From contig JAGVYA010000014.1 of assembly GCA_018303505.1 (NCBI GenBank), positions 1 to 32,372 on the forward strand: a stretch of DNA of 32,372 nucleotides. The letters are read 5' to 3'. Positions 1 through 32,372 of this stretch are shown here, piece after piece. This DNA is from Candidatus Woesearchaeota archaeon (lineage in GTDB: Archaea > Nanobdellota > Nanobdellia > Woesearchaeales > GW2011-AR4). A model generated the notes under the pieces. It searched no databases and was not told the origin of the DNA. It worked only from the letters and a program-made list of their open reading frames with translations. Within the stretch, counting starts at the first letter, position 1; each line of letters begins with the position of its first letter. The position numbers and the translations under genes are program-made.

Positions 1-70
1 GCACGAGACAAAAGAGCAGAAAACATTGCTTAACTATGCGGCATAGCTAAGCCGCGACGCTACGGGTTGA

Positions 71-274
71 GCGCAAAGCGAAACCCGTGGTAGTTCACAG
101 AAAAAAATAAGAATAGAAGATACGCTTGGCGGGGAAAAGATAGCTATTGAATTTGACAAAGGATTGAAATCAGCAAGAGCCTCTAAAGAATCTGGAGAGC
201 AGATTGTTGTTGATACTCTATTTTGGTTTGCGTGGGCTGCGTTCCATCCTGATACTGAGTTGTATAAAAAATGA
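71..274 (+). pseudogene. C-terminal fragment of a DUF3179-like protein, upstream frame broken
   Basis: Open frame ending at TGA 272-274 reads ...IRIEDTLGGEKIAIEFDKGLKSARASKESGEQIVVDTLFWFAWAAFHPDTELYKK; the FWFAWAAFHPDTELY ending is typical of DUF3179. An in-frame stop at 68-70 lies in a hairpin-rich segment. The stop overlaps the next ATG (ATGA at 271-274). Confidence 0.55.
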
Positions 275-2742
275 GGAAATTAATTGCTGTATTACTACTC
301 TTTATTCTTTTTCCCCCTTATACTTATGCCTATTACCACCACACTTCTCCAATCAAATGGTATGAATATAACCAAAAGACTTTTGATGTGGCAAAAACAG
401 AAGATAAGCCTATTTTTATGCTTGTAACAGCAGTTTGGTGTTATTGGTGCCATGTTTATAGAGACGAAACTTTGCATCAGCCAGAGATTGTCGATTACAT
501 AAACAAAAACTTTATTCCAGTTTTTGTTGACGCTGATAAAAGACAAGACTTAACAAGGCAGTATTTAGCTGGAGGATGGCCATCAACTGTTATTTTCTCG
601 CCTGATGGAAGGGAAGTTTCCCGAATTAATGGGCATATAAAGAAGCAAGATTTGCTTAATTATCTGGAAAAGATTGTTAAATTCTTCGATACAAATGAAC
701 TTCCAGCCAATTACACTAAAAAAGATTTAATTCTAAGAACATACAAAGTAATTCCCGGAAAATCTGAATTGCAGCAATTGACCGATAACTTTCCTTTTAT
801 TCTTCTTCAGAGTTATGACGCCGCATATGGCGGTTTTGGCACGGGACAGAAATTTCCAAGCGCTGCAGCTTGGGAATACATTCTTTATGTTTATGAGAAA
901 ACAGGCAACAAGGAATTTCTTGATGCTGCAACTAATACGTTAAATCATATTTACAATGATAATTACATCGATGATTGGAATAAGCCACTTGATTTAGGCG
1001 AGTTTAATGGATTAAGAAAGTATGATGAAGAAAGAAAATTTCAAGGAATTTATGATCCTGTTGAAGGAGGCTTTTTCAGGTATGCAACAAGAAGAGACTG
1101 GAGCATACCTCATTATGAAAAGATTCTTGATGTTAATGCAGAATTAATAAAACTTTATCTTCATGCATACAACATCACAAAGGACCCAAAATATAAAGAA
1201 ATTGCTCAAAAGAGCCTGCAATATGCAATTAACAATCTTTACGATAAAGCAAATGGTGGCTTTTACGGCTCGCAAGATGCTGGGCATGAGATTTATTACA
1301 GACAAAAACCAGAAGAAAGATTCCAAAATTCAAAAGAACCAATACCAATAATTGACAAAACAAAATATTCTGATTTGAATGCCCCAATGGCTATTACTTT
1401 TTTCTATGCTGCTGATATTTTGCAAAACAAAACATATGAGGATATTGCAGTAAAAAGTATGGAATTTTTTAGAAAAAACATGCTGACTGAAAATGGAATA
1501 CTGCACTTTTACGATGAAAAGGGTGCACAATTAAATGGCTTGTTGTTGGATAATGCTTACATGAGCCTTGCGTTTGTTGAAGCATACGAACAAACTGGAG
1601 ATGAAAAGTACAAGGATGCTGCATTGCAATTAATTAACTTTTCATTAAAAAAGCTTTATGATGGCAAGACAGGAGCTTTCTTTGAAAGAAACAGCACGGA
1701 CAGGCATTACTATGCAGGAGACGAATATTTTTTAGGTGAAATACCTTATTCTGGAAATAGTGCAATGGCATTGGCATTAGTTAAATCTTATGATTTAACC
1801 AAAAATAAAAATTACTTAGACACTTCAAATACTATAATTGGCTACTTTATTCAAGGAATTGGAGATTTTGATAATGCTGCAATGCAAGCTTTAACTGCCG
1901 AATCTGTATTAAGAAATAAAAACGATTTAAAGAATACAGTTGAAATAGTAGAGAGCAAAGAAGAAATCAAATTAGCACAAAATCTACAAATTAATTGGCT
2001 ATTATTTTTGGTTGCTTTTATTGTTGGCTTACTAAGCTTTTTAAGCCCATGCACTTTGCCTATATTACCAGCATATTTTGCTTATACATTCAAATCGGAA
2101 AGAAGGAAATTGATTCTAAACAGTTTGGCTTTCTTTTTAGGATTAGCTTTGGTATTTTCAATTCTTGGTATGACATCTACTTTTATAGGCTCTTTTTTAA
2201 GGAATAATAGTCTGCAAATAGGCAGATACCTTGGCGTAGTTGTTATTGTATTTGGCGTATTCGTAATATTGGGAAGAGGATTTCAATTATTCAGAATCAA
2301 GCAAAAAACCTCTCACACTGTTGCAGGTTCCTTCTTGTTTGGCATAATTTTCGGCATTGGGTGGACACCATGCATTGGTCCTATATTAGCCAGCTTGTTT
2401 ATCATAGCTTCTCAATCATCAACAGCATTTACAGGAGGTATTTTGTTATTGCTTTATGCTCTAGGATTAGCAATTCCATTGATACTTTTGTCATTTTTCT
2501 TTGATAGGCTTGACCAGCAGGGCAGATTCTGGAAATTTCTGCAAGGCAAAGAATGGAAAATTAAAATATTCAAAAAAGAAATATATCTGCATTCTACAAG
2601 TTTAATAAGCGGTTCTTTATTAATAATAATTGGTTTGTTAATGTCGTTGGGATATTTATATGCCTTTAATCAGTTAGTAAGAACCACTTCTTTCCAGAAA
2701 TGGATTTTTGGATTTGAGGAGAAGTTGTTTAATTTGTTTTAA
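271..2742 (+). CDS. Thioredoxin-domain (DUF255/YyaL-like) protein fused to a C-terminal CcdA/DsbD-type transmembrane domain
   Basis: N-terminal signal and AVWCYWCHVYRDE (CxxC, DUF255-like), long alpha-barrel-like middle, then LLSFLSPCTLPILPAYFAYTF and FGIGWTPCIGPILASLF, the two CcdA Cys-Pro helices. Confidence 0.85.
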   Translation: MRKLIAVLLLFILFPPYTYAYYHHTSPIKWYEYNQKTFDVAKTEDKPIFMLVTAVWCYWCHVYRDETLHQPEIVDYINKNFIPVFVDADKRQDLTRQYLAGGWPSTVIFSPDGREVSRINGHIKKQDLLNYLEKIVKFFDTNELPANYTKKDLILRTYKVIPGKSELQQLTDNFPFILLQSYDAAYGGFGTGQKFPSAAAWEYILYVYEKTGNKEFLDAATNTLNHIYNDNYIDDWNKPLDLGEFNGLRKYDEERKFQGIYDPVEGGFFRYATRRDWSIPHYEKILDVNAELIKLYLHAYNITKDPKYKEIAQKSLQYAINNLYDKANGGFYGSQDAGHEIYYRQKPEERFQNSKEPIPIIDKTKYSDLNAPMAITFFYAADILQNKTYEDIAVKSMEFFRKNMLTENGILHFYDEKGAQLNGLLLDNAYMSLAFVEAYEQTGDEKYKDAALQLINFSLKKLYDGKTGAFFERNSTDRHYYAGDEYFLGEIPYSGNSAMALALVKSYDLTKNKNYLDTSNTIIGYFIQGIGDFDNAAMQALTAESVLRNKNDLKNTVEIVESKEEIKLAQNLQINWLLFLVAFIVGLLSFLSPCTLPILPAYFAYTFKSERRKLILNSLAFFLGLALVFSILGMTSTFIGSFLRNNSLQIGRYLGVVVIVFGVFVILGRGFQLFRIKQKTSHTVAGSFLFGIIFGIGWTPCIGPILASLFIIASQSSTAFTGGILLLLYALGLAIPLILLSFFFDRLDQQGRFWKFLQGKEWKIKIFKKEIYLHSTSLISGSLLIIIGLLMSLGYLYAFNQLVRTTSFQKWIFGFEEKLFNLF

Positions 2743-2802
2743 ATTTTTTCTTTAGCGTTAAACAAAACATTTATATATAAGTTATATGCTTATTGATTAC
2801 AT

Positions 2803-3150
2803 ATGTTAAAAAAGCCATATAAACTATTTTTCGGAACTTTGGCGAATAATCAAAGATTAGAGATTATAAACTTGCTTAGAAAAAGGCCAAGAAATGTGAC
2901 TCAAATCTGCAAAGAATTAAAGTTTAACCAGACCACACTATCTCATAATCTTGCAATATTAAAAAAATGCAGCTTTGTTTTTGCTAAGAAGAATGGAAAA
3001 GAAAGAGTTTACTCTCTTAATGCAAAGACCATCAAGCCTTTAATGGAACTTATTGATAATCACGCAGAAGAGTTTTGCAAATATCTCTGCGGATGTAAAA
3101 CTAAAAATAATGGAGGGAAATATAATGGCAAAAAGAGAACCTTGCTGTAA
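2803..3150 (+). CDS. ArsR-family winged-helix transcriptional regulator with Cys-containing C-terminus
   Basis: NNQRLEIINLLRKRPRNVTQICKELKFNQTTLSHNLAILKKCSFVFAKKNGKERVYSLN; C-terminal CKYLCGCK. TATA-like catttatatata about 30 nt upstream. Confidence 0.85.
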   Translation: MLKKPYKLFFGTLANNQRLEIINLLRKRPRNVTQICKELKFNQTTLSHNLAILKKCSFVFAKKNGKERVYSLNAKTIKPLMELIDNHAEEFCKYLCGCKTKNNGGKYNGKKRTLL

Positions 3151-3259
3151 TGGCGGAGTATGCCCTTCGTGCGATTGCTGTGTTTGTATTTGTACAAAGG
3201 AGTTAAAGAAACTACTCTCACCAGAAGCTAGAAAGTTGCTATTGAAAGAACTTGCTTGA
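3125..3259 (+). CDS. Small Cys-rich protein (44 aa), probably metal-binding
   Basis: In-frame ATG at 3125 preceded by ggaggg: MAKREPCCNGGVCPSCDCCVCICTKELKKLLSPEARKLLLKELA; overlaps the ArsR 3' end. Confidence 0.7.
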   Translation: MAKREPCCNGGVCPSCDCCVCICTKELKKLLSPEARKLLLKELA

Positions 3260-3291
3260 GGCTAAGTATACAAATATAGAAGTGATTACTA

Positions 3292-3795
3292 ATGCTTAAA
3301 GTTATTTATACTGTTTTATCTAAAAAGAAATATTTAACGATAGCTATGTGTTCGGCATTGGTGTTGTTATTATTATACATCATTTCATTATCTTCTGTTG
3401 TGCTGAAGTCCTTTGGCATACTTACAGATGCAATGATGCTTAGGTCCATTTTTTCTGCCAGTTTGTTACAGCTTGTGTTGATGGTTATACTCACGTTATT
3501 ATTCGGTATATGGTTAGCCATGCAATTTTATCTACGATCCGAAACTAAAGCAAACAAGACTACACCAGTAATTGCTGCAAGTGGTAGCATATTTAGCGGA
3601 TTTCTTGGCGGTTTAGGCGCGCTTGGGGGGTGTCCTGCCTGTCTTGTTATCATTACAGCAGTTATAGGAAGCACAGCAACAGCGTTTCTGCTTCAATACA
3701 GAACGCCAATTGTGTTGTTGGCAATTACATTAATATTAGTGTCTATATATGCAACTTCAGAATCAATAAAAAACAAATGTAAATGGTGTAAATAA
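3292..3795 (+). CDS. Multi-pass membrane protein with a CPAC motif
   Basis: Several hydrophobic helices, GGLGALGGCPACLVIITAVIGSTATAF, C-terminal KCKWCK. Confidence 0.7.
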   Translation: MLKVIYTVLSKKKYLTIAMCSALVLLLLYIISLSSVVLKSFGILTDAMMLRSIFSASLLQLVLMVILTLLFGIWLAMQFYLRSETKANKTTPVIAASGSIFSGFLGGLGALGGCPACLVIITAVIGSTATAFLLQYRTPIVLLAITLILVSIYATSESIKNKCKWCK

Positions 3796-3886
3796 TTGTT
3801 AAATTCAATCCGCCTTCGCCGCCGAAACGAAATATTTAAATACTTATTTTAATAAAATAAATTTAAATTATTTAAAGAGGTAAAAT

Positions 3887-4078
3887 ATGGCAAAAACTGT
3901 TAATTTGGTAATAGGGATAATAGTTCTATTGATTGGAGTTTTTTATGCACTTATGCCACATTCTGTACATGTAGCATCTGGTATCGGTTTTGGACTTTCT
4001 CATGGTGTGCATGTAGTGCTTGGCCTAATTTTGTTGATTGTAGGTATTGTTATCCTGTTACTAGGAAGAAAAAAGTAA
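3887..4078 (+). CDS. Small two-helix membrane protein
   Basis: 63 aa, two hydrophobic segments, SD-like agaggt upstream, TATA-like tatttaaata at about 3832. Confidence 0.6.
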   Translation: MAKTVNLVIGIIVLLIGVFYALMPHSVHVASGIGFGLSHGVHVVLGLILLIVGIVILLLGRKK

Positions 4079-4154
4079 ATAAGATTAAGATAGCCTACGG
4101 CGAAACTTTTCTTAATCGCATATATTCAAGAAAACAGGATGATGGTGAGTTATT

Positions 4155-4313
4155 ATGGTAAAAACTGTTAGCAAACCCAAGAGAAAGTATTATGTTTGTG
4201 AAGAATGTAATTTTGCCTACATAGACAAAAAATTTGCCTCAAAATGCGAGAATTGGTGCAGGGAGCATCATAGCTGCAATATGGAAATAACAAAGCACGC
4301 GGTTAATCTTTAA
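4155..4313 (+). CDS. Small Cys/His-rich protein (52 aa), possible zinc-binding
   Basis: ATG 4155 to TAA 4311-4313: MVKTVSKPKRKYYVCEECNFAYIDKKFASKCENWCREHHSCNMEITKHAVNL; CxxC and CxxxC/HHxxC pattern; SD-like ggtgag. Below the ORF track length cut-off. Confidence 0.7.
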   Translation: MVKTVSKPKRKYYVCEECNFAYIDKKFASKCENWCREHHSCNMEITKHAVNL

Positions 4314-4368
4314 CATAAAGTTTAAATATCTTTGAGCAGATAGTTCTATTAATCAAAAAGAGGCATGC

Positions 4369-5061
4369 ATGGTTTTTCACTATTTGTCATTGATATTGGC
4401 AGGAATCCTTAGCTTTGCTGATTATATAACAGAGCATATTTTCTCAGAGAAGCTAAGAAAAAATGCAAAACTTATCTCATTTTCAGCAGGTGCTGCGATA
4501 TCATACATAATTTTGAATTTGTTTCCGGAAATATCAACGTTTGCTTTAATTGATGGAAAAAGGATTTTTCTTTATGCTTTGCTTGGATTTGTTTCATTAA
4601 ATTTGATAGAGCAATATATCTATAAAGAAGTAGGAAAGCTAAAAAGCCCATTTAAATACCACAAAAACATTCATGTCACCTATTTTTTTATATATAATTT
4701 TTTTATAGGAGCGGTTTTAACAATCTTTGCATCCAAAGGGTTGGTTGCAACACTGCTTTTTTTTGTGCCATTCCTTCTTTACATAATAGCTGAGATTCTG
4801 CCTCAGGAGTTTGAATTCAAAAGCAGCACTTTTAAAGTGTTTTATTCAATGGCGCCTTTCTTCGGAGCTATTGTTGGAATTAATTACATAGAGTTTATAG
4901 CATCTGTTTTTGGCGAATTAATCTCTTTCGTCACAGGAACTTTGCTTTACATTGTTATAAGGGAGTCTTTGCCAAGCGATAAAGCTGAAAAACCTTTGTA
5001 TTTTTTAATAGGAGTTTTATTTTATGCTTTAATCATATTTATTAGCTGGAATTTAATATGA
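4369..5061 (+). CDS. ZIP-family-like multi-pass membrane protein
   Basis: 230 aa, about 7 hydrophobic helices, SFSAGAAISYIILNLFPEI and ILPQEF-like motifs resembling ZIP-type proteins. Confidence 0.5.
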   Translation: MVFHYLSLILAGILSFADYITEHIFSEKLRKNAKLISFSAGAAISYIILNLFPEISTFALIDGKRIFLYALLGFVSLNLIEQYIYKEVGKLKSPFKYHKNIHVTYFFIYNFFIGAVLTIFASKGLVATLLFFVPFLLYIIAEILPQEFEFKSSTFKVFYSMAPFFGAIVGINYIEFIASVFGELISFVTGTLLYIVIRESLPSDKAEKPLYFLIGVLFYALIIFISWNLI

Positions 5062-5205
5062 ATACTCTGCTTGATTAAAACTCATGTTTAACCCTTAAAA
5101 GATAGCTTGTTATAAATGTCAAAATAACATAAAAAAGAAAGATTATTAAATCTGAAAAGCATACAAAACCCAGATTTGTGAATAAAATCAATGGAGGTCA
5201 CCAAA

Positions 5206-5232
5206 ATGGGAAAAGGAAAAGGCTGCTGTTAA
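5206..5232 (+). CDS. Candidate micro-ORF encoding MGKGKGCC
   Basis: ATG GGA AAA GGA AAA GGC TGC TGT TAA preceded by GGAGGT at 5193-5198; TATA-like ttattaaat upstream; first ORF ahead of glutaredoxin. A near-identical second copy lies at 12180-12215. An alternative in-frame ATG at 5191 gives MEVTKMGKGKGCC. Confidence 0.6.
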   Translation: MGKGKGCC

Positions 5233-5261
5233 TTTTTTATATTGATTGAGGTGAAATAGAA

Positions 5262-5504
5262 ATGGCAAAAGCAACAAAAGTCAAGATTTACACTACAAGC
5301 ACGTGCCCTTGGTGCATTAAAACAAAGGAGTTTTTTAAAGCCAATAATGTCAAGTACGAGGAAGTCAATGTTGGAGAAGATGAAAAAGCAAGAAATGAGA
5401 TGTTCGAGAAGTCTGGGCAATTTGGAGTGCCTGTAACTGATGTTAACGGCACAATAATTGTTGGCTATGACAAGGAAGCTTTAAAAAAGGCGCTTAGCAT
5501 ATAA
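5262..5504 (+). CDS. Glutaredoxin / NrdH-like redoxin
   Basis: KIYTTSTCPWCIKTKEFFKANNVKYEEVNV...FGVPVTDVNGTIIVGYD; CPWC active site, cis-Pro VPV; SD gaggtg. Confidence 0.92.
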   Translation: MAKATKVKIYTTSTCPWCIKTKEFFKANNVKYEEVNVGEDEKARNEMFEKSGQFGVPVTDVNGTIIVGYDKEALKKALSI

Positions 5505-5515
5505 GGCTGCTTTCG

Positions 5516-6754
5516 ATGGAAAAAGACAATGTTTGTATTGATTGCTACAACCAGATAGACAAGGTTTCAAAACTACTTAATCTTGGACAGGCAGAGCTTG
5601 ACATTTTGACAATACCAAAAAGAATTCTGACTTTCAGCTTTCCTGTCAAGCTTGATTCCGGCGATATAAGATATTTTACTGGATACAGAGTGCAATTTAA
5701 TGATGCCAGAGGCCCGACTAAAGGAGGCATAAGGTTTCATCCAGAGGTTAATCTTGAGGAAATCAAGACACTTGCTTTTTTGATGACTTTGAAGTGCGCT
5801 GTTGTAAATCTGCCTTATGGAGGAGCGAAAGGAGGCATTATGGTTGAGCCAAAGCGCTTTTCAGAAGAAGAGATTGAAAAGATGAGCAGGGGCTATATAA
5901 GAGAGATTAATGGCTTTATAGGAGCTGATATTGACATTCCAGCTCCTGATGTTAATACTGATGCTAAGATAATGGCTTGGATGCTTGACGAATATGAAAA
6001 GCTTAAAGGCAGGCATGCTCCAGCTACAATAACAGGCAAGCCTATTGCATTGGGAGGCTCAAAAGCAAGGGAATTCTCAACTTCAATTGGTGGGGCTTAT
6101 GTTTTGCAGGAGCTTGCTGATAAGAAGCCAAAGAAAACAACAGTTGCTGTTCAAGGATTTGGCAATGTAGGAATGAACATTGCAAGAATTTTGAATGAAT
6201 GGGGCTATAAAGTGATTGCGGTTAGTGATTCAAAAAGCGGAATTTATAATAAAAAAGGGCTTAAGATTCAAGATGTGATAAAACACAAAGAAAAAACAAG
6301 CAACCTTTCCAAGTTCAAAAATACAAAAGAGATTTCAAACGAAGCGTTGCTTGAGCTTAAGACAGATGTTCTTGTTCCAGCTGCTCTTGAAGACCAGATA
6401 ACAAAGAAGAATGCTGACAAAATCAAAGCCAAGCTTATTCTTGAGATGGCGAATAGGCCAATAACCCCAGAAGCTGATGACATATTGCTTGACAAAAACA
6501 TTTTTGTAATGCCAGACATACTGGCTAATGCTGGTGGCGTAGTTGTTTCTTATTTTGAATGGGTGCAAAACTCTCAGAATTTCTATTGGAGCGAAAAGGA
6601 AGTGCTTGAAAGGCTTAAAACCTATATGACAAATGCTGTCAAGGAGCTTTCCAAAGTATGCACTGATTTCAAGTGCGACATGCGTGCATCCCTCTATATT
6701 AACGCTGTTAAGAAAATTCTTGAGGCTGAAAGATTGAGGGGGAATTTGAGGTAG
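5516..6754 (+). CDS. gdhA: Glutamate dehydrogenase (Glu/Leu/Phe/Val dehydrogenase family)
   Basis: GYRVQFNDARGPTKGGIRFHPEVN, PYGGAKGGI, DIPAPDVNT, VAVQGFGNVG, ILANAGGVVVSYFEWVQN. Confidence 0.95.
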   Translation: MEKDNVCIDCYNQIDKVSKLLNLGQAELDILTIPKRILTFSFPVKLDSGDIRYFTGYRVQFNDARGPTKGGIRFHPEVNLEEIKTLAFLMTLKCAVVNLPYGGAKGGIMVEPKRFSEEEIEKMSRGYIREINGFIGADIDIPAPDVNTDAKIMAWMLDEYEKLKGRHAPATITGKPIALGGSKAREFSTSIGGAYVLQELADKKPKKTTVAVQGFGNVGMNIARILNEWGYKVIAVSDSKSGIYNKKGLKIQDVIKHKEKTSNLSKFKNTKEISNEALLELKTDVLVPAALEDQITKKNADKIKAKLILEMANRPITPEADDILLDKNIFVMPDILANAGGVVVSYFEWVQNSQNFYWSEKEVLERLKTYMTNAVKELSKVCTDFKCDMRASLYINAVKKILEAERLRGNLR

Positions 6755-6795
6755 AATTTTTTTAATTAAAGAAAGAATTTGCCGACTATTATTAA

Positions 6796-6894
6796 AACTA
6801 TCCGCAATGGGCAATATGGCTGGGATGGGCTTCTGCAGTTGCTCCATTCATAATATCATTTTTAATACCGCAACAAAAGGCTCAAAAGGTATGA
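6796..6894 (+). pseudogene. Possible remnant of a membrane protein C-terminus
   Basis: Frame reads NYPQWAIWLGWASAVAPFIISFLIPQQKAQKV* with a stop just upstream; protein-like hydrophobic segment in an intergenic region. Confidence 0.25.
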
Positions 6895-6970
6895 TTCTAC
6901 TTCTTAGCTAAAATCAAAACCATTGAAAATTGAAAACAATTTTCAGGGTTCCGAAACATTTAAATACTAG

Positions 6971-6990
6971 ATGTATATACGTATATACAT
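6971..6990. promoter_or_regulatory. 20-bp perfect palindrome at the start of the NTase gene (candidate operator)
   Basis: ATGTATATACGTATATACAT is self-complementary, lies about 5-10 bp after the CATTTAAATA TATA box and overlaps the ATG at 6989. Confidence 0.7.
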
Positions 6991-7786
6991 GATAACAAAA
7001 CTGGTCCAAAAGTTTGGCAACAGCGGACATATAGTGTTGTCAAAAGAGTATATAGGTAAAAGAATAAGATTTATTGCAGAGCCTAAAACATTTGAAGATA
7101 TAAAGTCAAGTATATTAAAAATAATTAAACCATATTTGGAGAATGTATTGGGTGTTTACTTGTACGGCTCTTACGCAAGAAATGAGCAAACCATTGATTC
7201 AGATGTGGATATTTTGATAGTTACAGATACAAAATTAAAAATCATAGATAAAATTGAAGACTTTTCAATTGTCTCTACAACTGTAAAAGGAATTGAAAAT
7301 GCACTAAATAATAATGCTGTTTTGATATTGCCAATAATAAAAGAAGCTAAAACTGTAATCAATCCAGATTTATTAGAGAAATACAAATATCATAAATTTA
7401 CAAAGAAAAATACCAAGTGGTTTATTGATAGCTCTATAACTGCTTTAGAATTAAATAAGAAAGGTATAGAATTAGATTTTGAAACAGGCAGTCTTGTTTA
7501 TTCTTTAATATTAAGAATAAGAGGTTTGCTAATGATAAAACTTATGCTTAATAATAAACTATATTCAAAATCTTTGTTGTTTAATTATCTAGAAAATAAT
7601 GATTTCTCAAAAGAAAAAATTGGGGAATTGTATAAGATTTATAATAAAGAAAAAAACAGCATAAGGGCAAAAGAAAGTAATATAATAAAAAAAGAAGATT
7701 TAGCAAAGTTATTAATTATAGCTGAAAAATTATTGAAAGAAGTAAAAAATTTATTTAAACATCAAAATTCCACTTATGTATCATAA
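6989..7786 (+). CDS. DUF2080-like N-terminal domain + MNT-type nucleotidyltransferase + helical (HEPN-like) C-terminus
   Basis: KLVQKFGNSGHIVLSKEYIGKRIRFI (DUF2080-like), YLYGSYARNEQTIDSDVDILIV (NTase GS..D.D). Same architecture as 25495-26322. ATG at 6989 is a likelier start than 6971. Confidence 0.8.
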   Translation: MITKLVQKFGNSGHIVLSKEYIGKRIRFIAEPKTFEDIKSSILKIIKPYLENVLGVYLYGSYARNEQTIDSDVDILIVTDTKLKIIDKIEDFSIVSTTVKGIENALNNNAVLILPIIKEAKTVINPDLLEKYKYHKFTKKNTKWFIDSSITALELNKKGIELDFETGSLVYSLILRIRGLLMIKLMLNNKLYSKSLLFNYLENNDFSKEKIGELYKIYNKEKNSIRAKESNIIKKEDLAKLLIIAEKLLKEVKNLFKHQNSTYVS

Positions 7787-7790
7787 GTGG
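7770..7790. terminator. Hairpin CCACTTATG-TAT-CATAAGTGG followed by TTT
   Basis: Perfect 9-bp stem with TAT loop over the stop codon of the NTase gene. Confidence 0.5.
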
Positions 7791-7874
7791 TTTACATATA
7801 ACTAAACATTGCATGGAATTTGGATGTCGCAAAAATCAAAGATTTTTGGGATCTTGAAAATTAGTCGAATGTGA

Positions 7875-7897
7875 GCGAGTGAAACGAGCTCACTCGC
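7875..7897. repeat. Inverted repeat GCGAGTGA-AACGAGC-TCACTCGC
   Basis: Perfect 8-bp stem, 7-nt loop. Confidence 0.6.
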
Positions 7898-7992
7898 ATC
7901 TCACTGAATTTTCTCGATGTTCGAAAACCACCACAAATAAATGGAATTTTGTAGTGTCTAAAACCACTGAATGTGATAGTAATATAATCATG

Positions 7993-8018
7993 CCACCCAT
8001 CTATGATGGGTGGTTTTT
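7993..8018. terminator. Hairpin CCACCCATC-TAT-GATGGGTGG followed by TTTTT
   Basis: Perfect 9-bp stem with TAT loop plus T5; same layout as the 7770 hairpin. Confidence 0.5.
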
Positions 8019-8156
8019 GACGAGCGCAATCCAGCCTACAATGAAGATAAGCCAGTTTACCCACACTGCGCTATAATTTGGAGCCCAGGGACCAAGCCAC
8101 CAAAAAGCAAGGGCAAATCTTAAAATTCTGTCCGTTTGGCCCAAATTTTGCTTCAT
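8001..8156 (-). pseudogene. Truncated second copy of the small DUF2892-like membrane protein
   Basis: Minus strand: MKQNLGQTDRILRFALAFWWLGPWAPNYSAVWVNWLIFIVGWIALVKNHPS*; nearly identical N-terminus to 10823-11023 but ends within the hairpin 7993-8013. Confidence 0.75.
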
Positions 8157-8189
8157 TTTTTGTACTTCCCCTCAGTTTATAATAAATCA

Positions 8190-10808
8190 TTATGCTTTCC
8201 ATGTTTTCATCACCAGACTGTTGCTTACCACAGATACAGACGAAAATGCCATTGCTGCTCCTGCAATTATTGGATTTAATAAAAATCCGAAGAACGGAAA
8301 CAATAATCCGGCAGCTATCGGAATACCAGCTATATTGTAGAAAAATGCCCAGAACAAATTTTGCTTTATTTTTTTAATTGTATAAGAGCTTAGCTTTATT
8401 GCTGTTACAACATCTCTCAAATCATTTTTTATAAGAATAATCGAGCCTGTTTCAATTGCTACATCTGTTCCGGCTCCAATTGCAATGCCAACATCAGCTG
8501 CTGCAAGCGCAGGCGCGTCATTGATGCCATCTCCGACCATAGCAACTATCTTTCCTTGTTCCTGCATTTTCTTGATTTCCCTTTCCTTGTCCTGCGGAAG
8601 GACTTCTGCAACTACCTTATCGATTCCGACTTGTGCGGCAATTGCTTTTGCAGTTCTTTCATTATCTCCTGTAATCATCACAACTTCCTTGCCTAGCTTG
8701 TGCAGTTCTTCAACCGCTTGTTTTGAATTTTCCTTCAAAGTGTCTGCAATTGCAATAAGCCCTGCAATCGATTTATTTAAAGCAAGAATTATAGTTGTCT
8801 TTCCCTGCTCCTCAAGCTTTTTTATTTTTTCTTCTGCGTCATCGCTTATTTTTATATTGTGTTCGTGCATCAATTTGTCGTTTCCAATCAAAATGTTGTA
8901 ATTCTTGTAATTTGCAGTGATTCCTTTTCCGTGGATTGCTTGAAATTTGCTTGCTTCACTTATTGCAATTTGCCTGCTTTTTGCGAGATTTACGATTGCT
9001 TCTGCCAGAGGGTGTTCAGAGCTTTTTTCTGCTATGGCTACAAATTTCAGCACGTCGTTTTCAACATATTTCTTGTCAAGAACTGCAATATCTGTAACTT
9101 CGGGTTTTCCTTTTGTCAAGGTTCCTGTTTTATCGAAAACAATAGTTGTAAGTTTGTGGGCTGTTTCAAGCGCCTCTGCATTCTTAATCAATATGCCGTG
9201 CTCTGCACCTTTTCCAGTGCCGACCATTATAGCTGTAGGAGTTGCCAAGCCAAGAGCACAGGGGCAGGCTATTATCAATACAGCAATAAATATGGTAAAT
9301 GCAAAAATAAATGGATTGAATGTAAGATTTAGAAAACTTGGAGCGATGAAATACCAGAATAAAAATGAGATTACAGCAATTAATATAACAACTGGAACAA
9401 ATATGCTTGAAACCTTATCAGCTAGTCTTTGTATCGGCGCTTTTGAACCTTGCGCATCCTCAACAAGCTTTATGATTTGCGCAAGCATAGTGTCGCTTCC
9501 GACTTTTGTTGCCTCAACTTTGAAAGCTCCGCTTTTGTTTATTGTTGCTCCAATAACTTTATCATTTATATTCTTTGACACAGGCATGCTTTCTCCTGTC
9601 AACATTGATTCGTCAACATGAGAAGAGCCGGATATCACAACTCCGTCTGTCGGAATTTTCTGCCCTGGCTTGACAATGAAAACATCTCCTATCTGCAATT
9701 CATCTATTGGAATTTCTACTTCTTTGCCATTTCTTACTACAATAGCGGTTTTTGCCTGCAATCCTATAAGCTTTCTAATTGCTTCAGACGCTTTGCCTTT
9801 TGTAAGCGCTTCCAGATATTTTCCAAGCAGTATGAAAGTTATAATTATTGCTGAGGTGTCATAGTAAACATTTCCCGGAAATGTTTTTGGAAGAAAGGTT
9901 GCAAGCACGCTGTATATGTAAGCGGCGCCTGTGCCTACTGCAATCAGCGTGTCCATATTCGCTGTCTTGTTCATCAAACCTATGTAAGTGCCAGTGTAAA
10001 ATCTGTAGCCTAGAATAAGCTGTACTGGTGAAGCGAGAATCAGCAACACAAAATTCTGGTAAGGTATTATTATTTTAAACCATTCAGGAAATGATAAAAT
10101 AAAAATTGGAATGCTTAAAATAAATCCTGCTATAACTTCCCACTTTAATCTTCTTATTTCTCTTTGCCTCGCTTCTTTTTCCCTGTCATTGCTCAAGCCA
10201 GTCTGTTCAATTGCATCATAACCGGCATTTTTTATTGCCCTCTTTATTTCTTCAACGCTTGTCTGTTTAGGGTCATAACTGATAAAAGCATTTTCGTTTA
10301 TGTACAAATCTTTTGAAATAATTCCGTTGACAAGATTAAGAGCATCTTTAACAGTGCCAAGACAATGCGGATTGTCCATTCCGATGACTTTAAGCTTTAA
10401 CTCTACAACATTTGCAGAAGCGGCTGATTCAACAACTTTGTAGCCCGTTTTATTAATGGCTTTTTTCAATGATTCTTCATCAACTTGATATTTATCGAAT
10501 TCAACAGTTGCTTTTTCAGATGCGTAATTCACGCTCGCTCTTTTTACTCCTTTTGTTTTTGACAATGCCTTTTCGATTGTGTTTGCGCATGAAGCGCAAT
10601 GCATTCCTGAAACTGAAATTGTGCATTTTTGCATATTTGAATCGGACTTTGCTTCTGATGCGGGTTTCTCGTCGGCTTTTCCTGTGAATTTTTCATAACA
10701 GCTTTTGCTGCAGAAATAATAATTTTTGCCATTCTTCACAGTACTGAATTTAGTCTTTTTTGCATCAATTTCCATTCCACATACCGGGTCTTTTGCCATT
10801 TCCATCAC
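8190..10808 (-). CDS. copA: Copper-type P1B ATPase with N-terminal YHS/TRASH-like domain and two HMA-like domains
   Basis: [11 protein letters not shown]...[30 protein letters not shown] motif [47 protein letters not shown]. Confidence 0.95.
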
Positions 10809-10822
10809 TATAATTTAGACAT

Positions 10823-11023
10823 TCACTGGCTTTTATTATCTATCCCCATTAAATTGTGCAGCCAGCACCAGCCAAAAAAGCTCTCAATTAGTGCAATCCA
10901 GCCAACAATTGCTATTAGCCAGTTTGCCCATTCAATCCCAAACTTCGGAGCCCATGGACCTAGCCACCAAAATGCCAATGCAAACCTTAAAATCCTGTCA
11001 GTTTTGCCTAAATTTTGCTTCAT
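10823..11023 (-). CDS. DUF2892-like small membrane protein
   Basis: MKQNLGKTDRILRFALAFWWLGPWAPKFGIEWANWLIAIVGWIALIESFFGWCWLHNLMGIDNKSQ; SD gaggtg upstream of ATG 11023. Confidence 0.75.
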   Translation of the reverse strand: MKQNLGKTDRILRFALAFWWLGPWAPKFGIEWANWLIAIVGWIALIESFFGWCWLHNLMGIDNKSQ

Positions 11024-11033
11024 TCTTCTCACC

Positions 11034-11876
11034 TCACTCCAAATTCCAACTAAACTCTCTTCTTGCACTATCAGTTATAATAAGCTTAATAGATTTTGCG
11101 TTGCCATTTATTGATGGAAGTTTCAAAATGCCATTCCTGTGATGGCCGCCTGCAGGAAAACCTTCCCATTTCAATGGCTTGTAAGTGTTTCCAATATCAT
11201 CATATAAAATAGATATTTCAGTCAATTCAAAATCCAAGTCAACAGAATGTGTGTTAATTTCTATTTGGAACTCTGATGTGCTTAATGGCGTAACTTGAAA
11301 TTCTACATTGTTTTGATTATTTGTTAATGTTTGAAAATTTGTTTTTTGTTCTTTACCAAATGTATTTTTTGAAATTAAATAATATGATGTAAAAATGATA
11401 ATGACTGATATAACTAATAGCGAATATAACAATATCCTCAATTTTGATTTTTCAATTTTAAGATTCATCAAACTTGCCATATAAGTTATGCCCAATATAT
11501 TTGAAAAAATCCCCATTAGCAGAAAAGTTGATTGGTATTTTGTCAAGAATAAGCCTAATGCAGTAATCCCAAGAAAAGGAGCAATGTCTGCGATATGATG
11601 AGCGCAGCAAGCAACCATCGAAGTTGCTGAAACTCCAGAGGAAGCAGCAGCTTGTGCTGTTGCCTTTTTATGCATTTGCTCTTTGACATAAAAAAACATC
11701 CCAATTTGAATTCCAAATCCTGTAACCAATGGAATCATCCAATACCAAAGCTTTACAAAATTATTCAATGCAAAATTAACGCCGCCAAGCAAAGAAGCAA
11801 ATATAAAATAAAAAGCCAACAAAGAAAAGCTGGCAGCTAGCCCTTTCAATACAAATTTGTCATAATTTTCTTCCAT
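11034..11876 (-). CDS. Multi-pass membrane protein with ACCAHH motif and soluble C-terminal domain
   Basis: ATSMVACCAHHIADIAPFLGITALGLFLTKYQ; several helices then a beta-rich tail. Confidence 0.65.
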   Translation of the reverse strand: MEENYDKFVLKGLAASFSLLAFYFIFASLLGGVNFALNNFVKLWYWMIPLVTGFGIQIGMFFYVKEQMHKKATAQAAASSGVSATSMVACCAHHIADIAPFLGITALGLFLTKYQSTFLLMGIFSNILGITYMASLMNLKIEKSKLRILLYSLLVISVIIIFTSYYLISKNTFGKEQKTNFQTLTNNQNNVEFQVTPLSTSEFQIEINTHSVDLDFELTEISILYDDIGNTYKPLKWEGFPAGGHHRNGILKLPSINGNAKSIKLIITDSARREFSWNLE

Positions 11877-11885
11877 TCAAGCACC

Positions 11886-12161
11886 CTAAAACTTTTCTCC
11901 AAGCCAATTATAAATCAAGGCAAACACATAACCAACTACTGCACTGCTTAAGGCTACTACTATAAGCCCTATCACAGACTTTGCCAATGTCATATTCTTT
12001 GTTGCTATGCTTGAAATGTCAATGCCATGCACAAAATAATTGCTAACAGTTACTATTGTTTGCAGTGGAAAAATCGCTACAAAAGCAAGACAAACTAAAT
12101 ACACTAGCGCTGTTGTAATGCCTACCGACAAAGCCACAACATTTTTGTTTAACTTTTCCAT
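11886..12161 (-). CDS. Small membrane protein, DUF5676-like
   Basis: 91 aa, MEKLNKNVVALSVGITTALVYLVCLAFVAIFP..., two or three helices; SD GGAGG upstream. Confidence 0.65.
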   Translation of the reverse strand: MEKLNKNVVALSVGITTALVYLVCLAFVAIFPLQTIVTVSNYFVHGIDISSIATKNMTLAKSVIGLIVVALSSAVVGYVFALIYNWLGEKF

Positions 12162-12179
12162 ATTTTAACCTCCTTCTAT

Positions 12180-12215
12180 TTAGCAACATCCTTTGCCTTT
12201 TTTTCCTTTTCCCAT
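12180..12215 (-). CDS. Candidate micro-ORF encoding MGKGKKGKGCC
   Basis: Minus strand TAATTAGGAGGTGTAAA ATG GGA AAA GGA AAA AAA GGC AAA GGA TGT TGC TAA; the SD begins right after the stop of the SDR gene, and the next gene has its own SD. Confidence 0.65.
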   Translation of the reverse strand: MGKGKKGKGCC

Positions 12216-12229
12216 TTTACACCTCCTAA

Positions 12230-12988
12230 TTATCTTGCAGTCCATCCTCCGTCAACAACAAGATTGTGACCTGTTATGAAGCTTGACTCGTCTAATGCAA
12301 GGAAAACAGCTGCATTTCCAATATCCTCTGGCTGCCCAAACCTTCCAACTGGAGTGTTTTCCAGCAGAATTTTTTTAGTTGCTTTATCATTAAGCATTGC
12401 TTTTGTCATATCTGTAACTATAACACCAGGGTCAATGGCGTTTACGGTTATGCCATAGTTCGCACAATCAAGAGCCACTTCCCTTGTTAATTCTGTTACC
12501 CCGCCTTTTGAGGCGCAGTAAGCGCTTATGCCTGGAAAACCAACTAAGCCTGCAATTGAAGAGATATTAATTATTCTGCCTCCTTTGCCTTGCTTGAGCA
12601 TTTGCTCCACAGCATACTTTGTGCAAAGAAAAACTCCTTTTAAATTGACGTCCATTTGCTTGTCCCAGTCTTTTTCTGTTAATGTAGTTACAGTCCCAGA
12701 TACAAGAATTCCTGCATTATTGACGAGAATGTCAACCTTGCCAAACTTTTTTACAGCTTTTGCCACTAAATTTTTTACATCCTTTTCCTTAGAAACATCT
12801 GCAACAACAAAAATTGCATCACTGCCAAGGCTTTTTATTTCTTCAACAACATCATCTGCGTCTTTGCTATGCTCATGCGAATTAACTACAACTTTGCAGC
12901 CTTCTTTAGCTAATGCGATTGCTACGCCTCTTCCAATGCCTCTGTTTGAGCCTGTAACAATTGCAACCTTGCTTTCCAATCTTTTCAT
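12230..12988 (-). CDS. SDR-family oxidoreductase, 3-oxoacyl-ACP reductase (FabG)-like
   Basis: VTGSNRGIGRGVA, LVNNAGI, ISSIAG, YCASKGG, DPGVIVTDM, VDGGWTAR. Confidence 0.92.
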   Translation of the reverse strand: MKRLESKVAIVTGSNRGIGRGVAIALAKEGCKVVVNSHEHSKDADDVVEEIKSLGSDAIFVVADVSKEKDVKNLVAKAVKKFGKVDILVNNAGILVSGTVTTLTEKDWDKQMDVNLKGVFLCTKYAVEQMLKQGKGGRIINISSIAGLVGFPGISAYCASKGGVTELTREVALDCANYGITVNAIDPGVIVTDMTKAMLNDKATKKILLENTPVGRFGQPEDIGNAAVFLALDESSFITGHNLVVDGGWTAR

Positions 12989-13051
12989 TCTATCACCTCT
13001 TACAAATTAATATTTTTATTTTTTGGAGATTTCTTTCCAGAGCTTTATAAT

Positions 13052-13525
13052 TCATAAATAGACTAGAATTATCAAGCCTATGACAAGCACCAGGGATAAA
13101 AAATTAAGAAAACCCCAATATCCAAGGCCATATCCTGAACCCATCATGCCATATCCAAAATTGTAGTTCATCATGTTCATCATTCCTCCACTCATCATAT
13201 TTATATTTTCATTACAATAAAGTCTTCTTGCCATATTGATATGAGTCTGCCTTAATGTCGCGGAGCCTTCACCACCCATCATCCTGTCCATAAGTTCATG
13301 CGCTTCTCCAGGATGCATCTGCTCCATCAAATAATCTCCAAGAATTTCTAGCTGGTTTTCTGTCAACTGCGAGCATGGAGTTTTTGCGTCAATAAGTTTC
13401 TTAGCTTCTGCAAAATCCTCAGTATGGGCTAGAACAAGGTTAATGCTTAAAGCAAAAATCAAAAAATACAATAAACCTTTTTTCAAATTAATACATTCCA
13501 ATTTTGAAAATCTATCTTTTGGCAT
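13052..13525 (-). CDS. Secreted/membrane Met- and Gly-rich protein, possible copper binding
   Basis: Signal-like FLIFALSINLVLAH; MHPGEAHELMDRMMGG; MMSGGMMNMMNYNFGYGMMGSGYG; C-terminal TM. Start at 13525 chosen over 13546 from the TATA-like AAGTTTAAATAG position. Confidence 0.65.
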   Translation of the reverse strand: MPKDRFSKLECINLKKGLLYFLIFALSINLVLAHTEDFAEAKKLIDAKTPCSQLTENQLEILGDYLMEQMHPGEAHELMDRMMGGEGSATLRQTHINMARRLYCNENINMMSGGMMNMMNYNFGYGMMGSGYGLGYWGFLNFLSLVLVIGLIILVYL

Positions 13526-13587
13526 ATCCGTTTTCGTAATTATCACGACTATTTAAACTTTTCTATTTATATCGGATTTTGATATAT

Positions 13588-13608
13588 CGAAATTGTATAG
13601 CAATTTCG
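13588..13608. promoter_or_regulatory. Inverted repeat CGAAATTG-TATAG-CAATTTCG (candidate operator)
   Basis: Perfect 8-bp arms in the divergent intergenic region between the Met-rich gene and the PadR-TRASH gene. Confidence 0.5.
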
Positions 13609-13628
13609 GATGTTCGAGAATATATCTA

Positions 13629-13646
13629 TTTTCGACATATCGAAAA
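13629..13646. promoter_or_regulatory. Inverted repeat TTTTCGA-CATA-TCGAAAA (candidate operator)
   Basis: Perfect 7-bp arms just upstream of the TATA-like gatatttatata of the PadR-TRASH gene. Confidence 0.5.
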
Positions 13647-13686
13647 AAAGAAAGATATTTATATAGGTTTAATTTTAGGATTTTTT

Positions 13687-14100
13687 ATGGCAGATGTAAA
13701 AATAACCAATATGCTAAAATTCTATACACTATGCCTCTTGGCAACCGGTCCAAAACATGGCTATGATTTAATGAAAGAACTGGAAGAAAAGCTTGGAAGA
13801 AAAATAAGCTCCAGCAATGTATACCCCTTTTTAAATATTTTAAGAAAGAACAAATTAATAAAATTTGACAAAGTTGGAAAGAGGGACAAGAAAACATATT
13901 ATTTAACAACAGAAGGAAAAAATTTCACCAAAGGCATGTTCAATAAATTTGGGGATTTGATTGATGTCGCTATCGAGCCGAGAATATCAACATGCCCATG
14001 CGGTTGTAGGATTTATTCTGGAGGTTATACTGGAAAAATCAAAGGAAAAATGGTGAAGTTTTGCTGCTCGCATTGCGCAAAAACTTATAAGTCAAAATAA
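13687..14100 (+). CDS. PadR-family regulator with C-terminal TRASH-like metal-binding domain
   Basis: LCLLATGPKHGYDLMKELEEKLGRKISSSNVYPFLNILRKNKLI; CPCGCRIYSGGYTGKIKGKMVKFCCSHCAKTYKSK. ATG 13687 fits better than 13579. Confidence 0.8.
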   Translation: MADVKITNMLKFYTLCLLATGPKHGYDLMKELEEKLGRKISSSNVYPFLNILRKNKLIKFDKVGKRDKKTYYLTTEGKNFTKGMFNKFGDLIDVAIEPRISTCPCGCRIYSGGYTGKIKGKMVKFCCSHCAKTYKSK

Positions 14101-14128
14101 AAGTGGCGATAGAACTTTAATTTGAATA

Positions 14129-14995
14129 TCACAACTTTCCTTTCTCTTCAGGCTTCTTAAATGCTATCCTAGCAATTAGCAAAAATACACCAATAATTAT
14201 AATAGCCCATACCACTAAAGGCATTCTGCCCAAATATTGGCTGGCAAAATTAGTAAAATTGGCAAGGTAAATATTTATAGTTGTTTGATATTTGCTGGAC
14301 ATTGCAAGCTGGCCTGTAAAAGCCAGATAAAGTATAAGAATGCCCATACCAAGAAATGTTGTTCCTGATAGTATGTCTGCTAGTGTCAGGCTAATAGTAT
14401 TCCCTCCAATCTTATACGAAATTTGTTTTTTGAATATCGATAATTTCTTGGTAAAGTCTGTTTTGTCAAGGAAATACGCAATAACAAACAGCGGAGTTGT
14501 CATCCCAAGAACATAAGCAACAGCATACATGCCTCCCCAGAAAATAGAGCCTGGCAGGGCTGCCAAGGCAAGCACGCCTGCCAATACTGGTGCGCAGCAG
14601 AGAGTGGCAAATCCTGAAAAAATCCCCAGCACAAAAACAGAGCCTGCGTTTTGAATCTTTATTTTTGGATGTGGCGAAAATGGCATGGAAAAGTGTCTGC
14701 CTAGCAATATAGATGCTCCAAGCGAGAAGAGGACTATGCCTCCTATGATAAAGATGGTGTCGTGGTATTTGCTAAATAATTGCCCTAGACCAGCCATTCC
14801 CAAGCCCAAAGGCAAAAATACCACAAGCAGCCCAATGAAAAATACGAATGTCATCAAAAAAACTGTGCGCTTTTGCCTGAATATTGAGCCAAGATAAGCT
14901 GGCAACAATACAGTTATGCAGCAAGGCGCAAATAGCGCAGCTATCCCTGCGATGAAAGCAGCTGCAAGAGATGCCCCAACCAATATGTCTGCCAT
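14129..14995 (-). CDS. CcdA-family cytochrome c biogenesis/thiol-disulfide transmembrane protein
   Basis: IAALFAPCCITVLLPAYLGSIF and FSGFATLCCAPVLAGVLALAALPG; multi-pass. Confidence 0.85.
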   Translation of the reverse strand: MADILVGASLAAAFIAGIAALFAPCCITVLLPAYLGSIFRQKRTVFLMTFVFFIGLLVVFLPLGLGMAGLGQLFSKYHDTIFIIGGIVLFSLGASILLGRHFSMPFSPHPKIKIQNAGSVFVLGIFSGFATLCCAPVLAGVLALAALPGSIFWGGMYAVAYVLGMTTPLFVIAYFLDKTDFTKKLSIFKKQISYKIGGNTISLTLADILSGTTFLGMGILILYLAFTGQLAMSSKYQTTINIYLANFTNFASQYLGRMPLVVWAIIIIGVFLLIARIAFKKPEEKGKL

Positions 14996-15004
14996 GTTGC
15001 ACCT

Positions 15005-15877
15005 TTATGAAAGCTTTTCTATCTCAGAAGCCAATTTATCATTCCATACTGCCATGTTTTTGTCGTCTAATGTATATCGGACAATCCCTTCCTTATCAAT
15101 TATAAAATAAGTATGGCCAGGGTAAGAGCCAGGATGCATTGACGACGGCAGGGATAAGACATCATAAGCAGAAGAAACTGATCTGACAGCATCAAATAAA
15201 ATTTTTGCCTTTGAAAGCTGCGGCACCCGCTTAACAATTCTTTCCCACTCGCTTTTTTGGTCTACTACTATCGAGAATGCCGCAACATTATTAGTGTTGA
15301 ACCTTTCATCATTTCCTAACTCTGCCATCTGGTTCCAGCACGCAGGATAGCACATGCTCCCTTCATTAAAAAAAAGCACAACATACTTTCCTTTGTAATC
15401 ATTCAGTTTGACGGTTTTGCCGTCAATGCCTTCTAGGCTGAATTCCGGCGCTTTTTTTCCTAAGGCTTGGTTGAATGAAAGCTTTTCAGCTGGGAATAAA
15501 TTTGGATTTCGCTTGGCAAGCTCAGCTTCTATTTCAGCCCTCTTTGGCTCTATAATTGAGTTGATGCCGTACTTCTCAGCAGTTTTAATAATAATCTCAT
15601 TTTTAGAGAGCCCTGCATTTACTAGAGAATCAATGTAGTTTATCATCTCTTCAGCCATGCCGCAGCATATGTTATTTTTATCCAAAGGCTGGCCACAGCA
15701 CGCGCACAGAAACAAGGGGTATATTTCTTCTCCCGAAACCGGCTCAAGAGAAACTGCTCCTGTGGGATTTTTATTGTTTTTTGCTAAGAGCAAATACGCA
15801 AAAATACCTATGATAAACATTACTAAAACTGCTGCTAGATAAACATATTTCTTCTTGATTAATAATATATTTTTCAT
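15005..15877 (-). CDS. Membrane-anchored CcmH-like + redoxin (AhpC/TSA/TlpA-like) protein
   Basis: N-terminal TM; LFLCACCGQPLDKNNICCGMAEEMINYIDSL (CcmH-like); APEFSLEGIDGKTVKLNDYKGKYVVLFFNEGSMCYPACWNQM. Confidence 0.75.
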   Translation of the reverse strand: MKNILLIKKKYVYLAAVLVMFIIGIFAYLLLAKNNKNPTGAVSLEPVSGEEIYPLFLCACCGQPLDKNNICCGMAEEMINYIDSLVNAGLSKNEIIIKTAEKYGINSIIEPKRAEIEAELAKRNPNLFPAEKLSFNQALGKKAPEFSLEGIDGKTVKLNDYKGKYVVLFFNEGSMCYPACWNQMAELGNDERFNTNNVAAFSIVVDQKSEWERIVKRVPQLSKAKILFDAVRSVSSAYDVLSLPSSMHPGSYPGHTYFIIDKEGIVRYTLDDKNMAVWNDKLASEIEKLS

Positions 15878-15933
15878 AAATCAGAAATAGTTATGAAACA
15901 CCTTTATTATATACTCATGAAACTAGTTTCAAC

Positions 15934-16374
15934 TTAAAATTTCAATTTATTAACCCAAGCTGGTATTTTTGTGTTAGACACTTTATCGTACTGTGACCAA
16001 TAAGGTTTGACATCAATTACAGGTGTGCCATTTAAAACGTCCAAGCCTTTAACTATTATTCTATTTTTCTTATGCTTCAATAACCTAACTGTGGTGATTC
16101 CTATTGGATTTGGCCTTCTTGGACATCGGCAAGCAAATATACCAACAACAGGCACATTAGGGTTGCCTTGCGGTTGATGCTTTATCACATAGTCTTTTAT
16201 TTTGTCCATCCAATATACTATAATGAGATGAGAATAGTCGTCAATGTTATCTAAAGCATTTATAAATTCCTTATTAACTATAATTTCAGAAATTTCATTC
16301 GTAAAGTCGCCAAACCTATGTTCTTTAACATTATTTTTTACAAAACCTATTGGCTTTAATTTTATCTGTATCAT
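15934..16374 (-). CDS. trmO: tRNA (N6-threonylcarbamoyladenosine(37)-N6)-methyltransferase TrmO-like
   Basis: IGFVKNNV, HLIIVYWMD, GIFACRCPRRPNPIGITTVRLL, GLDVLNGTPVIDVKPY. Confidence 0.9.
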   Translation of the reverse strand: MIQIKLKPIGFVKNNVKEHRFGDFTNEISEIIVNKEFINALDNIDDYSHLIIVYWMDKIKDYVIKHQPQGNPNVPVVGIFACRCPRRPNPIGITTVRLLKHKKNRIIVKGLDVLNGTPVIDVKPYWSQYDKVSNTKIPAWVNKLKF

Positions 16375-16901
16375 TTCAAAACAATTATATTAGTCATACC
16401 TCTTCTTTTTCTTTCAAGAATATCTTTTGTTTCAAGTTTGTCTAGAATTCTTGTTACTTTGACTTTGCTGAACCCTGTTTCTTTCATCAAATCGCTTTGG
16501 TAAGCAGAGCCCTCTTTTTCTTTAATTATTATATAAACCCTTTTCTCTTCCTCATTCAGCTTTGACAAGTCCGCTTGTTTAAATTCCTTTTTTGATTCTT
16601 CTTTAAAAGACTTGTGCATGAATAACAAGTACAAACTAACCCCCAAAATTAAAAATGAAATGCCAAATGCAAGCGTAATAAGCCAGGATATATTGCTTTT
16701 GTGCGCAGGACACTGCTGCATATCCAAATTGCTTTCGTGAAATTTCTCGCATAGAAATGCGGCTTGTTCATCCACATCTGCCTTGACAAAAGCAAGAATT
16801 AATATCAATATAGCAGAGAATCCAATTAATAAATACCCGATAGTTTTTGAATAGTAAATCATCTTAACCTGTAAATAACAAGAAGTATTTAAATTTATCA
16901 T
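16371..16901 (-). CDS. Membrane-anchored winged-helix (MarR-like) protein
   Basis: Two N-terminal TM helices flanking an extracytoplasmic loop with two Cys; C-terminal GSAYQSDLMKETGFSKVKVTRILDKLETKDILERKRRGMTNII. Confidence 0.75.
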   Translation of the reverse strand: MINLNTSCYLQVKMIYYSKTIGYLLIGFSAILILILAFVKADVDEQAAFLCEKFHESNLDMQQCPAHKSNISWLITLAFGISFLILGVSLYLLFMHKSFKEESKKEFKQADLSKLNEEEKRVYIIIKEKEGSAYQSDLMKETGFSKVKVTRILDKLETKDILERKRRGMTNIIVLK

Positions 16902-16947
16902 TGAGGCAATAGAAAGTTATATATATTAACATTTTAAGTAATTGGAT

Positions 16948-17961
16948 ATGCCTAAACCTTTTAACATAGCATTTTTTGAGCTTGAGTCGTGGGAGAAAGA
17001 GTATTTATTGAAAAACTTAAAAAACTGTCAATTAAAATTTGTTGATGAGCATTTAAATGAAAATAATGTTAATCAAATAAAAGATGCTGATGCAATTGGT
17101 GTTTTTATTTATTCAATTGTCAATAAAAAAATTTTAGACAATCTGCCTAATCTAAAACTTATAACAACACTATCAACCGGTTTTGACCACATTGATTTAA
17201 AGGAATGCAAGAAACGAAAGATAACTGTTTGCAATGTGCCTCATTATGGAGAAAACACGGTTGCAGAGCATACATTTGCTTTAATTTTAAACTTGACTAG
17301 AAAAATACACAAGGCTTATGAGAGAACAGTGAGGGGAGATTTCTCCATAGAAGGTTTGCGTGGCATAGATTTGCAAGGTAAAACCATTGGCGTTATAGGT
17401 GCAGGAAGCATAGGGCAGCATGTTATAAGGATTGCAAAAGGGTTTGAGACGAAAGTTATTGCCTATGATAAGTTTAGAAATTTAAAATTGGCAAAAAGAC
17501 TTGGATTTAAATATGTAACTTTTGACTACTTAGTGCAAAATTCCGACATAATAACTTTGCACGTTCCTTATAACAAATCTACACATCATCTTATTAATAA
17601 AAAAGAAATTTCAAAGATGAAAAAAGGAGTTATAATAATAAACACTGCAAGAGGAGGCATAATAGATACATCTGCTTTGCTTGAAGGCTTGCAGTCAGGC
17701 AAAATAGGCGGAGCAGGCTTGGACGTTTTAGAGGGTGAATGCTTCATAAAAGAGGAGAGGCAGATTCTATCAAAGCATTTCTTGAAAGAATGTGATTTAA
17801 AAACTGTCTTGCAGAATCATATTTTATTGAAACAAGACAATGTTATAATAACTCCTCACAACGCATTTAACAGCTGGGAAGCATTGCATAGAATTTTGGA
17901 TACAACAATACTGAATATAGACTCGTTTTTGAAGGAAAAACCTATTAATATTGTTAAATAA
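16948..17961 (+). CDS. D-isomer-specific 2-hydroxyacid dehydrogenase
   Basis: GKTIGVIGAGSIGQHVIRIAKGF, NTARGGIIDTSALLEGL, GAGLDVLEGE, TPHNAFNS. Confidence 0.92.
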   Translation: MPKPFNIAFFELESWEKEYLLKNLKNCQLKFVDEHLNENNVNQIKDADAIGVFIYSIVNKKILDNLPNLKLITTLSTGFDHIDLKECKKRKITVCNVPHYGENTVAEHTFALILNLTRKIHKAYERTVRGDFSIEGLRGIDLQGKTIGVIGAGSIGQHVIRIAKGFETKVIAYDKFRNLKLAKRLGFKYVTFDYLVQNSDIITLHVPYNKSTHHLINKKEISKMKKGVIIINTARGGIIDTSALLEGLQSGKIGGAGLDVLEGECFIKEERQILSKHFLKECDLKTVLQNHILLKQDNVIITPHNAFNSWEALHRILDTTILNIDSFLKEKPINIVK

Positions 17962-18750
17962 TTATTTTTTCTTGCTTAGTCTAAATAACATAATCAAACC
18001 AAGTATAAATAAGGGAAAGCTCAGCAACTGCCCCATTGTGAAATAATTAAAAATAAATCCAATCTGCTCATCCGGAGCTCTGAAAAATTCTATAAATGTT
18101 CTAAACAAGCCATATAGTGTTATAAAGCTCCAGGACATAAAGCCTTTCGGCAGCTTTTTGTCTTTAATAAACCATAACACAGCAAAAATTGTAAGATTCT
18201 TGATTGAAGCATAAATCTGGGAAGGATGCCTGCAGCCGCTTGGCAGATTTTCAATGAATTTATTTTTTGAGTAATCTATGCACCAGTCAACATTGGTTAT
18301 TCTTCCATAAAGCTCTGCATTCATAAAATTTCCAATCCTTCCTAAAGCCAATGCCAAGGCAACAGGAACAACAACAATGTCTGCTAAATCATAAAAAGCA
18401 ATTTTCTTTCTTCTGCAAAATATATAAGCTGATGTTATTGCGCCTAGCAAGCCGCCATGAAAGCTCAAGCCGCCATGCCACACTGCGATTATTTCAAAAG
18501 GATTTTGCAGATAAAATATTGGATTGTAAACTATAACATAAACAAGTCTTGCTCCTAAAACAACGCCGACAATAACATAAACTAAAAAATCTGCAACATC
18601 ATCTTTTGTTATGCTTAATTCCTTTCTTTTTGCTAGGTAAGATATTAAAAAATAAGCAATCACAAATCCAAGAGCATAAAACAGCCCATAATACCTAATC
18701 TGAAAAGGTCCAAGCTCAATCAGCACAGGGTTTATGTTGTGGAAAAACAT
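17962..18750 (-). CDS. lgt: Prolipoprotein diacylglyceryl transferase Lgt
   Basis: IRYYGLFYALGFVIAYFL, AVWHGGLSFHGGLLGA, GRIGNFMNAELYGR, HPSQIYAS, FRTFIEFFRAPDEQIG. Confidence 0.93.
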   Translation of the reverse strand: MFFHNINPVLIELGPFQIRYYGLFYALGFVIAYFLISYLAKRKELSITKDDVADFLVYVIVGVVLGARLVYVIVYNPIFYLQNPFEIIAVWHGGLSFHGGLLGAITSAYIFCRRKKIAFYDLADIVVVPVALALALGRIGNFMNAELYGRITNVDWCIDYSKNKFIENLPSGCRHPSQIYASIKNLTIFAVLWFIKDKKLPKGFMSWSFITLYGLFRTFIEFFRAPDEQIGFIFNYFTMGQLLSFPLFILGLIMLFRLSKKK

Positions 18751-18791
18751 TTTATTTTGATTTTTATTGTTTAATTAATCAATATTTTGTC

Positions 18792-19601
18792 TCACTTATT
18801 TTCCCTTATTATATCATAGAATGAAATCCTGTTTATTAAAACTACCAGGTAAAACACCAAATCAAAAACAATAATGGATGCTTGCTTGAAATAAGCATAT
18901 GTATTCAAATACAAACTATAATTTTTGGATGCAAGAAGCCTTATTAAATAGCCGCTTCCAAAAAATAAAAGCCACAACGCCAAAGCCAATAGAATCATAA
19001 TCAAGATAGTTTCCCTGTAAATTTTCATTTTTGTGAATGCAATTCTAAAGCTTTTTTTGACTGCCTCTTTTATCGAGGCGCCTTGGTAAAATGAGGAGTG
19101 CGATATGTTGACTATCACATATAGAAACAATAAATATGGAATTGCTAAAAAAATGAAAACAAATGGCCTGTATTCAGGCTTAATGCTCGCTAATAAAAAA
19201 TTAGCCAAAAACATTATTGCAAAAAATATTCCTGCGATTATAATATTTAATGAATAAAATTGCCCAAGCTTTTTGAATGAAATTTCTGTCTTTTCAAATA
19301 GGGATTTTATATAATCCAATATTATGTATTTAAAGAAGGAATATGCAAATAATATTGTCAAATAATAAATTAATGAAAAAATGATGAAGATAGATACAGA
19401 TAATAATGTTTGAGGCACAACAAGGCTTTGAGCGAAAAATAAACTAATTCTGTATAAAGCATAAACTGAAAATAAAAATAATAAATCGAATAAAATCATC
19501 AATCCAACTTTATTAGGATTGGATTTAGCAAGCTTAAAGCTTTTTATGAAAAGTGATTCTCTGATGACAATAGTTTTTTTTGGAATGTTTTTTGTTTTCA
19601 T
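18792..19601 (-). CDS. Multi-pass membrane protein of unknown function
   Basis: 269 aa with about 5-6 hydrophobic helices. Confidence 0.6.
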   Translation of the reverse strand: MKTKNIPKKTIVIRESLFIKSFKLAKSNPNKVGLMILFDLLFLFSVYALYRISLFFAQSLVVPQTLLSVSIFIIFSLIYYLTILFAYSFFKYIILDYIKSLFEKTEISFKKLGQFYSLNIIIAGIFFAIMFLANFLLASIKPEYRPFVFIFLAIPYLLFLYVIVNISHSSFYQGASIKEAVKKSFRIAFTKMKIYRETILIMILLALALWLLFFGSGYLIRLLASKNYSLYLNTYAYFKQASIIVFDLVFYLVVLINRISFYDIIRENK

Positions 19602-19635
19602 TTAGAAAAATGAAGTAAGGTAGTATATAAAGGTT

Positions 19636-20322
19636 TTATTTTTTGTATTTTGTGACCTTGACAGTTTTGCCTTGTTTTAATTTTTTAATTAAAATTTCTT
19701 CACATTCATTCTCGAGTTTTTTAATCAAATCGTCCGGAATTTCAACTTTTAAGTCTTCTTTTAACTCTAATAAAAATTGATATAGGTTTAGGGGTATTAC
19801 ATCTCCAACTAATGTCATTTGACTAATGGATTCTTGAAATAAAATATCCCAATTTACATTTGTGTTTTTAATTATGCTAGCGGCATCTATCCTGTCGCCT
19901 GCCCTGTCGGTTGCGCATTTTAGTATTATTATGTCCTCCGGGGATGCAACATTAGCAATTAAATTGCCATACTCATAAATAAGTTGCGACCTGTCAACCA
20001 TGCCATCGCTGAATCTTAGGTTTATTATTATCCTGTTAAATAAATCAAACCTGTTTTCTCCTCTCTGCAATAATATAGGCACATTTTTTTTATTTATGTA
20101 AAGTATCTTAGGATTTCTTTCAACATAACCGAGATTTTTCATGAATTTGAGGATGTATTGCCTATCATTCTCATTTGATAATACAATATCCACGTCTTTA
20201 GTTGCATCTTTTAATTTATAGTAAAGCATTGCAGAGCCGCCTATCACAAAGCATTTCAATTTTTTTTTAAGATTGGAGCCTATTAGATTAAAAATATCTT
20301 CTTGCTCTTTTAAATCCGTCAT
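19636..20322 (-). CDS. Nucleotidyltransferase, AbiEii-like
   Basis: KCFVIGGSAMLYYKLKDATKDVDIVLS; preceded by an overlapping HTH gene (4-nt ATGA overlap). Confidence 0.75.
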   Translation of the reverse strand: MTDLKEQEDIFNLIGSNLKKKLKCFVIGGSAMLYYKLKDATKDVDIVLSNENDRQYILKFMKNLGYVERNPKILYINKKNVPILLQRGENRFDLFNRIIINLRFSDGMVDRSQLIYEYGNLIANVASPEDIIILKCATDRAGDRIDAASIIKNTNVNWDILFQESISQMTLVGDVIPLNLYQFLLELKEDLKVEIPDDLIKKLENECEEILIKKLKQGKTVKVTKYKK

Positions 20323-20945
20323 TCTTTATACCTCTCCAAATCAGCCCTATTAAATGGAATATAAACCTTCCATATTTTTTCTACATCTTTAAAATCTTTT
20401 GATTTAGCATGCTTTATAATAAACAGTTTTCTTGTTTTCATTTTTAATAAACTTTTTCTTGTTCTTTCATCCATTTTCCCTGTTTTCATGCAAATTCTTG
20501 CAATGTCATACAGCGCACCTAACTCTTTTGTTACATTGTATTTTTTTGCAAAATAATTAAGTTTTGCCCAGTCTTTGACAAATTTAAACAAGCCTAATGA
20601 TGCAAGAGTAATTCTGAAATTTCTTTCTTTAATTGCCATCGGTATGGCTTCTTCAACACTTAGTTTTCTGTCCATCACTTTATGCTTAAATGGCTCAAAA
20701 AGCTTTACTTTTGAGTATTTGTTTATTATATCGTAAAGCCCCATTCTCTCTTTAGCTGTTAACCTTATTGGGCTTATCTTGTATAACCTTGGCTTTTTGC
20801 CTCCTCCACTGGTTTCAACAAAACCTTCTTTTCTTAATAAACTAATTATCTTAATTGCTGTGGATTTTCTTACATTGAGTTTTTTCCTTGCCATTTCCAA
20901 AGTATTCAACCCTTCAAGCTTTTTTGCAACTTCTATGCCTTTCAT
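20319..20945 (-). CDS. HTH regulator, possible AbiEi-like partner
   Basis: LNTLEMARKKLNVRKSTAIKIISLLRKEGFVETSGGGKKPRLYKISPIRLT; overlaps the start of the NTase gene. Confidence 0.65.
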   Translation of the reverse strand: MKGIEVAKKLEGLNTLEMARKKLNVRKSTAIKIISLLRKEGFVETSGGGKKPRLYKISPIRLTAKERMGLYDIINKYSKVKLFEPFKHKVMDRKLSVEEAIPMAIKERNFRITLASLGLFKFVKDWAKLNYFAKKYNVTKELGALYDIARICMKTGKMDERTRKSLLKMKTRKLFIIKHAKSKDFKDVEKIWKVYIPFNRADLERYKE

Positions 20946-21014
20946 ATATAGAGTAATCCATCAGAACTAATATTTAAAGTTTTCTATAATTTGCTGAAAA
21001 TTTGAAGATTTAAT

Positions 21015-21130
21015 TTGTTTGTATTACCAACAAAAAAGGCTTAATAGATATTCCTTGTTTCTATTGCCAACAAAGTTGGTATTACCAACCGAAAAGTATT
21101 TAAATCAGTTATTTGTTTCTATTACCAACA
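21015..21130 (+). repeat. Repeats of TTGTTTSTATTRCCAACA in the HEPN gene leader (candidate operator array)
   Basis: Copies at 21015-21032, 21055-21072, 21113-21130; a fourth TATTACCAAC core at 21080-21089 sits in the palindrome GTTGGTA-T-TACCAAC (21075-21089). Core spacing 40, 18, 40 bp. TATA-like tatttaaat at about 21098 lies between the last two cores. Confidence 0.75.
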
Positions 21131-21465
21131 TGGAAGAAGATTTAATTAAAAATATAAAAAGCTTTAAGGATTCCGCAGAAATAGTTTACCTTGCAGGAGA
21201 TTATACATCTTCAACTATACTCTATTTTAAATGCTTGTTTGTTGTTCTAGATCTTATAATTCTTCAGAAAAGAGGCAAAACACCAAAAGATCACACAGAA
21301 AGATTTGATATTTTAAAAGATAATTTTCCTGAACTCTATTACTTCTTAGATAAATTTTACCCAATCTACAGGCAAACTTATTCTCTAACGATTGATAAGA
21401 CAGCATGTGACGAGGTCAAGAAAAATGTTGAAAGAATTATTGAAGAATACAAAATTGATGTCTAA
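21130..21465 (+). CDS. HEPN-domain protein
   Basis: MEEDLIKNIKSFKDSAEIVYLAGDYTSSTILYFKCLFVVLDLIILQKRGKTPKDHTERFDILK; contains R-x6-H (RGKTPKDH). Confidence 0.7.
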   Translation: MEEDLIKNIKSFKDSAEIVYLAGDYTSSTILYFKCLFVVLDLIILQKRGKTPKDHTERFDILKDNFPELYYFLDKFYPIYRQTYSLTIDKTACDEVKKNVERIIEEYKIDV

Positions 21466-22033
21466 AGTCTATGGCATAATTAAGGAAAATGAAGATGAGC
21501 TTCTTGACGCAGTTCTATTTGGTTCTTTAATAAGAGGAAAGGAAAAGCCAAGAGATGTAGATTTGCTTATAATTTACAAAACAAAAATCAATTCTGAATT
21601 AAGTTATAAAATCCAGAAAGAATTTGAAATTCTTGGCGTTGAAGTTGATTTGATTTCAAAAAGCTACAGCGATTTGTTTAAACCCGCATTTATTGCTCGA
21701 GAATCATACCTTTCTGAGGGATTTAGCTTAATGCAAAAAAAATTTGTTGCTGATGGGCTAGGATACAAACCAATGGTATTGTTTAGATATGACATCCAAA
21801 ATTTTAATAAATCACAAAGAATGCGCTTTTACTATAGCTTATACGGAAGAAATAGCGAGGGAATGCTCAAACAATTAAAATCTTACAAATTTTCTGAAAG
21901 GATTATTATTTCACCAGTTGAAGAATCTGAAAATGTTAAAGAGTATCTTAACAGCTGGAAAATTAAATATCTTGAAGTTCCGATTTTAATACCTGCGAGA
22001 ATTGTTGAGTCTGATGTTTTTAAGGAGAAATGA
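21458..22033 (+). CDS. MNT-type nucleotidyltransferase paired with the HEPN gene
   Basis: DAVLFGSLIRGKEKPRDVDLLIIY; ATG 21458 overlaps the HEPN stop by 8 nt. Confidence 0.75.
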   Translation: MSKVYGIIKENEDELLDAVLFGSLIRGKEKPRDVDLLIIYKTKINSELSYKIQKEFEILGVEVDLISKSYSDLFKPAFIARESYLSEGFSLMQKKFVADGLGYKPMVLFRYDIQNFNKSQRMRFYYSLYGRNSEGMLKQLKSYKFSERIIISPVEESENVKEYLNSWKIKYLEVPILIPARIVESDVFKEK

Positions 22034-22118
22034 GTTTTAGATTGGGTTTTGCAAGCTGTTATGTTAATTGTACAATGTTATTCATTAAAGTTAGCTTCAG
22101 AAGTTAATATGCCTTTCT

Positions 22119-24746
22119 TTAAATATGCTTTTGCCTCAATTCCTCAACTACTCTTTTAAGTTCTTCAATAATATTAATATTTGAGCTAAAAGGTTTCTTT
22201 GCTATGTCAGTTGATAAAAATCTTATTGCATTATCAAATTGCTTCGTTCTTATGTAAGTTACCACTCCGTCTAAAATAGCATACTGAGTATTATCCAAAA
22301 TTTTATTTATTGTTCCAAAAACAAGTTTTCTTTCTACCTCATCAAACCTTTCGTTCCTAAAAGCTTCAAATAAATCGTTAAAGAATGCGGTTACATCTGG
22401 AGTAGGTTGAGATATTATTGTAGGAGGTACAGTTATTTCTGGACGGCCTTCTTCTGCTGTGCCTAAAGCTCTAACTCGATCTTCTTCTAATTTTAATAGT
22501 ATTTTTGCTGCCTTAATGAACCCCTCTTTTTTTACTTTCATCTTAACAAATCTAACAATTGCTCTTACCCTTCTGTTGATCCTTTTTGATTTTTCATGTA
22601 AGGCAGGACTTATTCTTTCTAAAATCCTTTTTTCCTCAAATTCTTTAAGTTCCTCTGCTGCTTCTTCAGCCTCTACTGCAGCTTCTTCAACTTCTCTTCT
22701 ACCTCTTATGGGAATTTTTTCTTTTATTCTTTTTAAACTATTACTTATTCTTTTTAGCAAAGTTCTTTCTCTTTTAACAGCGTCCATTAAATTGATTCTC
22801 ATTCGTGATGGTAGAGGAACTGGCGCTGCAGGTGTTGGTGCTCTGAGCACTCTTGGTGTTGTTGTAGGCGTCTCTGGTGGTTGAATAGTTACTTTTACAT
22901 AATTGTTAGAAACGTGAATTGGTCTATTATTTGTACCAAGCAACCATATTATAATGAAGTGGTCACCTACTGGAAGCTCTATTTCGTCTCTTATATTTAC
23001 AGCTGTGGCGGTACTGGTTTTTAATATCCTAAATCTTGTTGTTCTGCTTGCTACGAGACGCCCTGCTAACAAGTCCCTAGCGCCTTCTTCTGCATTTATC
23101 CAAACCCATTGATAATTATATTGTCTTTGAGGTGATATTTCCAAATTACCCATTTGAGCTTCAAAGGTAACAACTTTTTGATCTTCACCTACATCTAAAG
23201 TAAGAACTGTGTTATTTTGAGGAGATGTTATTTGAATAGAAGGACGTACTGTAGGTACTTCTGGAGCAAGTGGTTGTGCGGGTCGACCTTCAGTTACAAT
23301 TCTTTTTAACTCTTCCAATCTATTTATCTGCTCTTCAATTTTTTCTGATAATGCTACTATAATCTTATTTTCAGCAGCGACATAAACATCCAATTTTTTC
23401 TCATTATCCTTAACCGTTTCAAACTTTCCTCTGACAAGCTGTTCTATATTTTCTTCTTCCAATAAGTTAATTTGATCCTGCCTTAGAATATCTACACGCT
23501 TTTCAAAATCATAGCAAATTTTAATTAACCATACAATCCCAATTTCTTTTATTTTCTTAGTATTCCCTCTTTCTCTAATCAAATTATCTAAGAAAGCCAA
23601 ATCATTACCCACATTTCCTCTTTGGCTTAGGAATTGCTGCCATTCTGTAAATTTATTTAGGAGATCCTTCTCTACATCTTTTAATTCTTTAAGTTCTGTT
23701 ACAAATTGCATTTCAACGTCAAACAATCTTTTAAGAGGATCATTCTGGTCTGTAATGCTTCTTAGCCCTTCCCATAGATTTGCACGTTCTAACTCACCTA
23801 ATTTACTAACAACTGCAATTTTTTGATCAGCAGCTTGAATTATCCGATTTTTATTATCTCTTGTGTCGTTTATTTTTGTTATTGAGTCTCTTTTCTGCCT
23901 TATTATTTCATCTATTTTTGCAATAATTTGTTCTACTGTTAATTCCTCTGGCCTCGTTGGCGGTCTTCCCCTTCTCCACCAATCCCATATTTTTTTGCCA
24001 CCATAACCAAGACCACCCAAAGCAGGAAGCCCAAACAAAAATATCAAAACCCATGCCCACCATGGAAAGCCTTTTTCTTCAGGTGCTGGAGCAGTTGGCG
24101 TTGTAGTTGGTGTCAGCGTAGTCAAATCTGGCCCTGTAGGAGCTGTTGTTGGTGCTCCAAACAAATCACTTAAGTAACTAGGCACTCCAGGCGTTTCGGG
24201 AAATTGTATGCTGGCAAAACTCTTAGATAATGAACTGAAAAAGCCTTCTGTGTCAGGAGATAAGGTGCCAAATAAGCCTTGGATTAATCCAATAGTCAGC
24301 AATGTCAATAGCAAAGCCAAAATAAATCTCCAAAACTTATTCTTTATCCCTTTTAGCAGCCACCAATATAAAATAAATAATAATGTATACAAAATCCAAG
24401 CTATATAAGGCAGCAATATTGTAGCTGAAAATCCTCCTAACACAAGCAAAAACGCTGTCATCAAGCCAAGCAAAATTGCAATGACTTTCTCTGGCTTTTT
24501 TACTTCCTTAAAAGCATACCTTGTGCCCATCATGTAAATTGATATAAACAGCAATGCAAAGAAGAAAAAGTCTATAGCTGTTGCATATGGCTTATACTGC
24601 TCTTTTGCAAAGAAGTCATTAATTTGTATCAAGCCGCTTCTGAAAGCATCTGTGAAAGGCTTTGCGTAAGTTATAGTTGAGAACAGTAAGATAAACATGA
24701 ATATCCAAATCATTACATTTCTCAACTTTTTAGCTTGTTTTTTCAT
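22119..24746 (-). CDS. Large membrane/coiled-coil protein of unknown function
   Basis: Signal-like N-terminus, about 4 TM helices, P/T-rich linker (APTTAPTGPDLTTLTPTTTPTAPAPEE), TM WWAWVLIFLFGLPALGGLG, then about 600 aa of charged helices around a beta-rich segment. Confidence 0.7.
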   Translation of the reverse strand: MKKQAKKLRNVMIWIFMFILLFSTITYAKPFTDAFRSGLIQINDFFAKEQYKPYATAIDFFFFALLFISIYMMGTRYAFKEVKKPEKVIAILLGLMTAFLLVLGGFSATILLPYIAWILYTLLFILYWWLLKGIKNKFWRFILALLLTLLTIGLIQGLFGTLSPDTEGFFSSLSKSFASIQFPETPGVPSYLSDLFGAPTTAPTGPDLTTLTPTTTPTAPAPEEKGFPWWAWVLIFLFGLPALGGLGYGGKKIWDWWRRGRPPTRPEELTVEQIIAKIDEIIRQKRDSITKINDTRDNKNRIIQAADQKIAVVSKLGELERANLWEGLRSITDQNDPLKRLFDVEMQFVTELKELKDVEKDLLNKFTEWQQFLSQRGNVGNDLAFLDNLIRERGNTKKIKEIGIVWLIKICYDFEKRVDILRQDQINLLEEENIEQLVRGKFETVKDNEKKLDVYVAAENKIIVALSEKIEEQINRLEELKRIVTEGRPAQPLAPEVPTVRPSIQITSPQNNTVLTLDVGEDQKVVTFEAQMGNLEISPQRQYNYQWVWINAEEGARDLLAGRLVASRTTRFRILKTSTATAVNIRDEIELPVGDHFIIIWLLGTNNRPIHVSNNYVKVTIQPPETPTTTPRVLRAPTPAAPVPLPSRMRINLMDAVKRERTLLKRISNSLKRIKEKIPIRGRREVEEAAVEAEEAAEELKEFEEKRILERISPALHEKSKRINRRVRAIVRFVKMKVKKEGFIKAAKILLKLEEDRVRALGTAEEGRPEITVPPTIISQPTPDVTAFFNDLFEAFRNERFDEVERKLVFGTINKILDNTQYAILDGVVTYIRTKQFDNAIRFLSTDIAKKPFSSNINIIEELKRVVEELRQKHI

Positions 24747-24748
24747 AC

Positions 24749-25267
24749 CTAAAACCTTGAAATGCAGTTTTTTATTATTTCAACAATTTTATCTTCGCCA
24801 AACAGCACAACGCCTTTTTTCAAAATTTGAAGCATTTGCGAGTCTTTTTTCCTCAACAAATCAATAATTTCATCTTCTGTTTTTGTGATGACTTCAATAT
24901 TTGGAATAGAAATGTCAAAAACTGTAATATTGTCTGTTATCAGCAATAAACTCTTTTCATCAAGAATAGCAGCATTTGCCTGTTTAAATTGCTCAATGTT
25001 TAAGTCAATTTTTTCATCAGAATGCAGCAAAACAATTTCAGCAAGATGCTCAGCAATTTTATTTTCAAAATTGATTGAATAAAACAAGCCAGTTCCTAGT
25101 TTCTGGCCAACAACAATGCTTTGTTTTTCCAGTTTCTTAAGAATGTTAAAAACTCCAGCTGGGCTAAAGTTAAGCCTTTGAGCAATATTCCTTATAGTAA
25201 GCTTTTCACTGAAGTTTCTGACTAAGAAGTTCAATACGCTAAATTCGTTGTCCGATAAAGATAGCAT
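24749..25267 (-). CDS. Winged-helix DNA-binding protein
   Basis: LTIRNIAQRLNFSPAGVFNILKKLEKQSIVVGQKLGTGLFYSIN; 2-nt gap to the downstream 875-aa gene. Confidence 0.75.
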   Translation of the reverse strand: MLSLSDNEFSVLNFLVRNFSEKLTIRNIAQRLNFSPAGVFNILKKLEKQSIVVGQKLGTGLFYSINFENKIAEHLAEIVLLHSDEKIDLNIEQFKQANAAILDEKSLLLITDNITVFDISIPNIEVITKTEDEIIDLLRKKDSQMLQILKKGVVLFGEDKIVEIIKNCISRF

Positions 25268-25399
25268 TGTTTACTATTAATTAATATATGTCTATTATTT
25301 CCAGTTTAATTATCAGTATTTAAAGGTTTCTATTTTAGATTTAAGATTTAATATTTGATTTTTAAGAACTAATAAATAGAAATTATAGTTAAATATATG

Positions 25400-25416
25400 T
25401 TTATTTAGAATGAATG
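25400..25416. repeat. 17-bp direct repeat, copy 1: TTTATTTAGAATGAATG
   Basis: Identical to 26521-26537; partial similarity continues on the 3' side. Confidence 0.75.
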
Positions 25417-25474
25417 ATTAGAATTTTTAAATTTTGTGGTTTTAATGTGTAAATCAAAACATTTAAATAGTAAT

Positions 25475-25496
25475 GTCTATACCAAGTCTATACAAT
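25475..25496 (+). promoter_or_regulatory. Tandem repeat GTCTATACCAA/GTCTATACAAT between TATA box and ATG (candidate operator)
   Basis: CATTTAAATA at about 25460-25469, then two GTCTATAC units 11 bp apart ending at ATG 25495. Confidence 0.65.
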
Positions 25497-26322
25497 GAAT
25501 ACACAAAAATTAGCAATAAAAGAGCAACTTGTTAAAACAGTTGTAAAATCAGGCAATGGCGGAGCAGTCTGGGTTCCAAAAAACTGGCTTGGACAAGAAG
25601 TTATAGTTATACTTCCAGACAAGCCTAAATTGAATGTAAAAGAAAAAGTTATACATCTGCTTGAGCCTTATTTAAAAGATGTTATAGCTGTTTTTATTTA
25701 TGGTTCATATGCAAGACATGAAGAAACAAAAGATTCTGATTTAGATGTTATGGTTGTCACAAAAGATAAAACAATCGCAATAGAAATTAAAGAACCCAAT
25801 TTAGAAATAAGCGTTTTTCAATTAGACAAGTTAAAAATGGCAATTGAAAAATATCCGGTTATGTACTATCAAATTGTCCAGGAAGCAGTCCCATTAATTA
25901 ACTTTTATGTTTTAAATGAATTAAAAAATATTAAAATTGACAATGAAAACTTTAAAAAATACATTAATGAAACAAAAGAGCATATAGAAAGCAATAAAGA
26001 GCTTATAGGGCTTGATAAATTAGACGACAAATATGTTAAATCTTATTCTGTATTATATTCAACAGTGTTGAGGTTAAGAGGATTGTTTATTATAAAATGC
26101 ATATTAAACAAAGAGAAATTTTCAAATAAAGCATTTCAGGAATGGCTAATTCAAAATAGGATGACACATCAAGAATTTGAGCAATGCTATGCAACTTACA
26201 GGGCAGTTAAAAATGATAAAAGCACTCAAAATTTAAAGATTGAAATTTCTGTCGCGGAAAAATTATTAAATATTTTAATTCAGTGTGTAAATTCTATAGA
26301 AGCTGAGCTTTATGGTAAATAG
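25495..26322 (+). CDS. DUF2080-like N-terminal domain + MNT-type nucleotidyltransferase + helical C-terminus
   Basis: VKTVVKSGNGGAVWVPKNWLGQEVIVI; FIYGSYARHEETKDSDLDVMVV; VLRLRGLFIIKCILN matches ILRIRGLLMIKLMLN in the 6989 paralog. Confidence 0.82.
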   Translation: MNTQKLAIKEQLVKTVVKSGNGGAVWVPKNWLGQEVIVILPDKPKLNVKEKVIHLLEPYLKDVIAVFIYGSYARHEETKDSDLDVMVVTKDKTIAIEIKEPNLEISVFQLDKLKMAIEKYPVMYYQIVQEAVPLINFYVLNELKNIKIDNENFKKYINETKEHIESNKELIGLDKLDDKYVKSYSVLYSTVLRLRGLFIIKCILNKEKFSNKAFQEWLIQNRMTHQEFEQCYATYRAVKNDKSTQNLKIEISVAEKLLNILIQCVNSIEAELYGK

Positions 26323-26503
26323 AAAAAAGAGATTGCAAAAGGGCATTGAATCTATTGAAAAACAGATTAAAATACACGAAGAAAAACTCAAGAAAGCCGA
26401 GGAAGAAGATAATATAGAGCTTGCTTCATATTATAAAAAAGAGATAGAAGCAAAGAAAAAAGACAAGGATGAAAAGAAAAGATTGCTTAAGAAAGGCGGG
26501 TAA
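26312..26503 (+). CDS. Small highly charged helical protein
   Basis: 63 aa, MVNRKKRLQKGIESIEKQIKIHEEKLKKAEEEDNIELASYYKKEIEAKKKDKDEKKRLLKKGG; overlaps the NTase 3' end by 11 nt. Confidence 0.65.
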   Translation: MVNRKKRLQKGIESIEKQIKIHEEKLKKAEEEDNIELASYYKKEIEAKKKDKDEKKRLLKKGG

Positions 26504-26520
26504 CAATAATTATATATATC

Positions 26521-26537
26521 TTTATTTAGAATGAATG
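26521..26537. repeat. 17-bp direct repeat, copy 2: TTTATTTAGAATGAATG
   Basis: Identical to 25400-25416; the pair flanks the NTase + charged protein cassette. Confidence 0.75.
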
Positions 26538-26581
26538 TTTGGAAATTTTGTACGCTATGGTGTAACTTTTCAGTTATTTAT

Positions 26582-28423
26582 TCAACCAGATTGCTGCGGC
26601 TTAAACGGATCCTTTGTTAATGGTCTGCCCCATCTTCCTAGATTCGGACCAATATCGTAACCATGCGTTTGATCAGCAATTTTACTTAATAACTGCAAGA
26701 CTCCTTCCTTGTTTCCTGAACCCCCCCAGTATTTAGTTTGGTCTATAACCCTGTGCAGCATGTAAAGGGCAGCACCTCTTGTAGTAAGCGTTGGTTCTTT
26801 TGATTGCACACTCTGATCTTGTCCCTCATAATAATACTTTCTTCCCCAGTGAATCGCCTTGCCTGTTGCATTTTTCAAATCAAAGGCTGGATTTAAATGA
26901 GTTGACTTTATAGTCTCGTGGACCACATCTGGGTCAGTGTTAGGTCTGAATTGCCCTGCTCCTAGTTTATTAAGTTTTACCCTGACTTTGGCGTGAGGGT
27001 TTTCTCTACTTCTGCTAAAATCAGGAGACAAAATCGTCCCGTCAGGAGTCAGAACATAATCTCTTACATTTCTTGGTTCTAATGGGTCAAGATTTTCCAT
27101 TAGATACTCCATTATAGACATAGAGTCTTCATGGTATCGTGCATCTCTCATGTCATCTCTATAAGAGTCATAGTGAGCATAAACATACACGGCAATGTCA
27201 ACTGGATGGCATTCTGTTATGAATCTGGGATCTACTTCTCTGACTTGCACGGCTGGTTCGTTTGTTAATCCATGGGCCACATCCCAGTTATGGAATATGT
27301 CTATCACAACCTTATTTTCTTCTAAAACTACATTTCTAAATCCTATTTTTCCATCTCCAATTTCAAGCGGCATTCCATTTTCATCTAATCCAGCCGCAAA
27401 TTCTTTTCCCCTGCGAAAATTTGGATGAAAGTCAGCAAATCTTCTAACAACACCATTTACAATAATTTCTTTGTGCATGTCTATAATTTTATAAGTGTGA
27501 GTATAATGAACTTGATCAGGTGGCAGTCTTAAACCCATTATCTGCTTCTTTAGATCGTCCATCAAGGGGAACATGTTTGCCACGGTACCTCTTCCGCTCA
27601 CTAAACTGTAATGGATCTTGCTTTCAAATGCTCTGGTTTTTTCTTCCACAGCCTTTATTGCTGCTTTATACCTTTCTCTAATTATCTCTAAATTTTTATT
27701 GATATTTTCTTGCTGTTCTCCAGTCTTACCTGCCCTTATTCTGTTACCATAGTCATCGATTATATTACTAATATCCCTACTTAAAAGTTCAATATACTGG
27801 TTTATACCTCTCTCCCCGAAAAAAGCTGCTTGGTAAGTAAGATTACCATGCCTAAATACTTGTTCTTTTGGCAAAATATAACGATATTCCAAAGGCTGTC
27901 CTCTTGGATTACTTTGGTCGCTAAGTTTTATCCAAGGTCTATCAGCTATATCCTTAAAGCCTGTGCCTGTGTTCAAGTAGCCCCCTTCCCTTTCTATTTC
28001 CTCTTTATCAGTAAAATATCCAATTCCCTGATTGTGTCTTACAAATTCATGTGTATCTACTCCTACTTGTACACTGAACTTTTCTTTGTCATTGAAATTA
28101 TTTGCATAGTAATCAATCATTTGATCCATTTTTCCAGCAGCAGAATTTGGATCTGCCTTTTTATCTGGTCTTTCTTCTTTTGGAATGCCGTCCCATTTTA
28201 GCTCTGTATTAACCATCAGATCATTCAAATCCGCAATGGTGCCAAAATTGATTTCACGCTTTATTTCATCGTAGACATTTATGTCTGTCAATTCAAAACC
28301 AGGTTCAGGCTCGTCTTTAAACCCACTGAATCCCATTTTTCTTAGAATCCATTTTCTCCATTGAGTCACTGGTAATATATGCCTTATTCCTTTTCTCTGC
28401 TCTTTTGGTTGTTCATCAGCCAT
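26582..28423 (-). CDS. Large soluble protein of unknown function, WGRK paralog A
   Basis: 613 aa; KAIHWGRKYYYEGQDQS resembles ALNYWGRKKYFDQSPNG of 30058-31443; 8-nt overlap with the upstream gene. Confidence 0.7.
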   Translation of the reverse strand: MADEQPKEQRKGIRHILPVTQWRKWILRKMGFSGFKDEPEPGFELTDINVYDEIKREINFGTIADLNDLMVNTELKWDGIPKEERPDKKADPNSAAGKMDQMIDYYANNFNDKEKFSVQVGVDTHEFVRHNQGIGYFTDKEEIEREGGYLNTGTGFKDIADRPWIKLSDQSNPRGQPLEYRYILPKEQVFRHGNLTYQAAFFGERGINQYIELLSRDISNIIDDYGNRIRAGKTGEQQENINKNLEIIRERYKAAIKAVEEKTRAFESKIHYSLVSGRGTVANMFPLMDDLKKQIMGLRLPPDQVHYTHTYKIIDMHKEIIVNGVVRRFADFHPNFRRGKEFAAGLDENGMPLEIGDGKIGFRNVVLEENKVVIDIFHNWDVAHGLTNEPAVQVREVDPRFITECHPVDIAVYVYAHYDSYRDDMRDARYHEDSMSIMEYLMENLDPLEPRNVRDYVLTPDGTILSPDFSRSRENPHAKVRVKLNKLGAGQFRPNTDPDVVHETIKSTHLNPAFDLKNATGKAIHWGRKYYYEGQDQSVQSKEPTLTTRGAALYMLHRVIDQTKYWGGSGNKEGVLQLLSKIADQTHGYDIGPNLGRWGRPLTKDPFKPQQSG

Positions 28424-30065
28424 TTTTCACACCTTTTGATCTGGTTAGGGACAAAAATGCGCCTAACATCTCTCTTGTTTTATTCAAATCAACACCTTCA
28501 ATATTCAATCTTACTGAACTTGCAAAGTTAACAAAACTAACATTTATCTGAACTAGCTCATTTATATCTTTGTCTATTTGCAGGATCGCACTATTTAAGT
28601 ATTCAGATTTACGCTTTAGTTCCGCTTCGTGCCTTTTTAAACCATAAAATAAGTCACGCATTCTTGCCAAATCAAAATCAAGCATCAGCAAATTTGGGAA
28701 TACATTTTTTCCAGTGCTTAAATTTTGGAATAAAAGCTTTTTGTGAATTCTAAATTCATTCAAAGTCTTAAGCTTAACCATGAATATGTAAGTGTCACGG
28801 TCTATCATTCCCTTTTCAAATATATCTCTAATAATTGGCTCTAATTTATTGTGCCTGTCGGAAATTTCTTTAAAAAATTGCCTGAACTGCCTTTTTCTTG
28901 CTTCCCATAGTCTATCAACAAATCTTTCGATATTTTTTATCGTATTTTCCAGAAAATCATCAATATATTTCGAGGATTCAGAAAGTATTTCTCCAATTTG
29001 GTTTTGTGCGGTTGTGAATATTTTATCTCGCCTTTTTCCAAATATATCTATCAAAAATTCCTGTGAGCTTCTAATAGCATACTCTTTTTTGCCAATTGCC
29101 CCTTCAACTATTCTAATCATTTGCCGAAGCATATCTCTTAACTTGAACGGCTGCTCACCAATTTCTCTGGCTTGCCGTCTAAGCATATTTACTAAATAAA
29201 CATTCTTGTAGTTATTTACTAGGGTATCAGCATAACTATTAACATTATCTAAAAATAGTTTAGTGCTTTTGTTTTGGACCCAGACATCTCCAGAAATATC
29301 TTGCTCTAAGTCTTTAATGAGCGAGGCCAGAAATACTTTTTGCGCTTCTGCCTTGAATGTTAAGTGAGCAATAGCTCTTAAGTACCTAATAGGACGTGAA
29401 TCATAAACTATTTTTTTCAGTTCAGTATCTTTAAATTTATCAATTCCAGCAAAATTGCTTGGAGTTATTGGTCTAAAGTAAGAACCCATACGCGTCAAAT
29501 AAAATTCTATTTCACTGTGTGGCAGACGATCCCAATTCTTTAGATCATTTATTGCAATCTGCAATGCATCTGACTCTTCTAGTTTATTTTTTATTGAAAG
29601 TATTCTATTCCTAATTTGCACTTTTAGTTTTTCCTGGCTTAGTTGATCTATATTCTTCAAAACAACATTAATATTTATTCTGAATTCATCGATATTCCGC
29701 GTCATTTCTAAAACTTTTTCAAGAATTTCCAAATCCCTAATTATTTTGGCCAAATCTGCTTCTACCAGCCTATAGGCGTTCTTGTCAGACTGGATTTGGA
29801 AAATAATCTGCCTCAATGCAGGCATTAACCCGCTTATGTCCAGGACCTTGCCCTTCATCTGTTCTTTTTGCCGTCTTATAACTGAAATTAGCCTGTATTC
29901 TGATGCCAAAGCTTTCAATCTTTTATCGTTGTTGATTACGATGGAGAAATTAGTATTCATTAAGTCTGAAGTGTCGAGAATATCCAAAGAAGCTTCTAAA
30001 TACTGCACGATTTTTTCATTAATAAGTTGTACTTCTTCCTCAGGATTTATTATTTCTTCAGCCAC
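28416..30065 (-). CDS. Long helical/coiled-coil protein of unknown function
   Basis: 549 aa, heptad-rich, no TM; GTG start inside the end of the upstream gene (GTGGCTGA). Confidence 0.7.
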   Translation of the reverse strand: MAEEIINPEEEVQLINEKIVQYLEASLDILDTSDLMNTNFSIVINNDKRLKALASEYRLISVIRRQKEQMKGKVLDISGLMPALRQIIFQIQSDKNAYRLVEADLAKIIRDLEILEKVLEMTRNIDEFRININVVLKNIDQLSQEKLKVQIRNRILSIKNKLEESDALQIAINDLKNWDRLPHSEIEFYLTRMGSYFRPITPSNFAGIDKFKDTELKKIVYDSRPIRYLRAIAHLTFKAEAQKVFLASLIKDLEQDISGDVWVQNKSTKLFLDNVNSYADTLVNNYKNVYLVNMLRRQAREIGEQPFKLRDMLRQMIRIVEGAIGKKEYAIRSSQEFLIDIFGKRRDKIFTTAQNQIGEILSESSKYIDDFLENTIKNIERFVDRLWEARKRQFRQFFKEISDRHNKLEPIIRDIFEKGMIDRDTYIFMVKLKTLNEFRIHKKLLFQNLSTGKNVFPNLLMLDFDLARMRDLFYGLKRHEAELKRKSEYLNSAILQIDKDINELVQINVSFVNFASSVRLNIEGVDLNKTREMLGAFLSLTRSKGVKNG

Positions 30066-31443
30066 CTTGTTTCTCCTGGTATGTTTTGTCTATTATATCA
30101 TAACCTTGCTTGAAATAATCATTTAGTATTTTTTTTGTTCTTTCTGGATCACCAGCAGTTGCAGTTGAATATTTGAAAATAAAGTTCCATAATCCTTTTA
30201 AAGATATTCCAGGATATGGATTGGCCGGATATTGCCTGATTTCGCTTCCATTTGGAGATTGATCAAAGTACTTTTTTCTGCCCCAATAATTGAGCGCGTG
30301 TGGTATTTTGAGAGCTTCTCTATCAAATGCAACTTCTCCCATTCCCAGTGGTCTATCGAATGGTGCAGTGCTGAATTTTTCATAGATTATATCAAAGTAT
30401 CTTTGGTAATTGTCTACCCTTCTGCTTAAGGGATGAAACACACCACTAAGCATATCTCTGGTGGCATATTCCCAATCCTTTTCTGAAAATGTTAAAACAT
30501 GTTCAAACCTTGCGTCGCCTTGTGCTGTTACATGTAGTTCACTGACATCAGATTTATATTTTTCATCCCTTAGATCTATATAACCAACTCTGAACCTTCT
30601 GATGTATGGAAGATTAATTCCCTCTACTTGTATTTTATTAATGTCAGTGATACTAAAACCATGTATATCCAGTTCCAAAAGTTCCTCACCATTCGGATCT
30701 TCTTTGTACTCATTCCGGAAAAGTCCAGGAATTTTTACAACTTTCTTAAAATCGATCGATCTTGTGATTGTGTGACCTACATCTTCTTGAGATGGCTGCT
30801 CAATTGCTTGATCGTAAGAATAGTGTTCTGCGAGTGCTCCAGGTTTCGCGAACAAATAACCTCTTTTATATCTTCCATACATGTTTAGCAAGTCCCAAAA
30901 TGCTAGCTTATTTGCTCTTGTTATTAGCCAACCTTTATACCTTCCTATACCTGACAAATATCGGTTGTACCTAGTATCAATATGATTTTTCCACGCATTA
31001 GATATAATCTTTCCACCTTCTCCAGTTTGAATCCAATTTCCTGCTTGAGTTGTTGCGGACTCCGCTTTTTCAGGTTTTTGGGTTAGGTCTTGCTCCAAAT
31101 CCTGCTTCAATTGATTCATTAATTGAACAAAAATAAAATAAAACCTTCCCCATCCAACGGAATTTCTTGGGTCCCCAAGCTTGTTCCATATGTCACCAGC
31201 AGGTCCGATTTCCGCGCCTTCAATATGGCCCTTGATGCCACCCAAAATTTCCTCTTCAGTAGGCTTCATAGTCCCCAATCTTCTTTCAGCTTCTTTAATC
31301 TCTTCCTTGATACCAGTAACGGCAGCACCCTTTCTCATCCAAACTTCGTGTCTCAACATCCAGTTTAACAAAGTGTAAATCTCCAGTCTCATATCTTTTA
31401 TATCAAATGGCAACTCATCAGAAAAACTCTTCTCATTGTCCAT
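30058..31443 (-). CDS. Soluble protein of unknown function, WGRK paralog B
   Basis: 461 aa; ALNYWGRKKYFDQSPNGSEIRQYPANPYPGISLKGLWNFIFKYS. Confidence 0.7.
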   Translation of the reverse strand: MDNEKSFSDELPFDIKDMRLEIYTLLNWMLRHEVWMRKGAAVTGIKEEIKEAERRLGTMKPTEEEILGGIKGHIEGAEIGPAGDIWNKLGDPRNSVGWGRFYFIFVQLMNQLKQDLEQDLTQKPEKAESATTQAGNWIQTGEGGKIISNAWKNHIDTRYNRYLSGIGRYKGWLITRANKLAFWDLLNMYGRYKRGYLFAKPGALAEHYSYDQAIEQPSQEDVGHTITRSIDFKKVVKIPGLFRNEYKEDPNGEELLELDIHGFSITDINKIQVEGINLPYIRRFRVGYIDLRDEKYKSDVSELHVTAQGDARFEHVLTFSEKDWEYATRDMLSGVFHPLSRRVDNYQRYFDIIYEKFSTAPFDRPLGMGEVAFDREALKIPHALNYWGRKKYFDQSPNGSEIRQYPANPYPGISLKGLWNFIFKYSTATAGDPERTKKILNDYFKQGYDIIDKTYQEKQGG

Positions 31444-32372
31444 GCAGCAAGTTTATTCTGTCTTAATTTTCTTTTTATCTCCTGCCAGCCTCTTGACCTT
31501 CCTTCCTGTACCATAGACTGTTTGTCTGCTCTTTGTTTAGCCCTCCCTATCACAAACAAAAATATCAAGGCTATGATTACAATTACAAGCGCCCCACCAC
31601 CCATTTTGAATATCCATCCAAACCATCCTCCAACACCAGTTGGCGGTGCTGGCGCCCCAGTTGGTCCAACTGTAAGTAAACCTAATTTCCAGAGTGGATA
31701 TCCAACAAAAGTGGCCAACCATCCCTGATACTCTGTTCCATAAGTCATTGCAGCAGAAGCCCATCCAACCAAAAATGCTGCAAGTATCCAGTTAGTGCCA
31801 AAGCCTTTCACGTTCGGTGCTGTACCCTTTAAAGCATCAGCTAGAACTATTGTAAAGATAGCTTCTCCAAGCAAAACAATGCTTGCAAAGCTTATACCAG
31901 CTCTTGCAACACTTGTACCGATTAAAATTGCCAAAGCATAGTTAACTTTATTTGTGCCGCCTGCTCCTCCTTTCAATAAAAATCCATTAAAGAAAAATAC
32001 CAACAAAGTTGTGACAGCCAAAAACGCCCATAACCTATATTCTGGAGGTGCAGGATTAAGTATTCCTTGCGCTCCAAACAAGTAATCAACAAATTGCTTT
32101 ACTACAGATTGATGCCATATCCATTGGTTGCCAATTTGAACAGCAAAAATCAAAGCAACCAAAAATATCAAAATTCCATAGCCGCCAATGCTTTCAGGTG
32201 ATTTCGGAACCTTGTCCTTTAACACAAACCCAAGCACAAAGTACAGGACAGCAGCTATTATGACTGCATTCACCAAAACATAAATGCTGAAGAATCTTGC
32301 TAATACAGGATGATTCCATATATAATCTTGGCTACCAAAAAACCATCCAATAAGCAAAGAGCCAGCTAAAAT
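31398..32372 (-). CDS. Multi-pass membrane protein of unknown function (5' end outside the window)
   Basis: Frame is open to the window edge (ILAGSLLIGWFFGSQDYIW...); about 7 TM helices, G/P-rich loop GPTGAPAPPTGVGG, final TM then basic tail. Confidence 0.7.
   Translation of the reverse strand: MLAGSLLIGWFFGSQDYIWNHPVLARFFSIYVLVNAVIIAAVLYFVLGFVLKDKVPKSPESIGGYGILIFLVALIFAVQIGNQWIWHQSVVKQFVDYLFGAQGILNPAPPEYRLWAFLAVTTLLVFFFNGFLLKGGAGGTNKVNYALAILIGTSVARAGISFASIVLLGEAIFTIVLADALKGTAPNVKGFGTNWILAAFLVGWASAAMTYGTEYQGWLATFVGYPLWKLGLLTVGPTGAPAPPTGVGGWFGWIFKMGGGALVIVIIALIFLFVIGRAKQRADKQSMVQEGRSRGWQEIKRKLRQNKLAAWTMRRVFLMSCHLI

Follow-up and report, generated by a model that had tools for sequence, protein, structure and literature searches.

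The gene of a YruB-family glutaredoxin on a 32,372-nt contig of a Candidatus Woesearchaeota archaeon (JAGVYA010000014.1; this whole stretch is hereafter called the window) is preceded, 30 nt ahead of its start at 5262, by an open reading frame of eight codons, which raises the question whether so short a frame is a gene and, if so, what its product would do. The letters at 5193-5262 agree with the preliminary description, which had reported here the micro-ORF MGKGKGCC (ATG GGA AAA GGA AAA GGC TGC TGT TAA, 5206-5232) behind a strong Shine-Dalgarno (SD) sequence and a TATA-like element; another in-frame ATG is located at 5191 (MEVTKMGKGKGCC) and has no SD sequence. The like ORF MGKGKKGKGCC, which had been noticed on the other strand in another operon, was found at 12215-12180, between the SDR oxidoreductase and DUF5676 genes (Table 1).

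Table 1. Coordinates of the two micro-ORFs and of the surrounding features in the window.
Feature	Position	Strand	Remarks
Membrane protein F6	4369..5061	+	No Pfam match; conserved upstream neighbour
TATA-like TTATTAAAT	5143..5151	+	Upstream of micro-ORF 1
SD GGAGGT of micro-ORF 1	5193..5198	+	
Micro-ORF 1	5206..5232	+	MGKGKGCC, 8 codons + TAA
T6 tract	5233..5238	+	Archaeal terminator-like; immediately 3' of micro-ORF 1 stop
Glutaredoxin, YruB family, CPWC	5262..5504	+	Pfam PF00462; TIGR02196 over cut-off
Glutamate dehydrogenase	5516..6754	+	PF00208/PF02812; conserved downstream neighbour, synteny
Cu-type P-ATPase	8190..10808	-	YHS + two HMA domains; in the gene cluster of micro-ORF 2
DUF5676 2-TM protein	11886..12161	-	PF18926; follows micro-ORF 2, gap about 19 nt
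Micro-ORF 2	12180..12215	-	MGKGKKGKGCC, 11 codons + TAA
SD GGAGGT of micro-ORF 2	12221..12226	-	
SDR oxidoreductase	12230..12988	-	Precedes micro-ORF 2, gap about 15 nt
PadR regulator	13579..14100	+	PF03551; divergent from copper operon

Genome-wide counts were obtained by pattern searches. In the 1.3-Mb genome, GK..GCC followed by a stop codon was matched by micro-ORFs 1 and 2 only, and the reversed control pattern by nothing. Peptide genes, one to three each, are present in 17 of 20 congeneric genomes; none was found in G008, G012 and G019, with assemblies 71-81% complete. The peptides of the relatives include MGKGKSKGCC, MGKDKMKGKGCC, MGKGKMKGKGCC, MEKGKKGKGCC, MGRGKGCC, MGKVKSKGCC, MPKGKGKGCC, MSKGKGKGCC, MGKNKGGCC and others, each of this set being preceded by GAGG, and a wider search added MGKGKGKECC, MRKGKSKGCC, MRKEKGKGCC and MGRGKGQCC. 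There is also a second form ending in CGC (MAKGKGKGCGC, MTKAKGKGCGC); both the CGC and the QCC variants retain two near-terminal thiols. The 47 tabulated loci encode 27 distinct peptides of 8-12 residues with two Cys each, which end in GCC or sometimes in QCC, ECC or CGC. Throughout the order, an SD sequence followed by M.K...KGCC and a stop gave 32 matches in 25 of 362 genomes, in frame in all but one, and the reversed control gave 0 matches in the same genomes. The scan of 85,488 species returned 62 matches, 31 archaeal (by title, 30 from Woesearchaeota and one from Pacearchaeota) and 31 bacterial; in-frame micro-ORFs made up 29 of the archaeal matches, all 29 from Woesearchaeota, versus three of the bacterial ones. 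Since the archaeal matches are in frame while the bacterial ones mostly are not, and the reversed control is empty, the family is a Woesearchaeal trait and not a product of chance, as had been surmised from the two ORFs alone. It is densest in the window's own family. The two micro-ORFs can thus be recognised as two copies of a previously unrecognised family of micropeptide genes in Woesearchaeales, equipped with consensus ribosome-binding sites, and its conserved, translated-looking character is well supported; a literature search, with most subscription papers outside its reach, returned nothing on such peptides. A broad search with GGNTGYTGYTRR for long proteins that end alike was swamped by chance matches and could not be used. 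On a viral contig (L155, 5108-5149), an SD-led ORF MAKKKKGKKKGCC is located between phage genes and may be either a chance occurrence or a captured relative.

Synonymous-site conservation had been named earlier as a check on these ORFs. The codon alleles of the three alignable sub-types differ by 20 synonymous versus 5 non-synonymous changes, and only 16-21% synonymous would be expected for random codon changes; therefore, the comparison shows selection on the peptide genes at the amino acid level. Ser is retained via AGC, AGT and TCA, and stop codons of all three kinds are used.

In the window and its relatives, the glutaredoxin locus has the order F6 membrane protein, peptide, glutaredoxin, glutamate dehydrogenase (setting A), with thioredoxin reductase adjoining in several such loci. 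In the alignment of 10 orthologous glutaredoxin leaders, the SD sequence, the ORF, the SD and start of glutaredoxin and the TATA-like element are conserved, and nothing else: the GGAGG column block occurs in 10/10 loci and TTATTAAAT in seven, its place being occupied in the other three by a SEC-C microprotein gene. The TATA-like element is probably the promoter of the micro-ORF 1/glutaredoxin transcript. The peptide stands at the orthologous position in 13 of the 16 congeneric glutaredoxin loci examined, and a 14th copy, of the CGC form (G009, contig 17), lies beyond these 16. Homologous loci devoid of the peptide, which would have spoken against the preliminary description, do exist, as the ORF is absent before the sole glutaredoxin found in G010 and in G008; in G010, the promoter before glutaredoxin is retained, the ORF is lost and two peptides remain in the copper operon. 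In four genomes (L032, L036, L048, L130), a SEC-C type microprotein is encoded directly upstream of the micropeptide; microproteins of this type have 22-47 residues and K/G-rich starts (e.g., VAKKGKLCSCGSGKPAGECCGA), and they form a tandem with the micropeptide ahead of glutaredoxin. Small single-TM proteins with the start M..CP(I/M)(Q/E)GC... recur upstream of glutaredoxin in further genera of the family (L135, L139, L144, L145).

Micro-ORF 2 belongs to a copper operon divergent from a PadR regulator (setting B), the C-terminus of which gives a weak TRASH match (PF24273, below its cut-off). This operon comprises the genes of the F4 Met/Cys-rich membrane protein, SDR, DUF302, OsmC, DUF5676, F3, a YgaP-like protein and the Cu ATPase, and the peptide slot varies, being found before F4, after SDR, DUF302 or OsmC, or just before the ATPase; the setting extends to further families within the order (L067, L074, L166, L167, L168). 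An exported-looking protein conserved in the copper operon (window 13052-13546, minus strand) carries the Met-rich stretch MMSGGMMNMMNYNFGYGMMGSG and has no Pfam or NCBIfam match; it is a possible candidate for an extracytoplasmic copper binder. Convergent ORFs (family F14) had hinted that some copies of the peptide gene come last in their operon; as these ORFs run antisense to the YgaP-like gene, the argument was dropped. In a mer-like operon (setting C, L051), the gene of MerA, which scores over the NCBIfam cut-off and has the C-terminus ACCVE, is followed after 45 nt by MGRGKGCC and then by DsbD and an HMA-like protein, while the remaining neighbourhoods are scattered (setting D).

Copper/thiol genes (Cu P-type ATPase, PadR-TRASH regulator, DUF302/DUF5676, glutaredoxin, thioredoxin reductase, MerA, DsbD) lie no more than 4 kb away in 43 of the 47 loci, the Cu ATPase at 24, PadR-TRASH at 18, glutaredoxin at 16, thioredoxin reductase at six and MerA at three of them. 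Thus, the proposal of a conserved vicinal-dithiol peptide linked to redox and metal genes, for which a search near such genes in relatives had been suggested, finds strong support in the family found in relatives, the synonymous variation and the neighbourhoods. The place in the operon shifts (first; after DUF302, OsmC, SDR or MerA; before the Cu ATPase) and the peptide stays constant. At least 15 of the 47 copies lie inside an operon, 3-52 nt behind another gene; several are the first in an operon divergent from PadR; the genes downstream vary by locus, the next one being in some cases hundreds of bases away. Annotation does not pick up genes of 8-12 codons. This family is nevertheless clearly selected as coding sequence and linked to genes for copper, mercury and thiols, and the order that harbours it has become known almost exclusively through metagenomes.

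On balance, we hold it to be probable, if only just, that these genes are translated into trans-acting dithiol micropeptides, whose cargo would be Cu(I)/Hg(II) or disulfides. The constant chemistry consists of two thiols, a free C-terminus and a Gly/Lys cationic tail, and a diffusible dithiol seems the most economical reading, because this two-thiol tail is constant and the neighbours include the Cu ATPase, MerA, glutaredoxin/thioredoxin reductase and DsbD. The Gly/Lys stretch would be flexible and positively charged, and the two C-terminal Cys would form the ligand or redox part, by which the peptide, soluble in the cytosol, would bind the soft metal ions Cu(I) and Hg(II). The Cu P-ATPase or MerA would then receive the ion from the metal-loaded peptide, and/or the neighbouring glutaredoxin and thioredoxin reductase would return the oxidised peptide to its reduced state; in its workings the peptide would be akin to a minimal metallothionein, to glutathione or to a detached MerA C-terminal Cys-Cys tail. 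The lysines may lower the Cys pKa, or they may let the peptide attach to acidic partners or to the membrane. It counts against such a carrier that 8-12 residues with two thiols would be a very small metal ligand, prone to peptidases, as do the leader- or attenuator-like poly-T tracts considered below, the glutaredoxins of G010 and G008 lacking the peptide, and the three genomes (G008, G012, G019) in which no peptide was found. If the carrier is real, it would provide a testable answer to the question of glutathione replacement in such cells and would illustrate the small size at which a gene can still function in metal or redox chemistry.

In a wider form, which is tentative and which we rate as less than probable, the ribosome-made K/G...CC dithiol would be the soluble thiol cofactor in some archaea that lack a clear glutathione pathway; glutaredoxin/thioredoxin reductase would cycle it, and CopA and MerA would receive Cu(I)/Hg(II) from it. 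Glutamate-cysteine ligase PF04262 was found in none of the 20 congeners, and PF04107 gave weak partial matches in 4 of 20 and none in the window's genome, so that the peptide is a possible substitute for glutathione. A review of archaeal thiols reports scattered GshA matches in DPANN and no archaeal matches to the GshB/GshF families (PMC7278568).

The main rival, which we regard as unlikely, is a cis-acting leader peptide: the ribosome would pause on reaching the final pair of Cys codons, or would do so on the nascent peptide, in response to Cys-tRNA or to free thiol/metal status, and would thereby control read-through of the poly-T tract or translation of the next gene. A T-run of at least six within 60 nt follows 18 of 32 ORFs versus 44 of 367 genes (12%; p about 2e-8), and since such tracts terminate transcription in archaea, the ORF may often form its own short transcript or an attenuator. 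The peptide is, moreover, the first ORF behind the conserved TATA-like element in most glutaredoxin loci, and the copies heading operons divergent from PadR likewise agree with a leader. The polycysteine attenuator ORFs of mycobacteria, reportedly described by Canestrari in 2020 (as cited in PMC13236596), would be a precedent. Another one is the copper uORF CruR (PMC9426467). However, the operon-internal copies are hardly placed as leaders, the genes downstream are not constant among loci, and eight leaders fold no better than their shuffles (z from -0.3 to +1.5). A Cys-attenuator would have a run of Cys codons with the other residues free and needs no conservation of Gly and Lys, whereas these ORFs have only two Cys codons and conserved Gly/Lys; G010, with its promoter before a glutaredoxin devoid of the peptide and two peptides still in the copper operon, points the same way. 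A nascent chain of 12 residues stays within the ribosome tunnel, which makes a folding sensor of the CruR kind impossible. Among the roles suggested in the preliminary description (metal chaperone, thiol substrate of glutaredoxin, leader), the two that imply a trans-acting dithiol fit better than the leader, although the poly-T tracts keep the latter alive. A leader, if true, would add a new device to the metal/thiol regulation of archaea.

Two further explanations were weighed. The peptide may be the precursor of a modified one (RiPP), or it may be secreted, as a signal or as a metallophore; RiPP pathways include short Cys-terminated precursors, and a methyltransferase gene adjoins two of the copies, but the scores of this methyltransferase against RiPP models stay far under the cut-off, and neither a modifying enzyme nor an exporter is conserved across the loci, which leaves this explanation very improbable. 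Scarcely probable at all is an mRNA element in which the SD sequence and the purine-rich short ORF have no other task than to bring ribosomes to the gene that follows, the peptide itself being idle. At several loci, a purine-rich coding sequence with a strong SD does lie just upstream of the next SD, yet some ORFs are hundreds of bases ahead of the next gene, and third positions vary synonymously while the amino acids hold. In addition, K, G, E and R each have purine-only codons, and the peptide bodies contain 102 K and 69 G versus 4 E and 2 R; purine-rich mRNA thus fails to explain the pattern, because E and R are nearly absent, and an explanation by mRNA only was rejected on this bias and the synonymous variation.

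On the features compared, none of the known families fits the micropeptides. The C-terminal Cys pair of MerA is flexible and passes Hg(II) to the active site within one protein (PMC10587081); the likeness, a Cys-Cys at a flexible C-terminus, is seen side by side in the mer-like operon, whereas the Cys-Cys of the micropeptide is on a separate product of 8-12 residues, mostly near copper or glutaredoxin genes. With glutathione and other low-molecular-weight thiols, the micropeptides would share the character of a small soluble thiol with glutaredoxin/disulfide-reductase neighbours and no clear glutamate-cysteine ligase, and they differ in being a ribosomally encoded dithiol instead of an enzymatically made monothiol, their role as a glutaredoxin substrate being putative. 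CruR is an exported protein of 145 residues that requires a CXXC about 45 residues from the RAPP arrest motif (PMC9426467), a spacing for which 8-12 residues leave no room; like CruR/CutF uORFs and mycobacterial polycysteine ORFs, the micropeptide genes are small Cys-bearing ORFs near copper or cysteine genes, but they have a variable operon position and conserved Gly/Lys instead of the CruR set of DUF2946, CXXC, C-terminal RAPP and a place at the operon head, and the arrest motif is found in no peptide. The SEC-C microproteins (CxCGSGKxxxxxCC zinc site) resemble them in being rich in K and G at the start and in having a Cys-Cys close to the C-terminus, whereas the micropeptides have the terminal CC only, without the first CxC half. 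Metallothioneins and short metal-chelating peptides are likewise gene-encoded, Cys-based and linked to Cu/Hg handling, and the gene context is consistent with metallothionein-like binding of Cu(I)/Hg(II)/Zn(II) by the micropeptides; the latter differ in having two Cys in 8-12 residues and no multi-Cys array, the metallothionein pattern of CxC/CC clusters in 25-75 residues is seen in none of the 27 distinct peptides, and no sequence relation was shown.

Two other frames of interest occur upstream in the window. An SD-led Cys-rich ORF of 44 residues, MAKREPCCNGGVCPSCDCCVCICTKELKKLLSPEARKLLLKELA (3125-3259, plus strand), is metallothionein-like in looks and overlaps the final part of the gene for an ArsR-type regulator (2803-3150). 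In a large fusion (271-2742, plus strand), one part is thioredoxin-like/YyaL-type and another is a membrane portion of the CcdA/DsbD kind, as judged by eye from the translation.

Follow-up and report, generated by a model that had tools for sequence, protein, structure and literature searches.

An 11-codon gene in a copper-ATPase operon

In the CopA operon of a Woesearchaeota MAG, a very short open reading frame sits between the genes for an SDR-family oxidoreductase and a DUF5676 protein, raising the question of whether it is a gene with a working product, a regulatory element acting in cis, or merely a spacer. We analyzed the whole 32,372-nucleotide stretch of DNA containing this operon, referred to here as the window; its features are listed in Table 1. 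The minus strand from 12230 to 12160 reads ...GCAAGATAA TT AGGAGGTG TAAA ATGGGAAAAGGAAAAAAAGGCAAAGGATGTTGCTAA ATAG AAGGAGG TTAAAAT ATGGAAAAG..., in which ATGGGAAAAGGAAAAAAAGGCAAAGGATGTTGCTAA encodes the 11-aa peptide MGKGKKGKGCC behind a perfect Shine-Dalgarno (SD) sequence. The SDR gene ends (...AGA TAA) directly before TT AGGAGGTG, and DUF5676 starts after ATAG AAGGAGG TTAAAAT. A pattern consisting of an SD, an ATG and a ...KGCC-stop end matches the window twice, exactly at 12180–12215 and 5206–5232, and gave no matches in 100 dinucleotide shuffles of the window (expected 0.00). An earlier, sequence-only reading had given the coordinates, peptide and SD of the first micro-ORF and had noted that it repeats the layout of the second; our reading agrees on each point, the second being a paralogue led by GGAGG. 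The 11-aa gene MGKGKKGKGCC is one that ordinary gene finding has overlooked.

Table 1. Features of the window and, in the last row, of related loci
Feature	Coordinates	Strand	Evidence
Micro-ORF MGKGKKGKGCC (focal micropeptide gene)	12180..12215	-	Direct sequence; family of 46 in order
Shine-Dalgarno AGGAGGTG of focal micro-ORF	12219..12226	-	Sequence; GAGG/GGAGG ending 5-9 nt before ATG in 46/46 copies
SDR-family oxidoreductase, upstream in operon	12230..12988	-	PF13561 1.1e-73
DUF5676, two-TM protein, downstream gene	11886..12161	-	PF18926 E 5.7e-18
280-aa membrane protein with CC-H motif	11034..11876	-	No Pfam match; recurrent neighbour, 23/46 loci
YgaP-like TM domain protein	10823..11032	-	PF11127 9e-13
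Copper-type P1B ATPase (CopA-type) with YHS and HMA domains	8190..10808	-	TIGR01511 1.4e-194, above cut-off; sole ATPase above it in this MAG
Met-rich secreted/membrane protein (ADAEDF family), operon's first gene, recurrent neighbour	13052..13546	-	ORF list, clustering
Palindrome ATATC-N7-GAYATAT, candidate operator	13569..13587	.	Exact match
Second palindrome copy	13622..13640	.	Exact match
Divergent PadR-type regulator with C-terminal TRASH-like CxCGC...FCCSHC metal motif	13687..14100	+	Sequence
Paralogous micro-ORF MGKGKGCC, upstream of YruB-type glutaredoxin	5206..5232	+	SD GGAGG just before ORF
YruB-family glutaredoxin, after paralogous micro-ORF	5262..5504	+	TIGR02196 4.6e-28, above cut-off
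Stand-alone Lys-rich SEC-C-motif microproteins	L021 7384-7470(-); L201 674-775(+); L202 2334-2402(-); L203 911-994(+)		

Distribution of the family

Relatives, the genus, the order and the phylum were searched with a strict pattern first and a loose one afterwards (SD, ATG, free interior, Lys-Gly-Cys-Cys-stop), and reading frames were checked; a peptide of this length is out of reach of HMM, structure or protein-database searches and cannot be in HMM libraries. Within the order there are 46 SD-led copies encoding 24 distinct peptides, in 30 of 362 genomes and six families. They occur in 17 of the 20 genomes of the genus, in 5 of 16 in the rest of its family, and in 8 of 326 elsewhere, spread over five further families; the three genomes of the genus without a match are 71–81% complete. 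Members are 8–12 aa long with the form M-x-K-x-K-(x)n-K-G-C-C-stop, ECC and CGC ends being rare, and typical ones are MGKGKSKGCC, MGKDKMKGKGCC, MEKGKKGKGCC, MGKGKKGCC, MGKGKGKGCC, MDKGKGKGCC, MPKGKGKGCC and MAKGKGKGCGC. About 60 matches to the pattern were obtained in the 362 genomes, 43 of them in-frame family members, compared with three for a reversed control pattern. Variants ending in KGCGC (MAKGKGKGCGC and MTKAKGKGCGC) are found in two genomes, at L217 6017–6052(-) and L206 1474–1509(+), upstream of a thioredoxin-reductase-like gene.

A pattern scan of 177 genomes of the class outside the order gave chance matches only. The scan outside the phylum used the strict form, leaving out other start residues, and among 85,488 species (GTDB) in-frame SD-led micro-ORFs were found only in Woesearchaeota, plus one chance case; the micro-ORFs of the window's genus are also present in named Candidatus Woesearchaeota contigs. 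Bacterial matches of the strict pattern were mostly 47-nt out-of-frame chance occurrences, with one in-frame chance case (L097), and none of 65 strict-pattern matches in a viral collection was in frame. Two further types of candidate were rejected: in several genomes (L035, L040) a MAKGK... start reads as that of EF-1 alpha and not of the peptide, and longer proteins ending in KGCC, considered as possible fusions, were short, unrelated and attributable to chance among the loci returned by the search. No Lys/Gly-rich members were seen in a looser ...CC-stop scan of 16 genomes lacking the motif, and no clear homologues in the DUF5676 regions of 20 loci lacking it. In or near DUF5676 metal loci of other families we observed SD-led, Lys-rich, Cys-ended mini-ORFs, at L268 6328–6378(-) (MAKKKKKESKQCCCNC) and L276 372–452(-) (MFDWFKKKKTEEDEKDRKPKKPSCCH), which are possible functional analogues.

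We found no entry describing the family in Pfam, NCBIfam or the literature and no literature on Woesearchaeota micropeptides; the peptide strings matched only in an unrelated paper on amphibian peptides. The copies constitute a lineage-specific family of conserved micropeptides of 8–12 aa, with a flexible Gly/Lys body and a C-terminal vicinal Cys pair.

Selection on the peptide

All 46 copies have two Cys in their 8–12 residues, as one pair only, and all keep an SD-to-start spacing of 5–9 nt. The Cys codons are mixed (54 TGC and 38 TGT), as are those for Gly and Lys, and all three stops are used (30 TAA, 10 TAG and 6 TGA). At interior codons, which the loose search pattern leaves unconstrained, pN/pS is 0.39 over all same-length comparisons, and it falls near zero in sets from the same context; for example, four copies of MGKGKKGCC have a pS of 0.69 and a pN of 0. 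In alignments of three unrelated contexts, the SD and ORF form a conserved block and the flanks drift; in that of the f77-family set, conservation also extends to the T-tracts that follow the stop and to a stretch preceding the SD. The family thus meets the criteria for a protein-coding gene, namely SD, start, stop and selection at the amino-acid level, and we have very little doubt that the micro-ORF is translated and under selection.

Metal and thiol neighbourhood

At least one of a set of metal or thiol genes lies within 6 kb of 42 of the 46 copies: CopA (24 copies), PadR-TRASH (16), DUF5676 (12), CcdA (12), glutaredoxin (10), DUF302 (6), OsmC (5), TrxR (5) and MerA (4), the TrxR and CcdA identities being our reading of sequences without a library match. 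In genome G014, a MerA that scores above the TIGR02053 cut-off and itself ends in vicinal Cys (ACCVE) is followed 44 nt later by MGRGKGCC. Eleven of 23 copies in 12 genomes of the genus are within 10 kb of a full-length Cu-ATPase, mostly one per genome (P about 1e-13, from a simple binomial that ignores relatedness). DUF5676 is present in 19 of 30 genomes with the peptide and 35 of 332 without it (P 1.5e-10), and outside the window's own family in 5 of 8 and 35 of 318 respectively (P 9e-4). Since operons are shared between related genomes, these context statistics lack independence, and the 35 genomes of the order that have DUF5676 without the peptide count against the explanation we favour. 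There are also exceptions: three related f77-family copies (L224, L225 and L226, around 6000, 3515 and 6041) are lone mini-genes with conserved T-tracts after them, located away from metal genes between genes that we read from their sequences as transketolase and DAHP synthase. The link to copper proposed in the sequence-only reading is supported but too narrow, since glutaredoxin, MerA, TrxR and OsmC neighbourhoods also recur.

Elsewhere in the window, a 44-aa Cys-rich small protein (MAKREPCCNGGVCPSCDCCVCICTKELKKLL..., 3128–3259, plus strand) overlaps the end of an ArsR/SmtB-type regulator gene (2803–3150).

Putative regulation

For the regulator divergent from the copper operon, relative L016 gives a match to PF03551 (4.4e-14); the match there to TRASH_HVO_1752_C (1.9e-5, a score of 25.2 against a cut-off of 27) falls below the gathering score and is a near match only. 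The palindrome ATATC-N7-GAYATAT has two exact matches in the window (expected 0.01), both between the PadR-TRASH gene and the copper operon. Where the micropeptide gene comes first (L016, L017, L023, L199 and L207), the same palindrome stands shortly before its SD, and these leader copies begin about 34 nt after the palindrome start, beside PadR-TRASH. Judged by sequence alone, the two palindromes, conserved in relatives, likely form an operator. In Pyrococcus the TRASH regulator CopR acts on the divergent copA via a semi-palindrome (PMC7830388), and by analogy this is the closest described arrangement that we found for the PadR-TRASH locus.

SEC-C mini-genes upstream of the micropeptide

A Lys-rich ORF of 22–33 aa with a SEC-C zinc motif (e.g. 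MGKKKGKKMKGKMCACGSGKPYSKCCGA) ends 17–26 nt before the micropeptide in four glutaredoxin loci; PF02810 scores are 22.8 bits for L021, above the 20.4 cut-off, and 19.1 for L202, below it. The micropeptides share with the SEC-C motif (PF02810; CxCGSGKxxxxCC in the SecA metal-binding tail) the order of Gly/Lys and then vicinal Cys, but the complete motif, CxCG(S)GKxxxxCC, is not met: its first CxC half is missing, and a micropeptide could not form a mononuclear Zn site alone. The resemblance between the bodies of the SEC-C microproteins and of the micropeptides suggests common descent or a shared partner, although this is an inference. In SecA the SEC-C tail, a metal-binding module with positive charge, is able to contact ribosomes (PMC6620043), so that ribosome binding is a further possible lead for the micropeptides.

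Position in operons and action in cis

A possible alternative to a product acting in trans is a regulatory ORF acting in cis, at which ribosomes on Lys and Cys codons near a U-tract terminator or the next SD would respond to cysteine, to translation damaged by copper or to thiol status and adjust expression of the gene that follows. Consistent with such a role, several copies open a transcript next to the PadR regulator, and in many loci, including the glutaredoxin set, oligo-T separates the stop from the next gene. Oligo-T is the usual archaeal terminator form, and copies followed by such tracts presumably end a transcript or precede a terminator; the focal copy has none. More than half of the copies nevertheless follow a same-strand gene, 18 of the 46 starting within 50 nt after one; in 10 the preceding gene is divergent, and others lie farther away. 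The gap to the next gene downstream varies from none to over 200 nt, and some copies face a convergent gene instead. Copies are first, middle or last in operons, some ending them with no close gene downstream, and the downstream gene may be DUF5676, YgaP, glutaredoxin, CcdA, a 140-aa membrane protein or none. The location in a 5' leader expected of a cysteine-responsive leader ORF or attenuator is thus not met, and RNA folding revealed no structure beyond shuffles (z -0.4 to 1.1). The conservation of the non-Cys part is also not accounted for by sensing of cysteine, and two Cys codons with freely exchanged synonyms would make a weak sensor.

There are precedents for both Cys-rich upstream ORFs and intergenic small ORFs. 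Mycobacterial polycysteine leader ORFs (Canestrari et al. 2020, as cited in PMC9094748) are likewise very short Cys-codon ORFs of thiol-related operons; the micropeptide differs in being SD-led and not leaderless, in taking any operon position, and in having a conserved Lys/Gly body and no fixed downstream gene. Salmonella MgtQ is also a tiny ORF between genes of a metal-transport operon, but it acts via RNA stem-loops and acidic residues (PMC8092293), and no such structure is present at the micropeptide.

For the interval between SDR and DUF5676, we observe in relatives the orders SDR-OsmC-peptide-DUF5676 (L199), SDR-DUF302-peptide-x-DUF5676 (L018) and DUF302-peptide-DUF5676 (L222), and the spacing to the next gene is not conserved (18 to ~390 nt), although the peptide and SD are kept. 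A spacer not conserved in length and sequence had been named beforehand as grounds for refuting a functional product, and for spacing this rule is literally met; however, an ORF that is kept while its spacer and neighbours change argues for the peptide, and the logic should be reversed. The accompanying preference for a functional product over a classic 5' attenuator gains support from the amino-acid conservation, the varying positions and next genes and the lack of RNA structure, with function inferred from conservation. Because operon position and next genes vary and no RNA structure is evident, neither a cis attenuator nor a spacer explains the family, and we consider a mainly cis-acting role unlikely. 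That neighbours and spacers change and the peptide stays argues for a trans-acting product, but we cannot exclude an extra cis role for the leader copies.

Other products and chance

There is a slim possibility that the product is modified and exported, as a RiPP-type precursor or signal peptide comparable to a pared-down precursor of microcin C or methanobactin. Microcin C MccA, a heptapeptide (PMC6495379), illustrates that very short encoded precursors exist, and its free-standing 7-codon gene is of comparable size. The micropeptide, however, has no leader, no exporter and no modification genes that we could see, and is not part of an antibiotic cluster; no radical SAM, YcaO, ThiF/MccB or DUF692 protein recurs among the neighbour clusters, only part of which were domain-scanned.

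The chance that the peptide is instead lipid-linked, being isoprenylated or palmitoylated and anchoring or sensing at the archaeal membrane, is slimmer still. A polybasic stretch with a C-terminal Cys-Cys may resemble Rab-type prenylation ends, 44 of the 46 copies have CC directly at the stop after a polybasic body, and many neighbours are membrane proteins. On the other hand, no recurrent prenyltransferase-like gene was seen in the neighbour clusters, which were not exhaustively annotated, and both the metal/thiol context and the variants with CGC ends are more in keeping with thiol chemistry. A spacer or translational-coupling ORF without product function, or a chance ORF, is largely refuted and scarcely credible even for an ORF this short and intergenic, given the absence of matches in shuffles, conservation at the peptide level and unconserved spacing to neighbours.

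A proposed role for the micropeptides

Comparison of the copies indicates that, on the sequence evidence available, the family is SD-led, under purifying selection at the amino-acid level, independent of position and clustered with metal and thiol-redox genes. We consider it reasonably probable that the product is a trans-acting cationic dithiol micropeptide that handles Cu(I)/Hg(II) or serves as an encoded thiol, although this chemistry is inferred and there are no expression, translation, peptide or metal-binding data. The micropeptide would be co-expressed with the copper/thiol operon, the PadR-TRASH regulator placing both under metal control. Its Cys-Cys end, in the cytosol, could bind a soft metal such as Cu(I) or Hg(II), alone or as a dimer, and the loaded micropeptide may hand the metal to CopA or MerA. 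Alternatively, the micropeptide might be kept reduced by glutaredoxin or TrxR as an encoded small thiol that exchanges disulfides. For either form of trans-acting dithiol, the Gly/Lys body would be a flexible cationic handle favouring docking to acidic partners or the membrane.

Two groups of known molecules resemble such a product. Like metallothioneins and CopZ-type chaperones, as in the archaeal cop cluster CopA-CopR-CopT/CopM (PMC7830388), it is small, based on Cys and encoded alongside a Cu-ATPase and a TRASH-type regulator; unlike them it has 8–12 aa with a single Cys pair at the very C-terminus, is unable to adopt an HMA or TRASH fold and shows no sequence relationship to them. The second group comprises thiols of the glutathione/phytochelatin type, which would share with the micropeptide the inferred role of a small soluble thiol and soft-metal ligand near glutaredoxin, MerA and TrxR, but are made by ligases and not by the ribosome from a gene. 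A bolder proposal, which we regard as possible rather than probable, is that Woesearchaeota encode their small thiol directly. The unmodified product of 8–12 codons would then be the ribosome-made equivalent of glutathione/phytochelatin, acting as a soluble soft-metal ligand and redox thiol for CopA, MerA, glutaredoxin and thioredoxin reductase.

We conclude that this is a new kind of family, of encoded dithiol micropeptides whose function is inferred, that is neither a complete SEC-C motif nor a leader-only ORF and has no evident RiPP cluster. Archaeal genes of only 8–12 codons, much too short for annotation cut-offs, can be conserved and amplified and can be redistributed among operons. If action in cis were true instead, these would be an archaeal class of position-independent regulatory ORFs, also new. 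If the directly encoded small thiol is true, the micropeptides would be among the smallest conserved protein families known; and should they prove to bind Cu(I)/Hg(II) or to exchange disulfides, an encoded low-molecular-weight thiol system would exist in uncultured DPANN archaea and would bear on how these organisms handle soft metals.

Follow-up and report, generated by a model that had tools for sequence, protein, structure and literature searches.

Type I restriction specificity genes and capsule loci are polymorphic exchange loci with conserved flanks, Zorya is a membrane-anchored defence system, and the crenarchaeal Ced DNA import machinery and type IV secretion systems pair a polytopic membrane protein with an ATPase. 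The locus described here was found in the window, i.e. the whole stretch of DNA analyzed, which is the complete contig C23 (32,372 bases) of a Woesearchaeota MAG; the window genome (G000) is 1.3 Mb and 88% complete. The locus consists of an ATPase (P), a membrane protein (M) and three further proteins (A, C and B), with a second membrane protein (Z) nearby. It resembles the polymorphic exchange loci in its conserved frame, its divergent centre, the conflict between gene trees and the recent transfer visible at silent sites, whereas no restriction, capsule or known polymorphic family was found in it and its host is a DPANN archaeon. Like Zorya, it combines a membrane protein bearing a (predicted) cytosolic tail with an associated ATPase, but it has no MotA/MotB-like, helicase or nuclease domain and gave no PADLOC match to Zorya proteins. 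The polytopic membrane protein and the ATPase are shared with Ced and type IV secretion; in contrast to these, no VirB4/HerA-type ATPase, VirB2-like small membrane protein or Pfam match was obtained, and no secretion-type ATPase, pilin-like or VirB-like part was detected in P, M, A, C, B or Z with Pfam and NCBIfam.

M, A, C and B matched no fitting family in sequence searches of Pfam, PHROG, NCBIfam and the PDB, in agreement with the sequence-only reading of this DNA, which had recognized no known family. PADLOC returned weak matches only (P to mad8, E = 2e-4; C to LeoBC, E = 6e-4); W, the partner of Z, matched winged-helix models only, and no match to a characterized defence protein was obtained. 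No paper describing the machinery was found in a literature search. Folds aside, the machinery has no description in the sequence libraries or papers searched; since this novelty is judged from sequence, remote relationships visible only in folds could still exist.

The P-M-A-C-B operon and the neighboring W and Z genes

Four consecutive ORFs on the minus strand were present in the window as previously read: M (31398..32372; 324 aa, its 5' end cut by the contig end), A, named WGRK-A (30058..31443; 461 aa), C (28416..30065; 549 aa) and B, named WGRK-B (26582..28423; 613 aa). The end overlaps of 46 nt (M/A), 8 nt (A/C) and 8 nt (C/B) were exactly those given by that reading. The dN/dS values against the nearest relative (G003) were 0.13–0.22 for M, A, C and B, which are thus under purifying selection and, on these values, functional proteins. 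The order of the four genes held, but the 5' end of the operon is missing from the window: the operon starts with an ATPase gene that lies beyond the contig end. In the relatives, the operon opens with the P-loop ATPase P of 381–385 aa. An extension past position 32372, suggested earlier as a check, located this first gene of the operon on a separate contig of the window genome, C29, of which positions 1–360 encode P residues 1–120. The P gene is followed on C29 by the divergent membrane protein Q and then by a thioredoxin-reductase-like gene, the same neighbors as in G003, and the gap between C23 and C29 was judged from G003 to be ∼1 kb.

Three features were recognized in the P protein, namely a Walker A motif (GxxxxGKT), a hydrophobic stretch containing D that resembles Walker B, and a winged-helix region at the C-terminus; the Walker A residues G(39), G(44) and K(45) together with D(162) were invariant in 12 relatives. 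Pfam matches to AAA_14 (PF13173; E = 6e-6) and ATPase_2 (PF01637; E = 1e-5) remained below the curated cut-offs (26.7 bits versus 27 and 25.6 bits versus 33.2, respectively). These data support the assignment of P as a putative STAND-like or archaeal ATPase_2-type P-loop ATPase. P is like the archaeal ATPase_2 and AAA_14 ATPases in its Walker A, Walker B-like stretch and C-terminal winged helix; it differs from them in its sub-cut-off scores, in lacking the C-terminal DUF234 nuclease-like domain (no PF03008 match in the Pfam scan) and in its uniform linkage to M-A-C-B. A separate ATPase_2-DUF234 protein is present in locus L034. Structure prediction of P from the single sequence was unusable (pLDDT 37).

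M was borne out as a polytopic membrane protein; its full length is ∼399 aa in G003, and it holds an internal hairpin repeat (self-alignment, E of about 2e-6). That A and B are related was confirmed by profile–profile comparison (hhalign), in which their C-terminal domains were homologous over 174 columns (E = 1.1e-20), while the same comparison gave no similarity for A/C, B/C or the pairings of M and P. At 90% identity, 39 invariant columns were counted in B, many of them charged, against 16 in A, and B may therefore be the active form and A a degenerate partner. A had also been described as soluble, which applies to the window genome/G003 pair only; in other genomes A is either joined to M, as in about half of the relatives' loci, or carries membrane segments of its own. 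The 46-nt overlap raised the possibility of a programmed frameshift from M into A, which was rejected, given that the A frame of G003 has a stop in the corresponding stretch and no slippery site in common was observed; a split of a fused gene with coupled translation appears more likely. C is all-helical in appearance, and its matches to PHROG tail tape-measure proteins (E = 0.003), spectrin and LeoBC were ascribed to generic helical sequence. Structure prediction of A, performed with two sequences, was unusable (mean pLDDT 36). The A profile also matched, over about 20–45 residues, a G356 protein with homing-endonuclease-associated repeats, which is a weak lead only.

To the left of B, the window encodes a Polbeta/MNT nucleotidyltransferase of toxin-antitoxin-like type (MNT; 25495..26322, plus strand), followed on the minus strand by W, a MarR-type winged-helix (wHTH) protein and putative regulator (24749..25267), and its paired membrane protein Z (22119..24746). 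W and Z recur beside the operon in relatives, and the system extends left to include them (22119–25267). Z consists of a conserved N-terminal membrane domain (about residues 1–195) and a divergent tail that is predicted to be cytosolic. Other families of the order, f71 and f80 among them, have operons in which Z comes after P-M-C as a member and no A or B is recognizable. When these distant P-M-C-Z proteins were compared with the window-type profiles, C (E = 1.5e-10), M (E = 8.9e-22) and Z (E = 3.5e-25) were all recovered. P-M-C-Z thus looks like an older core, of which A and B would be an addition or a strongly diverged part.

With profiles of the five proteins, about 30 loci arranged as P-M-A-C-B were recovered within the taxonomic order, so that the gene order proposed for checking proved to be fixed in relatives. 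A single copy of P was present in 15 of the 20 genus genomes, among them all five with a completeness of at least 90%. Of 198 relatives, 27 yielded A, and outside the genus the system is patchy. When the class and phylum were searched with profiles of A and B, the matches lay in the same gene order, apart from two doubtful cases. Three A matches in G466, of another family of the class, lie on contigs of 2.7–3.7 kb and may be contamination.

A-C-B is exchanged between species as a block

Across 55 genus pairs, the mean identity was 81% for the ribosomal marker uL2 and 77% for P, against 37% for M, 35% for B, 26% for A and 23% for C. The uL2 gene was found with PF03947 in 19 of the 20 genus genomes; the PF03947 matches indicate that an apparent absence of its N-terminal domain in the genus (no match to PF00181) was a search artefact. 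Pairwise identities of A, C and B were correlated with one another (Pearson 0.83–0.87) and hardly with uL2; the three genes are inherited together.

Conserved flanks on both sides of a sharply divergent centre were observed when genome pairs were aligned. Between G003 and G011, blastn gave 82% nucleotide identity across Q, P and most of M, after which about 8.8 kb of G003 could not be aligned, and 83% identity returned in Z. According to the sliding identity of the M proteins, the break lies at about residue 335, just past the last transmembrane segment: the membrane part (residues 61–320) is 85–100% identical, while the predicted cytosolic part is replaced. Between G005 and G010, whose uL2 proteins are 97% identical, 86% nucleotide identity in P and the start of M was followed by 6 kb (A-C-B) that could not be aligned, and 93% identity resumed directly after B.

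The A-C-B type of G010 resembles that of G001 and G002. In the tree of uL2 and P, G010 grouped with G005 (support 100/99) and a G001+G002+G010 group was rejected (AU test, p = 2e-4), whereas in the tree of A, C and B, G010 grouped with G001, G002 and G012 and a G005+G010 group was rejected (p = 1e-4); both p values are somewhat optimistic, the groups having been chosen after the identities were seen. The allele tree thus conflicts with the flank tree.

Recent transfer was also visible at silent sites between the window and G003. The fraction of fourfold sites that differed was 13–26% in A, C and B and 27% in the MNT gene, against 37–60% in the frame and flank segments, with W, at 52%, lying outside the exchanged block in the conserved frame. 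When pooled, 86 of 430 sites (20%) differed in A-C-B and 277 of 594 (47%) in the flanks (Fisher p = 4e-19). Divergence changes at the M–A junction and, at the opposite end, between the MNT gene and W. Likewise, dS was 0.43 for A, 0.55 for C and 0.25 for B, against 1.0–1.4 for W, Z, LGT, TrxR and M. A-C-B is therefore a block that has been exchanged between species within fixed flanks; the window's own cassette was exchanged recently between the window genome and G003, and the MNT gene appears to have been exchanged along with it (recently exchanged block, 25495..31443). Had ancient paralogues been lost differentially, the deep divergence could look much the same, but the drop in silent divergence would not arise. 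The genomes are mostly fragmented MAGs, in which strain mixtures could yield a few chimeric loci; an assembly artefact is made unlikely by the recurrence of this pattern in three pairs of genomes, with both conserved flanks on single contigs.

The genes near the 3' border of the cassette (in G009, on the 5' side instead) vary between genomes and are mostly of conflict type: MNT in the window, Fic and PIN in G003, HEPN in G009, G015 and G016, and further an ATPase_2-DUF234 protein and a Schlafen AlbA_2 protein (G092). Given how common toxin-antitoxin genes are, their presence may reflect no more than insertion at a recombination hotspot.

Membrane side and proposed function

Hydropathy and charge were used to predict the side of the membrane on which the variable parts lie. 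On the C-terminal side of M, to which A is attached, K/R residues outnumbered those on the other side in the window (13 versus 6), G002 (20 versus 6), G015 (23 versus 9) and G016 (20 versus 10); several other M proteins gave no clear side by this count. A K/R excess placed A inside in seven of nine separate A proteins with membrane segments of their own, and the tail was likewise placed inside for those Z proteins with six detected segments, the last one among them. This charge pattern supports a cytosolic location of A and of the Z tail. Because the M proteins of G003 and G011 keep the membrane part and differ by replacement of the predicted cytosolic part, the pressure seems to be exerted within the cell. 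The membrane-associated multiprotein system proposed by the sequence-only reading thus stands in its outline, whereas the cell-surface, secretion or host-contact role attached to it is disfavored by the cytosolic charge pattern, and no secretion or surface family was matched either.

Beyond the exchange, which is observed, we infer that the locus encodes an intracellular complex for recognition or conflict, anchored at the membrane and differing in specificity from allele to allele, a reading to which we give a probability of about 0.42. A cytoplasmic complex would be attached to the membrane through M and, in the linked module, through Z, and the STAND-like ATPase P would drive, load or switch it by ATP hydrolysis. 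A-C-B would be the variable working part carrying the recognition specificity, with A tethered at M, B free and C as a helical partner. The swapping of this part among lineages would proceed through recombination within the conserved flanks, with P and the N-terminal region of M at one end and W-Z or a housekeeping gene at the other, and its diversity may be favored by intracellular conflict with viruses or other mobile elements. The conflict-type genes near the cassette border in several genomes are consistent with such a conflict. Counting against it are the purifying selection on A, C and B within a shared allele and the fact that almost every genus member has one copy at a fixed position, when most defence systems are patchily distributed; no effector domain was recognized in the proteins of the system.

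Woesearchaeota are thought to live attached to hosts, and the operon could instead encode a host-contact or secretion apparatus, in which M (and Z) would form a channel or platform energized by P, and A, C and B would be gating parts or substrates matched to the host archaeon, their exchange following host switching. A membrane platform with an ATPase and variable partners, traded between species, would suit such an apparatus. Nevertheless, we regard it as unlikely given the predicted cytosolic position of A and the Z tail, the retention of the M membrane span with replacement of its predicted cytosolic part in the G003–G011 pair, the Pfam assignment of P outside the secretion-type ATPase families, and the lack of matches to a pilin, a signal-peptide substrate or a known secretion family. 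A fast co-evolving core assembly of the cell interior, serving membrane organization, division or a compartment, would explain why the locus is near-universal in the genus, single-copy and fixed in place, why selection within an allele is purifying and why the P-M-C-Z core is conserved in further families. Blocks would then be replaced neutrally, with no selection for diversity; alleles of 15–35% identity among genomes with 90–97% identical uL2 are hard to reconcile with this, as is the patchy distribution outside the genus, and it is judged rather improbable.

Mosaic exchange is also typical of viral modules, and a domesticated or resident mobile element or virus remnant would fit the nearby toxin-antitoxin genes and the weak tape-measure matches of C, although matches of that kind are to be expected of any long helical protein. 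Searches of the IMG/VR viral contigs with P and with B found no relative; no viral hallmark gene was detected and the locus is fixed in the chromosome beside housekeeping genes, all of which makes such an origin very improbable.

For the recognition complex, it may tentatively be suggested that the locus represents an undescribed archaeal intracellular recognition system, for defence or self/non-self discrimination, in which interchangeable A-C-B cassettes are set in an ATPase–membrane frame and traded between DPANN species. If so, it would be a new kind of system with no sequence relative among those described. Despite the small size of DPANN genomes, about 9 kb are devoted to one uncharacterized machine in this genus. 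A core locus that is also hypervariable points to strong selection exerted by viruses, hosts or rivals, a form of selection that is almost unstudied in uncultured DPANN archaea, and its genes, motifs and breakpoints can now be traced in metagenomes and put to the test.

Junction of the M and A genes

In the window, the gene for the operon membrane protein M shares 46 nt (31398-31443) with the gene for A, a paralogue of B, the two being read in different frames. The M/A overlap was 16 nt in G003, a relative in the same genus, where the upstream ATG for A was absent, and M and A formed one fused gene in the close relative G011. It is likely that a fused gene was split and that translation of the two parts is coupled. 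Separately, the GRYHPxxxTxxDY motif of A and B showed a short local match to a protein with homing-endonuclease-associated repeats (L058:8871-9548); this match, too short to be trusted, may point to DNA binding.

Membrane proteins M, Z and Q

The membrane part of Z (22119-24746, minus strand) was conserved between G003 and the window, and its tail diverged abruptly past approximately residue 195; Z is a second protein at the locus with a conserved anchor and a variable tail. An internal membrane-hairpin repeat was found within M (31398-32372, minus strand), and an hhalign comparison gave weak similarity between the hairpins of M and Z (E 3e-4, probability 40%). Family Q, encoded divergently from the P-loop ATPase gene P, comprises small membrane proteins with both ends Ala/Pro-rich (L072:786-1685; L033:564-4482), occurring either alone or as tandem arrays with at most 5 copies; one member matched Mpv17/PMP22.

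Multiple copies in other families

Two copies of P or two A-C-B cassettes per genome were observed in 2 genomes of one other family (G149: L068, L069; G182: C2, C54), representing either duplicated operons or mixed strains. Three different A loci (L038, L055, L056) were found on contigs of 2.7-3.7 kb in G466, from another family of the class, possibly through contamination or strain mixture.

Other genes in the window

Prolipoprotein diacylglyceryl transferase (LGT), an enzyme for bacterial lipoproteins that is unusual among archaea, is encoded at 17962-18750 (minus strand; E 2e-78), a position kept in G003 and G011. One plus-strand protein (271-2742) combines a DsbH-type thioredoxin domain, a sugar-epimerase-like toroid and a DsbD membrane domain, and several further DsbD/AhpC-type redox genes lie at 14129-15877. 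The two plus-strand Polbeta/MNT nucleotidyltransferase genes (6971-7786 and 25495-26322), each product with an N-terminal DNA-binding-like segment, are paralogues of each other, and the second copy appears to have been exchanged along with the A-C-B block.
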